Position numbers and translations under genes: made by a program. The notes below the pieces were generated by a model. It was given only the letters and a program-made list of their open reading frames with translations. It had not been told where the DNA came from and ran no database searches. A stretch of DNA of 64,000 nt from Nevskia sp. (lineage in GTDB: Bacteria > Pseudomonadota > Gammaproteobacteria > Nevskiales > Nevskiaceae): assembly GCF_021732705.1 (NCBI RefSeq), contig NZ_JAKFUM010000014.1:1-64000 (forward strand), in the 5' to 3' direction. Positions 1 through 64,000 of this stretch are shown in pieces (the first letter of the stretch is position 1; every line of letters starts with the position of its first letter).

Positions 1-1
1 C

Positions 2-166
2 GGCACCGCCCTCCGCAGCGCCGATGCCGGCGCAACCTGGGTCAAGGCCGACAGCACCACCACCGATACGCTCAGGTCTGTCGCGCTCGGCCCCGATGGC
101 AGGACCGCCATCGCCGTGGGCTCAAGCGGTACCGCCCTCCGCAGCGCCGATGCCGGCGCGACTTGG
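2..166 (+). repeat. 126-bp tandem protein-coding repeat (propeller blades)
   Basis: Bases 2-40 and 128-166 are almost identical at DNA level, differing at a few third positions, and encode the same 13-residue blade motif. The 126-bp period (42 codons) and high DNA identity suggest recent blade duplication. More copies probably lie upstream of the window. Confidence 0.75.
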
Positions 167-3112
167 GAGCCGGTACGTTACGGACGGGCGCCGTCGCCAG
201 CGTTCTGGATCGGCTTTGTTGCTGCACTTGTTCTCACCGTATGGCTTTGGCGCGGCGGCTGGATCAAGCCGAATCACAGGGACGGCATCGAGGGTATTGG
301 CGTCGATGACGGCCCGATCGACGATGCAACCAAGGATCGACTCGGCATCAACCCGATCGCTCGCGCGCTGGCCCGCTTTCTGGCCAACGAGGCCACCCGT
401 CCATCACTCGTGATCGCGGTGCAGGCACCCTGGGGGCGTGGCAAGAGTTCGCTGATGAACCTGCTGCGCGAGGCGGTGGCCGAGCGGCAGATGCGCACCG
501 TGTGGTTCAACGCATGGCATCAGCAGAGTGACGACGGCGTATTGGCGTCGCTGCTCGACGCGATTCGCGAACACGGCTTGCCAAGTGCCTGGACCGCTGA
601 CGGCTTGCGCTTCCGCGGGCACCTGCTCTGTCGGCGCTTCAAGAACCGCCATCCGCGCTGGCTGACGGTGGCAGCGTTGATGGTCATTGCCGGATTCGCC
701 GGACTGAGCCTCGCGGTCATTGCTCGATCTGCAGTGTGGTCCAAAGCGCTGAAAAACTTGCCTGCGACCGAGTGGTGGCCTGCAACCTGGGCGCATGTCG
801 TCGCCGCCGACGCTATCGCCAGCCTCTCGGAACTGCTGCGAGGCGACCTCGGCCCGCAACTTGACGATCCCAAGCTGTTTGCCACCCTCGGTCAGTTGTT
901 CGGCATGCCCGAAGTACTGGCAGTCCTCGGCGCGCTGCTGCTTCTGGTGGTCGGCGGGTGGCTGCTGATCGTTTTCGGGTTGCGGGCATTCCCGGAATCG
1001 CCTGCGGCGTTGCTTGCGTCCACATCCACGAAGTTCCGGCTTGGAGATGCCCAGGCGCAGACCAGCTTTCGCGAGCGCTTCCGCCGCCACTTCAAGGATG
1101 TTTCCGAAACGCTGCGGCCCAACACGTTGACGCTGTTCATCGATGACATCGATCGCTGCACACCGGAAAGGGCGCTGCTGATGCTCGAAGCAGTCAACTA
1201 CCTGACCACCAACGGAGAATGCTTCGTGGTGCTCGGTGTGGCGCGGGAGGTGCTGGAAGCGCAACTTGCACAAGCCCTCGGACCGGTTGCGGATCAGGAT
1301 TGGGAATTGCGCGCTGCCGACGACGCACGCTCTGGCACGAACGCGGAAGACACTGAAGCGCAGGCAAATCAGGCCCGACAGAACGCGCGTCTCAACTACG
1401 CGCGCAAGTACCTGCGCAAGCTGATCCAGATCGAAGTGGACGTGCCGCAGTTCAGCCATGAAAAGCTGGCAGAACTGGCCGAGCAGGTGCGGGCCGAGAA
1501 GAAGGAGGAAAGCGACCGGCCGAAGCGGACGGCGGACAAGCTCGTAATCCTTTGGCTGTGGTGGACCGTAGCGAATGCATCGCAGGGTTTTCGAGGATTG
1601 GCCAAGCTGGCGATCGGTGGTCTGTTCGCGACGGCGCTCTTTGGCGCCGGTTCCGGCGTTACCGATTGGGTGAGCCAAGCACAGCAAGCGGAAAGCAAGC
1701 GAGTAATCGCGTTAGCCGGCGCAAAGAACGATGCGTCCGCGGGTTTACTTGAAGCCCGCGAAGTTGTCGTTCGCCTAGCTGAAGCCGAGTTGCCGCCCGA
1801 CCCGGCTCCTGGCGTCAAAAGAAGTTCTGGCACAAAAAAAGCTGGATCGACCCCAGCGGTAGCAGTCGATGAAACAGCCGTTACTGACGAGTCCACTGAC
1901 GCTCGGGCGGTGGGCGGAGCAACGGAGGATCGGACAGCAAAACCTGCAACAAGCATACAAAAAGAGCTCCCGGCTATTGCTTGCGGTCCGAGCGACAAAC
2001 TGCCTCGAACAAAGCAAGGCCTGACTGCATGCATACAGACCATTCAAGCCGAGTTCGCGCTGCTGGAAACCAAGGCTGCACAGATCGACAAGCTGCCAGA
2101 CGGGGCGAGCGATCGAACGATCGCTTCGGCGACGAAGGAGTTCGCTACCGTTGCGGAGAGGCTCAAGCAACGCTCCGTGGCGCTGGATGAAAGCTTGAAG
2201 CCTGAAAGCGACAACGACGGACAGACAAACACCGAGGTAAATCCAAATCCTCAGCCGGCGGTTCCCTTCGGCTCCAGAACCGCGTCTGCCGACGCCCCCG
2301 TCGACCTTCCATCGCCCTTGTGGCAATGGGCATTGATTGCGCCATTCGGTGTTGTCTTGCTGTTCATCCTGCTGCGCCGCGAAAATCCGGTCGAGCGCGA
2401 TACCCGTGACTTCATCAAAGCGTTTCGAATCTGGACACCACTGGCCCTGGCTGAGCAGGACAACCAGACGCCGCGGGAAGTCAAGCGGTTCATCAACCTC
2501 GCGCGGTACTCGGCAGCGCGTCTGTCGGCACCGGTTATCAGCCCGACGCGGCTTGAACGACTCCGGCAGTTGAGCGAACCAACTGGTAAGGCCTCAGTGG
2601 GCACCGTTGCAGGGCAGCAGGACAACAACTATCTGCCGCCGGAGGAAGTGGTTGCGATGGCAGCGATGGTCAAGCGTCATGGCCCGGCCGGCATTCGCCG
2701 GATTATCGAAAAGCAAGCACGCAATCCGCAGCACCTGTTGAGCGCAATCCTGCGCGTCTCAATCGATGGCGACACTTTTGCACTCACAAAGCCGTGGGAT
2801 GAGCATGACAAGACTTTTGGCACTGCTTTGAACGTCACGCCCAAGAAAATTCTGGACTTCCTTGAAGCGGTAAGCGCCATCCGACTTGAGCAACCCCCGG
2901 CATCTCAAGCGCCTTTCGATTCCTCAACCGCGCAAAATGCGGAAGGGCTGGAGCCGAAAGCCTCGTCAGCAGAAGCCCCCATCAATGAGCGCCCACCAAT
3001 GACGGCATCGGCATCGGTATCGGTATCAGGTGGCGGGTCAGTTTCCGCAAGTGCTCTCGTCTCTGACGCCGTTCCAAGTCAAAGCGGCAGCGACATTCGC
3101 AAGACCGAGTAA
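2..3112 (+). CDS. KAP family P-loop NTPase with N-terminal BNR/Ycf48-like repeats (5' end outside window)
   Basis: The frame is open from base 2, so the gene starts before the window; a GTG at 116 is in frame but is probably internal. The first 55 codons contain two near-identical copies of GTALRSADAGATW (from bases 2 and 128, period 42 residues), typical of BNR/Ycf48 beta-propeller blades. A membrane helix follows (about 200-250). The KAP NTPase domain has Walker A APWGRGKSS (about 428-454) and Walker B LFIDDIDRC (about 1130-1160). Two membrane helices lie between Walker A and B (about 660-725 and 905-985), the KAP hallmark, and two more lie near 1590-1640 and 2315-2380. The tail is Ser/Ala rich. 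KAP proteins are membrane-anchored NTPases, and some (PifA) act in phage exclusion; the role here is unknown. The family call is firm. Confidence 0.8.
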   Translation, partial: GTALRSADAGATWVKADSTTTDTLRSVALGPDGRTAIAVGSSGTALRSADAGATWEPVRYGRAPSPAFWIGFVAALVLTVWLWRGGWIKPNHRDGIEGIGVDDGPIDDATKDRLGINPIARALARFLANEATRPSLVIAVQAPWGRGKSSLMNLLREAVAERQMRTVWFNAWHQQSDDGVLASLLDAIREHGLPSAWTADGLRFRGHLLCRRFKNRHPRWLTVAALMVIAGFAGLSLAVIARSAVWSKALKNLPATEWWPATWAHVVAADAIASLSELLRGDLGPQLDDPKLFATLGQLFGMPEVLAVLGALLLLVVGGWLLIVFGLRAFPESPAALLASTSTKFRLGDAQAQTSFRERFRRHFKDVSETLRPNTLTLFIDDIDRCTPERALLMLEAVNYLTTNGECFVVLGVAREVLEAQLAQALGPVADQDWELRAADDARSGTNAEDTEAQANQARQNARLNYARKYLRKLIQIEVDVPQFSHEKLAELAEQVRAEKKEESDRPKRTADKLVILWLWWTVANASQGFRGLAKLAIGGLFATALFGAGSGVTDWVSQAQQAESKRVIALAGAKNDASAGLLEAREVVVRLAEAELPPDPAPGVKRSSGTKKAGSTPAVAVDETAVTDESTDARAVGGATEDRTAKPATSIQKELPAIACGPSDKLPRTKQGLTACIQTIQAEFALLETKAAQIDKLPDGASDRTIASATKEFATVAERLKQRSVALDESLKPESDNDGQTNTEVNPNPQPAVPFGSRTASADAPVDLPSPLWQWALIAPFGVVLLFILLRRENPVERDTRDFIKAFRIWTPLALAEQDNQTPREVKRFINLARYSAARLSAPVISPTRLERLRQLSEPTGKASVGTVAGQQDNNYLPPEEVVAMAAMVKRHGPAGIRRIIEKQARNPQHLLSAILRVSIDGDTFALTKPWDEHDKTFGTALNVTPKKILDFLEAVSAIRLEQPPASQAPFDSSTAQNAEGLEPKASSAEAPINERPPMTASASVSVSGGGSVSASALVSDAVPSQSGSDIRKTE

Positions 3113-3119
3113 GCAATCG

Positions 3120-4049
3120 TCAGCGCAACACGAAATCCGCCGGAATCGGCTTCGGCGGCGGCAAGGGCTCGCCGAGCATTTCGAGCAGCGAGGCTTCGAT
3201 GTTTTCGCAGATCGCGCCGAGGGCGAGGTCGTTGTCGTCGAAGCCGAACGGCGCTTCGAGCTCTTCGGCAATCGCTTCGAGCGCCATGAAGGTGTAGGCG
3301 ACAAACACGGCGAACACCGGGGCGTACCAGCCGATGGTGCCAACCAGCGCGAATGGCAGCAGCGTGCAGTAGAAGTAGATGGTGCGATGGACCATCACCG
3401 AGAACGTCAGCGGAATTGGCGTGCTGGCAATCCGTTCGCAGCCGCCGATGGCATCGCCGAGCGTGTTGAAGCTCTGCTCCATCGAGGCCGACAGGATGTC
3501 CGACAGATTGCCTTCGCGGCGGGCGGCGTGCAGTTGGTCGCCGAGCAATTGCTGGATCACGACCGGCTTCCAGCGGGCGGCGAGGACGCGCGGCAGGTCT
3601 TCGGCCACCAGCAGGCGGTGCAGGTCTTCGCTGGCATCGGTCTGGCGCAGCTGATGGCGGAACGCGTGCGCGTGGGCGATCAGTGCGCGGACGAAGCGTT
3701 GGGCGTCCGGCGATTTCGGTGCCCATTCGGTCAAGGTCAGCGCCTGCCGCGCCAGCGCCCGCGAGGCATTCATGATCGTGCCCCAGAGCTTGCGGGCATC
3801 CCAGTAGCGCTCGTGGCTGACGTTGATGCGGAAGCCGAGGAAGATCGCCAGTGCCAGCCCGAGCAGGGTGAAGGGCTGCAGGTTCAGTTCGAGCCGGTCT
3901 CGCCAGACGGTATCGACACCGACATGCAGCAACTGCGCGAACACGCCGAGCCCGCCGACGATCGCGAGCCGCGGCAGCAACTTGCGCAGCACGGAGCCGC
4001 GCCAGATGAACAGCATCTTGAACCAGTGCGGCCGGGGTCGGACGATCAT
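3120..4049 (-). CDS. bestrophin-family (UPF0187/YneE-like) anion channel
   Basis: A 309-residue membrane protein of bestrophin type. It has an N-terminal amphipathic segment, hydrophobic helices around residues 28-45 and 75-95, the family-typical block ISHERYWDAR-like (here NVSHERYWDARKLWG, about residues 97-111), and a second pair of helices near residues 225-260. Bacterial bestrophins are pentameric inner-membrane anion or cation channels. The start codon overlaps the stop of the upstream glutaredoxin-like gene by 4 bases (ATGA), so it is the last gene of the sigma-E operon. A role in envelope-stress ion or pH balance is inferred only from context. Confidence 0.85.
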   Translation of the reverse strand: MIVRPRPHWFKMLFIWRGSVLRKLLPRLAIVGGLGVFAQLLHVGVDTVWRDRLELNLQPFTLLGLALAIFLGFRINVSHERYWDARKLWGTIMNASRALARQALTLTEWAPKSPDAQRFVRALIAHAHAFRHQLRQTDASEDLHRLLVAEDLPRVLAARWKPVVIQQLLGDQLHAARREGNLSDILSASMEQSFNTLGDAIGGCERIASTPIPLTFSVMVHRTIYFYCTLLPFALVGTIGWYAPVFAVFVAYTFMALEAIAEELEAPFGFDDNDLALGAICENIEASLLEMLGEPLPPPKPIPADFVLR

Positions 4050-4318
4050 CGGCCGGCTCCGTCGGCGAGCGCGGCGCGAAGCCGGTGTTCATCGAAGAAG
4101 GTTTCGCAAAGCAGCGTGCCGTGGTCGTCGATCAGCACTGGAATGACCTTGCCCCAGCGGCCGGCCCAGCCGGCGCGGCTGTCGACATCGGCAACCGTCA
4201 GACGCGGCAGCAGATCCGGGCACGCTGCAGCAAAGGCTTCATGAAATTCTTCGCACAGGCCGCAGCCTTCGCGACTCAGCAGGGTCAGTGCCGACGTGTC
4301 CGCCATGGGGGCCGCCAT
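4046..4318 (-). CDS. glutaredoxin-family thiol protein
   Basis: A 90-residue thioredoxin-fold protein. A beta strand is followed by the redox motif CGLC near residue 17, and VIPVLIDD carries the cis-proline loop (about residues 58-65). This matches the DUF836/glutaredoxin-like family, which is cytosolic and usually uncharacterised. It sits 5 bases after mucD and overlaps the bestrophin gene by 4 bases, so it is cotranscribed with both. A link between envelope stress and thiol chemistry is inference from position. Confidence 0.8.
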   Translation of the reverse strand: MAAPMADTSALTLLSREGCGLCEEFHEAFAAACPDLLPRLTVADVDSRAGWAGRWGKVIPVLIDDHGTLLCETFFDEHRLRAALADGAGR

Positions 4319-4323
4319 CGTTC

Positions 4324-5904
4324 TCAGGGCTTCGGCGGCACCGCGAGTGCGAGGAACAGCGGCGAGCCCTGGCGCTGCACCAGCAGCGGCACGCTCTGTC
4401 CCGGCGTCAGGCGTTCGGCGACCTGCGCATAACGCTCGGCGCTGTCGATCTCGGTGCCGGCGATCGACAGGATGACGTCGCCCGGCACGAGTCCGGCCTC
4501 GCGGCCGACACCGGGTGCGACATCGACCACGCGGACGCCGCCGGAGACGACCTTTTCGCTGCGGCGTTCGGCATCGGTCAGCGTCTGCACATTGACGCCG
4601 AATGGGCGTTCGGTGGCGCCGCCGCCCGGTGGCTGGGCCTGTGGCGTCGGGTTCGCATCGCCGCTGTTGTCGGCCAGATCCTGTTCGGCCAGCTCGCCGA
4701 CCTCAACCTTGACCGTGATGCGCTTGGACTCGCGCAGCAGTTCCAGCGCGACGGTTTCGCCCGGCGTCACATCGCCGACCAGCGGCTTCAAGGTGCGTGA
4801 CGTGGCGATCTCGGTGTCGTTGAACTTGACGATGATGTCGCCGGCCTTGATGCCGGCCTGCTGCGCCGGGCTGTCCGGCAGCACGCGGGCGATCAGCGCG
4901 CCGCCCGGCTTTTCCATGCCGAACGACTGTGCCAGCTTGCGATCGACTTCCTGCATGACGATGCCGAGCCAGCCGCGCCGCACGCGGCCATTTTCCTTCA
5001 GCGATTTCGCGACCTTGGCGGTGACATCGATCGGGATCGCGAAGGCCACGCCCTGGAAGCCGCCGTTCTGGCTGTAGATCTGCGAGTTGACGCCGACAAC
5101 CTCGCCCTTCAGGTTGAACAGCGGGCCGCCGGAGTTGCCTGGGTTCACCGCGGCATCGGTCTGGATGAACGGAACATATTGTTCGGTATCGAGATTCCGG
5201 CCCTTCGCGGAAATGATGCCGGCGGTCACGGTGTAGTCGAAGCCGAACGGCGAGCCGATCGCCACGACCCAGTCACCGACACGGGTCTTCTTCATGTCGG
5301 CAATCTTGACCGCCGGCAGGTTCTTGGCATCGATCTTCAGCAGCGCCAGGTCGCTGCGTTCGTCGGATCCGACCAGCTCCGCCGGGAACTGGCGGCGATC
5401 GGACAGGCGCACGACGATTTCCTTGGCGTTCTTGACCACGTGATGGTTGGTGACGATGTAGCCGTCCGACCACAGGATGAAGCCGGAACCGAGCGACTGC
5501 TCGCCGCCGAAGCCGTCCGGGCCATCGCCGCCGTCGCCATCACCGTTGTCGCCGCCTTCATCCTGCGACGGATCGCCCGTGCTCGGTTCCGCGGCGTTCG
5601 GATCGACCGGCGCGCCATCGGCCGGCGGCGCCGCGCCATCGCTGCCGGGAACCTTGCCGCCGTGCTGCTCCAGGAATTTCTTCAGCCAGTCCGGCACCGG
5701 TCGGCCATCGCTGCCCGGAGCGGAATCGTTGCGCGCCAGCGGCTCGGACTCGATCGGCACGGCGCTGATGTTGACGACGGTCGGGCTGACCTTCTCGACC
5801 AGATCCGGCAGCTCCGGCAGGCCCGTGCTGCGCGATTCGGAGCAGCTGGCAAGCAGGGCGCTGGCGGCAAGCAGCGGCAGGGCCAGCACGGCGGTACGCA
5901 TCAT
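4324..5904 (-). CDS. mucD: Do-family periplasmic serine protease (MucD/DegP), predicted lipoprotein
   Basis: A 526-residue trypsin-like protease with two PDZ domains. The catalytic triad is His155 (TNHHVV), Asp185 (RSDLALLKID) and Ser258 (GNSGGPL). PDZ1 spans about residues 310-400 and PDZ2 about 430-520. The N-terminus is a lipoprotein signal ending LLAS-Cys21, so the protein is probably membrane-tethered, whereas DegP is soluble. An acidic Gly/Asp-rich linker of about 45 residues (95-137) precedes the protease domain. Degrades misfolded envelope proteins. Follows rseB at a 189-bp gap in the rpoE-rseA-rseB-mucD order known from Pseudomonas (algU-mucA-mucB-mucD). Confidence 0.93.
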   Translation of the reverse strand: MMRTAVLALPLLAASALLASCSESRSTGLPELPDLVEKVSPTVVNISAVPIESEPLARNDSAPGSDGRPVPDWLKKFLEQHGGKVPGSDGAAPPADGAPVDPNAAEPSTGDPSQDEGGDNGDGDGGDGPDGFGGEQSLGSGFILWSDGYIVTNHHVVKNAKEIVVRLSDRRQFPAELVGSDERSDLALLKIDAKNLPAVKIADMKKTRVGDWVVAIGSPFGFDYTVTAGIISAKGRNLDTEQYVPFIQTDAAVNPGNSGGPLFNLKGEVVGVNSQIYSQNGGFQGVAFAIPIDVTAKVAKSLKENGRVRRGWLGIVMQEVDRKLAQSFGMEKPGGALIARVLPDSPAQQAGIKAGDIIVKFNDTEIATSRTLKPLVGDVTPGETVALELLRESKRITVKVEVGELAEQDLADNSGDANPTPQAQPPGGGATERPFGVNVQTLTDAERRSEKVVSGGVRVVDVAPGVGREAGLVPGDVILSIAGTEIDSAERYAQVAERLTPGQSVPLLVQRQGSPLFLALAVPPKP

Positions 5905-6051
5905 TCGATTCCCCAGACGAAAGGCCGGAAACGGTCAGGCAAGGCAGAGCGAATCGCCCGCAGGCGGCTGCGGTGTCGATTCCAAGTGAATTCAATTATG
6001 AGTGGCGGCAGTTGACCATGTGCCGCGGGGACCGGCAAGCGAATTGCCGCA

Positions 6052-6104
6052 CTGCAGCCAAACGGCTGCAGCGGGCCGTGACCGGACGCGGAATCAGCGT
6101 CCGG
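6052..6104 (-). promoter_or_regulatory. two hairpins between rseB and mucD
   Basis: Two strong inverted repeats lie in the rseB-mucD gap. CTGCAGCC pairs with GGCTGCAG (6052-6059 and 6064-6071, 4-base loop). CCGGACGC pairs with GCGTCCGG (6082-6089 and 6097-6104) and spans the rseB stop codon. No T-tract follows on the minus strand, so they are not classical terminators. They may attenuate transcription or protect the 3' end of the upstream mRNA. Confidence 0.5.
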
Positions 6105-7245
6105 GGTTGGTGCCCGGCGCAGAGCCGCGCGTTGCCGCCGGCACGGGACCGGGGATGGCTCCTGGGATGACGACCGGCGGCGTCACCGTCTGCGAATTCG
6201 GCAGCAGGATCGGCTGCGGCAGGCCGCCGGCCGGGGCCGAATTGTCGCTTCGTCCCTGCGATACCGGCCCGGGCAGCGGTACCCGCAGGTTGTCGCCGAT
6301 CAACCGCAAGGCCGAGCCCGGCACTTCGCCAACGATGGTCACGTGGAACGAGCCGACGACGCGACCATAGGCCTGCACGGCGCCCACGTGCGAGATGCCG
6401 CTGAACACCGCCTCCTCGCGCGACTGCACGGTGCTGAACACCGACACCGACGACAGGCCGTCCGACAGCAGCAGATGCTCGACATTGCCGTTGCCTTCCG
6501 GCAGCGGGCGGTCATCGTGCGAAATGATCTTGAAGCCGCGCGGCAGCTTGTCGAACGCGACCTGCGGCTCGCCGTGCTGGTCCGGCGGCGGCAAGGCATC
6601 GAGCTTCGGCAGGTTGCTGGTGATCAGGTTGAACTTGCGGATGTCGACTTCGGTTTCGAAGGCGTCGTCCGGAATCGACTTCGGGAACGCCACCTCGGTG
6701 AACATCACCTGTTCCATCACCTCGCCGCGCGGACCGGTCAGGCTGACCTTCAGCGGCAGTCCGGTTTCCTGGTCGGTCCAGACTTCGTAACCGTACCGGA
6801 ACTCGTCCTTCGGTCGGACGGTGACGCCGTTGCACAGGCGGCCGGCAATCCGGCCCTGGCCTTCGCTGCGGAATTCGTAGTACGCCTTCAGCTGCTCGAC
6901 GCGTTCAACCGTCAGCTGCGCCAGAAAGCCCTTCAGGTTTGGCCGCTCGATGCTCATCTGCCGGCCTTTCGGCAGGATGCAGATCAGGCGGTTGTCGATG
7001 CGAAGCAACTGCCGCGGCTCGCCGGTCAGCGAGACCATGCGTTCGCGCTCGCTGTCGTCCTTGAACCGATGCGCAACCCTGAGAACTTCGAAGCGCTCGT
7101 CACCGCGATAGATGACGACACCCTGATAGTTGCTCGTTCGGGATGCTTCGGCCGACTTGACCAGCAGGGTGCCGGGGTCGAGGTCTGCCGCTGCCGATGC
7201 CGTGGAGGCGCAGGCCACGCCTGCGCAGAGCAGCAGGCGACGCAT
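6094..7245 (-). CDS. rseB: sigma-E regulatory protein RseB/MucB
   Basis: A 383-residue periplasmic protein with a signal peptide (cleavage near ASTASA-A). The MucB/RseB large domain covers about residues 20-200 and the small C-terminal domain about 215-320. RseB binds the periplasmic part of RseA and shields it from DegS until lipid or LPS signals release it. Start and rseA stop overlap by one base (TGATG). The last 55-60 residues form a Pro/Gly/Ala-rich tail absent from typical MucB of about 320 residues. Confidence 0.92.
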   Translation of the reverse strand: MRRLLLCAGVACASTASAAADLDPGTLLVKSAEASRTSNYQGVVIYRGDERFEVLRVAHRFKDDSERERMVSLTGEPRQLLRIDNRLICILPKGRQMSIERPNLKGFLAQLTVERVEQLKAYYEFRSEGQGRIAGRLCNGVTVRPKDEFRYGYEVWTDQETGLPLKVSLTGPRGEVMEQVMFTEVAFPKSIPDDAFETEVDIRKFNLITSNLPKLDALPPPDQHGEPQVAFDKLPRGFKIISHDDRPLPEGNGNVEHLLLSDGLSSVSVFSTVQSREEAVFSGISHVGAVQAYGRVVGSFHVTIVGEVPGSALRLIGDNLRVPLPGPVSQGRSDNSAPAGGLPQPILLPNSQTVTPPVVIPGAIPGPVPAATRGSAPGTNPGR

Positions 7246-7895
7246 CAGCGCTGACCGTCAGCCGGCCGGTAGTCCGCCGAACGCACGGCAATGCGGGCGT
7301 AGCTCAGCGAACCGCCCATGCCGGCTTCGGCGCGCGAGTTCGAGTGCTCCATCATGTAGTCGTTGAGCTGGCGGTAGGCGTCAGGGCTGAGACGATCCTG
7401 GGCGCCACTGATGCCGCCATCGGCACTGATCCGCACGATGTCCGCGTTGTCGACATTGTCCGACCCCGCCACCTGCACCGCACCACCATCGATGGGCGTG
7501 CTCAGCAGGTTGAGACCGCCGAAGACAGCGACTGCCGCAATCGACGCCGCCGCGGCCAGCCCCGCCATCGGCTGCCAGCGGCGCCCACGGGCGGCTGGGC
7601 GAGCGGCCGATTCGCCAACCGGACGGGCCACCGGGGCCGGACGGCGCATCGGTACGACTTTCGGGCTTTCGGTCGCGACCGCCGGCGTTTCAGCGGCGAT
7701 TGCCGCCATCACGCCGGCCGCGAAATCGAACGACGGCTTCGCGACCGAGACACCGGCCAGCGCATCGCGGGTCAGGCACATCCGGCTCCAGCGAGCCTTG
7801 AGTTCGGGCGACCGCGCGATCGCCGCAAGCGCAGCCTCGGCTTCGGTTGGGGAGCATTCACCATCCAGCAGCGCTGACAGCAATTCTTCAGACAT
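7245..7895 (-). CDS. rseA: anti-sigma-E factor RseA/MucA
   Basis: Single-pass inner-membrane anti-sigma factor of 216 residues from the chosen ATG at 7895; an ATG at 7904 is an alternative. The N-terminal RseA domain begins MSEELLSALLDGE, as in E. coli MQKEQLSALMDGE, which decides the start. A basic linker is followed by one membrane helix (about residues 113-135) and a periplasmic C-terminus ending in the RseB-binding region. Sequesters RpoE until regulated proteolysis. Lies between rpoE and rseB in a conserved operon. Confidence 0.9.
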   Translation of the reverse strand: MSEELLSALLDGECSPTEAEAALAAIARSPELKARWSRMCLTRDALAGVSVAKPSFDFAAGVMAAIAAETPAVATESPKVVPMRRPAPVARPVGESAARPAARGRRWQPMAGLAAAASIAAVAVFGGLNLLSTPIDGGAVQVAGSDNVDNADIVRISADGGISGAQDRLSPDAYRQLNDYMMEHSNSRAEAGMGGSLSYARIAVRSADYRPADGQR

Positions 7896-7936
7896 TGAAC
7901 TCATTCTGGTCCGCAAAACACCGACCACGATGCCAA

Positions 7937-7965
7937 CATTAACCGCGCCTGAACGGAAAAGTTCC
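7937..7965 (-). promoter_or_regulatory. possible sigma-E promoter element upstream of rseA
   Basis: GGAACTT, a perfect sigma-E -35 element, lies at 7959-7965 on the minus strand, about 55 bases before rseA. A recognisable -10 (TCTGA type) is not clear 16-17 bases downstream, where TTAATG is found. It also forms a small inverted repeat with GTTC. Could be an internal autoregulatory promoter or chance. Confidence 0.25.
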
Positions 7966-8065
7966 GTACAGCCCGTAGCAAAAATCACTCAGCAATGACA
8001 TTTCGGACTTGACTCCGAACATGCCGGACACACAACGGCAGATTGGCAACCGGTTCCGCAAGTCG

Positions 8066-8638
8066 CTAGTTCATCAACGGGTTGACGACGGCGTCAATCG
8101 CCTCGCGCGCCCGGAAAATGCGCGAACGCACCGTGCCGATCGGGCAGTCCATGGCCTCGGCAATTTCCTCGTAGCTCAAGCCTTCCAGTTCGCGCAGCAC
8201 GATCGCCTGCCGCAGGTCCGGCGGCAGCTTGGCGATCACTTCGCCGACCTTCTGCTTGATCTCGTCCGACAACAGCAGGGATTCCGGCGTGTCGACATCG
8301 CTTAGATGTTCGGTATGGCCGAATTGTTCCGCGTCCGCGATATCGATGTCCTGATTCGACGGACGGCGCCCGCGCGACACCAGATGGTTCTTCGCGGTGT
8401 TGATGCCGATGCGGTACAGCCACGTGTAGAACGCGCTGTTGCCCTGGAAGCCCTTCAGCGCGCGCCAGGCCTTGATCAGGGTTTCCTGGGCCACGTCGTG
8501 GGCATCGCCGTCGCCGACCAGTCGGCCGACCAGCTGCACGATCTTGTGCTGGTACTTGCGCACGAGCAGTTCGAAGGCGCGGGTATCGCCCTTCTGCGCG
8601 AGGACGACCAGTTCTTCGTCAGTGATGTCTTGGCTCAT
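8066..8638 (-). CDS. rpoE: RNA polymerase sigma-E factor RpoE/AlgU
   Basis: A 190-residue group IV (ECF) sigma factor. Region 2 covers about residues 20-90 (DAHDVAQETLIKAWRAL, then FYTWLYRIGINTAKNHL) and region 4 about 130-180 (helix-turn-helix LSYEEIAEAMDCPIGTVRSR). Directs transcription of envelope-stress genes. First gene of the minus-strand operon, divergent from nadB exactly as in E. coli. No clear GGAACTT/TCTGA promoter is visible in the 126-bp gap to nadB. Confidence 0.96.
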   Translation of the reverse strand: MSQDITDEELVVLAQKGDTRAFELLVRKYQHKIVQLVGRLVGDGDAHDVAQETLIKAWRALKGFQGNSAFYTWLYRIGINTAKNHLVSRGRRPSNQDIDIADAEQFGHTEHLSDVDTPESLLLSDEIKQKVGEVIAKLPPDLRQAIVLRELEGLSYEEIAEAMDCPIGTVRSRIFRAREAIDAVVNPLMN

Positions 8639-8764
8639 GCGCAGCGTGGAGAGGGTGCGGTCATCGGCCGGGACCCCGGCTCACCTGCCCAGGATTGTGG
8701 CTAAACTCCGCGATGCAACTCGTTGTCGTCGTTAACCAAATTCTAGCAAGCTAATCAATCCCGC

Positions 8765-10354
8765 GTGAACGACTCCGATGTCCTGATTCTCGGCAGCGGC
8801 GCTGCCGGCTTGTCGGCTGCCCTGCGTCTGGCGGAAGCCGGCCACCGCGTCTGTGTGGTCTCCAAGGGGACGCTGGCCGGCGGCTCGACCTTGTGGGCAC
8901 AAGGCGGCATCTCCGCCGTGCTCGACGAAGACGATTCGGTCGAAGCCCATGTCCGCGACACCCTGATCGCCGGTGCCGGCCTGTGCGACGAAGCGGCAGT
9001 GCGCTTCACCGTCGAGCGCGGCCCGGAATGCATCGCCTGGCTGGTCGATCAGGGCGTGGCGTTCACCCATGCCGATGGCGAACTGCGCGGCCAGCGACTG
9101 CATCTGACCCGTGAAGGCGGCCACAGCCATCGTCGTGTCGTCCATGCGGCCGACGCCACCGGCCGCGCGGTCGAGACCACCCTCGCCCAGTTGGCCGAAG
9201 CGCATCCACTGATCGAGGTCCGCGAACGGACCGTGGCGATCGACCTGATCGTCGACAAGGTGGCCCGACGCGTCCACGGCGCCTACCTGTACGACCGCAA
9301 CAGCAAGGCGATCGAAGCGGTCGCGGCGAAGGCCGTGATCCTCGCCACCGGCGGCGCCAATCAGGTCTACCTGTACTCGTCGAACCCATTCGGCGCCAGC
9401 GGTGACGGCATCGCGATGGCCTGGCGCGCCGGCTGCCGCGTGTCGAACATGGAATTCATGCAGTTCCACCCGACCACGCTGTACCACGGCGATTCGCGCT
9501 CGTTCCTGATCTCCGAAGCGCTGCGCGGCGAAGACGCGACCCTGCACGTGCCGAACCCGGACGGCTCGGTCGGCGAACGGTTCATGCCGCGCTTCGACGA
9601 ACGCGGCGAACTGGCGCCGCGCGACATCGTCGCCCGCGCGATCGACCACGAAATGAAGCGGCTCGGCGTCAAGCACGTGCTGCTCGACATTTCGCACAAG
9701 CCGGCGGACTTCGTGCGCGAGCATTTCCCGTCGATCCACGCGCACTGCCTGAGCCTGGGGCTGGACATCACGAAGTCGCCGATCCCGGTCGTGCCGTCGG
9801 CGCACTTCACCTGCGGCGGCGTGGTCACCGATCTCGCTGCCCGCACCGATCTGGCCGGCCTGTACGCCGCCGGCGAATGCGCCAGCACCGGCCTGCATGG
9901 CGCCAACCGGCTGGCGTCGAACTCGCTGCTCGAATGCCTCGTGTTCGCCGAAGCCGCGGCCGCCGACCTGATCCGCGAACTGCCGTCGATTCCGGCGCCG
10001 CCGGCGCTCAAGCCCTGGGATGAATCGCGCGTGTCGGATTCCGACGAGGACGTCGTCGTCAGCCACAACTGGCTGGAACTGCGCACCTTCATGTGGGATT
10101 ACGTCGGCATCGTCCGCACCACCAAGCGCCTGCTGCGCGCGCGTCACCGCGTGGCCCTGCTGAAGCGCGAGATTCTCGAGTTCTACCAGCACTACCGCGT
10201 CAGCCATCACCTGATCGAACTGCGCAATCTGGTGACCGTGGCGGAGCTGATCGTCGAATCGGCCCTGGCTCGCCGCGAAAGCCGCGGCCTGCACTACACG
10301 CTGGACTATCCGGCGACCGACGAGATCGCGCAGCCGACCGTCCTGACCCCGTGA
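8765..10354 (+). CDS. nadB: L-aspartate oxidase
   Basis: 529-residue flavoprotein that oxidises L-aspartate to iminoaspartate, the first step of de novo NAD synthesis. The GTG start leads straight into a Rossmann FAD motif [14 protein letters not shown]. It has the family blocks [21 protein letters not shown] and [15 protein letters not shown], the latter lining the flavin and substrate pocket. A C-terminal helical domain covers about residues 420-520. Cytosolic. The stop overlaps the GTG start of mobA (GTGA), indicating translational coupling. Confidence 0.96.
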
Positions 10355-10962
10355 CCGCCCGCAGCATCAGCGCCCTCGTGCTGTGCGGCGGCAGCGGCAG
10401 CCGCCTCGGCGGCGTCGACAAGCCGCTGCAGCCGCTGGCCGATCGACCACTGATCGAGCGCGTGCTCGAACGGCTGGCGCCGCAAGTCATGGACATCGCG
10501 ATCAGCGCCAACCGTCATGTCGAGCAGTACGCGGGCTACGGTCTGCCGGTGATCGGTGACGGGCGCTGGGCCGATTGCGGTCCGCTGGCCGGCCTTGCCG
10601 CCGGCCTCGACGCGGCGAACACGGACGATGTGCTGTGCGTCCCCGGCGATGCCCCGCTGCTGCCAGACGACCTGCTCGCGCGCCTCGATGCCGCGCGCGC
10701 GCAGCGGCGAGCCGACCTCGCGTACGCCGAAGATCGCGCGGGCCCGCAGCCGCTGTGCTGCCTCGTGCCACGCACGCTGCTCGGCGATCTCGTGGCCTAT
10801 CTCGATGCTGGCGGTCGCACCCCGCGCGACTGGTTCGCCCGCCATGCTGCCGTGGCCGCGCCGTTTCCGGAGTGGCCCCTGTGGGCCTGGAGCGCCAACA
10901 CGCCGGACGAATGGCTGAACGCCGAGCGGCGGCTCTCCGACACCCTGATCGCGTCCGAATAG
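10351..10962 (+). CDS. mobA: molybdenum cofactor guanylyltransferase
   Basis: A 203-residue nucleotidyltransferase from the GTG at 10351, which overlaps the nadB stop. The N-terminal signature [21 protein letters not shown] binds GTP, and [10 protein letters not shown] holds the metal-binding Asp. MobA attaches GMP to molybdopterin to make the dinucleotide cofactor. Paired with moeA 9 bases downstream, so this is a Mo-cofactor unit. A longer frame upstream lies wholly inside nadB and is not coding. Confidence 0.92.
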
Positions 10963-10971
10963 GCGGCCCGA

Positions 10972-12222
10972 ATGATTTCGCTCGAAGCCGCTCTCGCCGC
11001 CTACCCGGCCCATCTGCGGCCGCTGCCCGCGACGAGCGTGGCCACCATCGCGGCACACGGTCTGGTGCTGGCCGCGCCGGCGTTCGCCGAAACCGACCTG
11101 CCGCGCTTCGATCAGAGTGCGCTCGATGGCTACGCGCTGTGCGCCGCCGATGTCGCCGCGGCGTCGCCGGCGCACCCGGTCACGCTGCCGATCGCGCTGC
11201 ACATCGCCGCCGCCGCGCAAGCCGGCACGCCGACGCTGCCGCCGCAGTCCGCCGCCCGCATCCTGACCGGCGCGATGATGCCGGCCGGTGCCGACGCGAT
11301 GATTGCGCAGGAGCGCGCCACCCGCATCGGCGACACGCTGCAGTTCACCGCGCCGTGGCCGGCCGGCCGCAACATCCGCCGCCGCGCCGAGGAACTGTCG
11401 AAAGGCACGCCGCTGGCGCAGGCCGGCCAGCGCATCGGCCCGGGCCTGCTGGCCTCGCTGATCAACGCCGAGGTCTCGACCGTGCGCGTGCATCCGCGCC
11501 CACGCATCCACGTGTTCGCGACCGGCGACGAGATTCGCCCGGCGGGAAGTCGGCTCAAGCCGGGCGAAATCCACGACAGCAACGGCCCGCTGATCGCCGC
11601 ATTGCTGCGCAGCTGGGGCCACGACGCACCGACGATCGGCCATCTGCCGGATGACCCTGCCGCCGTCCGCGCCGCGCTCGAAAAAGCGTTTGCCGAGGCC
11701 GACCTGGTGATCACCGCCGGCGGCGCTTCGGTGGGCGACAAGGACTATCTGCCGGCAACCGCCGAAGCGCTCGGCGTTCGCCGCGTGTTCTGGAAAGTGG
11801 CGCAGAAGCCGGCCAAGCCGATGTTCTTCGGCGTTCGCGAAACGCCGGATGCTGCCGCAGGCAGCGGCACCCGCCAGACCGTGATGCTGGCGCTGCCCGG
11901 CAACCCGGGCGCGGTGCTGATCGGCATGGTGCTGCACGCACGGCTCGTCATCAGCCACCTGGAAGGTCAGGCGAACCCGGACCTCGGCTGGTCAACCGCC
12001 GTGCTCGCCGAGCCGGTCGAACGCGACAGCGAACGCGCCCGCCTGATCCGCATGGCGCTGAGCCACGATGCCGGCGGCGTCGCCCGGCTGCAGCCGCTGC
12101 CGAATCAGGACTCCCACATGCTCAGCAACCTCGGCCGCGCCGACGTGCTGGTGTGGGTCGAGGCAGGCGCCGGCATCGTCGACGCCGGCACCGTGCTGCG
12201 CTGGATTGCGTTGCCGGCCTGA
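10972..12222 (+). CDS. moeA: molybdopterin molybdenumtransferase MoeA
   Basis: 416 residues, normal MoeA length. The N-terminal MoeA domain has the signature DLPRFDQSALDGYAL (about residues 42-56). The central MogA-like domain has FATGDEI and the SNGP-type motif DSNGPLIAALL, plus ITAGGASVGDKDY (about residues 243-260). The C-terminal domain IV covers the last 80 residues. Inserts molybdenum into adenylylated molybdopterin. Directly follows mobA and converges on the acyl-CoA dehydrogenase gene with an 11-base gap. Confidence 0.95.
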   Translation: MISLEAALAAYPAHLRPLPATSVATIAAHGLVLAAPAFAETDLPRFDQSALDGYALCAADVAAASPAHPVTLPIALHIAAAAQAGTPTLPPQSAARILTGAMMPAGADAMIAQERATRIGDTLQFTAPWPAGRNIRRRAEELSKGTPLAQAGQRIGPGLLASLINAEVSTVRVHPRPRIHVFATGDEIRPAGSRLKPGEIHDSNGPLIAALLRSWGHDAPTIGHLPDDPAAVRAALEKAFAEADLVITAGGASVGDKDYLPATAEALGVRRVFWKVAQKPAKPMFFGVRETPDAAAGSGTRQTVMLALPGNPGAVLIGMVLHARLVISHLEGQANPDLGWSTAVLAEPVERDSERARLIRMALSHDAGGVARLQPLPNQDSHMLSNLGRADVLVWVEAGAGIVDAGTVLRWIALPA

Positions 12223-12233
12223 ACCGCTCGCGC

Positions 12234-13397
<1,164 letters not shown>

Positions 13398-13587
13398 GGG
13401 AGCGGGTCCGGTCGGCGGTAAGTGCGCGAAGCGTAACGGTTCGTAACGGCGCGGTCAGCGCGCCGCGTCGTTCAGTCATCGCTCAGCTTGCCCCCGCCAA
13501 TCTGGCGCCGCTCGCAGCGCTGCCCCCGCAGCCTGCGAGCACCGGCGATCCGTCCCGGATCGGCCGCTGCCCCCTCACTGCACCCAC

Positions 13588-14292
13588 ATGAGCCATCCCA
13601 TGAAGAAACTCCTGACCGCCCTGGTTCTCGTCGCGCCGGCCGCTGCCTTCGCCGATCCCGGCCACCGCGGCGGCCACGCACCGCGCCACGACGATACCGT
13701 CGACATCTCCGGCTACGCCGGTGGCAGCTTCCTGAGCATCGATGACGGCGTCGACAAGGTCGATCCGGACGGCAGCGACGTCGGCGTGCGCGCCAAGGTC
13801 TTCCTCGGCAGCGGCCTGTTCCTCGGCGGCGAGTACACCTATTCGGATACCGAAACGACTTTTGCCGGATCCAAGGCGCGTTATCAGGTCGACGAGTACC
13901 GCCTCGGCGGCGGCGTGCTGCTGCCGGTGTCGCCGTACTTCAAGCTCGGCGGCTACGGTCACTACGTCAATCAGCAGGTGCAGCTCGATTTCCAGGGCTT
14001 CGGCTTCCAGCAGGAAGCCGACGGTTATGACGTCGGCGTGCTGGCGCAGTTCGATGCCTCGCGCCGCCTGCAGGCCTATGGCCGCGTCGGCTACATCAGC
14101 CTGGAGCCGCAGGACAGCAACGGCAATGGCAGCGGCTCGCGCCTCGATGGCGTCGATCTGCTGATCGGCGCCAGCTACAGCCTGACGCGGAATCTGGCGC
14201 TGTTCGGCGAGTACCGCTACACGCAGCTCGACGACGACAGCACCTCGACCGATCTGTCCGCCGTGCGCGGTGGCGTGCGCCTGCGCTTCTGA
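13588..14292 (+). CDS. outer-membrane beta-barrel protein
   Basis: 234 residues. The signal peptide (KKLLTALVLVAPAAAFA) is followed by a His/Gly-rich linker and about eight alternating amphipathic strands. The protein ends VRGGVRLRF with a terminal Phe, the usual signal for the Bam machinery, and fits an OmpA/OmpW-like eight-strand barrel. The start could also be the ATG at 13600 (MKKLL). No ligand is evident. Stands alone between divergent and downstream plus-strand genes. Confidence 0.75.
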   Translation: MSHPMKKLLTALVLVAPAAAFADPGHRGGHAPRHDDTVDISGYAGGSFLSIDDGVDKVDPDGSDVGVRAKVFLGSGLFLGGEYTYSDTETTFAGSKARYQVDEYRLGGGVLLPVSPYFKLGGYGHYVNQQVQLDFQGFGFQQEADGYDVGVLAQFDASRRLQAYGRVGYISLEPQDSNGNGSGSRLDGVDLLIGASYSLTRNLALFGEYRYTQLDDDSTSTDLSAVRGGVRLRF

Positions 14293-14400
14293 GGCTTGCT
14301 GCGAGGATGGCGGTTGCCGTGACCTGCATGCCGGGTCGTTCGGCGACCGCCATCCGCCGTACACTCTCGCGCCCGTCCCCATTCCCGACTCCGCGCGACC

Positions 14401-14847
14401 ATGACCACCCTGAACCTGCTGAACGAACGCCACCCGACCGACACGCTGTGGACCTCCGGCGCCGTCGCGCCCGAACAGTTCGAAGCCCTCGCTGCCGCAG
14501 GCGTGAAACGCGTCATCAACCTGCGGCCGCGCGCCGAGCAGGGCGAGTTCGATGAAGCCGCCACCGCCAGTGCCTGCGGCATGGCCTACGCCAATCTGCC
14601 GATTGCCGGCCCGCATGAGCTGACCCTCGACAACGTCAAGGCCTTCGATGCCCTGCTGGCCGAAACCGGCGACGAAGGCACCATCGTCCATTGCGCGAGC
14701 AACAACCGCGTTGGCGCGCTGTTCGCGCTGCGTGCGGCATGGATCCACGGCGCTTCGGCCGAAGATGCCCTTGCCATCGGCCGTGCCCACGGTCTGGCGG
14801 CGATGGAAGCGGCGGTCGCCGCGCTGCTGGCGCAGGGTCCGGCCTGA
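14401..14847 (+). CDS. DUF442 / Blh-type protein-tyrosine-phosphatase-like protein
   Basis: A 148-residue DSP-like phosphatase domain protein of the DUF442 (TIGR01244) type. The pattern VINLRPRAEQGEFDE (about residues 39-53) is followed by the P-loop HCASNNRVG near residue 98, where Cys and Arg are separated by four residues, as in DUF442. Related domains occur in sulfide-detoxification and beta-lactamase-hydrolase-like proteins. The substrate is unknown. The short gap to the radical SAM gene suggests possible cotranscription. Confidence 0.75.
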   Translation: MTTLNLLNERHPTDTLWTSGAVAPEQFEALAAAGVKRVINLRPRAEQGEFDEAATASACGMAYANLPIAGPHELTLDNVKAFDALLAETGDEGTIVHCASNNRVGALFALRAAWIHGASAEDALAIGRAHGLAAMEAAVAALLAQGPA

Positions 14848-14892
14848 CGCCGAACCGCTGATCGTCCAATTCCGCCGTTGCGGAAGCCGGCC

Positions 14893-16836
14893 GTGAGCAG
14901 CACCGCCTCGTCATCGGGCGCATCGGCGACCACCCGCAGGCCGCGGGTGCTGTCGCTGATTCCGCCGATGACGCAGCTGAACACGCCGTATCCGTCGACG
15001 GCCTACCTGACCGGCTTCCTGCGCCTGCACGGCGTCGAGGCAGTGCAGGACGACCTAGCGCTGAAGCTCGTCCTCGATCTGCTGAGCCGCGATGGCCTCG
15101 CCGCGATCCGGCAGCAGATCGACGCAATGCCGGAAGCGGTGATCACCGCGCCGATCGCCTCGTTCATCGAGCAGTACCCGCGCTATGACGCGACGATCGC
15201 TCCGGTCATCGCCTTCCTGCAGGGCCGCGATTCCACGCTCGCCCAGCGCATCGTCACCCGGCGCTTCCTGCCCGAAGGCCCGCGCTTTGCCACCCTCGAT
15301 GTCTATGTCGACGACGACGGCGGCGATCCGCTGGCCTGGGCCTTCGGCGCGCTCGGCCTGGCCGATCGCGCCCGGCATCTGGCGACGCTGTATCTGAACG
15401 ATCTGGCCGACGTGCTGCGCGATGCCATCGACCCGCGCTTCGAATTCGTCCGCTATGCCGAGAAGCTCGCCGCCAGCCAGCCGAGCTTCGAGCCATTGGC
15501 GGCGGCACTCGCCGCGCCGCACAACCTGGTCGATGCACGCCTGCAGGCGCTGACGCTCGAGACCGTGCACCAGCATCAGCCGGACATCGTGCTGATCTCG
15601 GTGCCGTTCCCCGGCGCGGTCTACGCCGCGTTCCGCATCGCACAAGCGGTGAAGCGGCACGATGCCCGCATCGTCACCGTGCTGGGGGGTGGCTATGTCA
15701 ACACCGAACTGCGCGAGCTGGCCGAGCCGCGGGTGTTCGATCACTTCGATTTCGTCACGCTGGATTCCGGCGAACGGCCGCTGCTGGCGCTGCTCGACCA
15801 TCTGGCCGGCAAGCGCCCGCGTGACGCGCTGAAGCGCACGTTCCTGCGTGACGCCGACGGCCGCGTCGTGAAGTTCGACGGCGCGCCGGAAGCGGACATC
15901 CCGTTCGACGAGGTCGGCACGCCGACCTGGGACGGCCTGCCGATCGACCGTTATCTGTCGCTGCTCGACATGCTGAACCCGATGCACCGCCTGTGGAGCG
16001 ACGGCCGCTGGAACAAGCTGACGGTCGCGCACGGCTGCTACTGGAAGAAGTGCAGCTTCTGCGATGTATCGCTGGACTACATCTCGCGCTACGACGCCGC
16101 AAGCGCGACGACGCTGGTCGACCGGATCGAGGCGATCATTGCCGAAACCGGTCAGACCGGCTTCCATTTCGTTGACGAGGCCGCGCCGCCGAAAGTGCTG
16201 AAGGCGCTGGCGCAGGAACTGATCCGGCGCGGCGTGTCGATCTCGTGGTGGGGCAACATCCGCTTCGAGAAATCATTCAACCCGGCGTTGTGCCAGCTGC
16301 TCGCCGACAGCGGCTGCATCGCGATTTCAGGCGGGCTGGAAGTGGCATCGGACCGGCTGCTGGAGCTGATGAAGAAGGGCGTGTCGGTCGCCCAGGTCGC
16401 CCGCGTCACGCAGGCGTTCAGCGAGGCCGGCATCCTCGTCCACGCCTACCTCATGTACGGCTTCCCGACGCAGACCGTGCAGGACACGGTCGATGCGCTG
16501 GAATACGTGCGGCAGCTGTTCGAGGAAGGCTGTCTGCAGTCCGGCTACTTCCACCGCTTCACCTGCACCGTGCATTCGCCGGTCGGCCTGAATCCGGACG
16601 AATACGGCGTGCGGCTCGACCCGCCGCCATTTGCCGGCTTCGCCAAGAACGACATCAACTTCATCGATCCGACCGGCGTCGACCACGACGCGCTCGGCGT
16701 CAGCCTGAACAAGGCGCTGTACAACTATATGCACGGCATCGGGCTCGATACCGACGTGCGGCGCTGGTTTCTCACGCCGGTGCCGAAGCCGCGCGTGCCG
16801 AAACGCTTCATCGAATCGGCACTCGCGGCGCGCTAG
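14893..16836 (+). CDS. B12-binding-domain radical SAM protein
   Basis: 647 residues from the GTG at 14893; a TTG at 14878 is an alternative. The N-terminal region (about residues 150-260) resembles a cobalamin-binding Rossmann domain (VLISVPFPGAVYAAFRIAQ). The radical SAM core begins near residue 375 with Cys382, Cys387 and Cys390, a CX4CX2C iron-sulfur motif where most families have CX3CX2C, and has the GG-type block ISGGLEVASDRLL. The C-terminal part is a family-specific tail. Such proteins modify small molecules or peptides. No precursor peptide or other biosynthetic partner is adjacent. Confidence 0.8.
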   Translation: MSSTASSSGASATTRRPRVLSLIPPMTQLNTPYPSTAYLTGFLRLHGVEAVQDDLALKLVLDLLSRDGLAAIRQQIDAMPEAVITAPIASFIEQYPRYDATIAPVIAFLQGRDSTLAQRIVTRRFLPEGPRFATLDVYVDDDGGDPLAWAFGALGLADRARHLATLYLNDLADVLRDAIDPRFEFVRYAEKLAASQPSFEPLAAALAAPHNLVDARLQALTLETVHQHQPDIVLISVPFPGAVYAAFRIAQAVKRHDARIVTVLGGGYVNTELRELAEPRVFDHFDFVTLDSGERPLLALLDHLAGKRPRDALKRTFLRDADGRVVKFDGAPEADIPFDEVGTPTWDGLPIDRYLSLLDMLNPMHRLWSDGRWNKLTVAHGCYWKKCSFCDVSLDYISRYDAASATTLVDRIEAIIAETGQTGFHFVDEAAPPKVLKALAQELIRRGVSISWWGNIRFEKSFNPALCQLLADSGCIAISGGLEVASDRLLELMKKGVSVAQVARVTQAFSEAGILVHAYLMYGFPTQTVQDTVDALEYVRQLFEEGCLQSGYFHRFTCTVHSPVGLNPDEYGVRLDPPPFAGFAKNDINFIDPTGVDHDALGVSLNKALYNYMHGIGLDTDVRRWFLTPVPKPRVPKRFIESALAAR

Positions 16837-16843
16837 CGCCGGC

Positions 16844-17266
16844 TCAGGCCGCGCGCGGCAGTTCGACCGCGATGGGCGTGATCGCCGGCGCGGCGATGCG
16901 GAACTCGCCGAACACGACGCGCACGTTGTCGACGGTGATCGCCGCTTCCGACATCGCGGCTGACGACAGCCCTTCGCGCAGCAGACGTTCGCGGGCCGTG
17001 GCGGCATCGCGGCCGGCGACGAGCGCATCGGTGAACTCGGCCAGCGCCTTCAGACGTGGCGTCTGCAGCACCGGCACCGGCAATGTCGGAACACCGGGGA
17101 TCGCCGGAATCCGGCTCTGGACCACTGCCTGCTCGGCGGACGCCAGCTGTGAATCGCGACCGAACAGGCCGCGGCTGCGGAACAGGTCCGCGAGCATGGC
17201 GCGCGGCAGGCCGGTGATGCCGAGGATGTTGCTGCGGGTTTCGGTAACGGAACGGGGGGTGGACAT
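16844..17266 (-). CDS. uncharacterised protein divergent from a LysR regulator
   Basis: 140 residues from the ATG at 17266 (MSTPRSVTETRSN). I do not recognise it with confidence. The C-terminal half (PRLKALAEFTDALVAG... LREGLSSAAMSEAAI) faintly resembles the C-terminal helices of carboxymuconolactone-decarboxylase/AhpD-like proteins, but the CXXC active site of that family is absent. No signal peptide or membrane helix. Divergent from the LysR gene across 138 bp, a typical regulator-target layout. Confidence 0.55.
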   Translation of the reverse strand: MSTPRSVTETRSNILGITGLPRAMLADLFRSRGLFGRDSQLASAEQAVVQSRIPAIPGVPTLPVPVLQTPRLKALAEFTDALVAGRDAATARERLLREGLSSAAMSEAAITVDNVRVVFGEFRIAAPAITPIAVELPRAA

Positions 17267-17404
17267 GGCGCGGACTCCGGTGGCGACGCCGCAGCGGTGC
17301 GGCGTTTCATGGCGCACACGATGCTCTTTGCCACAACGCACGAGAAGCCCAAACAACTGCATCCTGATTTTGCGTTTTTGCAAATCTGCGCGACACTGCC
17401 GGGC

Positions 17405-18295
17405 ATGGACTGGGACGATCTCCGCTATGTGCTCGCCATCGCCCGCGCCGGCGGCCTGAATGGCGCGGCGCGCGCGCTGGACGTCAACCCGTCAAGCGTC
17501 TACCGCCGGCTCGAGGCCCTCGAAGCGGCGATGGAAACGCGGCTGTTCGAGCGCCTGCGGGCCGGCTATCGCCTGACGCCGAGCGGCGAAGCACTGGCCG
17601 AAGCGGCCGAGCGCATGGAACGCGAGGCGCTGGCGGTCGAGAACCGGATCAAGGGCACGGACGTGCGACTCGAAGGCCACCTGCGCGTCAGCACCAGCGA
17701 TGCCGTCTCGCTGCATCTGCTGCCGCGCTGGCTGGCCGAATTTCGCGACACCTACCCGGGCCTGACGCTGGACATCGCCTCGACCATCCAGATCGTCGAT
17801 CTGTCGAAGCGCGAGGCCGATGTCGTCATCCGCGGCACCGCGAAGCCACCGGATCATCTGGTCGGCCGGCGCTGCGGGCCGATCCACTTCGCGGCCTACG
17901 CCAGCAAGCGCTATCTCGACAAGGCCGGGCGCGGCCGACCGCTGGCCGACTACGACTGGCTGGGGTTCGACGGCCCGATGCTGCGCGTGCAGCAGGCGAA
18001 ATGGGTGGCCGAGCGCGTGCCCGAGGCCCGGGTGCGGCTGCGCTACGACAACTTCGCGCCGATCCGGCTGGCGGCGTCGTCCGGCCTGGGCTGCGCGGCA
18101 CTGCCTTGCTTCGCCTGCGAGGACGATCCCGCGCTCGAACGGCTGCCGGAGACGCTGACCCCGACTGATTTCCACCTGTGGGTGCTGACCCACCCGGACC
18201 TGCGCAAGAGCGCCCGGGTGCGGGCGTTCCTGCAGTTCTTCGGCACGCGGCTGGCCGCGCTCGACCCGGGGCTGATGATCGGCATGCCGGCCTGA
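17405..18295 (+). CDS. LysR-family transcriptional regulator
   Basis: 296 residues from the ATG at 17405, chosen because MDWDDLRYVLAIARAGGLNG begins the winged helix-turn-helix; upstream in-frame starts add a non-homologous leader. DNA-binding domain about residues 1-60 (AARALDVNPSSVYRRLEALE), substrate-binding domain about residues 88-290. Probably controls the divergent gene at 16844-17266 and itself, the usual LysR arrangement. The inducer cannot be inferred. Confidence 0.92.
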   Translation: MDWDDLRYVLAIARAGGLNGAARALDVNPSSVYRRLEALEAAMETRLFERLRAGYRLTPSGEALAEAAERMEREALAVENRIKGTDVRLEGHLRVSTSDAVSLHLLPRWLAEFRDTYPGLTLDIASTIQIVDLSKREADVVIRGTAKPPDHLVGRRCGPIHFAAYASKRYLDKAGRGRPLADYDWLGFDGPMLRVQQAKWVAERVPEARVRLRYDNFAPIRLAASSGLGCAALPCFACEDDPALERLPETLTPTDFHLWVLTHPDLRKSARVRAFLQFFGTRLAALDPGLMIGMPA

Positions 18296-18313
18296 GGGCT
18301 CGGCGCGCGTGAC

Positions 18314-18823
18314 TCAGCGTTCGCGGATCAGCACGAACGGCAGCCGCAGCAGGCCGCTGCCGCGCGTCAGCCGCCAGTCGGTTCGCGCCATGCCGAGCCA
18401 GACTTCCGCCGCTTCGCCATCCGTGGGCAGTCGACGCAGCTCGTCGACCACCGCCGGCCACGGGAAGCGCGCGGCGCGGTCGTAGCCGACGCGGGCGACA
18501 GGGCGTCCATCGGCCGGTGACGGCGCGATCGACAACTGCATCGGCAGCTTTTCGCGCGGTGCGCCGCCCGCCGCCGACTGCAGCAGGTTGACGCCGCTGC
18601 CATCCGCCCGAAAGCGCTTGCCATGCCAGCGCGGCAGGCCGCCGAGCGTCAGGCCGAACCTCGCCAGCGCCCGGAACCATGCCGGCCCGAGCAGCACCGC
18701 GCGGTAATCGCCGACCGGCAGCGCAGCCGGTGCCGCAAGCTGCGCGTGCAGGCGGCGCGCGGCAAGCAGGCCCAGCGCATCCGGTGCCGTGCCGGTCACG
18801 GGTTCGCGGGCGCCGTCGGCCAT
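18314..18823 (-). CDS. hypothetical protein
   Basis: 169 residues without signal peptide or membrane helix. Visible features are WHGKRFRADGSGVNLL near the middle, loosely like the GKRF block of GXWXG/DUF4334 proteins, and an Arg/Trp-rich C-terminus. I cannot assign a function. Lies 4 bases downstream of osmC on the same strand, so it is probably the last gene of the amgK-murU-osmC transcript. Good codon bias and full overlap-free placement support it as real. Confidence 0.6.
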   Translation of the reverse strand: MADGAREPVTGTAPDALGLLAARRLHAQLAAPAALPVGDYRAVLLGPAWFRALARFGLTLGGLPRWHGKRFRADGSGVNLLQSAAGGAPREKLPMQLSIAPSPADGRPVARVGYDRAARFPWPAVVDELRRLPTDGEAAEVWLGMARTDWRLTRGSGLLRLPFVLIRER

Positions 18824-18827
18824 GGGA

Positions 18828-20286
<1,459 letters not shown>

Positions 20287-20312
20287 CGCGCTGATCCGAT
20301 GGCGTTGATCGC

Positions 20313-21356
20313 TCAAGCGACCACCGGCGCCATCGCCACCACCGGCAGCACGTGGCGTTCGAACAGGGCGGCGAGCGGCGCGAGCTCCGGGTAGCGGGTG
20401 GCCACGTCCATCACGTAGCGGACGAAGCGCGGCGTGTCGGCGAGGTACTTCGGCTTGCCGTCGCGGTAGTTGATGCGGGCGAAGATGCCGAGCACCTTCA
20501 GATGGCGCTGCAGGCCGATCCAGTCGGCATCGCGACGGAACGCGGCGTAATCCGTCGGCAGCGGCAGCCCGGCAGCGAGGCCTTCCGTGTGGTACTGGCG
20601 CAGCCAGCCATCGACACGGACTTCCGGCCAGCTCAGGAAGGCGTCCTTGAACAGGCAGATCGGGTCGTAGGCGATCGGGCCGAATACGGCGTCCTGATAG
20701 TCGAGCACGCCGGGATTCGGTCCCGACGCAGCGATCATCAGGTTGCGCGGCATGTAGTCGCGATGGACGTAGACCTTGGCCTGCGCCAACGCCGCGTCGA
20801 TCAAGGTGGCGCAGACGCCCTGCCAGGCGGCGAGGTCGTCACCGGCGAGGCTCAGGTTCAGGTGACGCGCGAGATACCAGTCCGGGAACAGCGCCAGCTC
20901 GCGCGTCAGCAGCGCGTGGTCGTAGGCCGGCAGCACGCCGGGCTGCGAGGCCTGCTGCCAGCGGATCAGCGCGGTGATCGCCGGCGCGAACAGGGCATCG
21001 GCGTTGTCGGCGGTGATGACGTCGAGATAGGTCTGGTGCCCGAGATCGGACAGCAGCAGGAAGCCCTGCGTCAGGTCTTCCGCGTGCACGGCCGGCACGT
21101 GGACGCCGGCGCGGCGCAGCAGATCGCCAACGGCGAGGAACGGCCGGCAGTCTTCGAGCGCCGGCGGCGCGTCCATCACGATCCAGCTGCGCGCGCCGTC
21201 CCGCACCCGGAAGTAACGCCGGAAGCTGGCATCGGCGGAGGCCGGCGCGAAGCCGGCATCGTGCAGGCCCAGCTGGACGAACGCCCAGTCGCGAGCCGTG
21301 ATGGCGCGGGCGTCAAGTGCAGTCGAAGCGGAGGCAGCAGGTTCGGAACCGGTCAC
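20313..21356 (-). CDS. amgK: N-acetylmuramate/N-acetylglucosamine anomeric kinase
   Basis: 347 residues from the GTG at 21356, chosen because the upstream extension overlaps the divergent lptD. An aminoglycoside-phosphotransferase fold: ATP-lobe SFRRYFRVRDGARSWIVMDAP, catalytic loop VHRDYMPRNLMI (about residue 205) and VLDYQDAVFGP (metal-binding Asp). Phosphorylates MurNAc at the anomeric position for MurU in peptidoglycan recycling. Precedes murU as in Pseudomonas, but with the tandem array in between. Divergent from lptD. Confidence 0.9.
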   Translation of the reverse strand: MTGSEPAASASTALDARAITARDWAFVQLGLHDAGFAPASADASFRRYFRVRDGARSWIVMDAPPALEDCRPFLAVGDLLRRAGVHVPAVHAEDLTQGFLLLSDLGHQTYLDVITADNADALFAPAITALIRWQQASQPGVLPAYDHALLTRELALFPDWYLARHLNLSLAGDDLAAWQGVCATLIDAALAQAKVYVHRDYMPRNLMIAASGPNPGVLDYQDAVFGPIAYDPICLFKDAFLSWPEVRVDGWLRQYHTEGLAAGLPLPTDYAAFRRDADWIGLQRHLKVLGIFARINYRDGKPKYLADTPRFVRYVMDVATRYPELAPLAALFERHVLPVVAMAPVVA

Positions 21357-21456
21357 GGGCAAGGGCGGGACTCTCGAGGCAGGCGCATAGCGTAAGAGCG
21401 GCCCGCGGCATTTGCACCGGCTGTGAGCGATACCCATACTTCGAGCACTGACCACG

Positions 21457-23703
21457 GTGCCCGTCTCCTTGCGATTGTCCACCTCCAAACTGCTGCGCCT
21501 GAGCGCGGTGCTGTCGATTGCGTTCAGCGGCCTGGCTCGGGCGGAGCCGGCATCCTGCCCGCAGCTCGATTTCACCAACGAGCTGCCGCCGATCCCGTCG
21601 GACCCGAAGCTGGTGCTGACGGCCGACGATGCCGATTTGAGCGAAGGCGGCCTGTCGACCCTGACCGGCTCGGTCCGGATCAGTCAGGATGGCCGCGAAT
21701 TCGCCGCCGAAGAGGTCAACTACAGCGAAGTCGAGCGCCGCGTGCGCACCGATTCGCAGACGCTGTTCCGCGATTCGCGCTACGCCATCCGCAGCGCCAA
21801 GACCGACTACGACCTCGACATCGGCAGCGGCGTGTTTCTCGACAACGACTTCACCCTTCGCACCATCGGCGGTCGCGGCGAAGCGAAGCGCATCAGCATC
21901 GAGGAAGGCGGCAAGGCGCGGCTCGACGACGTCCGCTTCACCACCTGCGCGCCGGGCAACGAGGCCTGGACGATCTCGGCATCGAGCATCTCGCTCGACG
22001 AGGACAGCGGCCGCGGCACGGCGACCAATGCGCTGCTGAAGTTCCAGCACGTGCCGCTGTTCTATCTGCCGTGGTTCCAGTTCCCGATCGACGGCCTGCG
22101 CCATTCCGGTTTCCTGTTTCCGATCGTCGGCAACAACGAGACCAACGGCTTCGACATCCGCTGGCCGGTCTACCTGAACCTCGGCCCGAACTACGACGTG
22201 ACGCTGATCCCGCGCTATCTGTCGGAGCGCGGCGAGCAGATCGGCGGGCAAGCGCGCTACCTGCTGAAGGGCAACGAAGGCAGCCTGTTCGGCGAATTCC
22301 TGCCGAGCGACGACCGTCTGAACGGCGACAGCCGCGCCTATCTCGACTACCAGCACGTCGGCGTGCTGGCGCCGAACGTGGGGCTGGAAGCGAAGTACGG
22401 CTATGTCAGTGATCGCAACTACTTCGGCACCTTCGGCGGCGGCGTCGACCTCACGTCCACGCCGTATCTCGAACGCGGGGCGAAGCTGACCTATCAGGCA
22501 CCGACGGTGTTCCGCGTCGAAGCGCTGGTGCAGGACTACCAGACGCTGACCAGCAGCCAGACGCTGACCAGCACGCTCGGCGCCGATCTGAACCTGTACA
22601 AGCGGCTGCCGCAGATCCGGGTCGACGCGCTGACCAAGAACAGCGTGCTCGACACCCGGGCCGGCTTTGTCGGCGAGTTCACCAACTTCGCGCGCGCCGG
22701 CTCGGTGGAAGGCCAGCGGATCATCGCGCAGCCGTACCTGCGCTGGGAGAAGGACCAGCTCGCCTGGTACGCCAATGCCCAGACCGAGCTGTCGTACACC
22801 GCCTACAACCTGCGCAATGTCGGCGCCGGCCTGCCCGATGCGCCGCGCCGCACCTTGCCGCTGTTCAGCGCCGAAGGTGGCCTGCGCTTCGAGCGCCTGA
22901 CCGGCAGCGGCAACCTGCAGACACTGGAACCGCGCTTGTTCTATCTGTACGTGCCGTTCCGCGATCAGCAGGACCTGCCGCTGTTCGATACCGGCCAGCC
23001 GGATTTCGACTTCCCGCAGCTGTTCGCCCGCAACCGCTATTCCGGCTTCGACCGCGTGTCCGACGCCAACCGCATCACCACCGCGCTGACCTCGCGACTG
23101 ATCGAGTCCGATTCCGGCATTTCGCGGCTCAGCGCTACCGTCGGCCACATCTACAACTTCCGGGGTCCGCGAGTCGATCTGCCGGGCTTTTCGAGCCCGA
23201 GCGAAGGCGGTTCGGACTACCTCGCGAACCTCGAGTACCAGCTCAACACGCGCTGGTCGGCGACGGCGACCGCGCAGGTGTCATCGAACCTCGACCAGGT
23301 CATCCGCAGCGCGGTCGCCCTGCACTACCGCGAGCCGCAGGCCGTCACCAGCGGCCGGCGCTTCGATCTGGCCTACCGCTACCGGCGCGGCCTGCTGGAA
23401 CAGGCCGATGCCAGCTTCTCGTCGCCGATCACCGATGCCTGGCGACTGGCGGCGCGCCTGCGCTACAGCCTTCGCGAATCGACGGCACTCGAATCGTTTG
23501 CCGGGGTCGAATACCAGACCTGCTGCTGGGCCGTGAGCGCCACGTACCGGCGCTATCTGGTCGGCGGCATCGAGCGCTTCAACAACGGCTTCTATCTCCA
23601 GCTCGAGCTGAAAGGCCTGACCCGCATCGGCAACGGCTTCGAACGGCTGTTGCCGGCCGATGATGATGCCGTGGGCGACAAGCGCAGCTACAACGGGCGC
23701 TGA
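21457..23703 (+). CDS. lptD: LPS-assembly outer-membrane protein LptD
   Basis: 748 residues from a GTG start. Signal peptide (cleavage after GLARA), LptA/OstA-like N-terminal domain (about residues 50-190), then a large beta-barrel (LptD C-terminal domain). Cysteines near residues 34, 167 and the YQTCCW pair near 687-688 match the disulfides that join the two domains. With LptE it inserts LPS into the outer leaflet. Starts the lptD-surA-pdxA-rsmA plus-strand cluster and shares the intergenic region with amgK. Confidence 0.95.
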   Translation: MPVSLRLSTSKLLRLSAVLSIAFSGLARAEPASCPQLDFTNELPPIPSDPKLVLTADDADLSEGGLSTLTGSVRISQDGREFAAEEVNYSEVERRVRTDSQTLFRDSRYAIRSAKTDYDLDIGSGVFLDNDFTLRTIGGRGEAKRISIEEGGKARLDDVRFTTCAPGNEAWTISASSISLDEDSGRGTATNALLKFQHVPLFYLPWFQFPIDGLRHSGFLFPIVGNNETNGFDIRWPVYLNLGPNYDVTLIPRYLSERGEQIGGQARYLLKGNEGSLFGEFLPSDDRLNGDSRAYLDYQHVGVLAPNVGLEAKYGYVSDRNYFGTFGGGVDLTSTPYLERGAKLTYQAPTVFRVEALVQDYQTLTSSQTLTSTLGADLNLYKRLPQIRVDALTKNSVLDTRAGFVGEFTNFARAGSVEGQRIIAQPYLRWEKDQLAWYANAQTELSYTAYNLRNVGAGLPDAPRRTLPLFSAEGGLRFERLTGSGNLQTLEPRLFYLYVPFRDQQDLPLFDTGQPDFDFPQLFARNRYSGFDRVSDANRITTALTSRLIESDSGISRLSATVGHIYNFRGPRVDLPGFSSPSEGGSDYLANLEYQLNTRWSATATAQVSSNLDQVIRSAVALHYREPQAVTSGRRFDLAYRYRRGLLEQADASFSSPITDAWRLAARLRYSLRESTALESFAGVEYQTCCWAVSATYRRYLVGGIERFNNGFYLQLELKGLTRIGNGFERLLPADDDAVGDKRSYNGR

Positions 23704-23811
23704 GCCCGGCGCCACGCTCGATCAAGCTGCGGAATCGGCCCGGAAAGGGCCGTTGCCGTGCGTGATAATCTTTCGCTCCCCCGCGTTTCACCGGATGCTT
23801 TCGTGCCGAAC

Positions 23812-25140
23812 ATGCTGCCCAAGTCCCTTCAGTCGCTCGCTGCCCTGCTCGCCGGTTCCCTGATCGCCGCCTCGGTCACCGCGGCCGAGCCGCTGGATCG
23901 CATCATCGCCGTGGTCAATGACGGCGTGGTGCTGCAGAGCGAGATGGACCGCTCGATCAAGATCGCCGAAGGCCAGCTGCGCGAGCGCAACATCGCCCGG
24001 CCGCCGGAATCGGTGCTGCAGACGCAGGTGCTGGAACGCCTGATCCTGACGCGCCTGCAGACCCAGCGGGCCGCCGAAGCCGGCATCCGCATCGATGACC
24101 GCGAGCTGAATGAAGTGCTGACCGCCGTCGCCGCGCAGAACAAGCTGTCGCTGCAGCAGTTCATCGATGTGATCAAGAAGGACGGCCTCGACTACGCCTC
24201 GATCCGCGAACAGATTCGCGACGAAGTGCTGAGCCAGCGCGTGCGTCAGAAGGAAGTCGGGTCGCGCGTGCTGGTCACCGAGCAGGACGTCGACCTCGCG
24301 CTGACCAATGCCACCGCCGAGGATGAGACCGAATATCGTCTCGCCCACATCCTGGTGTCGGTGCCGGACGGCGCCTCCAGCGAAATCCGCGAGGCGGCGC
24401 GAACCAAGGCCCGTCGCCTGCTCGAACAGGCCCGCAAGGGCGAGGATTTCAGCCAGCTCGCAATTGCCAACTCCGATGGCCAGCAGGCGCTGCAGGGCGG
24501 CGATCTCGACTGGCGCAAGAACGACAACCTGCCGACCGCTTTCGCGGCCGTGGCCCCGAAGCTCAAGGTGGGCGACGTCGCCGACATCATCGAATCCGGC
24601 AGCGGCTACAACATCATCAAGCTGACCGACAAGCGTGAAGGCGGCGAACGCACGACCGTCAGCGAAACCAAGGCCCAGCACATCCTGCTGATGCCGAACG
24701 CGATCCGCGACGAGGACGCCACCCGCGCCCAGATCCGCGAACTGCGCGAGCGCATCGAGAAGGGCGAAGACTTTGCGGCGCTGGCGAAGAAGTTCTCCGA
24801 CGATCCGGGTTCTAAGAACGGCGGCGGCGACCTCGGCTGGCAGCCGCCGGGCGTGTTCGCGCCGGAATTCCAGAAGGCTCTGGACGAGCTGAAGCCGAAC
24901 GAAATCAGCGCGCCGTTCCGCACCCAGTTCGGCTGGCACATCGCCAAGGTCAACGAGCGTCGCGACCGTGACGCCACGGCCGAAGCCCGTCGCGGCCGCG
25001 CCCGGCAGGCGATTTCGCAGCGCAAGGAAGCGGAAGAGTACGAAACCTGGGTGCGCCGCCTGCGCGAAGATGCCTACGTCGAGTACCGCATGACGCCCAC
25101 GGCGCTGGACGACGCGGCAGCCGCGAAGCCGGCCGGCTAG
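23812..25140 (+). CDS. surA: periplasmic chaperone/peptidyl-prolyl isomerase SurA
   Basis: 442 residues from the ATG at 23812, chosen because it opens directly into the signal peptide (LLAGSLIAASVTAAEP); a GTG at 23758 would add 18 residues before it. SurA N-domain (DRIIAVVNDGVVLQSEMD) and two parvulin domains (about residues 170-270 and 285-380; EYRLAHILVSVPD and AQHILLMPN). Chaperones outer-membrane proteins such as LptD. A small GC hairpin (23734-23750) lies between lptD and surA. Confidence 0.95.
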   Translation: MLPKSLQSLAALLAGSLIAASVTAAEPLDRIIAVVNDGVVLQSEMDRSIKIAEGQLRERNIARPPESVLQTQVLERLILTRLQTQRAAEAGIRIDDRELNEVLTAVAAQNKLSLQQFIDVIKKDGLDYASIREQIRDEVLSQRVRQKEVGSRVLVTEQDVDLALTNATAEDETEYRLAHILVSVPDGASSEIREAARTKARRLLEQARKGEDFSQLAIANSDGQQALQGGDLDWRKNDNLPTAFAAVAPKLKVGDVADIIESGSGYNIIKLTDKREGGERTTVSETKAQHILLMPNAIRDEDATRAQIRELRERIEKGEDFAALAKKFSDDPGSKNGGGDLGWQPPGVFAPEFQKALDELKPNEISAPFRTQFGWHIAKVNERRDRDATAEARRGRARQAISQRKEAEEYETWVRRLREDAYVEYRMTPTALDDAAAAKPAG

Positions 25141-25149
25141 GCCGGCGTG

Positions 25150-26142
25150 ATGCCGGAGGTTCCGCTGCCGCGGCTGCTGCTGACACCCGGCGAACCGGCC
25201 GGCATTGGCCCCGATCTCGCGATCCGGATCGCGCAGCAGCCGATTGCCGCGCAGCTTGCGGTGATCGCCGATCCGGACCTGCTGCGGGCGCGCGCGGAAC
25301 GGCTTGGCCTGCCCCTGCAGCTGATTCCGGCCAGCCCGGCGGCACATCGTGCCGGGACCTTGCAGATCCACCCGGTGGAGCTCGCCGCGCCCGTCAATCC
25401 GGGCTTCCTCGACCCCGCCAACGCCGGCTACGTGCTGCACACCTTGCGAGTCGCCGCCCGCGCCTGCCTCGCAGGCGAGGCCGATGCAATGGTCACCGCC
25501 CCGGTGCACAAGGGCGTGATCAACGATGCCGGCGTGCCGTTCAGCGGCCACACCGAATTCCTCGCCGAGCTGTGCGGCACGCCACTGCCGGTGATGCTGC
25601 TGGCGACCGAGCACCTGCGCGTGGCGCTGGCAACCACGCACCTTCCGCTGCGCGCCGTGCCCGATGCGATCACCCGTGCCGGCCTCACCGCCGTGCTGCG
25701 TGTGCTGCACGCGGATCTCGTCGCCAAGTTCGGCATCGCCCGGCCACGCATCCTCGTCTGCGGGCTGAATCCGCATGCCGGCGAAGGCGGACATCTGGGG
25801 CGGGAGGAGATCGACACGATCATTCCGACGCTGGATGTGCTGCGCGCCGAAGGTCTGGATCTGGTTGGCCCACTGCCGGCCGACACGCTGTTCACGCCGC
25901 GCCAGCTGGCTGGCGCCGACGCCGTGCTGGCGATGTATCACGATCAGGGGTTGCCTGTGCTCAAGCACGCCGGCTTCGGCGAAGCGGTCAACATCACGCT
26001 CGGCCTGCCGATCATCCGCACCTCCGTCGACCATGGCACAGCGCTCGACCTCGCCGGCACCGGCCGCGCCGATGCCGGCAGCCTGAGTGCTGCGATCGGC
26101 GCAGCCCTGCAGCTCGTGGCCCGTCGGAGCGCGCGCGCATGA
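25150..26142 (+). CDS. pdxA: 4-hydroxythreonine-4-phosphate dehydrogenase
   Basis: 330 residues from the ATG at 25150; a GTG directly in front is possible. Oxidises 4-phosphohydroxy-threonine in pyridoxal phosphate synthesis. Signatures are [12 protein letters not shown] at the N-terminus, the metal ligands in [25 protein letters not shown], and [16 protein letters not shown]. Nine bases after surA, and its stop overlaps the rsmA start (ATGA), so the two are coupled. Confidence 0.95.
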
Positions 26143-26927
26143 GCGGCGCCAAGAAGCGCTTCGGCCAGCATTTCCTGCACGATCCGTACGTGCTCGACCG
26201 AATCGTTCGCACGGTCAACCCGCAGCCGGCCGATGCCTTGATCGAGATCGGCCCCGGTCGCGGTGCACTGACCCGGCTGCTGATCGCGAAGCTGGACCGG
26301 CTGCGCGTGATCGAGATCGACCGCGACGTGATCGCGCCGCTGCGCGCGGCCTGCGGCGATTCGCCGAAGCTCGAGATCCATCTCGAAGACGCGCTGAATG
26401 TCGACTTCGCGCAGTTCATCGCCGATCGCCCGCTGCGTCTGGTCGGCAACCTGCCGTACAACATCTCCACGCCGCTGCTGTTCCATCTGCTGCGCTATGT
26501 CGGCTCGGTGCGCGACATGCACTTCATGCTGCAGAAGGAAGTGGTCGACCGCATGTGCGCCGAGCCCGGCAGCGACGATTACGGCCGGCTGACCGTCACC
26601 CTCGCCGCGCGTGCCGACTGCGTCAGCCTGTTCGACGTCGGCCCGGGTGCCTTCAATCCGCCGCCGAAGGTCGACTCCGCCGTGGTCCGGCTGACGCCAC
26701 GACCCGCGCCGTTCCCGCTGACCGACCTTGCGGCCTATGACCGCATCGTCACCGCCGCCTTCGGCCAGCGGCGCAAGACCTTGTCGAACGGGCTCAAGGG
26801 CCTGCTGACGACGGCACAGATCGCCGCGGTCGACATTGATCCCGGCATCCGGGCCGAACAACTCGCACCGCAAGCCTTTGCCCGGCTGTCCGAAGCCTGG
26901 AGCGCCGCGCGCGGCGCGGCCACCTGA
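26139..26927 (+). CDS. rsmA: 16S rRNA dimethyladenosine transferase RsmA/KsgA
   Basis: 262 residues, overlapping the pdxA stop by 4 bases. N-terminal [14 protein letters not shown]-binding [11 protein letters not shown] (about residues 40-50), catalytic NLPYNIS (about residue 105), and a C-terminal head domain. Dimethylates two adjacent adenosines of helix 45 of 16S rRNA. In many gammaproteobacteria apaG and apaH follow. Here the transposon and the Tad locus follow instead, and apaH appears only at 46631. Confidence 0.96.
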
Positions 26928-26995
26928 GCCGAATCCGGCAATCGCGCCGCATCAGCCGTCTTGTCGGCACGCGCTCCGGTCGATCCACAGCTCAC

Positions 26996-27003
26996 AAAAA
27001 AAG
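26996..27003. repeat. left target-site duplication of the transposon
   Basis: AAAAAAAG directly outside the left inverted repeat. It is identical to the 8 bases directly outside the right repeat (36784-36791). Eight bases is the usual target duplication length of ISL3-family elements. Confidence 0.9.
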
Positions 27004-27027
27004 GGCTAAGTGCAAAAAATGGTTGAA
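27004..27027 (+). repeat. left terminal inverted repeat
   Basis: Reads GGCTA, two variable bases, TGCAAAA, two variable bases, TGGTTGAA. It matches the reverse complement of 36760-36783 except at those four variable positions. Starts with GG as ISL3-family ends do. Confidence 0.92.
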
Positions 27028-27066
27028 CTGCTCTTCCTGGGTAGCCTAGGGTCAATGCTCCGTTCC

Positions 27067-27085
27067 GTGCAAGAGGTGGTTGACA
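27067..27085 (+). repeat. subterminal repeat 2 of the left end
   Basis: GTGCAAGAGGTGGTTGACA, a direct-repeat copy of the inner part of the terminal inverted repeat, resembling the right end (TGCAAAAGGTGGTTGA) more than the left. Its last six bases are the -35 hexamer of the predicted hsdM promoter. Likely an additional transposase-binding site. Confidence 0.65.
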
Positions 27086-27107
27086 GCCTCATTCCAACTG
27101 CTAAGCT
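27080..27107 (+). promoter_or_regulatory. predicted sigma-70 promoter of the hsd-tnpA operon
   Basis: A perfect -35 TTGACA (27080-27085), a 16-base spacer and a -10 TAAGCT (27102-27107). The start site would be near 27114, about 24 bases before the hsdM ATG. It lies between and on top of the subterminal repeats 27067-27085 and 27113-27130. Confidence 0.6.
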
Positions 27108-27112
27108 CTTTT

Positions 27113-27130
27113 GTGCAAAAAGCGGTTGGA
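27113..27130 (+). repeat. subterminal repeat 3 of the left end
   Basis: GTGCAAAAAGCGGTTGGA, a third direct copy of the terminal-repeat core. It covers the predicted transcription start and runs into the hsdM ribosome-binding site (GGAG at 27127-27130). Confidence 0.6.
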
Positions 27131-27137
27131 GATTGAA

Positions 27138-29159
27138 ATGGCAGAAGGGAATGGCTCGGGCGCTTCGTTAGCGGACTTCATCTGGAAGAACGCCGAGGAC
27201 CTGTGGGGGGATTTCAAGCACACGGACTTCGGCAAGGTCATCCTGCCGTTCACGCTGCTGCGCCGGCTTGAATGCGTGCTGGAGAAAACCCGTAAAGAGG
27301 TCGAGGCCGCTCACGAGGCGCATCGGGACAGTGGCATCGACCTGGACCTGATTCTCCGTCAGATGGCGGGCTACCCGTTCTACAACACCTCCGGCTACAC
27401 GCTGGAAACGCTGGGAAGTACGAAGACTCGCCAGAACCTCCAAGACTACGTGGCGAAGTTCTCGGACAACGCTCGTGTCATCTTCGAGCAGTTCGACTTC
27501 ACCAATACCGTCATCCGTCTCGACAAGGCAGGCTTGCTCTACAAGATCTGCAAGAACTTCGCGGGCGTGGACCTGCACCCGGACGCCGTGCCGGACCGAG
27601 TGATGAGCAACCTCTACGAACACTTGATCCGTCGCTTTGGCGCCGAAGTGAACGAAGGGGCCGAAGACTTCATGACGCCCCGTGACGTGGTACATCTCGC
27701 CACCACGCTGCTTCTCGACCCGGACGATGCTTTGTTCGAGGCGAACCCCGGCCTCATCCGCACACTGTACGACCCTACCTGCGGTACCGGCGGGTTCCTC
27801 TCCGACGCGATGAGCCATGTCGCCGACTACGGCAACCGATTCAAGGTGCCGCCGGTGCTGGTGCCCTACGGGCAAGAACTGGAACCGGAAACCCACGCGG
27901 TCTGCCTCGCCGGCATGCTTTTACGCACGATTGAAACAGATCGCAGCCGCGACCTCTCCAAGAACATCGCCGGCCCGTTCAGCACGCTCTCCCGGGATGC
28001 ATTTGCCGGCGAGAGGTTCCACTACTGCCTGGCCAATCCGCCCTTTGGCAAGAAGTGGGAGAAAGACCAGAAAGCGGTCGAGGACGAGCACGAGGAGAAG
28101 AAGTTCGACGGACGCTTCGGCCCCGGCTTGCCGCGAATCAATGACGGCTCGATGCTTTTCCTGATGCACCTCGCCAGCAAGCTGGAGCTGCCCGCGAAGG
28201 GCGGCGGTCGAGCTGCAATCGTGCTGTCCGGTTCGCCCCTCTTCAACGGTGGCGCCGGCTCGGGCGAGTCTGAAATCCGGCGCTGGCTGCTGGAAAACGA
28301 TCTGGTGGAGGCCATCGTCGCCCTGCCAACGGAAATCTTCTTCCGCACCGGCATCGGTACTTACCTGTGGCTGCTGTCGAACAAGAAGCCAAAGCACCGC
28401 CGCCACAAGGTGCAGCTCATCAACGCTACCGGCCTGTGGACCTCGATCAAGAACGAGGGCAACAAGCGCCGCAAGATCGGGGATGAGCAGCAGCGCCAGA
28501 TCGCGGACCTCTACGCGGCAGCCGAAACCAACGAACTCAGCCGAATGCTGAATTACCGCAGCTTCGGCTATCGGCGTATCCGGGTGCTGCGTCCGCTTCG
28601 GATGCGCCTGCACGTCGACCGCGAGAGCTTGGCCCGGCTGCGCGAGGACAAGGCCTGGGCCAAGCTCACACCCGAACAGCAGTCGGGCTGGAAGATGGCG
28701 CTGGCCGCACACATCGGCGAAGTCCAGCCGGTGGACTGGGCCGAAGCCTTCGTCACAGAGGCGACGCGCGGGGATGCCACGTTGGGCAAAGTCGGCAAGC
28801 CTTTCCTCAAGGCGCTGGTTAATGCGCTCGGCGTTCGCGACCCAGACGGCGAGCCGGTCAACGATACGGATGGCAACCTTGTCGCCGACAGCGATCTGAC
28901 CGACTACGAGAACGTACCGCTGACGGAAGACGTGCGCGATTACCTCGCCCGCGAGGTGCTGCCGCATGTCCCCGATGCTTGGCTCGACGCGAGCTTCCGC
29001 GACGAGCAGGACAAGGAAATTGGCCGTGTCGGTTACGAGATCAACTTCAACCGCTACTTCTACAAATACGTGCCGCCTCGCAAGCTCGCGGACATCGATG
29101 CCGAGCTGAAGCAGGTTGAAGCCGAGATCGCTGCTCTGCTGGGCGAAGTGACTGAGTAA
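27138..29159 (+). CDS. hsdM: type I restriction-modification DNA methyltransferase subunit
   Basis: 673 residues from the ATG at 27138, preceded by GGAG at 7-base spacing; the frame opens earlier but without a good site. N-terminal HsdM domain (about residues 5-150), then an N6-adenine methyltransferase domain with SAM-binding motif I (DPTCGTGGF from residue 212) and catalytic NPPF (residues 300-303). Longer than the common HsdM of about 520 residues because of a C-terminal extension (about residues 480-673). Methylates host sites with HsdS. First gene of the transposon operon. Confidence 0.95.
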   Translation: MAEGNGSGASLADFIWKNAEDLWGDFKHTDFGKVILPFTLLRRLECVLEKTRKEVEAAHEAHRDSGIDLDLILRQMAGYPFYNTSGYTLETLGSTKTRQNLQDYVAKFSDNARVIFEQFDFTNTVIRLDKAGLLYKICKNFAGVDLHPDAVPDRVMSNLYEHLIRRFGAEVNEGAEDFMTPRDVVHLATTLLLDPDDALFEANPGLIRTLYDPTCGTGGFLSDAMSHVADYGNRFKVPPVLVPYGQELEPETHAVCLAGMLLRTIETDRSRDLSKNIAGPFSTLSRDAFAGERFHYCLANPPFGKKWEKDQKAVEDEHEEKKFDGRFGPGLPRINDGSMLFLMHLASKLELPAKGGGRAAIVLSGSPLFNGGAGSGESEIRRWLLENDLVEAIVALPTEIFFRTGIGTYLWLLSNKKPKHRRHKVQLINATGLWTSIKNEGNKRRKIGDEQQRQIADLYAAAETNELSRMLNYRSFGYRRIRVLRPLRMRLHVDRESLARLREDKAWAKLTPEQQSGWKMALAAHIGEVQPVDWAEAFVTEATRGDATLGKVGKPFLKALVNALGVRDPDGEPVNDTDGNLVADSDLTDYENVPLTEDVRDYLAREVLPHVPDAWLDASFRDEQDKEIGRVGYEINFNRYFYKYVPPRKLADIDAELKQVEAEIAALLGEVTE

Positions 29160-29173
29160 GAAACGGAGCATTC

Positions 29174-30889
29174 ATGGCCGCCACGAACTTTAAGACCGAG
29201 AACAATACATTCAGGAAGCTGATCGGAAATGGTCTGACGTACCGCATTCCTCGATTCCAGCGCGACTACAGCTGGACCAACGAAGAATGGGAAGACCTAT
29301 GGACGGACCTCTTGGGAACGCTCAAGGCGGACGGTGAGAGCGCTCACTACATGGGTTATCTCGTTTTGCAGTCTGCCGATGACAAAACCTTTGACGTCAT
29401 CGATGGCCAGCAACGGCTCACAACCATCAGCATCATCGTTCTAGCCGTGCTCAAGAACATCCAGCGGTTGATCGACGCCGGCAACGATGCAGACCAGAAC
29501 AAGCGGCGCGTGGACCAGATTCGCCAGACCTATGTCGGCTATCTGGACCCAGTCACACTGGTCGCACGGCCAAAACTGACGCTCAACCGCAACAACAACA
29601 ACTATTTCCAAACCTACCTCGTGCCGATGGGGCACCTTCCGCAGCGTGGCTTTCGTGCTTCCGAGCACCAGCTGCGCAAGGCTTTCGAGTGGTTCGATAG
29701 GCAGGTGGCGTCTTACCTGAAAGCCAGCACAGGCGACGAGGGCATGCGCTTGGCCAAGCTGATCGAAGACGTCAGTGACCGCTTGTTCTTCACGGTGATC
29801 ACCGTCACAGATGAGCTGAACGCGTACAAGGTCTTCGAGACGCTCAACGCCCGAGGCGTGCGCCTCTCAGCGACCGACCTGCTCAAGAACTACCTGTTCT
29901 CCGTGCTCGACCGTGGTGGTGAGACCGACCACGAGCTACGAAATCTCGAGGATCGATGGGAGGCCATCGTCGGCCGGCTCCAGTCGGAGAACTTCCCGGA
30001 CTTCCTGCGTGTGCACTGGAACAGTCGCCGCAGCTTTGCCCGTCAGGCTGACCTGTTCAAGACGATCCGGGCGCAGGTCACCTCATCCGAGACAGTGTTC
30101 CAGTTGCTGCGCGACATGGAAGAAGACCTCGATACCTACCTGGCATTGTCCTCTCCCGAGGCGTCCGAGTGGCCACAGGAGGACAAGCAGCAGGCCGGCA
30201 TCCTGAAAACATTCCGGGTGCGGCAACCGTTCCCACTGCTCTTGGCGGCGAAGCGAACGCTGGACGTTCCAGACTTCACTGGGCTCCTGCGTGCCGCGGT
30301 GGTGATCTCGATGCGCTTCAATGTCATTGGCTCGTCGAGCACGGCGGAGCAGGAGCGGAAGTACAACGAAGTTGCCGAGCGCGTGGCCAAGAAAGAGCTG
30401 AACAAGCTCGGCCCGGTGCTGCAGGCGTTGCGTACCGTCTATCCCGACGATGCCGCGTTCCGAATCGCCTTCGCCGAGAAGTCGATCAAGACTACGGATT
30501 CACGCAATAACCGTGTCGTGCGCTTCATCCTGTGCGCGCTCGAAAAGCACTTGTCTGGCCAGGCCCATGACTTTGCCAGCGATGCCTTCAATATCGAGCA
30601 CATCCTGCCGCAGAACGCGCCGGATGGCTGGGGTGGGTTCGGAAACGATGACGCCGACGCGCTCGTTTACCGGTTGGGCAACATGACCTTGCTTCAATCG
30701 GGCGCGAATCGGGATCTGGGTACGGCGGAATACGACCAAAAGCGTGCCGTCTATCAGCAGAGCGGTTTCGCCATCACACAGAAGCTGGGCAACGAGAACG
30801 CGGAGTGGAAGCCGGACCGGATCGCCGCCGTGCAGAACTGGATGGCGACGCAAGCCACCGCTGTGTGGCGCATTGCGCAACTGAGCTGA
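29174..30889 (+). CDS. DUF262/DUF1524 protein (GmrSD/RloF-like) inside the hsd operon
   Basis: 571 residues. The N-terminal DUF262 domain has IPRFQRDYSW and the ParB/Srx-like nucleotidase motif DGQQRLTT (residues 77-84). The C-terminal DUF1524 domain has the HNH-type block IEHILPQN (residues 474-481) and LGNMTLL with conserved Asn. These are the two halves of GmrSD, a type IV enzyme that cleaves modified DNA, and of 'R-linked' genes found in hsd loci. Sits 14 bases after hsdM and 7 before hsdS, so it is cotranscribed. Probably adds modification-dependent defence; its exact target is unknown. Confidence 0.85.
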   Translation: MAATNFKTENNTFRKLIGNGLTYRIPRFQRDYSWTNEEWEDLWTDLLGTLKADGESAHYMGYLVLQSADDKTFDVIDGQQRLTTISIIVLAVLKNIQRLIDAGNDADQNKRRVDQIRQTYVGYLDPVTLVARPKLTLNRNNNNYFQTYLVPMGHLPQRGFRASEHQLRKAFEWFDRQVASYLKASTGDEGMRLAKLIEDVSDRLFFTVITVTDELNAYKVFETLNARGVRLSATDLLKNYLFSVLDRGGETDHELRNLEDRWEAIVGRLQSENFPDFLRVHWNSRRSFARQADLFKTIRAQVTSSETVFQLLRDMEEDLDTYLALSSPEASEWPQEDKQQAGILKTFRVRQPFPLLLAAKRTLDVPDFTGLLRAAVVISMRFNVIGSSSTAEQERKYNEVAERVAKKELNKLGPVLQALRTVYPDDAAFRIAFAEKSIKTTDSRNNRVVRFILCALEKHLSGQAHDFASDAFNIEHILPQNAPDGWGGFGNDDADALVYRLGNMTLLQSGANRDLGTAEYDQKRAVYQQSGFAITQKLGNENAEWKPDRIAAVQNWMATQATAVWRIAQLS

Positions 30890-30896
30890 GGCGCGC

Positions 30897-32228
30897 ATGA
30901 GTCATTACAAGCCGTACCCGGCCTACAGGGATTCGGGCGTCGAGTGGGTTGGGCGGGTGCCGGATCACTGGGAGATCAAGCCCATTTGCCGATTGGCGTC
31001 ATGCAACGACGACTCCCTGCCTGAAAATGTGCATCCCGATCAGGTGCTGCGGTACGTTGACATTTCGTCGGTCAATCACACGGACGGCATCACTGACGTG
31101 GCGGAGATGCGTTTTGCGGACGCGCCTTCACGGGCCAGGCGCAAAGCCAAAGCTGGCGACGTAGTGATCTCCACGGTTCGGACTTATCTCAAGGCTGTCG
31201 CGGCTGTCACCGAAACTCATGCGGACTGTACCTACTCGACCGGATTTGCGGTGCTACGCCCCCGGCTATCCGAGGTTGAGTCTCCATTCCTGAAATGGTT
31301 GGCGCTCAATGACCTTGTGATTCAAGCGATTGAGGCTCACTCAGAGGGATTGAGCTATCCAGCGATCAACGCGCCTGAGCTAGTCAAGCTCAAAGCTGTT
31401 GTCCCTCCTCGCACCGAACAAACCGCCATCAGCGCGGTCCTGGATCGTGAAACCGCCCGCATCGATGCGCTGATCACGAAGAAGACCCGCTTCATCGAAC
31501 TGCTGAAGGAAAAGCGCCAGGCGCTCATTACCCACGCCGTCACCAAGGGTCTCGATCCGAACGTGAAGATGAAGGACTCCGGCGTTGAGTGGATTGGGGA
31601 GGTGCCGGAGCATTGGGAAATTTCCAAGCTCGCGTATACGACGCGAGAGGCCGGCGGTAAAACTCCCGACACCAAGAATCAAGCGTACTGGGACGGTAAC
31701 GTCCCGTGGGTGTCACCCAAAGACATGAAGCAATCCGAGATTGTCGATGCCATTGACAAGATTTCGGACGCGGCTGTGTCGGACTGCGGGATGAAGCTAT
31801 TTGAGCCCGGAACGATTTTGGCGGTGGTGCGAGGCATGATCCTCGCGCATTCATTTCCGGTGGCTGAACTTAAGGTCCCAGCCACAATCAATCAGGACAT
31901 GAAGGCACTGGAGCCGGACAAGCGCATTAGGCCAAATTATCTGAGGCTGATACTGGAAACAGCAAAAGACTACGTTGTGTCAGTGCTCGTGGCGGAAGCG
32001 GCGCACGGAACGCGGGTTCTCAGGACAGATGTCTGGCGTCAATTGCCTGCACTCCTACCACCTGTCGACGAGCAAGATCTGATTCTTGCCGAATTGGATC
32101 GAGTAATCACTATGTACGCAAAGCTCGTTCAGAAAGTTGAATGCAGTATCGCTCTCCTAAAAGAGCGCCGCTCCGCTCTCATTACCGCCGCTGTCACCGG
32201 CCAGATCGACCTACGGGAGGCCGCATGA
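30897..32228 (+). CDS. hsdS: type I restriction-modification specificity subunit
   Basis: 443 residues with two target-recognition domains in tandem. Each is introduced by a similar block, RDSGVEWVGRVPDHWE near residue 11 and KDSGVEWIGEVPEHWE near residue 223. Each is followed by a conserved helical spacer ending in KEKRQALITHAVT or KERRSALITAAVT. The domains read the two halves of a bipartite site and hold HsdM and HsdR. The middle of the gene is visibly more AT-rich than its neighbours, common in horizontally exchanged specificity genes. The stop overlaps the hsdR start (ATGA). Confidence 0.94.
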   Translation: MSHYKPYPAYRDSGVEWVGRVPDHWEIKPICRLASCNDDSLPENVHPDQVLRYVDISSVNHTDGITDVAEMRFADAPSRARRKAKAGDVVISTVRTYLKAVAAVTETHADCTYSTGFAVLRPRLSEVESPFLKWLALNDLVIQAIEAHSEGLSYPAINAPELVKLKAVVPPRTEQTAISAVLDRETARIDALITKKTRFIELLKEKRQALITHAVTKGLDPNVKMKDSGVEWIGEVPEHWEISKLAYTTREAGGKTPDTKNQAYWDGNVPWVSPKDMKQSEIVDAIDKISDAAVSDCGMKLFEPGTILAVVRGMILAHSFPVAELKVPATINQDMKALEPDKRIRPNYLRLILETAKDYVVSVLVAEAAHGTRVLRTDVWRQLPALLPPVDEQDLILAELDRVITMYAKLVQKVECSIALLKERRSALITAAVTGQIDLREAA

Positions 32229-35200
32229 ACGGCGACACCGCGCACCAGGAAAAGCACTTCGAGGCTTATATCGTCAAACAGCTCCAGAAGCAGGGCTGGC
32301 TGATCGGCGACACGGCGCACTACGACACCGAACGTGCCCTGTATCCAGACGACCTCGTTGCCTGGCTAGAAGCCACCCAGGCCGACAAGTGGGCCAAGCT
32401 GTGCAAGGACTACCCGGCCGATCCGCGCGGTGCGCTGATGGACCGGCTGGCCAAGACGCTGGATAAGGATGGCACGGTGCAGGCTCTGCGCCGGGGATTC
32501 AGCATCGCCGGCTGCGGCCACATCGACCTGTCCGAAGCCGCGCCCGAGGACACGCGCAACGCCGAGGTACTGAAGCGCTACGCCGCCAACATTCTGCGCG
32601 TGGTGCCGCAGCTCAAGTACCACCCGGCGCGCGAGCTGGCGATTGACCTGGCGTTCTTCATCAACGGTATCCCGGTCGCTACGGTGGAGGTGAAGACCGA
32701 CTTCACGCAGTCGGCTTCCGCCGCGGTGGACCAGTACAAGACCGACCGCCTGCCTCTGGACCCCAAGACCAAGCGCCGCGAGCCACTGCTGACGTTCAAG
32801 CGCGGGGCGGTGGTGCACTTCGCGATGTCGGATTCCGACATCCAGATGGCAACGAAGCTGGACGGCGAGAACACCTACTTCCTACCGTTCAATCAGGGCA
32901 ACGCTGGTCACGCCGGCAACCCGCCACGCACCGATGGAGAGTATCCCGTGGCCTACTTCTGGCAGCAGGTCTGCCAGCGTGATGCCTGGCTGCGGATCTT
33001 CCACAGCTTCGTCTACATCGAGAAGAAGGACGTGGTAGACCTCAAGGGCAACTGGTCCAAGAAGGAAACCCTGATTTTCCCGCGCTACCACCAGTGGTCA
33101 GCTGTCAACGCGATGATCGCGGATGCCAAGCTCAACGGAGCTGGCATGCAGTACCTCTGCGAGCACAGCGCCGGCTCGGGCAAGACCAGCACCATCGCCT
33201 GGACGGCGCATGACCTGATCCGGCTGCGCCGCGATGACGGGGAGGCGATCTTCAACAGCGTGATCATCGTCACCGACCGCACGGTGCTGGATAGCCAGCT
33301 TCAGGATGCGGTGAAGCAGATTGACCACCAGTTCGGGGTGATCGCGGCCATTGATCGGCAGAAGACCTCGAAGTCGAAGAGCAAGCAGTTGGCGGAGGCA
33401 CTGATTGCCGGTACGCCGATCATCGTGGTGACGATCCAGACCTTCCCCTACGCGATGGAAGCCATCGTCACGGATGCGGGCCTCAAGGACAAGAACTTCG
33501 CGATCATCATCGACGAGGCCCACGCCTCCCAGACCGGTACCAACGCCACCAAGCTGCAAGCCGCGCTGTCTCTCGGAAGCAAGGGCGATATGGCGAACAT
33601 GAGCGTTGAAGAACTTCTGGAACAGCTCCAGAAGTCTCGCGTCCGGCCGAAGAACCTGAGCCACTTCGCGTTTACCGCCACGCCCAAGCACTCGACGCTG
33701 ATGTTGTTCGGGCGTACGAAAGACGGTGGCAAGGCGAGCAAGACCAACCTGCCGGCTTCGTTCCACAGGTACCCAATGCGGCAGGCGATCGAGGAGGAGT
33801 TCATCCTCGATGTGCTCAAGGGTTACACCCCTTACCAGACAGCCTTCAACCTGGCCAAGCAGTTGGAGGACAAGAAGCGTGTCGGTGGCAAGGCAGCCAA
33901 ACAGGCGCTGGCGCAGTGGATGAGCCTGCACCCGACCAATGTCACGCAGAAGGTCCAGTTCATCATCGAGCACTTCAGCAAGAACGTCGCCGCCCTGCTC
34001 GATGGGAAGGCCAAGGCGATGGTCGTGACCAGCTCACGCGCTGCCGCCGTGCGCTACAAGAAGGGCTTTGACTCCTACATCGCCAAGCATCCCGAGCATG
34101 CCGGTATCCGATCGCTGGTCGCCTTCTCCGGCAAGCTCACGGGCAAACAGGTGGTGCACAACGACGACGAACGCCTAGCCGGCGACGTGTTCGTGGTGGA
34201 CGAGGCGGACGAGTTCACTGAAGTGAACCTGAATCCGGACATTTCCGGGCAGGACCTGCGGATCGCCTTCGAGCGCCCCGAGTACCGGGTGATGCTGGTC
34301 GCCGACAAGTTCCAGACCGGCTTCGACCAGCCCAAGCTGGTGGCGATGTATCTCGACAAGAAGATCGCCAACGACGTGGAGATCGTGCAGACGCTTTCAC
34401 GCCTGAACCGCACCGCGCCTGGCAAGGATGAGACCTTTGTCATCGACTTCATCAACGCACCGGAGAATGTCCGACGGGCGTTCTCGATGTACGACGACGG
34501 TGCACTGATCGAGGAGGCCCAGGATCTGGATGTGGTCTACGACATCCAGAAGCTGCTTGATGCCCACGGCCTCTACGAGCCAGACGATCTGGAAGCGTTC
34601 AAGCAGGCTCGCTTCAAGACCTTGCGCGACATCACCCAGGCCCAGGAACCGCAGCACAAGGCGCTGTACGCGGCCACGGAGCGGCCGACGCGGCTCTACA
34701 ACCAGAAGCTCAAGATGATGCGAGATGCCGTCGCCACCTGGGAATCTGCATACGAGAAGGCCCGTGCCAACCAGGATGCGGCCGGCATGAAGTCGGCGGA
34801 TCACCAGCGCAAGGAGACTGCTGACCAGATTGCGGCTCTGATGGCCTTCAAGAGCGGGTTGGCTCGCTTCTGCCGCACGTATGCCTACATTGCCCAGCTG
34901 ATCGACTTCAGCGATCCGGGATTGGAAAACTTCGCCGCGTTCGCAAAGCTGCTTAGCAAGCGGCTCGAGGGCGTGCCGGCAGATCGCGTTGATCTCAAGG
35001 GGCTGGTGCTGTCGGGTTTTGACATCAAGGCGCGCACGGAGCCCACGGGCAACGATCAGGAAAAGCCCACGCTCAAGCCTGTTGGCCCTGGTGGCAGCGG
35101 CAAGGCAGATGAGCCGAACTACCTGAAGGAAATCATCGACCGCCTGAACCGGTTGTTTGGCGATGCGACACCGTTGCGCGACCAGGCCACCTTCGTCAAT

Positions 35201-35452
35201 CACATCGCCGCCATAGCGAAGGAAAGCGACGTGGTGATGGCCCAGGTCGAGAACAACAACCGAGAGCAGGCCCTCAAGGGCAATCTGCCCGGCGCGGTTC
35301 AGCAAGGCGTGGTTCGGGCTCTAACTTCACACCAGAAGCTGGCGACGCAGGTGCTGAAGGCCGATCGACAGGCGATGTCGGCGCTCACCGATCTCATCTA
35401 CGAGCTGATCCGCGACAGGCGGATGATCGATTTGGATGACCTGAATGCTTGA
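32225..35452 (+). CDS. hsdR: type I restriction endonuclease/translocase subunit
   Basis: 1075 residues from the ATG at 32225, overlapping hsdS by 4 bases; an upstream in-frame start lies inside hsdS. N-terminal PD-(D/E)XK nuclease with Asp141 and Glu155-x-Lys157 (TVEVKTD). Two RecA-like helicase domains with Walker A AGSGKT (residues 316-321) and DEAH box (residues 430-433). A C-terminal helical region contacts HsdM/HsdS. All catalytic motifs are intact. Its last 8 bases are the first 8 bases of tnpA. Confidence 0.95.
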   Translation: MNGDTAHQEKHFEAYIVKQLQKQGWLIGDTAHYDTERALYPDDLVAWLEATQADKWAKLCKDYPADPRGALMDRLAKTLDKDGTVQALRRGFSIAGCGHIDLSEAAPEDTRNAEVLKRYAANILRVVPQLKYHPARELAIDLAFFINGIPVATVEVKTDFTQSASAAVDQYKTDRLPLDPKTKRREPLLTFKRGAVVHFAMSDSDIQMATKLDGENTYFLPFNQGNAGHAGNPPRTDGEYPVAYFWQQVCQRDAWLRIFHSFVYIEKKDVVDLKGNWSKKETLIFPRYHQWSAVNAMIADAKLNGAGMQYLCEHSAGSGKTSTIAWTAHDLIRLRRDDGEAIFNSVIIVTDRTVLDSQLQDAVKQIDHQFGVIAAIDRQKTSKSKSKQLAEALIAGTPIIVVTIQTFPYAMEAIVTDAGLKDKNFAIIIDEAHASQTGTNATKLQAALSLGSKGDMANMSVEELLEQLQKSRVRPKNLSHFAFTATPKHSTLMLFGRTKDGGKASKTNLPASFHRYPMRQAIEEEFILDVLKGYTPYQTAFNLAKQLEDKKRVGGKAAKQALAQWMSLHPTNVTQKVQFIIEHFSKNVAALLDGKAKAMVVTSSRAAAVRYKKGFDSYIAKHPEHAGIRSLVAFSGKLTGKQVVHNDDERLAGDVFVVDEADEFTEVNLNPDISGQDLRIAFERPEYRVMLVADKFQTGFDQPKLVAMYLDKKIANDVEIVQTLSRLNRTAPGKDETFVIDFINAPENVRRAFSMYDDGALIEEAQDLDVVYDIQKLLDAHGLYEPDDLEAFKQARFKTLRDITQAQEPQHKALYAATERPTRLYNQKLKMMRDAVATWESAYEKARANQDAAGMKSADHQRKETADQIAALMAFKSGLARFCRTYAYIAQLIDFSDPGLENFAAFAKLLSKRLEGVPADRVDLKGLVLSGFDIKARTEPTGNDQEKPTLKPVGPGGSGKADEPNYLKEIIDRLNRLFGDATPLRDQATFVNHIAAIAKESDVVMAQVENNNREQALKGNLPGAVQQGVVRALTSHQKLATQVLKADRQAMSALTDLIYELIRDRRMIDLDDLNA

Positions 35453-36746
35453 TCTCCTGAACCTGCCGGGTGTCCGACCGGTGGACCTTCAGAGTTCGCA
35501 GGGGGTCATCACCATCGTCGCCGAAGTCCTCGAGACTTCTCTGCCGGCGTGCCCAGAATGCGGCAAGCCACTGTACCGGCACGGCCACCGGAAGATCGCG
35601 TTTGCCGATACGCCGCAACAGATGCAGCCGGTGCGGCTGGAGATCGACCGACCTCGTTATCGTTGCGATGCCTGTCGCAAGACGCTGACGCTGGATCTCC
35701 CCTTCCTGGACGAACGACGTCGAGCTACCCGCCGGTTGGTCGACGCGATCCGCGAACGCTGCCTCGGAACTACCTTCCGCGGCCTTGCCGAGCAGACGGG
35801 TCTCGCCGTCAATACCATCAAGAACATCGCCCAGGATCTGATCGAGGAGCTTGAGAAGACTGTTCGCTACGAGACGCCGGTAATCATGGGAATCGACGAG
35901 CTGAACTTGGCTGGCGGTTACCGCTGCATCATCACCAACCTTGCCACCAACAGCGTGTTCAACATGCTGGAGGAGCGGACGAAGGCGCATATGAAGCCGT
36001 TCTTCCGAGATCTGCCCGATCGGGAGAAGGTCGAGTGGGTTTGCACCGACATGTGGCGACCCTTTAAGGAGTCATACGGCCCCTACCTTCCCAATGCGCG
36101 GCTGGTAATCGACAAGTTCCACGTTGTGCGGATGGCCTCGGACGCTCTGGAAGAGGAGCGCAAGAAACACCAGGCGACGCTGGATCGTAATGAGCGGCTG
36201 AAGGTGAAGAAGTCAATCCGTTGGCTGACGCTGAAACGCCCTAGTTCGCTATCGCCGCAAGAGCAGGAAGCCCTGAAGCTCGTCCGGACGGGCATCCCCC
36301 TGCTGGCAGAAGCCTACGACTTCAAGGAGGCGTTCTACGGCATCTATGACGAGCCCGATAAGGTCTCTGCGATGCGTGCATTCGAGGCTTGGGAGAACAC
36401 CTTGCCGCAGGAACGATTCCCCAAGTTCCATGCGCTGGCCCGCACCGTCCACAACAACTACGAGGACATCTTCGCGTATTGGGATGCGCCGACCCGACTC
36501 ACCAACGCCTACACCGAAGGGCTGAACGGCTTGGTCAAGGTCGCCAACCGCATGGGTCGCGGGTACAGCTACGAAATCATCCGAGCCAAGACCCTGTACG
36601 CCAAGCATGCTCGGAAGGTCGGAAGCATGCCGCGGCCGGGAGAGGGCATCACTTCAGTTCCAACCACTGCCCCTCAATCCCAGATCGAGTACGGCCCGCA
36701 TATTCCAACCTTGATCGAGCTGTCCGATGCGGGGGACTTGGGTTGA
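35445..36746 (+). CDS. tnpA: ISL3-family transposase
   Basis: 433 residues. An N-terminal zinc-binding region with CPECG (about residue 36) and CDACRK (about residue 76), a helix-turn-helix (FRGLAEQTGLAVNTIKNI), and a DDE catalytic core with Asp151 (GIDEL), Asp202 (CTDMWRPF) and Glu358 (YTEGLNGLVK). These are the marks of the ISL3/DDE_Tnp_ISL3 family. It is uninterrupted and full length. The ATG lies inside the end of hsdR, with the hsdR stop at its third codon, so translation is probably coupled. Ends 13 bases before the right inverted repeat. Confidence 0.95.
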   Translation: MLDLLNLPGVRPVDLQSSQGVITIVAEVLETSLPACPECGKPLYRHGHRKIAFADTPQQMQPVRLEIDRPRYRCDACRKTLTLDLPFLDERRRATRRLVDAIRERCLGTTFRGLAEQTGLAVNTIKNIAQDLIEELEKTVRYETPVIMGIDELNLAGGYRCIITNLATNSVFNMLEERTKAHMKPFFRDLPDREKVEWVCTDMWRPFKESYGPYLPNARLVIDKFHVVRMASDALEEERKKHQATLDRNERLKVKKSIRWLTLKRPSSLSPQEQEALKLVRTGIPLLAEAYDFKEAFYGIYDEPDKVSAMRAFEAWENTLPQERFPKFHALARTVHNNYEDIFAYWDAPTRLTNAYTEGLNGLVKVANRMGRGYSYEIIRAKTLYAKHARKVGSMPRPGEGITSVPTTAPQSQIEYGPHIPTLIELSDAGDLG

Positions 36747-36759
36747 TGAGCAACCCTCT

Positions 36760-36783
36760 TTCAACCACCTTTTGCAAATAGCC
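36760..36783 (-). repeat. right terminal inverted repeat
   Basis: On the minus strand it reads GGCTA, TT, TGCAAAA, GG, TGGTTGAA. It pairs with 27004-27027 (20 of 24 identical). Confidence 0.92.
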
Positions 36784-36791
36784 AAAAAAAG
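36784..36791. repeat. right target-site duplication of the transposon
   Basis: AAAAAAAG, identical to 26996-27003. This copy is also the T-tract (minus strand) and first stem base of the resident terminator, so that terminator stays complete. Confidence 0.9.
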
Positions 36792-36816
36792 CCGCTCCGG
36801 CAGCCCGAAGCGGCTT
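36784..36816 (-). terminator. intrinsic terminator of the Tad operon
   Basis: On the minus strand AAGCCGCT pairs with AGCGGCTT (36789-36796 with 36809-36816). Three more inner pairs follow a single mismatch, with a 4-base loop, and then seven T residues. Lies 41 bases after the stop of the DUF3613 gene. The transposon is inserted right behind its T-tract. Confidence 0.88.
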
Positions 36817-36856
36817 CGTGTGACGGCCCGGAATCGAGGCCGCCGTCGGGTTCGCC

Positions 36857-37636
36857 CTACCGGCCGCCGTCGGAGGTGAAGCTTTCGCGCTCGAACTTCT
36901 CCGGAATCGGATGCGCGAAGCTCTTCAGATAGCGCTCATAGGTGTTCTTGGCAGCTTCGCCCGGCAACGGACGCGGCTCGCTGGACGCGGCAGCACCGCT
37001 GGTCTGCAGCGACGTCCACGCGCGCGTGCTCGCACCGAAACCCGTCGCCGGTGCCGCGGCGACCGGAACAGGCGCGTACGACGGCGGCGGGGTCACGGCG
37101 GTTTCGGTTGGCGACGACAGTGCAGTTGCCACGCTGGCACTCGGCGCCGGCTCGTACGCGGGAGCCGGGGTGGGCTCCGGCGCTGGCTCCGGCAGTGCGG
37201 CTGGCGCCGGGCTTTCGACAATCGCGGGCGCCGCGGCGGTTTCGACCGGGGCCGGCGTCAGGGCCGGTTCAGAAGCGGCTGGCGCAGCGCGGGGCGCTTC
37301 GATCTCGGCCGGGATCGCGACCGACTCGACCGGCGCGGCGGCGGGCGCGGCAGGCGCCGGCTCGGAGACCGGTTCGGCCGCTGCCACCGGCGTCGGTGCC
37401 TCGGCCGGCACTTCGGCAGGAACTTCCGAAGTCGCATTCGGGCCGGGCAGGTAGACGACCGGCGCCGGAATCCGGTTCGGCTTGGCGGCCGGCTCTCCAG
37501 ACGCCGAACCGGCCGGGATCGCGACCTTCTCGGGTTCACTCTGGGCCTGCACGGCGCCAGCCGTAAATGCCAGGCCAACGGCCAGGGTCAGTGACAAGCC
37601 CAGCGCCGCAGGGGCGGGATTGATCATTGCGCGCAT
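36857..37636 (-). CDS. DUF3613-domain protein of the Tad locus
   Basis: 259 residues from the ATG at 37636 (or 37627). Signal peptide (SLTLAVGLAFTAGAVQA), then about 160 residues rich in Ala, Pro, Glu and Val, clearly disordered. The C-terminal block NTYERYLKSFAHPIPEKFER matches DUF3613, a short domain found in Tad pilus loci. Probably periplasmic; function unknown. Last gene of the operon, 67 bases after tadD, followed by a strong terminator. Confidence 0.72.
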   Translation of the reverse strand: MRAMINPAPAALGLSLTLAVGLAFTAGAVQAQSEPEKVAIPAGSASGEPAAKPNRIPAPVVYLPGPNATSEVPAEVPAEAPTPVAAAEPVSEPAPAAPAAAPVESVAIPAEIEAPRAAPAASEPALTPAPVETAAAPAIVESPAPAALPEPAPEPTPAPAYEPAPSASVATALSSPTETAVTPPPSYAPVPVAAAPATGFGASTRAWTSLQTSGAAASSEPRPLPGEAAKNTYERYLKSFAHPIPEKFERESFTSDGGR

Positions 37637-37703
37637 CGTCCTTCTCCAGTGTCGACACGGCGCTCGGTCCATGTCGGAGTGTGCGGTCCTGCCTGTTCGC
37701 CGC

Positions 37704-38402
37704 TCATGTCGGCGCGCGGCCATGTCGTGCTGCCTGCTGCTGCCGAATGCCCTGCGCCTGCTCTCGCAGCATCTTCAGCGTGTCCGGCGTGGTGCCGGAT
37801 TGCTGCGCCAGCCGATCGGCGCCGTTCTGGTTGCCGGTCAGCAGCATCAGGATGATCAGGTTGTTGCGGCTCTTCAGCTGCGACGGCGCCAGTTCGGCGG
37901 CTGTCGACAACTCGGGCAGCGCTTCAGTATATCGACCCGCTTCCATCAGGGCGTAACCCAGATCGTTGCGAATCTCGACATCGGTCGGCAGGCGCATCGC
38001 GGCATTGCGCAGGTTCCGGATGGCGCCGTCGAGATCGGTCTTGGCATACATCAGCCCGAGCCCGTGGTAGGCCTTGCCTTCGAGTGCGCCGCCAACCAGC
38101 CGGCGATACAGGGCATCGGCCTGCGCGGTCTGCAGCAGATGTCGGCGGGTCTCGGCTTCCAGCCAGATCAGCTCGGCGCTGTCGCTGACCGACTGCTTCT
38201 GTTCCTCGATATGGGCGAGCGCCGCGTAGTACTGGCCCTTGTCGAGCAGCCCCCGGATCACGTCGCTGCGAATCTGCTGCACCTTCTGCGGGTCGGCGAC
38301 GTCCGGCTTGTAGTCGTCGGGCGGCGGCGGACGCGGCGACTGCCGGTTGGCGGCGCAGGCCGACAGCAGCAGTGTAGCCAGCAGCAGACCGTCGCGGATC
38401 AT
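37704..38402 (-). CDS. tadD: Tad pilus assembly lipoprotein TadD (TPR)
   Basis: 232 residues. Lipoprotein signal ending LLLSAC (Cys near residue 16), then tetratricopeptide repeats (about residues 45-180, clearest in AYHGLGLMYAKTDLDGAIRNL and ALMEAGRYTEALPELSTA). TadD-like pilotins help the secretin in the outer membrane. The start overlaps the tadC stop by 4 bases. Confidence 0.87.
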   Translation of the reverse strand: MIRDGLLLATLLLSACAANRQSPRPPPPDDYKPDVADPQKVQQIRSDVIRGLLDKGQYYAALAHIEEQKQSVSDSAELIWLEAETRRHLLQTAQADALYRRLVGGALEGKAYHGLGLMYAKTDLDGAIRNLRNAAMRLPTDVEIRNDLGYALMEAGRYTEALPELSTAAELAPSQLKSRNNLIILMLLTGNQNGADRLAQQSGTTPDTLKMLREQAQGIRQQQAARHGRAPT

Positions 38403-39340
38403 TTCGCGCCAGCCACCGAGGCCAGCGTGCGGGCGATCGACAGCGCGGCAGGACCGGCCACAAAGACGAGCAAGGCCGGAAAGAAGAACAGCACCATGAC
38501 CACCGTCATGCGCCCGGAAATCAGGTTGACGCGCTCGCGCAAGTCCAGCCCGCGGCGTTCCTCGATCAGCTTCATCATGTCCAGCAGTGGCTCGCGCACT
38601 TCGCCGCCGTAGCGGTCGACCTGGCGCAGCACGCCGAGAATGTTGCTGAGATCGTCGACTTCCAGCGTCTCGCCGATCTGGCGCAACACTTCGCCGGTAT
38701 CGGCACCGGTATCGAACTGGCGCACGGCGGAATCGAATTCGCGGCCGAGTTCCGGCAGCACGCCGCGGCCGTCGCGCACGATCGAAGCCAGCGCCAGCCG
38801 GGTCGACAGGCCGGCCTCGTACAGCAGCACCAGCAAGTGGACGAACAGCGGAACTTCCGCCTTGATCCGCTTGCGGCGTGAATTCGCGGCGCTGCGCAGC
38901 ACCCAGCGCGGCAGCAGGAACGACAGCGCCACGGCAACGAAGCCCGCGATGTAGAGGTTGAAGCCCTTGAAGTACGGCCAGCCGCTGAATGCGCCGACGA
39001 CCACGATCAGCCCGAGGATGATCGGCACCAGACCCTGAAGCGCATAGAACAGCAGGCGCGTTTCCGGGCCGCGCCAGCCAGCCTGTGCCAGCAGCCGCGG
39101 CGTTTCGCCTTCCTTGTCGACCAGCCGTTCCAGCGACTGGCCGCGGCGCGCGAAGCCTTCGAGCAACTGCTTGTGCTCGGCACCCTCGAAGCCGTCACGG
39201 TCCTCGTCGGCGAGTCCGAGACGTTCGCGCAGACGTCGGGTCGAACGCGCATCGATTGCCAGCACGATGAGGGCCGCGATCGTCCCCATTCCGAACAGGA
39301 TCGCGCCGGCCACCACCATCGCGTAGATCGTCGGGCTCAT
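38399..39340 (-). CDS. tadC: Tad pilus inner-membrane platform protein TadC
   Basis: 313 residues, GspF/T2SSF-domain platform protein. A membrane helix at the N-terminus, two near residues 105-145, and one at the C-terminus. The T2SSF domain lies at about residues 165-290 (VPLFVHLLVLLYEAGLSTRLAL). Overlaps tadB and tadD by 4 bases each. With TadB it forms the platform moved by the TadA ATPase. Confidence 0.92.
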   Translation of the reverse strand: MSPTIYAMVVAGAILFGMGTIAALIVLAIDARSTRRLRERLGLADEDRDGFEGAEHKQLLEGFARRGQSLERLVDKEGETPRLLAQAGWRGPETRLLFYALQGLVPIILGLIVVVGAFSGWPYFKGFNLYIAGFVAVALSFLLPRWVLRSAANSRRKRIKAEVPLFVHLLVLLYEAGLSTRLALASIVRDGRGVLPELGREFDSAVRQFDTGADTGEVLRQIGETLEVDDLSNILGVLRQVDRYGGEVREPLLDMMKLIEERRGLDLRERVNLISGRMTVVMVLFFFPALLVFVAGPAALSIARTLASVAGAK

Positions 39341-40263
39341 GCTTCACCCTCGTCGATCGACTTCAGCATCCGCCACAGGAAGATGAAGCCGAATCCGACC
39401 ATCGCTCCGGAACCGAACAGCAGCAGTCGGCCGGTCGTGTCGGCAATCATGTTGGTGTAGTACGCGGTGTTCTGGAAGTAGATGTAGCCGAACAGGAACA
39501 TCGTGATGCCGGCGAGAATGAACGCGGACAATCGCGTTTCGGCGGTCAGCGCGCGCAGTTCCTGCGCGGCACTGGCGCGTTGGCGGATGACCACGATCAG
39601 GCTCTTCAGCACGCCGCGCATGCTGCCGCCGTACTTGCGATTGATGCTGGCCGCGAGTGCCATCACCTTGAGATCGCGCAGCCGCTGGATCTCGCCGGCT
39701 TCGCTGAGCACCTGTTCCAACGGCGCGCCGAGCCGGACCTGACGGCCGATGCTGATGAACAGCGGCTGGATCGGATGCGGGCTTTCGCGCGCGGCCTGTC
39801 CCAGCGCTTCTTCCAGCGTGTTGCCCGCCGCGAGCACGCGAATCACGTTCTCGAGATAGGACGGCAGCTGCTCGACGATGCGGATGCGCCGCCGCGCCGC
39901 CTGCTGCACGAGCACGGCATAGCCGAGGAAGAACAGCACGCCGACCAGCGGCACCGCGAGAATCGGGCCGATGATCACCATCAGCGCCAAGGTCAGCAGC
40001 GCCATCAGCAGCAGCAGACGCAGCACGCCCGCGGGACGGATATCGGAACCCGACCGCCAGAACAGATGACAGACGCCACGCAGCAGCGGATTGCGGATGG
40101 CCGTGCTGCCCTGGGCGATCGCAGCGTCGTCGGCACCGGTGACGCGCAGACGCAGCTTGACGTCGGCTTCGTACTCGCGATCCCCCGCCTGCAGGTACAA
40201 CCACACCGCGCCGCCCAGCAACAGCAGGGCGCCGAGGACGAACAGGATCAGGACAAGACTCAC
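39337..40263 (-). CDS. tadB: Tad pilus inner-membrane platform protein TadB
   Basis: 308 residues, T2SSF domain at about residues 135-265 (LPSYLENVIRVLAAGNTLEEAL). Helices at the N-terminus, near residues 90-125, and at the C-terminus. Overlaps tadA and tadC by 4 bases each, so the tadABC block is translationally coupled. Confidence 0.92.
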   Translation of the reverse strand: MSLVLILFVLGALLLLGGAVWLYLQAGDREYEADVKLRLRVTGADDAAIAQGSTAIRNPLLRGVCHLFWRSGSDIRPAGVLRLLLLMALLTLALMVIIGPILAVPLVGVLFFLGYAVLVQQAARRRIRIVEQLPSYLENVIRVLAAGNTLEEALGQAARESPHPIQPLFISIGRQVRLGAPLEQVLSEAGEIQRLRDLKVMALAASINRKYGGSMRGVLKSLIVVIRQRASAAQELRALTAETRLSAFILAGITMFLFGYIYFQNTAYYTNMIADTTGRLLLFGSGAMVGFGFIFLWRMLKSIDEGEA

Positions 40264-41477
40264 GCAGCCTCCCTCGGCATGACGGCAGACCCGGTCTCGG
40301 GATCGAATCGAAAGACATCGCGCAGGGCCAGTTCGCGTCCCTGCAGCCCCAACAGTTCCGTGATCGACATGACGCGGCGCTGGCCGCTGGGCAGGCGCGC
40401 GACGTGCACCACCAGCTGAATCGCGGCCGAAATCTGGCCGCGCAGCGTCTGCTCGCCGCCGTTGTAGCCGGCGAAACCCGCCAGCAGTTCAAGGCGATGC
40501 ATGGCATCGCGAACATTGTTCGCGTGCAGCGTGGTCATCGAGCCGTCGTGACCGGTATTCATCGCCTGCAGCATGTCCAGCACTTCATCGCCACGGACTT
40601 CGCCGACGATGATGCGGTCCGGCCGCATGCGCAGCGCGTTGCGCACCAGATCGCGCGCGCTGATGGCGCGCTGGCCTTCGAGGTTCGGTGGCCGGGTTTC
40701 CAGCCGCACGACATGGTTGTGCTGCAGGCGCAGTTCGGCGGCGTCCTCGACCGTCACGATGCGCTCGCCGGCCGGAATCCACTGACTCAGCAGGTTCAGG
40801 AACGTGGTCTTGCCCGAGCCGGTGCCGCCGACCACCAGCAGGTTGGTTCGGCCGATCACGCGGCCCCGCAGGTAATCGAGTTCCGGCTGCGTGATGCTGC
40901 CGCTTTTCAGCAGGTCATCGGCCGACAGCGGCACCTTGCGGAACTTGCGAATCGACAGGCACGGCCCGTCGAGCGCGATTGGCGGAATGATCGCGTTCAC
41001 GCGCGAGCCATCGGGCAGACGGGCATCGACCATCGGCGTCGACTCGTCGACGCGGCGACCGAGCGGCGCCAGGATGCGCTGGATCACGCGGATGACGTGA
41101 TTGTCGTCGTTGAACCGGACCGGCGCCGAATACAGCTTGCCCGCGCGCTCGATGAACACGTTGTGCGGCCCGTTGACGACGATGTCGTTCACCGTGTCGT
41201 CATCGACCAGACTCTGGATCGGACCGAAGCCGAGCAACTCGTTGCGGGCGTCGGCAATCAGGGCTTCGGATTCGCGCTGATTGACCGGCAGCCGCTGCTC
41301 CAGCACGTAGCGCCGCACCTGCTCGGCCACGAAGCGCTCGATCTTCTCCGCCGGCCATCCGTAGATGTCGAGCTTGCGATCCTCGATCTGCGCAATCAGG
41401 TGACGATGGACGCTGCTTTTCAGCGTCTGGTATTGATCCGACAGCCGGAAGCGTTCGACCTGGTCCGCGGTGCTCAT
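40260..41477 (-). CDS. tadA: Tad pilus assembly ATPase TadA/CpaF
   Basis: 405 residues. N-terminal domain (about residues 1-110), then the type II/IV secretion ATPase core with Walker [13 protein letters not shown] (near residue 217), Asp box [11 protein letters not shown], Walker B region [14 protein letters not shown], and His box [13 protein letters not shown]. Powers both extension and, in Caulobacter, retraction of Flp pili. Six bases after tadZ. Confidence 0.95.
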
Positions 41478-41483
41478 GCCCGC

Positions 41484-42677
41484 TTACCCGAGTATGCGGT
41501 CGAGGAAACCCTGTGGCGGCGTCGAGACCTTCATCTCGCCCGACAGCAGGGTACCGGCCAGTTCGCGGATGCCGGCGCAGTACGGATCCTTCTTCGCGAG
41601 CGTGAACAGCGGCTCGCCGGAATTCATCGAGAGAATGCGGTTGAAGCTTTCGGTCTGCAGCGCCGACACCAGCGGCAGCTCGAACAGCTCGGCCAGATTG
41701 CGCGGTTCGAGCCCGAGCCGGCGACGGTAGTTGTCGACCACCAGCGAGGTTCGCTCCAACGAGCATTCCTGCGCCCGCAGCGACCGCAGCAGATACTTGT
41801 TGTGGCGCGACTTCAGGATCGACTGGTCCGACAACAGCAGGCTGCGATCGGCAAGATCGACGAGCCCGGCCACGGCAGACACCGGCGCATGGCCATCGAT
41901 CGCGATCACCGTCACCGCGAACAGGCCGCGCAGCACCTGCATCAGCTTCAGCAACTGCTCGGCATCGAACTGCGCGCGGCCCAGCAGGTCTTCCGGCAGG
42001 CTCAGCACATAAAGGCCGCTGGCATGCTTCGGAAACGCGGTGTCGATCAGCGTCTGGTCGCAGCGATGCGCGTCGTTGACGGCATCGAGCACGTTGTAGG
42101 TCGGGTTCAGGTTCAGGAAGATTGCGGCGGCACCGGACGGTGTCGCCAGATCGACCAGCAGCGCCCGCTCGCCCGGCGCCAGACGCTCGACGATCGCCAG
42201 CGCCAGATGCTCGGCGAAGAACGCGATCGATTCGTGCGGGTGACCCGACAAGGTCAGGAACAGGCGACCCGCCTTGGCCGGAGCCGCCGTCGCGGCGGTC
42301 GCCGCGCTGCGCTTCAGCAAGCGCGCGATCTGCGCGCCCAGCTTGTCGTCATCGCGCCCGCGAACGAAGAAATCGCGAGCGCCCGCGCGCATCGCATCGA
42401 GCACGCAATCGGCGCTGGCATTGTCGCCGAGGCCGACGATCGGAACATGAAGATGGCGCTCGTGCAGCTGCTCGACGAGGCTCGCCCGAAGCATCGCGTT
42501 CGCGTTCCGGAATTCGCAGAACACGAGGCTGAAGCGCGAGTGCGCCTCGATCTTTTTCAGGAGATCGCTCGGGTCGCTGCCCGAAATCAGCACGGTTTCG
42601 AGGTTGGCGCCCTCCGCGTCCTGCAGCCAGAACTCGAACGACGGGTCGTCGGCGATGACGAGTACTTTGGTTTTCAT
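41484..42677 (-). CDS. tadZ: Tad pilus localisation protein TadZ/CpaE
   Basis: 397 residues from the ATG at 42677 (MKTKVLVIADDPSFE). A receiver-like N-terminal domain (about residues 1-120, with MRAGARDFFVRG) precedes a ParA/MinD-like P-loop domain (about residues 140-370) whose P-loop is degenerate, as usual in TadZ. Positions the Tad machine at a cell pole. An in-frame upstream extension overlaps rcpA and is unlikely to be used. Confidence 0.88.
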   Translation of the reverse strand: MKTKVLVIADDPSFEFWLQDAEGANLETVLISGSDPSDLLKKIEAHSRFSLVFCEFRNANAMLRASLVEQLHERHLHVPIVGLGDNASADCVLDAMRAGARDFFVRGRDDDKLGAQIARLLKRSAATAATAAPAKAGRLFLTLSGHPHESIAFFAEHLALAIVERLAPGERALLVDLATPSGAAAIFLNLNPTYNVLDAVNDAHRCDQTLIDTAFPKHASGLYVLSLPEDLLGRAQFDAEQLLKLMQVLRGLFAVTVIAIDGHAPVSAVAGLVDLADRSLLLSDQSILKSRHNKYLLRSLRAQECSLERTSLVVDNYRRRLGLEPRNLAELFELPLVSALQTESFNRILSMNSGEPLFTLAKKDPYCAGIRELAGTLLSGEMKVSTPPQGFLDRILG

Positions 42678-42714
42678 GGCAGACCGGCGTGCAGGTTCTG
42701 GTCCAGCGCCGGAG

Positions 42715-44088
42715 CTATTTGCTGTAGCCGGTATCGGCGTCCTGCCCGAAGTCGCCGGTTTCCAGAAACATGGTTTCGGCAAAGTTCGGACGGTAACGGT
42801 CCGTGCCCTCGCCCGGCAGCGGCGGCAGCGCCGTGCCCTTGGCGATCGGCCGCACGAGGTGCGGCGTGATCACCATCACCAGTTCCTTTTCCGTGCGATC
42901 GATCCGCGTGCTGCGGAAGAACGCGCCGAGCACCGGGATGTCCCCGAGCCACGGCACCTTGTCGACATTGTTGGTCAGGTTGTTGCTGACCAGCCCGCTG
43001 AGGACGAAGGTTTCGCCGTCACCCAGTTCAACGGTGGTATCGGTCCGGCGCACGATCAGGCCCGGGATCGTCGTGCCGGAAATCGTGATCGCGTTGGTGA
43101 AGTCGAGATCGGAAACCTCGGGCGCAACCTTGATCGCGATGCGGTTGTTCGAAAGCACGGTCGGCGTCAGGTTCAGGCGCACACCGAACTCGCGGAACTG
43201 GATCGTGATCGTGCCATTGCCGGTGCCGCTGCTCTGCGGGACCGGATACGGGAACTCGCCGCCCGCCAGGAAACTGGCAGTCTGGCCGCTCAGTGCCGTC
43301 AGGCTTGGCTCGGCCAGCACTCGCGCCAGACCCTTGCGCTCCAGCACGCTGAGAATGCCGGTGTAGCCGTTGTTGCCGAACAGGATGTTGAAGGCATCAC
43401 CGATCGGCAGGAACCCGGTCGCGCTGCCGAAGGCCGCGTTCGCGGCGCCCGACAGCGGCGCTTGCGCCAAGGTGGCCGGATTGGAAACGCTGCCGACGCT
43501 GTTGCCGATCTTGAACAGGTTGATGCCGTACTGCTGCAGCGAACGGCGGTTCACCTCGACGATGCGGACATGGCTCGTCACCTGGGTTTCGCCGGCAACG
43601 ACGCTGCGGTCGACGGCCGGCAAGTCCTTCGTGCCCGGCCCCGCCGACAGCGTGGCGCGGCGATGCGCGAGCAGATTCGGCGTGCTGCCATCGAGACTGC
43701 CGGTGGGCTGGACGCTGAGCTTCGACAGTTCGGGATCGGCGCTGGCCGGCGCCCCGACACTGATGCGGTATTCGGTTGGCTCGCTGCCCGACTTGCCCTT
43801 GCCGCCACGGGTCCAGACCAGCAAGGTCGTGACGCCGGCCGACTTGCCATTGATCAGCAATTCGCGGCCGTTGACCAGATTGACGTCGGCGATCTTCGGA
43901 TCGCCGACTGCAAGGCGCGAGACCGCGCCCTTGGCTCGAACCAGCTTGTGCGTGCCGGGCTCGACGGCGAGGGACTCGACCGGTGTCTGCGCCGACACGA
44001 CCGGCGCATGGGAGGCTGCAGCCACGGTTAGCGCCGCGACGGCGACAACCTTGAACAGCCGTTGGCTGATCGAAACGCTCATCTGCAT
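42715..44088 (-). CDS. rcpA: Tad pilus outer-membrane secretin RcpA/CpaC
   Basis: 457 residues from the ATG at 44088, preceded by AGGGG; an ATG at 44181 overlapping the rcpC stop would add 31 residues in front of the signal peptide. Signal peptide (FKVVAVAALTVAAASHA), N-terminal BON/CpaC domain (LVRAKGAVSRLAVGDPKIADV), and the C-terminal secretin domain (GLARVLAEPSLTALSGQTAS, ending in VPWLGDIPVLGAFFR). Forms the outer-membrane channel for the pilus. Confidence 0.93.
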   Translation of the reverse strand: MQMSVSISQRLFKVVAVAALTVAAASHAPVVSAQTPVESLAVEPGTHKLVRAKGAVSRLAVGDPKIADVNLVNGRELLINGKSAGVTTLLVWTRGGKGKSGSEPTEYRISVGAPASADPELSKLSVQPTGSLDGSTPNLLAHRRATLSAGPGTKDLPAVDRSVVAGETQVTSHVRIVEVNRRSLQQYGINLFKIGNSVGSVSNPATLAQAPLSGAANAAFGSATGFLPIGDAFNILFGNNGYTGILSVLERKGLARVLAEPSLTALSGQTASFLAGGEFPYPVPQSSGTGNGTITIQFREFGVRLNLTPTVLSNNRIAIKVAPEVSDLDFTNAITISGTTIPGLIVRRTDTTVELGDGETFVLSGLVSNNLTNNVDKVPWLGDIPVLGAFFRSTRIDRTEKELVMVITPHLVRPIAKGTALPPLPGEGTDRYRPNFAETMFLETGDFGQDADTGYSK

Positions 44089-44177
44089 GCCCCAACCCCT
44101 TGCCATCCGCACTCGAATTGTCTTCTCTGCCATCGCCGGACTCGGACTCTGCTGCAGCGCCTGCAACGACCGTGACG

Positions 44178-45203
44178 TCATGGCGCCACCGTTTCCAGCT
44201 TCGAGCCGCGATAGATCTCGACCCGCGGCGGTGGCGCCGGCCGACCGGCAGCCTTCGCTTTCTTGCTCTTCGGGGCGAGTTCCGCCAGTTCGGTCGCCGT
44301 GATCACCTGCAGCGCGGCCAGTTCGGCTTCAGCCTCGGCACGCGCCTTCGCTTCTTTGCTCAGCGGCAACGCGCTGATGCCGGGGTCCGCGGTGGCGGTG
44401 CTCGGGGCGACGCCGGCCGGATCGCCGGTCGCGGGAGCGGCCGCGACCGTGTCTGCCGGCTGCTCGCCATGCAAGGCAAGACGCAGTTCGCCGTAGCTCG
44501 ATCCGAGCAAGACCTTGGTCACCATCGGTTCCGGAATCGCCAGCACCGCCGTGCGCTCGCGGATGCGTTGCTGGTTCTGCTTTTCCTGCTCGTTCTGATC
44601 GATCCCCTTCGGCGGCTCGACCAGATGCTCTTCATACGCAAGCACCCGGATATCGCGAATCAGCACGCGCGCCTGCGTGGCGATGTCCTCCGCCTTGTTC
44701 TGCTCGCCTGTCGGCGTGTCGTTGACCGACTTGATGTAGACCAGTACATCGACGATGTCGCCCGGTCGAATGAAGCCGCCCACGCCGACAACGTTGTCCA
44801 CCTTCAGTGACAGCGCGCGGAACCCGGGGGGAACGCCGCGCGCGATCAGGTTGGAATCCTTGAAGAAGCGCGGCACCACTGGCGCGCCGGCATCGATGTC
44901 GAGCAGTGGCGTGCGGCCGATCGCATCGTTGACGTTGGCGAAGTACTCGGTCGGTGCGATCGTGACCGGCGCCAGCGTGACGGCATCGGCCGTGATCGGA
45001 ACGTTCGCAGCCAGCGGACGCGTGGCAATGACGACCAGGATCTGCGGAACCGCTGGCGGTTGCGCCGCAGCCTCGCTCTGCTGCTGGGCGCGGCTGGCGC
45101 TTTCGGCAAAATTGCGGGTCATCTTCCGTCCCGCGAACGCGAGGACGATGGCGAGCACCCCGAGAACAATCGCGACAAGTCGAATCGCGTTGCTATTATT
45201 CAT
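44178..45203 (-). CDS. rcpC: Flp pilus assembly protein RcpC/CpaB
   Basis: 341 residues. An N-terminal membrane anchor (about residues 5-25), a SAF domain (about residues 55-120: ATRPLAANVPITADAVTL), and the RcpC domain (GVPPGFRALSLKVDNVVGVGGFIRPGDIVDVLV). The last 70 residues are rich in Ala, Lys and Pro. Periplasmic partner of the RcpA secretin. Confidence 0.92.
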   Translation of the reverse strand: MNNSNAIRLVAIVLGVLAIVLAFAGRKMTRNFAESASRAQQQSEAAAQPPAVPQILVVIATRPLAANVPITADAVTLAPVTIAPTEYFANVNDAIGRTPLLDIDAGAPVVPRFFKDSNLIARGVPPGFRALSLKVDNVVGVGGFIRPGDIVDVLVYIKSVNDTPTGEQNKAEDIATQARVLIRDIRVLAYEEHLVEPPKGIDQNEQEKQNQQRIRERTAVLAIPEPMVTKVLLGSSYGELRLALHGEQPADTVAAAPATGDPAGVAPSTATADPGISALPLSKEAKARAEAEAELAALQVITATELAELAPKSKKAKAAGRPAPPPRVEIYRGSKLETVAP

Positions 45204-45297
45204 GCGTTCTCCGCTCCCTAAAACGCTGCTGCGTGATCGCAGCTTATCCGATCTATCTGTGTTTTTTCAGACCGTTACCGGTCCGCTGCCGCAATTC

Positions 45298-45765
45298 TCA
45301 TGAAATCAGTCCGATCGCCGTCGCGACCAGCTGATCCGGAAAAGCCGGCACCTGTCCGACCAGCGGCAGCGTGATCCGCGGGAACACCGGTGGTGCCACC
45401 AGACTGTAGGTCACCGTCACCGAAAAACTGTTCGGATTCGGCGGCGCCGGAAACGAGATTCCGAGGGCCGGCGGCAGCGGCAGCACGCCGTTGGCGGTGA
45501 TGCTGTTGTTGATCGCCTGCGTCGCCGTTGCCTGCAGACCGCTGGTGTAGCCGCCCGCAACGGTCGACGACACCGAAACCGCAGCCCGAATGGCCTGCTC
45601 CGCCGCGAAGTTGATGCGCTGCTGCAGGAAGTAGATGTAACCGTAGGTCACGCCGGCATAGACGATCGAAAACAGGATCGGAAAGACGAACGCGAACTCG
45701 ATCACCGTGGCGCCGCGCTGGCGCTCCCGCCGCTGCGTCTGCTTTCTGGAAATGCCCATTTTCAA
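45298..45765 (-). CDS. tadE: TadE-type pseudopilin
   Basis: 155 residues. A basic N-terminus is followed by the prepilin cleavage site RQRG/ATVIEF, with Glu+5 and Phe+6, and a hydrophobic helix. A short periplasmic domain follows. Processed by TadV and probably a minor pilin. Overlaps tadV by 4 bases (ATGA). It is the only TadE/F/G-type pseudopilin in this locus. Confidence 0.87.
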   Translation of the reverse strand: MKMGISRKQTQRRERQRGATVIEFAFVFPILFSIVYAGVTYGYIYFLQQRINFAAEQAIRAAVSVSSTVAGGYTSGLQATATQAINNSITANGVLPLPPALGISFPAPPNPNSFSVTVTYSLVAPPVFPRITLPLVGQVPAFPDQLVATAIGLIS

Positions 45766-46223
45766 ATACCCCCGAATGATCCGGACAGAATCAGATGTGC
45801 CACGAAACCTGCGCTGATCGCTACCGCGGCCGGAAGCCGCCGCGCCAGCGGCTCACGCCATCTTGACCACGCCCACGCCGCGGTCGAGATCAGGCCCAGT
45901 GCCAACGCCGACCACAAGATTATCTGAAGAATGCCAGCGAGTCCGCACAGCAGGCCAATGACCGCTGCATATTTCACGTCCCCGGCGCCCAGCTGGCGCA
46001 TCAGGTAACCGGAAAACGGAAGAACGGCGCCGACCGTCATCCCGAACAGCGCGTCAGTTGCGCTTGTCCCGAGGATGCCGTGTCCCTCGGTCAGCTGAAT
46101 CACGGCCGCGACGACAAACACCGGCAGCAGAAACGAATTGGGCACCCGTCGTTGCCGGATATCGCTTCCGGCAACCACGAGTGCCCAGAACACCAGCGCC
46201 CCGGCGGACCACGCCTGCGGCAT
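45762..46223 (-). CDS. tadV: prepilin peptidase TadV/CpaA
   Basis: 153 residues, all membrane helices. The two catalytic aspartates of this family are visible: Asp21 (AGSDIRQRRVPN) and Asp82 (GAGDVK). It lacks the methylase domain of PilD, as TadV proteins do. Cleaves the Flp and TadE leaders. Lies 23 bases after flp. Confidence 0.92.
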   Translation of the reverse strand: MPQAWSAGALVFWALVVAGSDIRQRRVPNSFLLPVFVVAAVIQLTEGHGILGTSATDALFGMTVGAVLPFSGYLMRQLGAGDVKYAAVIGLLCGLAGILQIILWSALALGLISTAAWAWSRWREPLARRLPAAVAISAGFVAHLILSGSFGGI

Positions 46224-46246
46224 GGACCAGGGCAGATGCTGCGCGA

Positions 46247-46426
46247 TCAGCGCGCGGCGGCAGTGTTCAGATTGCTGCTGATCGTCGTGAAGATCGTGCT
46301 CAGGCTGGTCCCGGTGCTCATCAGGATGCCGACGATGACAACAGCGATCAGGCCGACGATCAGGCCGTATTCGACGGCGCTGGCACCTTCGTCGTCGCGC
46401 AGGAAATTCTGGACTTTCTTCAGCAT
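46247..46426 (-). CDS. flp: Flp/Fap major pilin
   Basis: 59 residues from the ATG at 46426 (MLKKVQNFLRDDEG). The cleavage site is G/ASAVEY with Glu+5 and Tyr+6, the Flp motif, followed by a hydrophobic helix and a short Thr/Ser/Asn tail. An upstream in-frame start would place 21 residues before the leader and is unlikely. First gene of the Tad operon, with a predicted promoter about 65 bases upstream. Confidence 0.92.
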   Translation of the reverse strand: MLKKVQNFLRDDEGASAVEYGLIVGLIAVVIVGILMSTGTSLSTIFTTISSNLNTAAAR

Positions 46427-46489
46427 GGGGATACTCCGGATCCGAGTCGTTCTTGAGGGCGGTTCGGGCGTGTCCTGCCCGTGGAACAA

Positions 46490-46518
46490 ACCTTAGCGGA
46501 GGGTCCCGGAGGCGTCAA
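46490..46518 (-). promoter_or_regulatory. predicted sigma-70 promoter of the flp/tad operon
   Basis: On the minus strand TTGACG (46513-46518), a 17-base spacer and TAAGGT (46490-46495). The spacing is optimal, the -35 nearly perfect and the -10 moderate. The start would be near 46483, leaving a leader of about 57 bases before flp. Confidence 0.45.
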
Positions 46519-46630
46519 AGCAACTGAAACCCGCCATTCGTACCGCTCATCGGCTATGGTTCGGCCCGCTGGACCGAGACCTGCAAGGCGGCGACTGCAA
46601 GACCCGCGAACGAACGGAGACCGAAACAAG

Positions 46631-47470
46631 GTGGCGACTTACGTGATCGGCGACATCCAGGGCTGCAACGAGGCGTTGCTTCGCCTGCTCGATCACCTGC
46701 GCTTCGATCCCGCGATCGACGCGCTGTGGCTGGCCGGCGATCTGGTCAACCGTGGTCCGGATTCAGCCGGAACGCTGCGGACCGTGATCAGCCTCGGCGA
46801 ACGTGCCGTGTCGGTGCTCGGCAACCACGATCTGCACCTGCTGGCGGTCGCGGCCGGCGGCAAGCGCGGCCGGCGCGACACGCTCGACGACGTGCTCGAA
46901 GCGCCCGATCGCGAAGCGCTGCTCGGCTGGCTGCGCCGCCAGCCCTTGACCCATCGCAGCGCCGACAACCGCTGGCTGATGCTGCATGCCGGCCTGCCCC
47001 CCGAATGGACCGTGGCGGATGCCGAACGCGCCGCGCGCGAAGTCGAGGCGAGCCTGCGTGGCGACGATGGCGACGAGCTGCTCGCCCGCATGTACGGCGA
47101 TCAGCCGGAGCGCTGGCAGTTGAACCTCACCCGTTGGCCACGGCTGCGCTTCGCGATCAACTGCCTGACCCGGCTGCGTTATTGCAGCGAGGATGGCGTG
47201 CTCTCGCCGGAACCGAAAGGCGCGCCCGGGAGCCAGCCGCCCGGACTGCTGCCGTGGTTCGCCGTGCCCGGGCGTCGCAGTGAAGGCCAGCGCATCGTGT
47301 TCGGACACTGGTCTACCCTGGGTCGGGTGCACTGGCCCGAACATCAGGTCTGGGGGCTGGATACCGGCTGCGTCTGGGGCGGCCGGCTGACTGCGCTGCG
47401 GCTCGACGACGAGCGTCTGTTCAGCATCGACTGCGAGCAGTATCGGCGCCCCGGCGTCGATGCTGACTGA
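46631..47470 (+). CDS. apaH: bis(5'-nucleosyl)-tetraphosphatase, symmetrical
   Basis: 279 residues from the GTG at 46631, with GGAGA about 10 bases upstream; the frame opens earlier but lacks homology. Metallophosphoesterase motifs in order: YVIGDIQGC, AGDLVNRGPDS, LGNHDLHL, LHAGLPPEW and FGHWSTLG. Hydrolyses Ap4A to two ADP and can act as an RNA decapping enzyme. Usually found next to apaG and rsmA; here rsmA is 20 kb away. Confidence 0.95.
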   Translation: MATYVIGDIQGCNEALLRLLDHLRFDPAIDALWLAGDLVNRGPDSAGTLRTVISLGERAVSVLGNHDLHLLAVAAGGKRGRRDTLDDVLEAPDREALLGWLRRQPLTHRSADNRWLMLHAGLPPEWTVADAERAAREVEASLRGDDGDELLARMYGDQPERWQLNLTRWPRLRFAINCLTRLRYCSEDGVLSPEPKGAPGSQPPGLLPWFAVPGRRSEGQRIVFGHWSTLGRVHWPEHQVWGLDTGCVWGGRLTALRLDDERLFSIDCEQYRRPGVDAD

Positions 47471-47497
47471 GCTGCAGCCGCAGCGTCCGGCGCGGGC

Positions 47498-49975
47498 TCA
47501 ATAGCGCGGGACAACGATCTCCGGCTTGCGCTCGGTCAGCAGGAAGCGGCCGATGGCTGGCAGCAGCAGCCAGCTGCACAGCCCATGGACGGCAACCGCA
47601 GCGATCATCAGCAGGACTGCCTGCCGGCCGTCGCCCGTCGCCGCGAGCCCGGCCAGCCCACCCGCCATCAGTGCGAGGCTGGCGGCGAGCACCGCCCGCC
47701 CGGCGCCATCAAGCGACCGCGTCCACGCCAGCGCCACCGCCGCACCGCCCGCCATGGACTGACGCAAGTCGCTGAACAGCAGCAGATTGGCAACCAGTGA
47801 CACGCCTAGCAGTGCGACCAGCTGCGGCAGCCCGACGGCGGTGATCGGGAGGCCGAGGAGCGACATCAGCGCCTGCATCACGACCGTCGCCAGCACCGTC
47901 GGCACCAGGATCGCGATCACGCTCGCCGCATCGCCCAGCAGCCACCACACCGCCAGCGCAAGCACGGCGAGCAGCCCGATCAGCGCCTGCACGGACACGT
48001 CCGCCAATGCCTCGCGGGCCGCCAGCCGCTGTCCGGCCGGGCCACCGGCCAGCTCGGCCTGAACCGGGCACGCAAGCCCGAGATCGAGGCGTGCCTGCGC
48101 CTTCGTCAGCGATCCGGGATCGGTTCTCGCCTTGCGCTGCAGCGCGCAGTACGCGGCATCGACATCCTTGTGGATGTCGTAGAACTCAGCGGCATTCGAG
48201 CCGTTGAACGCCGTGACCCGCTCGGCCAGTGCCGCCAGCGTCACGGGCCGCTCGTCGTTCAGGAAGAGCTGGATCGGCAGTTCGGAGCAGTCGCCATTGA
48301 AGAGCCGGTTCTCGACCGGGATCGGCGCGATGGCCTGGGTCAAGGTCTCGCGATTGCGCGCCAGAACCCGGAACTTGGGCGAGCCTTCCGAGAACGCGGT
48401 CAGCACGCGGCGCGTCGCCTGCGGCAGCGACGCTGTGCCGCTGACACCCGGCACGTTCGCCAGCTGCCACGCCAGCCGATCCACCTGCTCCAGCGTCTCG
48501 GCCCGGGTGCAGGAATCGGGCGCAGTGGACACGCGCACCGTCAGCCGATGTGCGCTGCGCGGAAACTGGCGAGCGATGGCCGCGGCATCGGCCGGATACC
48601 GGCTGGCACTTGGGAACCCTGCCTGATCGGCGGCAAGGCCTGCTGACAGTTCGCGCGATTGCCAGGCGCTGCCGCCGAAGATCATCGCCGCGACGATCAG
48701 CACGCCGATCGCCGGCACCCAGCCGGTCACCGCTCCGCCAATCGCTACCAGCGGCGCCAGCAGATCGCGGCCGCCGGAAGCCGATCGCGCTGGGGCCGTC
48801 GTGCCGACGCGACTCAGCAGCAGCGGCAACAGGCTGCCATTGACGATGACGACGGCAACAAGGCCCAGTGCCACCGCGAGCGCGGTCTGCCGCAGGAGTG
48901 GCAGCTTGGCGATGACGGCCAGTGCGAACACCGCTGCGGCGGTGGCCAGCAGCGCCGACGCTGCCGGGATCGCCAGCCGCCGCCAGCTCTGCAGGCTGGC
49001 TTCGAAGCCGGAACGATGGCCGCCCGCCGCTTCGCGTCGCCAGCCGACGGCAACCTGCGCACCCTGCAGCACCGCCGCCGCCAGCGTCACCAGCACGACG
49101 CCGATCGCCTGCGGATCGAGCGCTGCGCCGACGAGTTTCAGCAGCCCGAGCTGCCAGGTCACCGCAACCAGCGCGCCCGCCGAGACCAGCAGGCCCAAGG
49201 TCGGCGACCCGAGCAAGGTCATCAGCACGATGGCCATCACCGCCGCGCCGATCGCCGCCGGCCGTGCCAATGCCGGCAAACCTGCTTCGAGCGCGACAGC
49301 CAGTGCCGGGCCGCCGCTGACTGCGACGCTGAAATCACTGCCGGCGCTGCCGATCACGGCACGCGCCGCAGCATCGAGCCGACGCGCAAGCTGACGGCGC
49401 TCGGCGGCCGTCGCACCGGCCCGTGCACGGGCTTCGATCAGCGCGCTGCGCTGGTCGGCACTGACGTACTGCCCGATCAGTTCGGCATCGATGACGCTGG
49501 CGCGGATCTTTGCGAGTTGCGGAGGCGTCGCCGCCGTCGGCACGAAGTCTTCCGGGATCACGCTGGCGCCGCGATACGCGCCCTCCACCACCTCGACGTA
49601 GCGCAACGCCGGCGAGAACAGCGAGCGCACCGAGGCCGGGTCGATGCCCGGCATCGCGCCGACCGCTTCGGTCAAGGTCTTGAGCCGGAACAGGAATCCG
49701 GCTGTGTACAGATCATTGCCGCGCGTGCTCAGGGCGATGCGGATGCGGCCGGGCGCGTCGGCGGGATCGGCCGGATCGGCGTCAGCGCCATCCTGAATCA
49801 CGGTCGACGCAACATGCTCGCGATCATCGGCAGCGGTCACCGTCAGCCGGGTGGCCTGCCAGCCGAGCAGCACGGTCAGCAGGGCCAGCAGGGCCAGGGT
49901 GAACGGCCGGCGAGCGAAGATCAGCGGTTCGATTGCGCGAACGAGGCGGACATCCAGCGGCAGACGCGCGGCCAT
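47498..49975 (-). CDS. MMPL/RND-superfamily transporter
   Basis: 825 residues from the ATG at 49975, which overlaps the stop of the upstream Ycf48-like gene by one base (TGATG). Two halves each have one membrane helix, a large extracytoplasmic loop (about residues 40-195 and 430-610) and five further helices, the MMPL/SSD-like RND plan. Proteins of this kind paired with Ycf48-like partners occur in proteobacterial operons implicated in lipid or aromatic-compound export. The cargo cannot be predicted here. Confidence 0.82.
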   Translation of the reverse strand: MAARLPLDVRLVRAIEPLIFARRPFTLALLALLTVLLGWQATRLTVTAADDREHVASTVIQDGADADPADPADAPGRIRIALSTRGNDLYTAGFLFRLKTLTEAVGAMPGIDPASVRSLFSPALRYVEVVEGAYRGASVIPEDFVPTAATPPQLAKIRASVIDAELIGQYVSADQRSALIEARARAGATAAERRQLARRLDAAARAVIGSAGSDFSVAVSGGPALAVALEAGLPALARPAAIGAAVMAIVLMTLLGSPTLGLLVSAGALVAVTWQLGLLKLVGAALDPQAIGVVLVTLAAAVLQGAQVAVGWRREAAGGHRSGFEASLQSWRRLAIPAASALLATAAAVFALAVIAKLPLLRQTALAVALGLVAVVIVNGSLLPLLLSRVGTTAPARSASGGRDLLAPLVAIGGAVTGWVPAIGVLIVAAMIFGGSAWQSRELSAGLAADQAGFPSASRYPADAAAIARQFPRSAHRLTVRVSTAPDSCTRAETLEQVDRLAWQLANVPGVSGTASLPQATRRVLTAFSEGSPKFRVLARNRETLTQAIAPIPVENRLFNGDCSELPIQLFLNDERPVTLAALAERVTAFNGSNAAEFYDIHKDVDAAYCALQRKARTDPGSLTKAQARLDLGLACPVQAELAGGPAGQRLAAREALADVSVQALIGLLAVLALAVWWLLGDAASVIAILVPTVLATVVMQALMSLLGLPITAVGLPQLVALLGVSLVANLLLFSDLRQSMAGGAAVALAWTRSLDGAGRAVLAASLALMAGGLAGLAATGDGRQAVLLMIAAVAVHGLCSWLLLPAIGRFLLTERKPEIVVPRY

Positions 49976-51006
49976 CAGCGCACCCGCCCGAGCGACTGCA
50001 GGCCGCGCTCGCCGCTGACGACGAGGCTGGACTGCCACAACGTCGCCGACGAATACGCGGTGCCGGATTCCCCGGTCAGCTTTCGGGTGGCGAGGCTGGC
50101 GGGGTCCGCGATGACGATCGTGCCGTTGTCGCCGACCAGCGCGATGCGCGCGCGGTCCAGCGCGGTACAGCCGTAGAACGCGGCCGACGTGCCGGTGTCG
50201 AGCGCGCGCCAAGCGCCGGCGCGAACATCCCGCGTCAGGTAGGCCTTGCCGCGCAGGCCGCAGACCAGCGCACCGCCGCCGGGTACCGCCACGGCGCCGA
50301 ACAAGGTCGAATTCACCGGCGATTTCAGGCGCTTCCAGGTTCGGCCCCGATCGCTCGACAGCACCAGCCGCCCCTGTTCGCCGGTCACCAGCAGATCGCC
50401 GTCGGCGAGCCGGGTGATGCTGTAGAGATTCAGCTCGTCGGTGTCGAAGGCCGGCGACGACACCGGTTCCCAGTTGCCGCCCCCGTCCTCGGTCCGCAGC
50501 ACCAGCCCGAAACCGCCGACGGCGAATCCGGTGTTCGCGTCGAGGAATTCGATGTCGAGCAGCGGCTTTTCGAGCTCGGGCTGGAAGTTCTGCAGTTGCC
50601 AGGTCTTGCCGCCGTCGACCGTCGCGACGACCACCGCGTCATGCCCCACCGCCCAGCCATGCTCGGCGTCGACGAAGCGCACGGCGGTCAGCGCCGAGCG
50701 CACCGGCACCGTCACCTGTGCCCACTTCTGGCCATCGATCGACGCGAGGATGTGACCGCGATCGCCGACCGCGATCAGGCGCTTGCCGGTGTCCACGACA
50801 TCGAGCATCAGCCCTTTCGATGCCAGCGGCTCGAGGTCCGCAGCGCGCGGCTGGTAGATCGGCGTCGGCTCCGCTGACGGTGCGGCGGCGTCTTGGGCAC
50901 GCGCGCCGCCGATGGCGACTCCGATCAGGCTCAGCGCCGCGACGGCCAGCAGGAGATGCCGCGACGACGGCAGGGCAAGCACGGGACGGTCAGGCGTGGC
51001 GGGCAT
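49975..51006 (-). CDS. Ycf48/BNR-repeat beta-propeller protein
   Basis: 343 residues. Signal peptide (LLLAVAALSLIGVAIGGARA), then about six propeller blades with BNR-type motifs such as VATVDGGKTWQLQ and LSSDRGRTWKRL, and NTGFAVGGFGLVLRTEDGG. Homologous to the photosystem II assembly factor Ycf48 fold, used in non-phototrophs as a periplasmic accessory protein. Translationally coupled to the downstream MMPL transporter, so it is probably its periplasmic partner. Confidence 0.87.
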   Translation of the reverse strand: MPATPDRPVLALPSSRHLLLAVAALSLIGVAIGGARAQDAAAPSAEPTPIYQPRAADLEPLASKGLMLDVVDTGKRLIAVGDRGHILASIDGQKWAQVTVPVRSALTAVRFVDAEHGWAVGHDAVVVATVDGGKTWQLQNFQPELEKPLLDIEFLDANTGFAVGGFGLVLRTEDGGGNWEPVSSPAFDTDELNLYSITRLADGDLLVTGEQGRLVLSSDRGRTWKRLKSPVNSTLFGAVAVPGGGALVCGLRGKAYLTRDVRAGAWRALDTGTSAAFYGCTALDRARIALVGDNGTIVIADPASLATRKLTGESGTAYSSATLWQSSLVVSGERGLQSLGRVR

Positions 51007-51153
51007 TCGGAATCAGGACGGGCGGCTTAGAACGGCGGGCGCAGTCGCGCGGAATCGGTGGCTGGCGCCGTGGCGATCGCGTCATCGGCCGCCGTTGTAG
51101 CAAACGCGCGGCCTCGCTGTCTTGGCGCGCGCCGCATTCCGCCCTGTCGCGGC

Positions 51154-51888
51154 TCAGCGCGCGATCCAGATCGTCGCGACCATCCGGCCGCAGATGCCAT
51201 CGCGACGGAACGAGTAGAAGCGCGCCGGATCGGAATACGTGCAGATGCCGCCGCCGTGAACCTGAGTGACGCCAGCGACGGCCAACCGCTGGCGCGCGAG
51301 GGCGAACAGATTGGCGCGGTGCTTGCCCGGTGTGCCGGTCGGCCGGAAGTTCTTCGCCGCGTCGGCGTCGACCGCGACGAACGCGTTGCGCACGTCGTCC
51401 CCGACTTCGAAGGCGTCGGGTCCGATCGCCGGACCCAGCCAGGCGATCAGCCGAGACGGCGGCACCGGCAGCGCCGCGACGGTGTTTTCAAGCACGCCGC
51501 CGGACAACCCGCGCCAGCCTGCGTGGGCGGCGGCGACCACCGTGGCGTCGAGATCGCAGAACAGCACCGGCAGGCAGTCGGCCGCCTGCACCGCGCAGAC
51601 CACGCCCGGTCGATCGGTCCACGCGGCATCGGCATCGGGCTCGGCCGGTTCGTGCGGCACGCGGACCACGCGCGAACCGTGCACCTGATGAATCCAGTCC
51701 GGCGTCTGCGGCAGCTTCAGCGCCGCGAACAGCAGCCGCCGGTTCTCGCTGACGTTGTCGCTGTCATCGCCACTGCTGCGGCCGATGTTCAGACCGGCGA
51801 AGCGGCCCTGGCTGATGCCGCCTTCGCGGGTCGAACAGGCAGCGCGGATCGCGGCAGGTGCCGGCCAGTCCGGAATGATCGGGTTCAT
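51154..51888 (-). CDS. pgeF: laccase-domain purine nucleoside phosphorylase YfiH/PgeF
   Basis: 244 residues, multicopper-oxidoreductase-fold (Cu-oxidase_4/YfiH). Metal-site motifs are IHQVHGSRV, the Cys of QAADCLPVLF and the His of AAAHAGWRGL. The family acts on purine nucleosides and has a role in peptidoglycan-precursor quality control in E. coli. Follows rluD on the same strand with a 45-base gap, as in E. coli rluD-yfiH. Confidence 0.9.
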   Translation of the reverse strand: MNPIIPDWPAPAAIRAACSTREGGISQGRFAGLNIGRSSGDDSDNVSENRRLLFAALKLPQTPDWIHQVHGSRVVRVPHEPAEPDADAAWTDRPGVVCAVQAADCLPVLFCDLDATVVAAAHAGWRGLSGGVLENTVAALPVPPSRLIAWLGPAIGPDAFEVGDDVRNAFVAVDADAAKNFRPTGTPGKHRANLFALARQRLAVAGVTQVHGGGICTYSDPARFYSFRRDGICGRMVATIWIAR

Positions 51889-51933
51889 CGCTTGCGACCT
51901 CGGTTCGGGCGCGGTCGCTGTCCGACCGCCGAG

Positions 51934-52884
51934 TCAGGCTTGTGCCGCGCGCAGCCGATCCAGCAGGCGCTGCATGTCCGGCGGGGCTTCCGCCGAAAAG
52001 TGCAGCTCCTCGCCCGTGATCGGATGTTCCAGACGCAGTTCGCGGGCGTGCAGGGCCTGTCGCGGGAAGCCGTTCAGGGCCTTGCGCAGGTCCTCGCCGA
52101 TGTTCCGGCCGCGCGTGACCTTGCCGCCGTAGACTGCGTCGCCGACGATCGGATGCAGTATCTGAGCCATGTGCACGCGAATCTGATGGGTGCGCCCGGT
52201 TTCGAGCTTGACCCGCAGCAGCGTGTGATGGGTGAAACGCTCGCTGACCCGGTAGTGCGTCACCGCCGGGCGCCCCTCGCTGACCACCGCCATCTTCAGG
52301 CGATTGCGCGGATCGCGTCCGATGGGCATGTCGACCGTGCCGCCTGCGGTGACCGCGCCGTTGACCACGGCGTCGTACTCGCGGTTGATCTCGCGTGCCG
52401 CCATGTCCGACACCAGCCGGGTATAGGCCTCCAGCGTCAGGCCGACGATCAGCAGGCCGCTGGTGTCCTTGTCGAGCCGATGGACCAGCCCGGCACGCGG
52501 CAGCAGGTCGGTCTGCGGAAAGCGGTGCAGCAGCGCGTTCTGCATCGTGCTGTCGGCCTGCCCGGCACCGGGGTGCACGGTCAGGCCCGGCGGCTTGTTG
52601 ATGACGGCGATGTCGTCGTCCTCGTAGACCACGTCGAGCGGAATCGCCTGCGGCTTGTCGTTGCCGGCCAGCGGCTGCTCGTCGACGGTGAGATCAAGCT
52701 GATCCCCGGCCGCCACCGGCTGCCGCGCCTTCTCGGGCACGGCGCCATTCACGCGCAGGTCACCCGACTCGATCCAGCTTTTCAGCCGGCCTCGCGAATA
52801 CATCGGGAACAACTGTGCGGCCACGGCGTCCAAACGCTGGCCGGCGAGGTGATCCGGCACCGCCGCCTGCTCGGTGCGGCTCAT
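51934..52884 (-). CDS. rluD: 23S rRNA pseudouridine synthase RluD
   Basis: 316 residues from the ATG at 52884; a GTG at 52893 is possible. An N-terminal S4 domain (about residues 12-65, GQRLDAVAAQLFPMYSRGRLK) and the RluA-type catalytic domain with HRLDKDTSGLL (catalytic Asp near residue 135). Modifies U1911, U1915 and U1917 of helix 69 in the family. Divergent from bamD over 84 bp, the arrangement found in E. coli. Confidence 0.94.
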   Translation of the reverse strand: MSRTEQAAVPDHLAGQRLDAVAAQLFPMYSRGRLKSWIESGDLRVNGAVPEKARQPVAAGDQLDLTVDEQPLAGNDKPQAIPLDVVYEDDDIAVINKPPGLTVHPGAGQADSTMQNALLHRFPQTDLLPRAGLVHRLDKDTSGLLIVGLTLEAYTRLVSDMAAREINREYDAVVNGAVTAGGTVDMPIGRDPRNRLKMAVVSEGRPAVTHYRVSERFTHHTLLRVKLETGRTHQIRVHMAQILHPIVGDAVYGGKVTRGRNIGEDLRKALNGFPRQALHARELRLEHPITGEELHFSAEAPPDMQRLLDRLRAAQA

Positions 52885-52968
52885 GAGCGGCACGTCCTGC
52901 GCCGCGGCTGGGGCCGGCAGCCATCGGCTATACTCGATTTTCGACTCAACTCGCTGATTCTCCGCGTA

Positions 52969-54510
52969 ATGACCAAACGCTCCTTCCGCGGCCTGTCCGC
53001 TCCGCGTGCCCTGCGTGTTCTTGGCATCGTGTCGCTAGCCGTCGCCGTCACGGCCTGCTCGTCCAAGACGCCTCGTGCCGATCGTCCGGACAACCCGTTC
53101 CGCACCGGTCAGCAGGATGGCCCGGGCTCGACGACGCCGCAGTCCGAGAAGGCGCTGAAGCTCGAAGCGAGTCAGGCGTATCGACTCGCCCACGATGCGC
53201 TGCAGACCGGCGACTACGAAACCGCGAACAAGCGCTTTACGCAGCTGATTGCGCGGTATCCGTTCACCGAGTACTCGACCCAGGCCGAGCTCGAGAAGAT
53301 CTTCGCGCAGTATCGCAGCTTCCAGCCGGATGAAGCGGTGCTGGCGGCCGATCGCTTCCTGCGCGAACACCCGCGCCATCCGCGCGCGGACTACGTGCAG
53401 TACCTCAAGGGCCTGACCAATTCCGCCCGCAGCAACGGCATCAGCGACTTCCTGCCGCTCGACACCAGCAAGAAGGACGTGCTGAACGAGCGCCGCGCGT
53501 TCGATGACTTCGCCCTGCTGCTGCAGCGCTATCCCACCAGCCTGTACGCCGGCGATGCCCGCAAGCGGATGGTCTATCTGCGCAACCGCATCGCATCGCA
53601 CGAGCTGTCGATCTTGAAGTTCTACGTCAAGCGCCAGGCCTGGGTCGCGGTGTCGAAGCGCGCCGAGAACCTGATCGCCGAATATCCGGGCGCGCCCGCC
53701 ACTGCCGAAGCGCTGACCTTGCTGAAGCTGAGCTACAGCAAGCTCGGTCTGAAGCCGCAGTCCGAAGACATCACGAAGATCATCGCGGCGAATACCAACT
53801 CCATCCGCTTGGCCGATGCGCGCCCGCCGAAGCCGGGGCCGCGCAGCGTCGTCGGCGAAGACGGTGCGGTGGTCTCGGCGCTGGTCGTGCCGAGTGCCTC
53901 GGCCGCCCCGGAGGCGGCGCAGGCCGCAGCCGCAGCACCGGAAGCACCGGAAGCACCGAAGGGCTTCTTCGGCCGCATCGGCAGCTTTTTCGATGCGCTG
54001 AACAAGACGTACACGATCGGCAAGGACGATGCTGCGGCTGCGCCGGCCGCTGCCGCGACGGCCACCCGTTCCGCCAAGCCCGCGGCGTCGTCGAACGACA
54101 CGCCGTCCGCCTCGCTGACCACCGGTCCGTACAGTGGTCCGGACACGGTGATCGAGATCGCGCCGGCAACCCCGTCTGCCGCGCCGGTGCCGACGGCCGG
54201 GCCGACGCCCGCCGACGGCGCGCCCAAGAGCCCCGGCAACGTGCTGGCTGCGCCTGCCCCCCCGCAGCCGCCGGCCGATGGCGCGCCGAAGTCACCGGCG
54301 GCCTCCGCCACGAAGCCGAAGGAGAAAGGCGGCTTCCTCGATTTCCTGAACAAGTCTTACGACATCGGCGGATCGAAAAAGAAGCCTGATGCGGCGGCGC
54401 CAGCGGCAGACGGCGCCACGCCGGCCGCCGCGGATGCCACGGCTACGTCGGCCGACCAGGCGGGTGAAGAAAAGACCGAAACCCCGAAGCCGGCCGACGC
54501 CGGCCAGTGA
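52969..54510 (+). CDS. bamD: outer-membrane assembly lipoprotein BamD with long C-terminal extension
   Basis: 513 residues from the ATG at 52969. Lipoprotein signal ending VTAC (Cys31), then the BamD TPR region (about residues 55-285: AHDALQTGDYETANKRFTQLI, FLREHPRHPRADY, ILKFYVKRQAWVAVSKRAENLI). Normal BamD ends near residue 250-280; here about 230 further residues follow. They are rich in Ala and Pro and contain two related motifs, KGFFGRIGSFFDALNKTYTIG-like (residues 331-351) and KGGFLDFLNKSYDIGG (residues 453-468). The repeat PADGAPKSP occurs twice between them. Essential for beta-barrel insertion; the role of the tail is unknown. Confidence 0.93.
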   Translation: MTKRSFRGLSAPRALRVLGIVSLAVAVTACSSKTPRADRPDNPFRTGQQDGPGSTTPQSEKALKLEASQAYRLAHDALQTGDYETANKRFTQLIARYPFTEYSTQAELEKIFAQYRSFQPDEAVLAADRFLREHPRHPRADYVQYLKGLTNSARSNGISDFLPLDTSKKDVLNERRAFDDFALLLQRYPTSLYAGDARKRMVYLRNRIASHELSILKFYVKRQAWVAVSKRAENLIAEYPGAPATAEALTLLKLSYSKLGLKPQSEDITKIIAANTNSIRLADARPPKPGPRSVVGEDGAVVSALVVPSASAAPEAAQAAAAAPEAPEAPKGFFGRIGSFFDALNKTYTIGKDDAAAAPAAAATATRSAKPAASSNDTPSASLTTGPYSGPDTVIEIAPATPSAAPVPTAGPTPADGAPKSPGNVLAAPAPPQPPADGAPKSPAASATKPKEKGGFLDFLNKSYDIGGSKKKPDAAAPAADGATPAAADATATSADQAGEEKTETPKPADAGQ

Positions 54511-54514
54511 CGCG

Positions 54515-54555
54515 CCGGGTTCCACCGCCGACGATCGTCCAGCGGTGGAATCCGG
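54515..54555. terminator. hairpin between convergent bamD and nadE
   Basis: TTCCACCGC (54520-54528) pairs perfectly with GCGGTGGAA (54542-54550). Flanking CCGG pairs extend the stem past one mismatch. No T-tract on either strand. The convergent position suggests a shared termination or 3'-end stabilising structure. Confidence 0.5.
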
Positions 54556-54564
54556 CAGCTCGGC

Positions 54565-56205
54565 TCAGCGGTCGCCGTAGACCGCGGTAATCGGATAGCG
54601 CCGCTCGCGCCCGAACGCGCACGGCGTGACCTTCGGCCCCGGCGGCGCCTGCCGGCGCTTGTACTCCGAACGCCGCACCAGTCCGGCCACGCGCCGGACC
54701 GTCGCCTCCTCGAAACCCATCGCCACGATTTCCGCGATCGACAGGCTGCGTTCGACGTAGGCCTCGAGAATCGGGTCCAGCACCTCGTAGGGCGGCAGCG
54801 AGTCGGAATCCTTCTGGTCCGGCCGCAGCTCGGCGGTCGGCGGACGGGTGATCACGCGCTCCGGAATCACCGGCAGCCCCGGCGGCGATATCGCATTGCG
54901 ATAGCGCGCGAGGTCGTAGACCAGCGTCTTGTAGACGTCCTTGATCGGCGCGAAACCGCCGCACATGTCGCCGTACAGCGTGGCGTAGCCGACCGCCATC
55001 TCGCTCTTGTTGCCGGTGGTCAGCACCACGCTGCCGAACTTGTTCGACAGCGCCATCAGCAGCACGCCACGACTGCGCGACTGCATGTTTTCCTCGGTCA
55101 GATCGATCGGGCGATCGCCGAACAGCGGTGCCAGGGTCTCGTTGAATGCGCTGAACGGCTTTTCGATCGGCAGCACCGAATAGCGGATGCCGAGCCGTTC
55201 GGCTTCGATCCGGGCATCGTCGTTCGACATGTCGAGCGTATAGCGTGACGGCAGCGACACGGCCCAGACCTTGTCCGGTCCGAGCGCATCGGCGGCGATC
55301 GCGGCGATCAGCGCCGAATCGATGCCGCCGGACAAACCCAGCAGCACGCCGGGAAAGCCGTTGCGCGTGACGTAATCGCGCGTCGCCTGCACCAGCGCCC
55401 GATAGACCTCGGCCGGCGTTTCGAGCGCTTCACGCACGTCGCCACGTGGCACCACACCCTCGAGCGTGATCGGAAACACGCCTTCGGCAAACAGCGGCGC
55501 GCGGAAGGCGACGGCGCCATCGGCCGTGATCGCGGTCGAATCGCCGTCGAACACGATGTCGTCCTGGCCGCCCGTGCAGTTGACGTAGACGATCGGCAGT
55601 CCGGTTTCCGATGCCCGCTGGCGCAGCACGGCGAGTCGTTCGGCCGGCTTGCCGATGTTGTAAGGCGAGGCGTTGATGTTCAGCAGCAGCTCGGCACCGG
55701 CGGCCTTCGCCAGACGCGCCGGACCTTCGCCCCAGATGTCCTCGCAGATGCACAGGCCGATCGAGCGGCCCGCAAGTTCGAACACGGTGGCGGTGGGCGC
55801 GCCGGCGCGGAAGTGGCGCTTCTCGTCGAACACCCCGTAGTTCGGCAGCAGCTGCTTGCGGGCGCGGGCGATCAGCACGCCGTCGCGGTAGACCGACGCG
55901 GCGTTGTACAGCACGCGCGCAGTCCCTTCGGCAACGTATTCGGGATGGCCGACGACGATGTCGATGCCGCGCGCCGCCTCCGCAATCTTCGCCAGGCCTG
56001 CTTCGATCGCCGCGGGAATCGCGGAGCGCAGCAGCAGGTCGTCCGGCGGATAGCCGATCACGGCCAGTTCCGGTGTCGCGACCAGCGATGCACCGAGCGC
56101 GTCGCGGGCATGAACCGCCGCGGCGATGATCTTCTCGACATTGCCTTCGATGTCGCCGACCCAGAGGTTGAGTTGGGCGGCGGCGAGGGTCAGCGGCTTG
56201 TTCAT
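54565..56205 (-). CDS. nadE: glutamine-dependent NAD+ synthetase
   Basis: 546 residues from the ATG at 56205 (MNKPLTLAAAQLN); upstream starts lie in the sucCD terminator region. N-terminal nitrilase-type glutaminase domain (about residues 1-255, with nucleophile Cys in GLCICEDIWGEG). C-terminal NAD synthase domain with the pyrophosphate loop LGLSGGIDSAL (about residue 290) and VVLTTGNKSEMAVGY. Amidates nicotinate adenine dinucleotide. Together with nadB the window holds the first and last de novo NAD steps. Confidence 0.95.
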   Translation of the reverse strand: MNKPLTLAAAQLNLWVGDIEGNVEKIIAAAVHARDALGASLVATPELAVIGYPPDDLLLRSAIPAAIEAGLAKIAEAARGIDIVVGHPEYVAEGTARVLYNAASVYRDGVLIARARKQLLPNYGVFDEKRHFRAGAPTATVFELAGRSIGLCICEDIWGEGPARLAKAAGAELLLNINASPYNIGKPAERLAVLRQRASETGLPIVYVNCTGGQDDIVFDGDSTAITADGAVAFRAPLFAEGVFPITLEGVVPRGDVREALETPAEVYRALVQATRDYVTRNGFPGVLLGLSGGIDSALIAAIAADALGPDKVWAVSLPSRYTLDMSNDDARIEAERLGIRYSVLPIEKPFSAFNETLAPLFGDRPIDLTEENMQSRSRGVLLMALSNKFGSVVLTTGNKSEMAVGYATLYGDMCGGFAPIKDVYKTLVYDLARYRNAISPPGLPVIPERVITRPPTAELRPDQKDSDSLPPYEVLDPILEAYVERSLSIAEIVAMGFEEATVRRVAGLVRRSEYKRRQAPPGPKVTPCAFGRERRYPITAVYGDR

Positions 56206-56240
56206 CGGCATTCCAGAAAGCGAGCGTCGTGCCCGGCACG

Positions 56241-56274
56241 ATAAACGAGAAAGGGCGCGACGAATCGCGCCCTT
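56241..56274 (-). terminator. intrinsic terminator of sucCD
   Basis: A perfect 10-bp stem, AAGGGCGCGA (56251-56260) with TCGCGCCCTT (56265-56274), and a CGAA loop. On the minus strand it is followed by a T-rich stretch (TCTCGTTTAT). Lies 24 bases after the sucD stop and just upstream of nadE. Confidence 0.8.
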
Positions 56275-56298
56275 CCCGGACATCGCACCGCTGCGGGA

Positions 56299-57168
56299 TT
56301 ACTTCAGCAGCGACTTCATCGCCGCGCCGAGATCGGCCGGCGAGCGGACGGTCTTCACGCCGGCCGCTTCGAGCGCTGCGAACTTCTCGTCTGCCGTGCC
56401 CTTGCCGCCGGCGATGATCGCGCCGGCATGGCCCATGCGCTTGCCGGCCGGCGCGGTGACGCCCGCGATGTACGCGACGACCGGCTTCTTGATGTGCTGC
56501 TTGATGTAGGCCGCCGCCTCTTCTTCCGAGGAGCCGCCGATTTCGCCGACCATGATCATGCCGTCGGTCGCCGGATCGGCTTCGAAGCGCTTCAGCACGT
56601 CGATGAAGCCCAAGCCGCGCACCGGGTCGCCGCCGATGCCGACGCAGGTCGACTGGCCGAGGCCGTTCTGGGTCGTCTGGTGCACGGTTTCGTAGGTCAG
56701 CGTGCCCGAACGGGAGACGATGCCGATGCGACCCGGCTTGTGGATGTGGCCCGGCATGATGCCGATCTTGCACTCGCCCGGCGTGATCACGCCCGGGCAG
56801 TTCGGACCGATCAGCACGCAGTCGCGGCCGGCAAGTGCCGCCTTGACCTTGACCATGTCGTTCACCGGGATGCCTTCGGTGATGCAAATGATGACCTTGA
56901 TGCCGGCATCGGCGGCTTCGAGGATGGCGTCGGCGGCGCCCGGCGCCGGCACGTAGATCATCGTCGCGTCAGCGCCGGTGGCGGAGACGGCGTCGTGCGC
57001 GGTGTTGAACACCGGCAGGTTGAGATGTTTGGAACCCCCCTTGCCCGGCGACACGCCGCCGACCATCTGGGTGCCGTAGGCAATCGCCTGTTCGGAGTGG
57101 AAGGTGCCCTGCTTGCCGGTGAAGCCCTGGCAGATGACGCGGGTGGCTTTGTTGATCAGGATGCTCAT
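56299..57168 (-). CDS. sucD: succinyl-CoA synthetase alpha subunit
   Basis: 289 residues. CoA-binding Rossmann domain ([19 protein letters not shown], residues 11-29) and ligase domain with [10 protein letters not shown] and the phosphohistidine loop [15 protein letters not shown] (His near residue 247). Makes succinate and ATP (or GTP) from succinyl-CoA in the TCA cycle with SucC. Second gene of sucCD, 123 bases after sucC. Confidence 0.97.
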
Positions 57169-57291
57169 GTTTGTCGCTCGCGGAATTCGTGGAAAGGAGT
57201 CAAGCGTTGGCGCGTGGTGCAGGCCGGGCCCGGCAGCGCCGGGCGTTCGCCGGGCCGGTCTGACATCGCGTCAGTCCGGCACGACGGCGGC

Positions 57292-58455
57292 TCACCCCTT
57301 GGCCAGCTTGACCACCATCTGCGCGGCTTCGGTCAGATCCGACACCGGCGTGACGGCGAGGCCGCTCTCGCGCAGCATCGCCTGACCCTTTTCCATGTTC
57401 GTGCCCTGCAGGCGCGCGACGACCGGAATCTTGAGCCCGACCTGCTTGACCGCGGCGATGATGCCTTCGGCGATCAGATCGCAACGGACGATGCCGCCGA
57501 AAATGTTGATGAAGATCGCCTTCACTTCCGGGCTGGCGGTGATCAGCTTGAACGCTTCCGTCACCTTCTCGGCCGTGGTGCCGCCGCCGACATCGAGGAA
57601 GTTGGCCGGCTGGCCGCCGTGGAGCTTGACGATGTCCATCGTCGCCATCGCCAGACCGGCACCGTTGACCATGCAGCCGATGTCGCCTTCGAGGGTCACG
57701 TAGTTCAGGTCGAACTTGGCGGCGGCGCGCTCGCGCTCGTCTTCCTGCGCCGGATCGCGCATCTCGGCGATCGCCTTCTGGCGGTACAGGGCGTTGTCGT
57801 CGAAGTTCAGCTTGCCGTCGAGGACGAACAGGTTGCCTTCGGCGGTGACGATCAGCGGGTTGATCTCGACCATGCTGGCGTCGAGTTCGGTGACCACGCG
57901 GTAGACGCCGGCCAGGATCTTGGTGAACTGGTCGGTCTGTTCCTTGGTCAGGTCCATGAAGAAGCCGAGTTCGCGGGCCTGATAGGCCTGGAAACCGGCG
58001 GCCGGGTGGATCGTGATGGTCTTGATCTTTTCCGGGGTGTGCTCGGCCACTTCCTCGATGTCCATGCCGCCGGCGGCGGAGGCCATCAGGATCACGCGCT
58101 CGCTGGTGCGATCGACGAGGGCGGACACGTACAGCTCGCGGGCGATGTTCGACGGCTTCTCGATCCACACCGAGTTGATCGGCAGGCCCTTGGCGTCGGT
58201 CTGCTTGGTCACCAGCATCTTGCCGAGCATGGCCTTGGTCGCTTCCTCGGCGGCATCGGCGCCGTTGACCAGCTTGACGCCGCCGGCCTTGCCGCGACCG
58301 CCGGCATGGACCTGGGCCTTGACCACGACCTTCTCGGTGCCCAGCTGCTTGGCCACGGCGCGGGCCTGCTCAGGGCTTGTGGCGAGGCCGCCCTGCGGCA
58401 CCGGAATGCCGAAGCGCGCAAAGATTTCCTTCGCCTGATACTCGTGCAGATTCAT
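57292..58455 (-). CDS. sucC: succinyl-CoA synthetase beta subunit
   Basis: 387 residues. N-terminal ATP-grasp domain ([36 protein letters not shown]-like [13 protein letters not shown]) and C-terminal CoA-ligase domain ([19 protein letters not shown]). Normal length, intact. Upstream lies a 202-bp region shared with the divergent PP0621-like gene. Confidence 0.97.
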
Positions 58456-58657
58456 GCGTCCCCCAAAGGATGACCGGCTCGCGCCGGGCGATGGCCACCG
58501 ATCGGGGCCACCAGGTGTGCGGATTTGATACAGCCTCGCGTGCGAGCCTTGGCTCGGGGAGGCTGATGGCGGCGCATTCTCCCTTAATCGCGGGGTGCAG
58601 GCAAAGCATGCACGCGGCTACACTCGGGTCATCCTTGTCACTGTTCGTGCGCTCGCC

Positions 58658-58873
58658 ATGGCCTTTCTGATTCGCGTCCTGCTGCTCGCCGGCATCGGCT
58701 GGCTGCTGTATCGGGCCTACATCCGCTGGCAGACCACGCAGAACCAGCACCGCGGCGCGCCACCGCCGGAAAAATTCGAGCCGATGAGCCGCTGCACCGG
58801 CTGCGGCCTGTATCTGCCGTCGCAGAGCCTGTCGCCGTCGCAGCGCTGCGGCTCCTGCGAGCAGAAGCGCTAG
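58658..58873 (+). CDS. PP0621-family small membrane zinc-ribbon-like protein
   Basis: 71 residues from the ATG at 58658. One N-terminal membrane helix (LIRVLLLAGIGWLLYRAYI), then a cytosolic tail with two CXXC pairs (CTGCG and CGSCEQK). Small proteins of this type sit directly upstream of pilS-pilR in Pseudomonas and relatives. Function unknown. Separated from the VOC gene by 15 bases, so probably the first gene of this operon. Confidence 0.75.
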   Translation: MAFLIRVLLLAGIGWLLYRAYIRWQTTQNQHRGAPPPEKFEPMSRCTGCGLYLPSQSLSPSQRCGSCEQKR

Positions 58874-58888
58874 CACGTCGCCGCCGCC

Positions 58889-59296
58889 ATGTCCGGTCCC
58901 GCCCGCGCCGGTGTCTTCATCTACGCCAAGGACCTCCCGGCGATGACGGCGTTCTACCGCGCGCTGCTGGCGATGACGGTGATCCACGAGGACGCGACGC
59001 TCGCCGTGCTGCAATCGCCCGACCTGCAGCTGGTGCTGCACGCGATTCCGCCGGCGATCGCGGCGGACATCGTCATCTCCCGCCCGCCGGTGCCGCGTGA
59101 GGACTGCGCGCTGAAGTTCTTCGTCAGCGTCGATTCGCTGGCCGCCGCGGCCCTCACCGCTGCAGCACACGGCGGCGACGTGTCCGGGCCGCGGTGGCCC
59201 GGTCCCGGTTTCGTGATGACCAATGCCTGCGATCCGGAAGGCAACATCTTCCAGCTGCGCGAACCGGCTCCGGCTGCCGGCGCCACGGCGTCTTGA
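58889..59296 (+). CDS. VOC-family (glyoxalase/bleomycin-resistance-like) protein
   Basis: 135 residues with the paired beta-alpha-beta-beta-beta plan (GVFIYAKDLPAMTAFYRALL; ending FVMTNACDPEGNIFQL with the usual terminal metal-ligand region). Substrate unknown. It lies between the PP0621-like gene and pilS, and its stop overlaps the pilS TTG start (TTGA). Confidence 0.83.
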   Translation: MSGPARAGVFIYAKDLPAMTAFYRALLAMTVIHEDATLAVLQSPDLQLVLHAIPPAIAADIVISRPPVPREDCALKFFVSVDSLAAAALTAAAHGGDVSGPRWPGPGFVMTNACDPEGNIFQLREPAPAAGATAS

Positions 59297-60882
59297 ACTA
59301 TCTGGAACAGGATCGCTTCGTCGATCCGGAAGACTGGCGCATCCTGCGAACGCTGGCCGCCTACCGGCTGGTGCTGGTGGCCCTGCTGATCGGCGTGCAC
59401 CTGTTCTCGCTGGAATCGTATTTCTTCGATCGCGCCGAACCCGGCCGCTTCTTCGGCATCGCGCTCGGGTATGCGGTGCCGGCGCTGGCACTGATGGCGG
59501 CTTCGATTGCGCGGGTGCCGCGTCTGGCTCCGCAGGCGCATCTGGCGTTCGTCGTCGACACGCTGGCCATCGTGCTGCTGATGGTCGCGGCACGCGGCGT
59601 GTCGTCCGGCCTTGGCGTGCTGCTGATCACGCCGGCCGTGGGCTGCAGTCTGGTGCTGCCGCTGCGCCTCGGCCTGCTGCACGCCGCACTCGGCACCTTC
59701 GCGGTGTTCGGCGCGGAGCTGTGGCGGCAATCGCAAACGCATTTCGAAGGCTCGGACATCGCCACTGCCGGCCTGCTCGGCCTGATGCTGTTCGCCACCG
59801 CGATCGGCGCCGGTGCCGTGGCCCAGCGGGCGCGCAAGAGCGAGGCGCTGGCCGCGCGCTTCGGCGACGACCTCGCCAACCTGTCGCGGCTGAACGAGCG
59901 GATCATCGAAAGCATGGAAACGCCGGTGCTGGTGATCGACGAGGAACGTCGGCTGCGCCTGCAGAACGCCGCCGGCCGGCGACTGCTCGGCGGCCTGAGC
60001 CTGGACGGCCGCGAACTCGCCACCGCGCTGCCAACGCTGTCGTCGGCGCTGAACCACTGGCAGGAAACGCCGAACCGCGACCCGGAACCGATGGTGCTGA
60101 CGCCGGGCGGTCCGGAGCTGCTGCCGCGCTTCTCCCGGCTCGGCTTCAATGCCTGGGCGCCGGTGCTGGTGCTGCTCGACGACTCGGCCCGCGTGCGCGA
60201 GCAGGCCCAGCAGCTGAAGCTGGCGGCGCTCGGACGACTGTCGGCCGGCATCGCCCACGAGATCCGCAATCCGCTGTCGGCGATCCGGCATGCCGGCCAG
60301 CTGCTGGCCGAGTCGCCCGGGATTCCGGACGAGGATCAGCGGCTGCTGGAGATGATCCAGCGCCACACCACGCGAATCGACAAGATCGTCGAGGACGTGC
60401 TGCGGCTGTCGCGGCGCGATGCCGCCAGCCCGCAGACCCTGCTGCTGCGCGGCTTCCTCGAGCGCAGCATCGCCGTCTATGCCGAAGGCTGTCCGGACAG
60501 CGCACGCAGCATCGTGCTCGACTCGGTATCGGAATCGCTGGCCGTGCGCTTCGATCCGAACCATCTGCAGCAGGTGCTGCACAACCTCTGGCAGAACAGT
60601 TTCGAGCACGGTGCCGATGACGGCCGCAGCATCGGCGTGCGGCTGGAAGCCGGGCGGATCAATCCGGGCCAGCGCCCGTATCTCGACGTGATCGACAACG
60701 GCCGCGGCATTCCCGATGCCGTGCGCGAGCAGATTTTCGAGCCGTTCTTCACCACCGCCCGTCGCGGGACCGGTCTCGGGCTGTATCTGTCGCGAGAAAT
60801 TTGTGAATACAATCAAGCACGTCTGCTGCACATTGCGCAGGAATCGGGCACCCGCTTCCGCCTGATCTTCGCCACGGCCTGA
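59293..60882 (+). CDS. pilS: sensor histidine kinase PilS
   Basis: 529 residues from a TTG at 59293 that overlaps the VOC stop; no ATG or GTG fits, and NYLEQDRFVDPEDWRIL is the expected N-terminus. Six membrane helices (about residues 15-190), a PAS-like domain (about residues 205-300), the HisKA domain with phospho-acceptor His322 (AGIAHEIRNPLSAI), and a HATPase domain (VIDNGRGIPD, GTGLGLYLSREI). Senses the major type IV pilin in the membrane and phosphorylates PilR. Confidence 0.88.
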   Translation: MNYLEQDRFVDPEDWRILRTLAAYRLVLVALLIGVHLFSLESYFFDRAEPGRFFGIALGYAVPALALMAASIARVPRLAPQAHLAFVVDTLAIVLLMVAARGVSSGLGVLLITPAVGCSLVLPLRLGLLHAALGTFAVFGAELWRQSQTHFEGSDIATAGLLGLMLFATAIGAGAVAQRARKSEALAARFGDDLANLSRLNERIIESMETPVLVIDEERRLRLQNAAGRRLLGGLSLDGRELATALPTLSSALNHWQETPNRDPEPMVLTPGGPELLPRFSRLGFNAWAPVLVLLDDSARVREQAQQLKLAALGRLSAGIAHEIRNPLSAIRHAGQLLAESPGIPDEDQRLLEMIQRHTTRIDKIVEDVLRLSRRDAASPQTLLLRGFLERSIAVYAEGCPDSARSIVLDSVSESLAVRFDPNHLQQVLHNLWQNSFEHGADDGRSIGVRLEAGRINPGQRPYLDVIDNGRGIPDAVREQIFEPFFTTARRGTGLGLYLSREICEYNQARLLHIAQESGTRFRLIFATA

Positions 60883-60902
60883 TTGCCCGACCCGCCACGA
60901 CC

Positions 60903-62255
60903 ATGAGCAAAGCCCACGCGCTGATCGTCGACGACGAAGCCGATATCCGCGAACTGCTGGAAATCACGCTGTCGCGAATGGGCCTGCGGACGCAGGCCGC
61001 CGGCACCGTCCGGGAAGCACGGGCGCTGCTGGCGGAACACAGCTTCGATCTGTGCTTCACCGACATGCGGCTGCCGGATGGCAATGGCGTGGAGCTGGTG
61101 GCGCACATCCAGAAAAAGCATCCGGGTGTGCCGGTGGCGGTGATCACGGCCTACGGCAGCGCCCAGACCGCGGTCGAAAGCCTGAAGGCCGGCGCCTTCG
61201 ATTTCGTCTCCAAACCGATTGATCTGGGCCAGCTGCGCAAGCTGGTCGACACCGCGCTGAAGCTCAAGAGCGCTGCCGAAACGAGCGATGGCGGCCTGCT
61301 CGGCGCCACGCCGGTGGTGGAGGCGCTGCGCGCGCTGATCGACCGCCTGGCCCGCAGTCAGGCGCCGGTGCACATCACCGGCGAATCCGGCACCGGCAAG
61401 GAACTGGTCGCGCGCCTGATCCACGATCGCAGCCCGCGTGCCGATGCGCCGTTCGTGCCGGTCAACTGCGGCGCGATTCCGGCGGAACTGATGGAGTCGG
61501 AGTTCTTTGGCCATCTGAAGGGCAGCTTCACCGGCGCCACGCGCGACAAGGCCGGCCTGTTCCAGGCCGCGGAGGGCGGCACGCTGTTTCTCGATGAAGT
61601 GGGCGACCTGCCGCTGCACATGCAGGTGAAGCTGCTGCGCGCCCTGCAGGAGCGCGCGGTGCGGCCGGTCGGCGCGGAAACCGAGATTCCGGTCAACGTC
61701 CGCGTGATCTCGGCAACGCACAAGGACCTGAGCCAGCTGCTGGCGCAGGGCACGTTCCGCCAGGATCTCTACTACCGCCTGAACGTGATCGAAGTCCGCA
61801 CCCCGCCATTGCGCGAGCGGCGCGAAGACATTCCGCTGCTGGCCTCGGCGATTCTCGCCCGGCTTGCCAAGTCGAACGGCCTTGCGGTGACGCCGCAGCT
61901 GGAGCCGTCTGCCCTCGCGCGCCTGTGCGAGCACACGTTTCCGGGCAATGTCCGCGAATTGGAAAACGTGCTCGAACGCGCCGTGACCCTGAGCGACGGC
62001 CTCCGCATCGCCGCCGGCGACCTGCAGTTGCGGGGCGATGCGCCGGCGACTGCGGCTTCGCCCGCACCATCGCTCGGCCCGACCGTGGCGACCGCAGCGC
62101 CGCACGATCTGGAAGGCCAGATGGAAGACATGGAGCGCCGCGCGATTCAGGAAGCGCTGGAAAAGGCGCGCTACAACAAGACCAAGGCGGCGGCGCTGCT
62201 GGGCATGTCGTTCCGGTCATTGCGCTATCGAATCAAGAAGTTGAACATCGAGTGA
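60903..62255 (+). CDS. pilR: sigma-54-dependent response regulator PilR
   Basis: 450 residues. Receiver domain (about residues 1-120) with phospho-acceptor Asp54 (CFTDMRLPDG). AAA+ domain with Walker A GESGTGKE (residues 160-167) and the sigma-54 contact loop at residues 207-212, which reads GSFTGA in place of GAFTGA. Fis-type helix-turn-helix at the C-terminus (NKTKAAALLGMSFRSLRYRI). Activates pilA transcription in type IV pilus systems. No pilA lies in the window. Confidence 0.92.
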   Translation: MSKAHALIVDDEADIRELLEITLSRMGLRTQAAGTVREARALLAEHSFDLCFTDMRLPDGNGVELVAHIQKKHPGVPVAVITAYGSAQTAVESLKAGAFDFVSKPIDLGQLRKLVDTALKLKSAAETSDGGLLGATPVVEALRALIDRLARSQAPVHITGESGTGKELVARLIHDRSPRADAPFVPVNCGAIPAELMESEFFGHLKGSFTGATRDKAGLFQAAEGGTLFLDEVGDLPLHMQVKLLRALQERAVRPVGAETEIPVNVRVISATHKDLSQLLAQGTFRQDLYYRLNVIEVRTPPLRERREDIPLLASAILARLAKSNGLAVTPQLEPSALARLCEHTFPGNVRELENVLERAVTLSDGLRIAAGDLQLRGDAPATAASPAPSLGPTVATAAPHDLEGQMEDMERRAIQEALEKARYNKTKAAALLGMSFRSLRYRIKKLNIE

Positions 62256-62257
62256 TA

Positions 62258-62304
62258 GCTGCGTCGCCGGGACCGAACCGCTGCCGTGCGGTTCGCGGCG
62301 CAGC
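62258..62304 (+). terminator. hairpin downstream of pilR
   Basis: CGAACCGC (62274-62281) pairs with GCGGTTCG (62288-62295), and an outer stem GCTGCG pairs with CGCAGC (62258-62263 with 62299-62304). No U-tract follows. Possibly a rho-dependent end structure. Confidence 0.4.
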
Positions 62305-62406
62305 CGAGGGATGAAGGACCGTCTGGTCCGGCATCGAACAGGCGCGCCGGAGGCATCGGCCCCGTTCTTGCCGGTCCGCTTGCTGCCACAAATCTGGGGA
62401 AACCGT

Positions 62407-64000
62407 TTGAAAGCCACCCATTGGTCATCCGCCGCTGCGCTGATCTTCCTGAGCCAGGGCCTGTCCGGCTGCAGCAGCCATGCGAAGAAGCATGAAACCG
62501 CCGTCACCGTGCCGCCGGCGGTGCTCGCGCTGACGCCGCCGTCGACCAAGGTCGACCCGGCCAAGCAGTTGTCGACCTTGCTGGCCGACGAGTGGCAGCG
62601 CAGCCTCGCCGCCAATCCGGAGCAGGCTTCGCTGCTCGGCGATCATCGTTACGACGATCGCTGGACCGATGCCAGCCTGGCCGCGATCGAGGCCAGCAAC
62701 CGCGCCGACACCGCCGCGCTGCAGAAGCTGCTGGAAATCGACCGCGAACGCCTGCCGCCGGCCGACCAGCTGAACTTCGACCTGTTCCGCCAGCAGCTCG
62801 AGCGCAGCATCGAAGCGTTCCGCTATCGCGGCTTCGTGATGCCGATCAACCATCTCGGTGGCGTTCAGACCGCGAACCAGATTGCCGAAGTGCTGCAGTT
62901 CCAGACCGTGGCCGACTACGACAACTGGCTGAAGCGCATCGAGACCATCGATGTCGCCGTAGACCAGACCATCGAGTTGCTGCGTGCCGGCCTCGCCGAA
63001 GGCCGCACGGTGCCGAAGGTGATCATGCAGCGGGTGCCGGCGCAGATCGACAAGCTGCTGGTCAGAAAGCCGGAAGCGAACCCGTTCTACCAGCCGTTCG
63101 TGAAGTTCGCCGACGGCATTCCGGAAGCCGATCGCAGCCGGCTGACCGCGGCTGCGCGCGCCGCGATCGTCGCCAAGGTGATGCCCGCCTACCAGCGCCT
63201 GCAGAAGGTGGTGACGACCGAATACCTGCCGAAGTGCCGCCAATCGATCGGCCTGTCGGAGCTGCCGGATGGCCGCGATGCCTACGCCTTCGCGGCGCGC
63301 GCCAGCACCACGACGATGCTGTCGCCGGACGAGATTCACGAGATCGGCCTGAAGGAAGTGGCGCGGATTCGCGCAGAGATGGATGGCATCCGCCGCAAGG
63401 TCGGTTACGGCGGCAGCCTGCCATCGTTCTTCCGCTACCTGCGCAGCGATCCGAAGTTCTTCCACCGCAATGGCGAGGAGCTGCTGACTTCGTACCGCGA
63501 CATCGCCAAGCGGATCGATCCGGAACTGCCGAAGCTGTTCGGCAAGCTGCCGCGCCAGCCCTACGGCGTGCGCCCGATTCCGGCGGCCATCGCGCCGGAC
63601 ACGACCACCGCGTACTACCAGCCGGGTGCGGCCGATGGCTCCCGCGCCGGAAACTTCTACGCCAATCTCTACAAGCCGGGCTCGCGACCGAAGTGGGAGC
63701 AGGAAGCGCTGACCGCGCATGAAGCCGTGCCGGGGCATCACCTGCAGATTGCACTGCAGCAGGAATTGGTGCGCGATGCCGGCGGCACCCTGCCCGAGTT
63801 CCGCAGCCAGGTCGATTTCACCGCGTTCGTCGAAGGCTGGGGCCTGTATTCCGAAAGCCTGGGCCCGGAACTCGGGCTATATCAGGACCCGTATTCGAAG
63901 TTCGGTCAGCTGACCTACGAGATGTGGCGCGCCGTGCGGCTGGTGGTCGACACCGGCATGCACGCCAAGGGCTGGAGCCGGCAGCAGGCGATCGACTTCT
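62407..64000 (+). CDS. DUF885-family lipoprotein, putative metallopeptidase (3' end outside window)
   Basis: At least 531 residues, running off the window. TTG start at 62407 with GGGGA six bases upstream; no ATG fits. A lipoprotein signal ends LSGC (Cys near residue 21). The DUF885 domain follows, with LLADEWQRSLAANPEQASLLG at its start and the zinc-type motif HEAVPGHHLQ (bases 63719-63748), then FVEGWGLYSESLG. DUF885 proteins resemble M2/gluzincin peptidases. Probably periplasmic and membrane-anchored. Not linked by overlap to pilR. Confidence 0.85.
   Translation, partial: MKATHWSSAAALIFLSQGLSGCSSHAKKHETAVTVPPAVLALTPPSTKVDPAKQLSTLLADEWQRSLAANPEQASLLGDHRYDDRWTDASLAAIEASNRADTAALQKLLEIDRERLPPADQLNFDLFRQQLERSIEAFRYRGFVMPINHLGGVQTANQIAEVLQFQTVADYDNWLKRIETIDVAVDQTIELLRAGLAEGRTVPKVIMQRVPAQIDKLLVRKPEANPFYQPFVKFADGIPEADRSRLTAAARAAIVAKVMPAYQRLQKVVTTEYLPKCRQSIGLSELPDGRDAYAFAARASTTTMLSPDEIHEIGLKEVARIRAEMDGIRRKVGYGGSLPSFFRYLRSDPKFFHRNGEELLTSYRDIAKRIDPELPKLFGKLPRQPYGVRPIPAAIAPDTTTAYYQPGAADGSRAGNFYANLYKPGSRPKWEQEALTAHEAVPGHHLQIALQQELVRDAGGTLPEFRSQVDFTAFVEGWGLYSESLGPELGLYQDPYSKFGQLTYEMWRAVRLVVDTGMHAKGWSRQQAIDF

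Follow-up and report, generated by a model that had tools for sequence, protein, structure and literature searches.

An ISKpn25-type element in Nevskia: probably a single ISL3-family transposon built around a type I restriction-modification operon

Two questions about type I restriction-modification (R-M) systems are open: by what route they spread, and what spares a new host from harm. An R-M operon built into a transposon would give such systems a direct vehicle. The locus described here, from a Nevskia sp. contig, raises the question of whether an R-M operon and a transposase gene form one mobile unit, and whether the transposase may also control the operon. Within the 64,000 nucleotides analysed (the window), a 9,780-bp ISL3-family element occupies positions 27004-36783, with all five genes on one strand. 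Its features are as follows.

26996-27003, no strand: left copy of the 8-bp target duplication AAAAAAAG, from sequence
27004-27027, plus: left terminal inverted repeat GGCTAAGTGCAAAAAATGGTTGAA; core copy 1 (TGCA-N6-GGTTG) at 27011-27025
27068-27082, plus: internal copy 2 of the terminal-repeat core, its end overlapping the -35 hexamer TTGACA (27080-27085)
27102-27107, plus: proposed -10 TAAGCT after a 16-nt spacer, preceded by TG (extended -10); weak, 3/6
27114-27128, plus: internal copy 3 of the core, its end running into the Shine-Dalgarno GGAG (27128-27131)
27138-29159, plus: hsdM, type I DNA methyltransferase (Pfam)
29174-30889, plus: GmrSD-like DUF262/DUF1524 accessory gene between hsdM and hsdS (Pfam; PADLOC HEC-06/Orf5 models)
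30897-32228, plus: hsdS, specificity subunit (Pfam)
32225-35452, plus: hsdR, restriction/translocase subunit (Pfam)
35445-36746, plus: tnpA, ISL3-family transposase (Pfam), overlapping hsdR by 8 nt
36760-36783, minus: right terminal inverted repeat GGCTATTTGCAAAAGGTGGTTGAA; core at 36762-36776
36784-36791, no strand: right copy of the target duplication AAAAAAAG, from sequence

As the sequence-only reading had it, the 24-base terminal inverted repeats are identical at 20 of 24 positions, the 8-bp duplication is exact on both sides, and an intact transposase and four cargo genes with their catalytic motifs lie between. Pfam assigned N6_Mtase/HsdM_N, GmrSD_N/GmrSD_C, Methylase_S and HsdR-type domains to the cargo products, and DDE_Tnp_ISL3 with HTH and zinc ribbon to TnpA (PF01610, PF13542 and PF14690; NF033550 at 313.5 bits, cut-off 180). 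With DPTCGTG and NPPF in HsdM, and GSGKT, DEAH and D-x(n)-ExK in HsdR, all three type I subunits (HsdM, HsdS and HsdR) are present with catalytic motifs. The accessory protein combines GmrSD_N and GmrSD_C, that is DUF262 and DUF1524, in one chain with the motifs DGQQR and IEH, the domain pair of GmrSD type IV restriction enzymes. In TnpA, we read D151, D223 and E358, each conserved in 64 of 65 aligned sequences, as the DDE triad. For hsdM, the mechanical ORF list gives a TTG start at 27111, but translation probably begins at ATG 27138. The element belongs to the ISL3 family by its transposase, which has an HTH and a zinc ribbon, by its inverted repeats and by the 8-bp duplication of its target. 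A composite transposon was considered and rejected: the window TnpA is the single match in its whole genome (28 contigs searched), so there are no two flanking IS copies. Ends and duplication bracket the operon, and the earlier description as one ISL3-type transposon with one transposase and a full type I cargo holds. Very probably, 27004-36783 forms one ISL3-family transposon, made up of a type I R-M operon that ends in tnpA and over which the transposase may exert control.

The idea that no ISL3 element with a full type I system had been described does not survive. Three reports (PMC8796155, PMC5142620, PMC10626633) present ISKpn25 as an ISL3 element that carries R-M genes; it is 8,154 bp long. 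It moves in nature, the same sequence having been found both on plasmids and inside a chromosomal gene. Its layout, hsdM, hsdS, hsdR and tnpA in this order on one strand between the ends, is also that of the window element, which is a divergent member of this already known type. ISKpn25 copies, which occur in Klebsiella and E. coli, further share with it the right-end ISL3 transposase (66% identical, L065), the type of ends, 8-bp duplications and three core copies in the left leader. Unlike them, the window element carries a GmrSD gene after hsdM and before hsdS, and its hsdR and tnpA overlap by 8 nt, whereas 4 nt separate the two genes in ISKpn25. The window HsdR is 71.7% identical to the one encoded by the ISKpn25 reference plasmid NC_009650. 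Elements labelled ISSm4, on Aeromonas, Citrobacter, Serratia and Enterobacter plasmids, have one accessory gene between hsdM and hsdS, the 8-nt hsdR-tnpA overlap and a TnpA 71-72% identical; however, their accessory gene is annotated as a PDDEXK nuclease instead of GmrSD. Two elements resemble the window in the accessory gene itself. The 12,458-bp element of a Silanimonas sp. MAG (L021/L131) has a DUF262 gene between hsdM and hsdS 85% identical, and its TnpA is 88% identical, but it adds Schlafen/AlbA_2 and UPF0149 genes and its hsdS is only 61% identical. In the 10,077-bp element on Paracoccus pantotrophus pPAN1 (L061), the DUF262 gene at this place is 90% identical, but a small hypothetical gene is added and hsdS is 35% identical. 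ISPpu12 is likewise a cargo-carrying ISL3 element with one transposase, and plasmid matches of 36.5% identity bear its name, but its cargo is different. Locus L151, with one internal end copy only, carries cation efflux, lspA and MerR-like genes, which we take to be the cargo of ISPpu12.

Related copies with the same ends were found at many different sites, as anticipated from the sequence alone. Among 37 loci with the hsdM start and tnpA in reach, 26 had both family-type ends and flanks on either side; two cut by the record end (L055, L066) and nine lacking one or both recognisable ends were excluded, and L131 was added to give 27 two-ended copies. An exact 8-bp duplication was present in 19 of the 27 and missing in 8. 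The duplications exceed chance, because flanking 8-mers were identical in 19/27 comparisons within loci versus 0/702 across loci. The 27 copies have 27 different left 8-mers, with 85% A+T. In L131, which holds the closest relative, the flanking 8-mers match at 6/8 positions. E. coli KFu015 carries a chromosomal and a plasmid copy, 8,166 bp each, with 0 differences between them and different duplications. Empty sites were sought in 5,426 E. coli genomes by joining the flanks over one duplication and asking for at least 80% coverage in one place. The KFu015 chromosomal site was empty in 5,369 of these genomes, and the insertion site of Nord8, in tal, in 5,373; the ten matches listed were 100% identical over all 400 bases in one piece. 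Nord8 has five chromosomal places and one plasmid place matching the element. By this comparison with relatives, elements of the ISKpn25 type are seen to move as a unit; it is in relatives that identical copies and empty sites document the movement, the window copy being single in its genome.

In the Nevskia genome the element is inserted with ksgA on one side and a DUF3613 gene on the other. These two genes are neighbours in 14 of 17 genus relatives (matches 36-342 bp apart), with no hsd gene between; in L098 and L103 there was no DUF3613 match, and L104 ends at a contig edge. No match to hsd or tnpA was found near ksgA in any genus-relative stretch, including all 16 with sequence behind ksgA. 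Because the ksgA-DUF3613 spacer is not conserved in the genus, the exact predicted empty site is not readable.

In these elements hsdR and tnpA stay joined. In all 40 genome_contigs loci with a related transposase, the gene preceding tnpA is hsdR. In a set of 54 loci that includes near-identical copies, the hsdR stop and the tnpA start lie within 10 nt of each other in 53, overlap in 32 and overlap by exactly 8 nt in 30; the exception is L042, with 413 nt. That an ISL3 element landed by chance next to an ordinary chromosomal hsd locus, its repeats being fortuitous, could be imagined from the HsdR relatives of 58-63% identity that have no tnpA in the stretches examined (L157-L160, L073). We consider this extremely improbable, given that 53 of 54 loci show the hsdR-tnpA junction, that the ends and the exact duplication bracket the entire operon, that each of the 27 two-ended copies has its own left 8-mer, and that none of the 16 informative genus relatives has hsd behind ksgA. 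For the element type, the empty E. coli sites contradict it.

Over 32 loci, distances correlated at 0.936 (TnpA-HsdR), 0.946 (TnpA-HsdM) and 0.904 (HsdR-HsdM); for each pair, 0 of 2,000 permutations reached the value. The trees of TnpA and HsdR have 13 of 29 splits in common, against at most 3 in 500 relabelings. Exchange nevertheless occurs, because well supported splits conflict: the TnpA tree disagrees with HsdR in 6 of 19 and with HsdM in 5 of 19, and the HsdR tree disagrees with HsdM in 11 of 25. Of 31 HsdR loci (30 and L073), two have tnpA in the stretches examined, the window and L156. HsdR of the transposon copies is not a clean clade, as L157 and L073, both without tnpA, nest inside it. 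From these loci we read the history as capture of a common R-M type, with tnpA later lost at least once.

Copies that are otherwise almost the same can differ in hsdS. Among L063, L064 and L072, hsdM is 100%, hsdR 99.0-99.5% and tnpA 99.5-100% identical, but hsdS only 59-80%. Likewise hsdS is 60-77% identical among L065, L067 and L069, versus 95-99% for the other genes. Extra genes sit between hsdM and hsdR, where 40 ORFs were counted. In a Pfam sample of 28 of these plus 2 annotated small genes, 15 of 30 had a match: YhcG/DUF1016 (five), Abi_2 (three), RhuM (three, one with Fic), and Schlafen AlbA_2, UPF0149, PIN and Clp_N (one each). The GmrSD gene is found in three elements, the window, L021 and L061. 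Compared with their relatives, ISKpn25-type elements thus differ in hsdS and in accessory genes. A search of the open literature found no description of the clade-wide hsdR-tnpA junction, the promoter array described below or the hsdS swaps, which we regard as new here.

The left leader contains more than one copy of the end sequence. In the window, the core copies at 27011, 27068 and 27114 are the only exact plus-strand matches in 64 kb, with the spacing fixed as TGCA-N6-GGTTG. The same search found three copies in direct order in 29 of 30 left leaders (L043 has two); these leaders were chosen by their family-type end, so that copy 1 is given, and several are near-identical. Among 24 right ends, a second exact copy was present only in L051, at position 64; L048 and L067 have an 8/9 copy and most ISKpn25-like elements a weaker one, all at the same position. 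Although the core looks bipartite, it was rejected as a type I recognition site: the core stays constant across widely varying hsdS genes and also forms the transposon ends. Spacing and promoter were assessed in 30 leaders, with L043 left out and L131 taken in. The distance from copy 2 to copy 3 is 44-46 nt. That from copy 1 to copy 2 is 45-46, 55-57 or 65-67 nt, classes that differ in steps of approximately one helical turn; we read these spacings as keeping the copies on one face of the helix. At copy 2, a -35 element reads TTGA in 28/30 and TTGAC in 16/30 leaders, the TTG belonging to the core. A -10 of at least 4/6 follows in 17 of 30 (shuffles: mean 5.7, maximum 12), the other 13 lying below 4/6, and a consensus promoter scan returned no promoter at its threshold in the window. 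Copy 3 runs into the Shine-Dalgarno sequence, and the ATG lies 5-10 nt behind the core.

This arrangement suggests how one protein could both move and restrain the operon. The transposase would bind the two ends and the two further end-sequence copies inside the left end. Copies 2 and 3 would cover the -35 box and the hsdM start with its ribosome-binding region, so that the transposase, the last product of the operon, would switch off all its genes, those for restriction among them. On entering a cell that has no transposase, the operon would begin in a derepressed state, and the methylase gene would be the first expressed. Immunity of one specificity would be the gain for the host, and selection for its carriage that for the element. 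Because the core array overlaps both the -35 and the Shine-Dalgarno sequence and tnpA is made last, we infer that the transposase may bind ends and internal copies and repress the R-M operon, a proposal we hold to be evenly balanced between true and false. No description of transposase control of an R-M operon was found in the titles and abstracts searched, mostly of open papers. With end-sequence copies at the promoter, transposase-controlled restriction is directly testable.

The internal copies might instead be extra transposase-binding sites that serve transposition alone, the overlap with the promoter being economy of space, unregulated; this is a serious possibility, which we put at rather less than an even chance. 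ISL3 elements with non-R-M cargo do carry internal copies at the left end: the mer-type L120 and L151 (cation efflux, lspA) each have one, at or near 62, and L117, with catabolic genes, has two weaker ones (54 and 107) in front of a first gene on the opposite strand. A third copy at the Shine-Dalgarno sequence of the first gene is absent from L120 and L151. Among type I leaders, 29 of 30 have it, and L111 and L147 show weak matches there; in nearly all type I leaders the -35 and the Shine-Dalgarno sequence coincide with copies 2 and 3. L111 is a type II element of 4,011 bp (Eco57I-type methylase, BsuBI/PstI nuclease, tnpA) with 22/22 ends and ATTTGATT twice; its leader matches its own end at 62 and 107 (p 0.03, shuffling). 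L147, type IIG, has 5,097 bp, 21/22 ends and AAAACAGG twice, and leader matches of 11/17 each at 62 and 108, with a 12/17 match also near the other end. These copies are weak evidence for an array common to type I, II and IIG elements. Plain ISL3 elements (L083, L010) showed no end copy above chance in the same 17-base shuffle test, but this control is weak, since the array in L065, a copy of ISKpn25, escapes the test as well (p 0.076, best match elsewhere).

An ISL3 lineage may have joined its transposase to restriction operons of types I, II and IIG, with its own end copies as operator of the R-M promoter; one protein would move and throttle the defence, and the copies would shuttle hsdS and accessory defence genes. 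We offer this broader picture tentatively, at just short of an even chance, the leader copies of the type II and IIG elements being weak. The sequence-only reading proposed that the type I system could stabilise the transposon by acting as an addiction module. The genes of the type I system EcoKI are not known to resist loss, because restriction is alleviated, and we judge an addiction role unlikely. Selfish or addictive behaviour is ascribed to some host-dependent R-M systems in a review (PMC12707154).

R-M ISL3 elements with this kind of transposase are widespread in Pseudomonadota, with further copies in MAGs labelled as other phyla, and are frequent on plasmids typed as conjugative. One scan of genome_contigs, which used query peptides and is thereby biased to close relatives, gave the 40 loci, at 55-88% TnpA identity. 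The hosts named are alpha-, beta- and gammaproteobacteria, together with MAGs labelled Campylobacterales, Neomarinimicrobiota, Acidobacteria and Holophagaceae. An even sample of the class gave TnpA matches at E<=1e-30 in 11 of 369 genomes. The sole match above 50% besides the window, L074, has hsdR before tnpA; matches of up to 44% showed no hsdR in the stretches examined, several being short or cut off by a contig edge (L121). Eighteen of 61 near relatives match TnpA at E<=0.001; in the stretches examined, hsdR is found with just one of them apart from the window, L002 (72%). For distant relatives, transposon ends were not found in 8 of 11 and, in a second set, 5 of 7. The R-M transposases form one clade (support 0.974, 47 versus 17 others) when L082, a frameshifted, long-branched relative of 28% identity with an internal stop, is dropped; with L082 included the clade is not recovered. 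At the DNA level, 574 plasmid records match the element in part and one over at least 80%, while 36 of 5,426 E. coli genomes match in part and none over 80%. In viral collections, matches comprised 4 loci in viral_contigs and 45 phage records, all below 60% identity.

The related transposon copies at L063, L064 and L072 are nearly identical, and the differences among them lie mostly in hsdS, where identity is just 59-80%. Because the variation is concentrated in this gene, the mobile copies may be able to change their specificity. The transposase was also present on four IMG/VR viral contigs (L122-L125), suggesting that proviruses may be a residence of the element. Besides the transposase, L125 carries hsdM, hsdS and hsdR, as does L122, in which the hsdM and hsdR matches fall into two pieces, and L124 carries the end of hsdR.

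Kin of the transposon copies were found on the Xanthomonas citri plasmid pCuR:

L073:4933-11531, hsdMSR of pCuR

These genes are accompanied by neither tnpA nor the leader array of three core copies, and represent a possible escapee from the transposon.

Restriction systems of other types are carried by two further ISL3 elements:

L111:7125-11135, element with a type II system, tnpA being the last gene
L147, complement, element of 5,097 bp with tnpA at 1041-2447

The type II cargo consists of an Eco57I-type methylase and a BsuBI/PstI nuclease, and the L111 element has ends matching 22/22 and an exact 8-bp duplication. In the L147 element the sole large cargo gene, which scores 791.6 bits with the PADLOC model REase_MTase_IIG, is for a restriction-methylase of type IIG. 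ISL3 elements with one transposase each and approximately 12 kb of carried DNA were also seen at L117 and L120 (complement), both with exact 8-bp duplications; the former carries catabolic-looking genes, as judged by reading the sequence, the latter mer-type genes.

Outside the element, the window holds a single exact match to the core of the terminal inverted repeat:

46822-46836, minus strand, TGCA-N6-GGTTG

Assuming even base composition, about 0.5 such matches per 64 kb are expected by chance.
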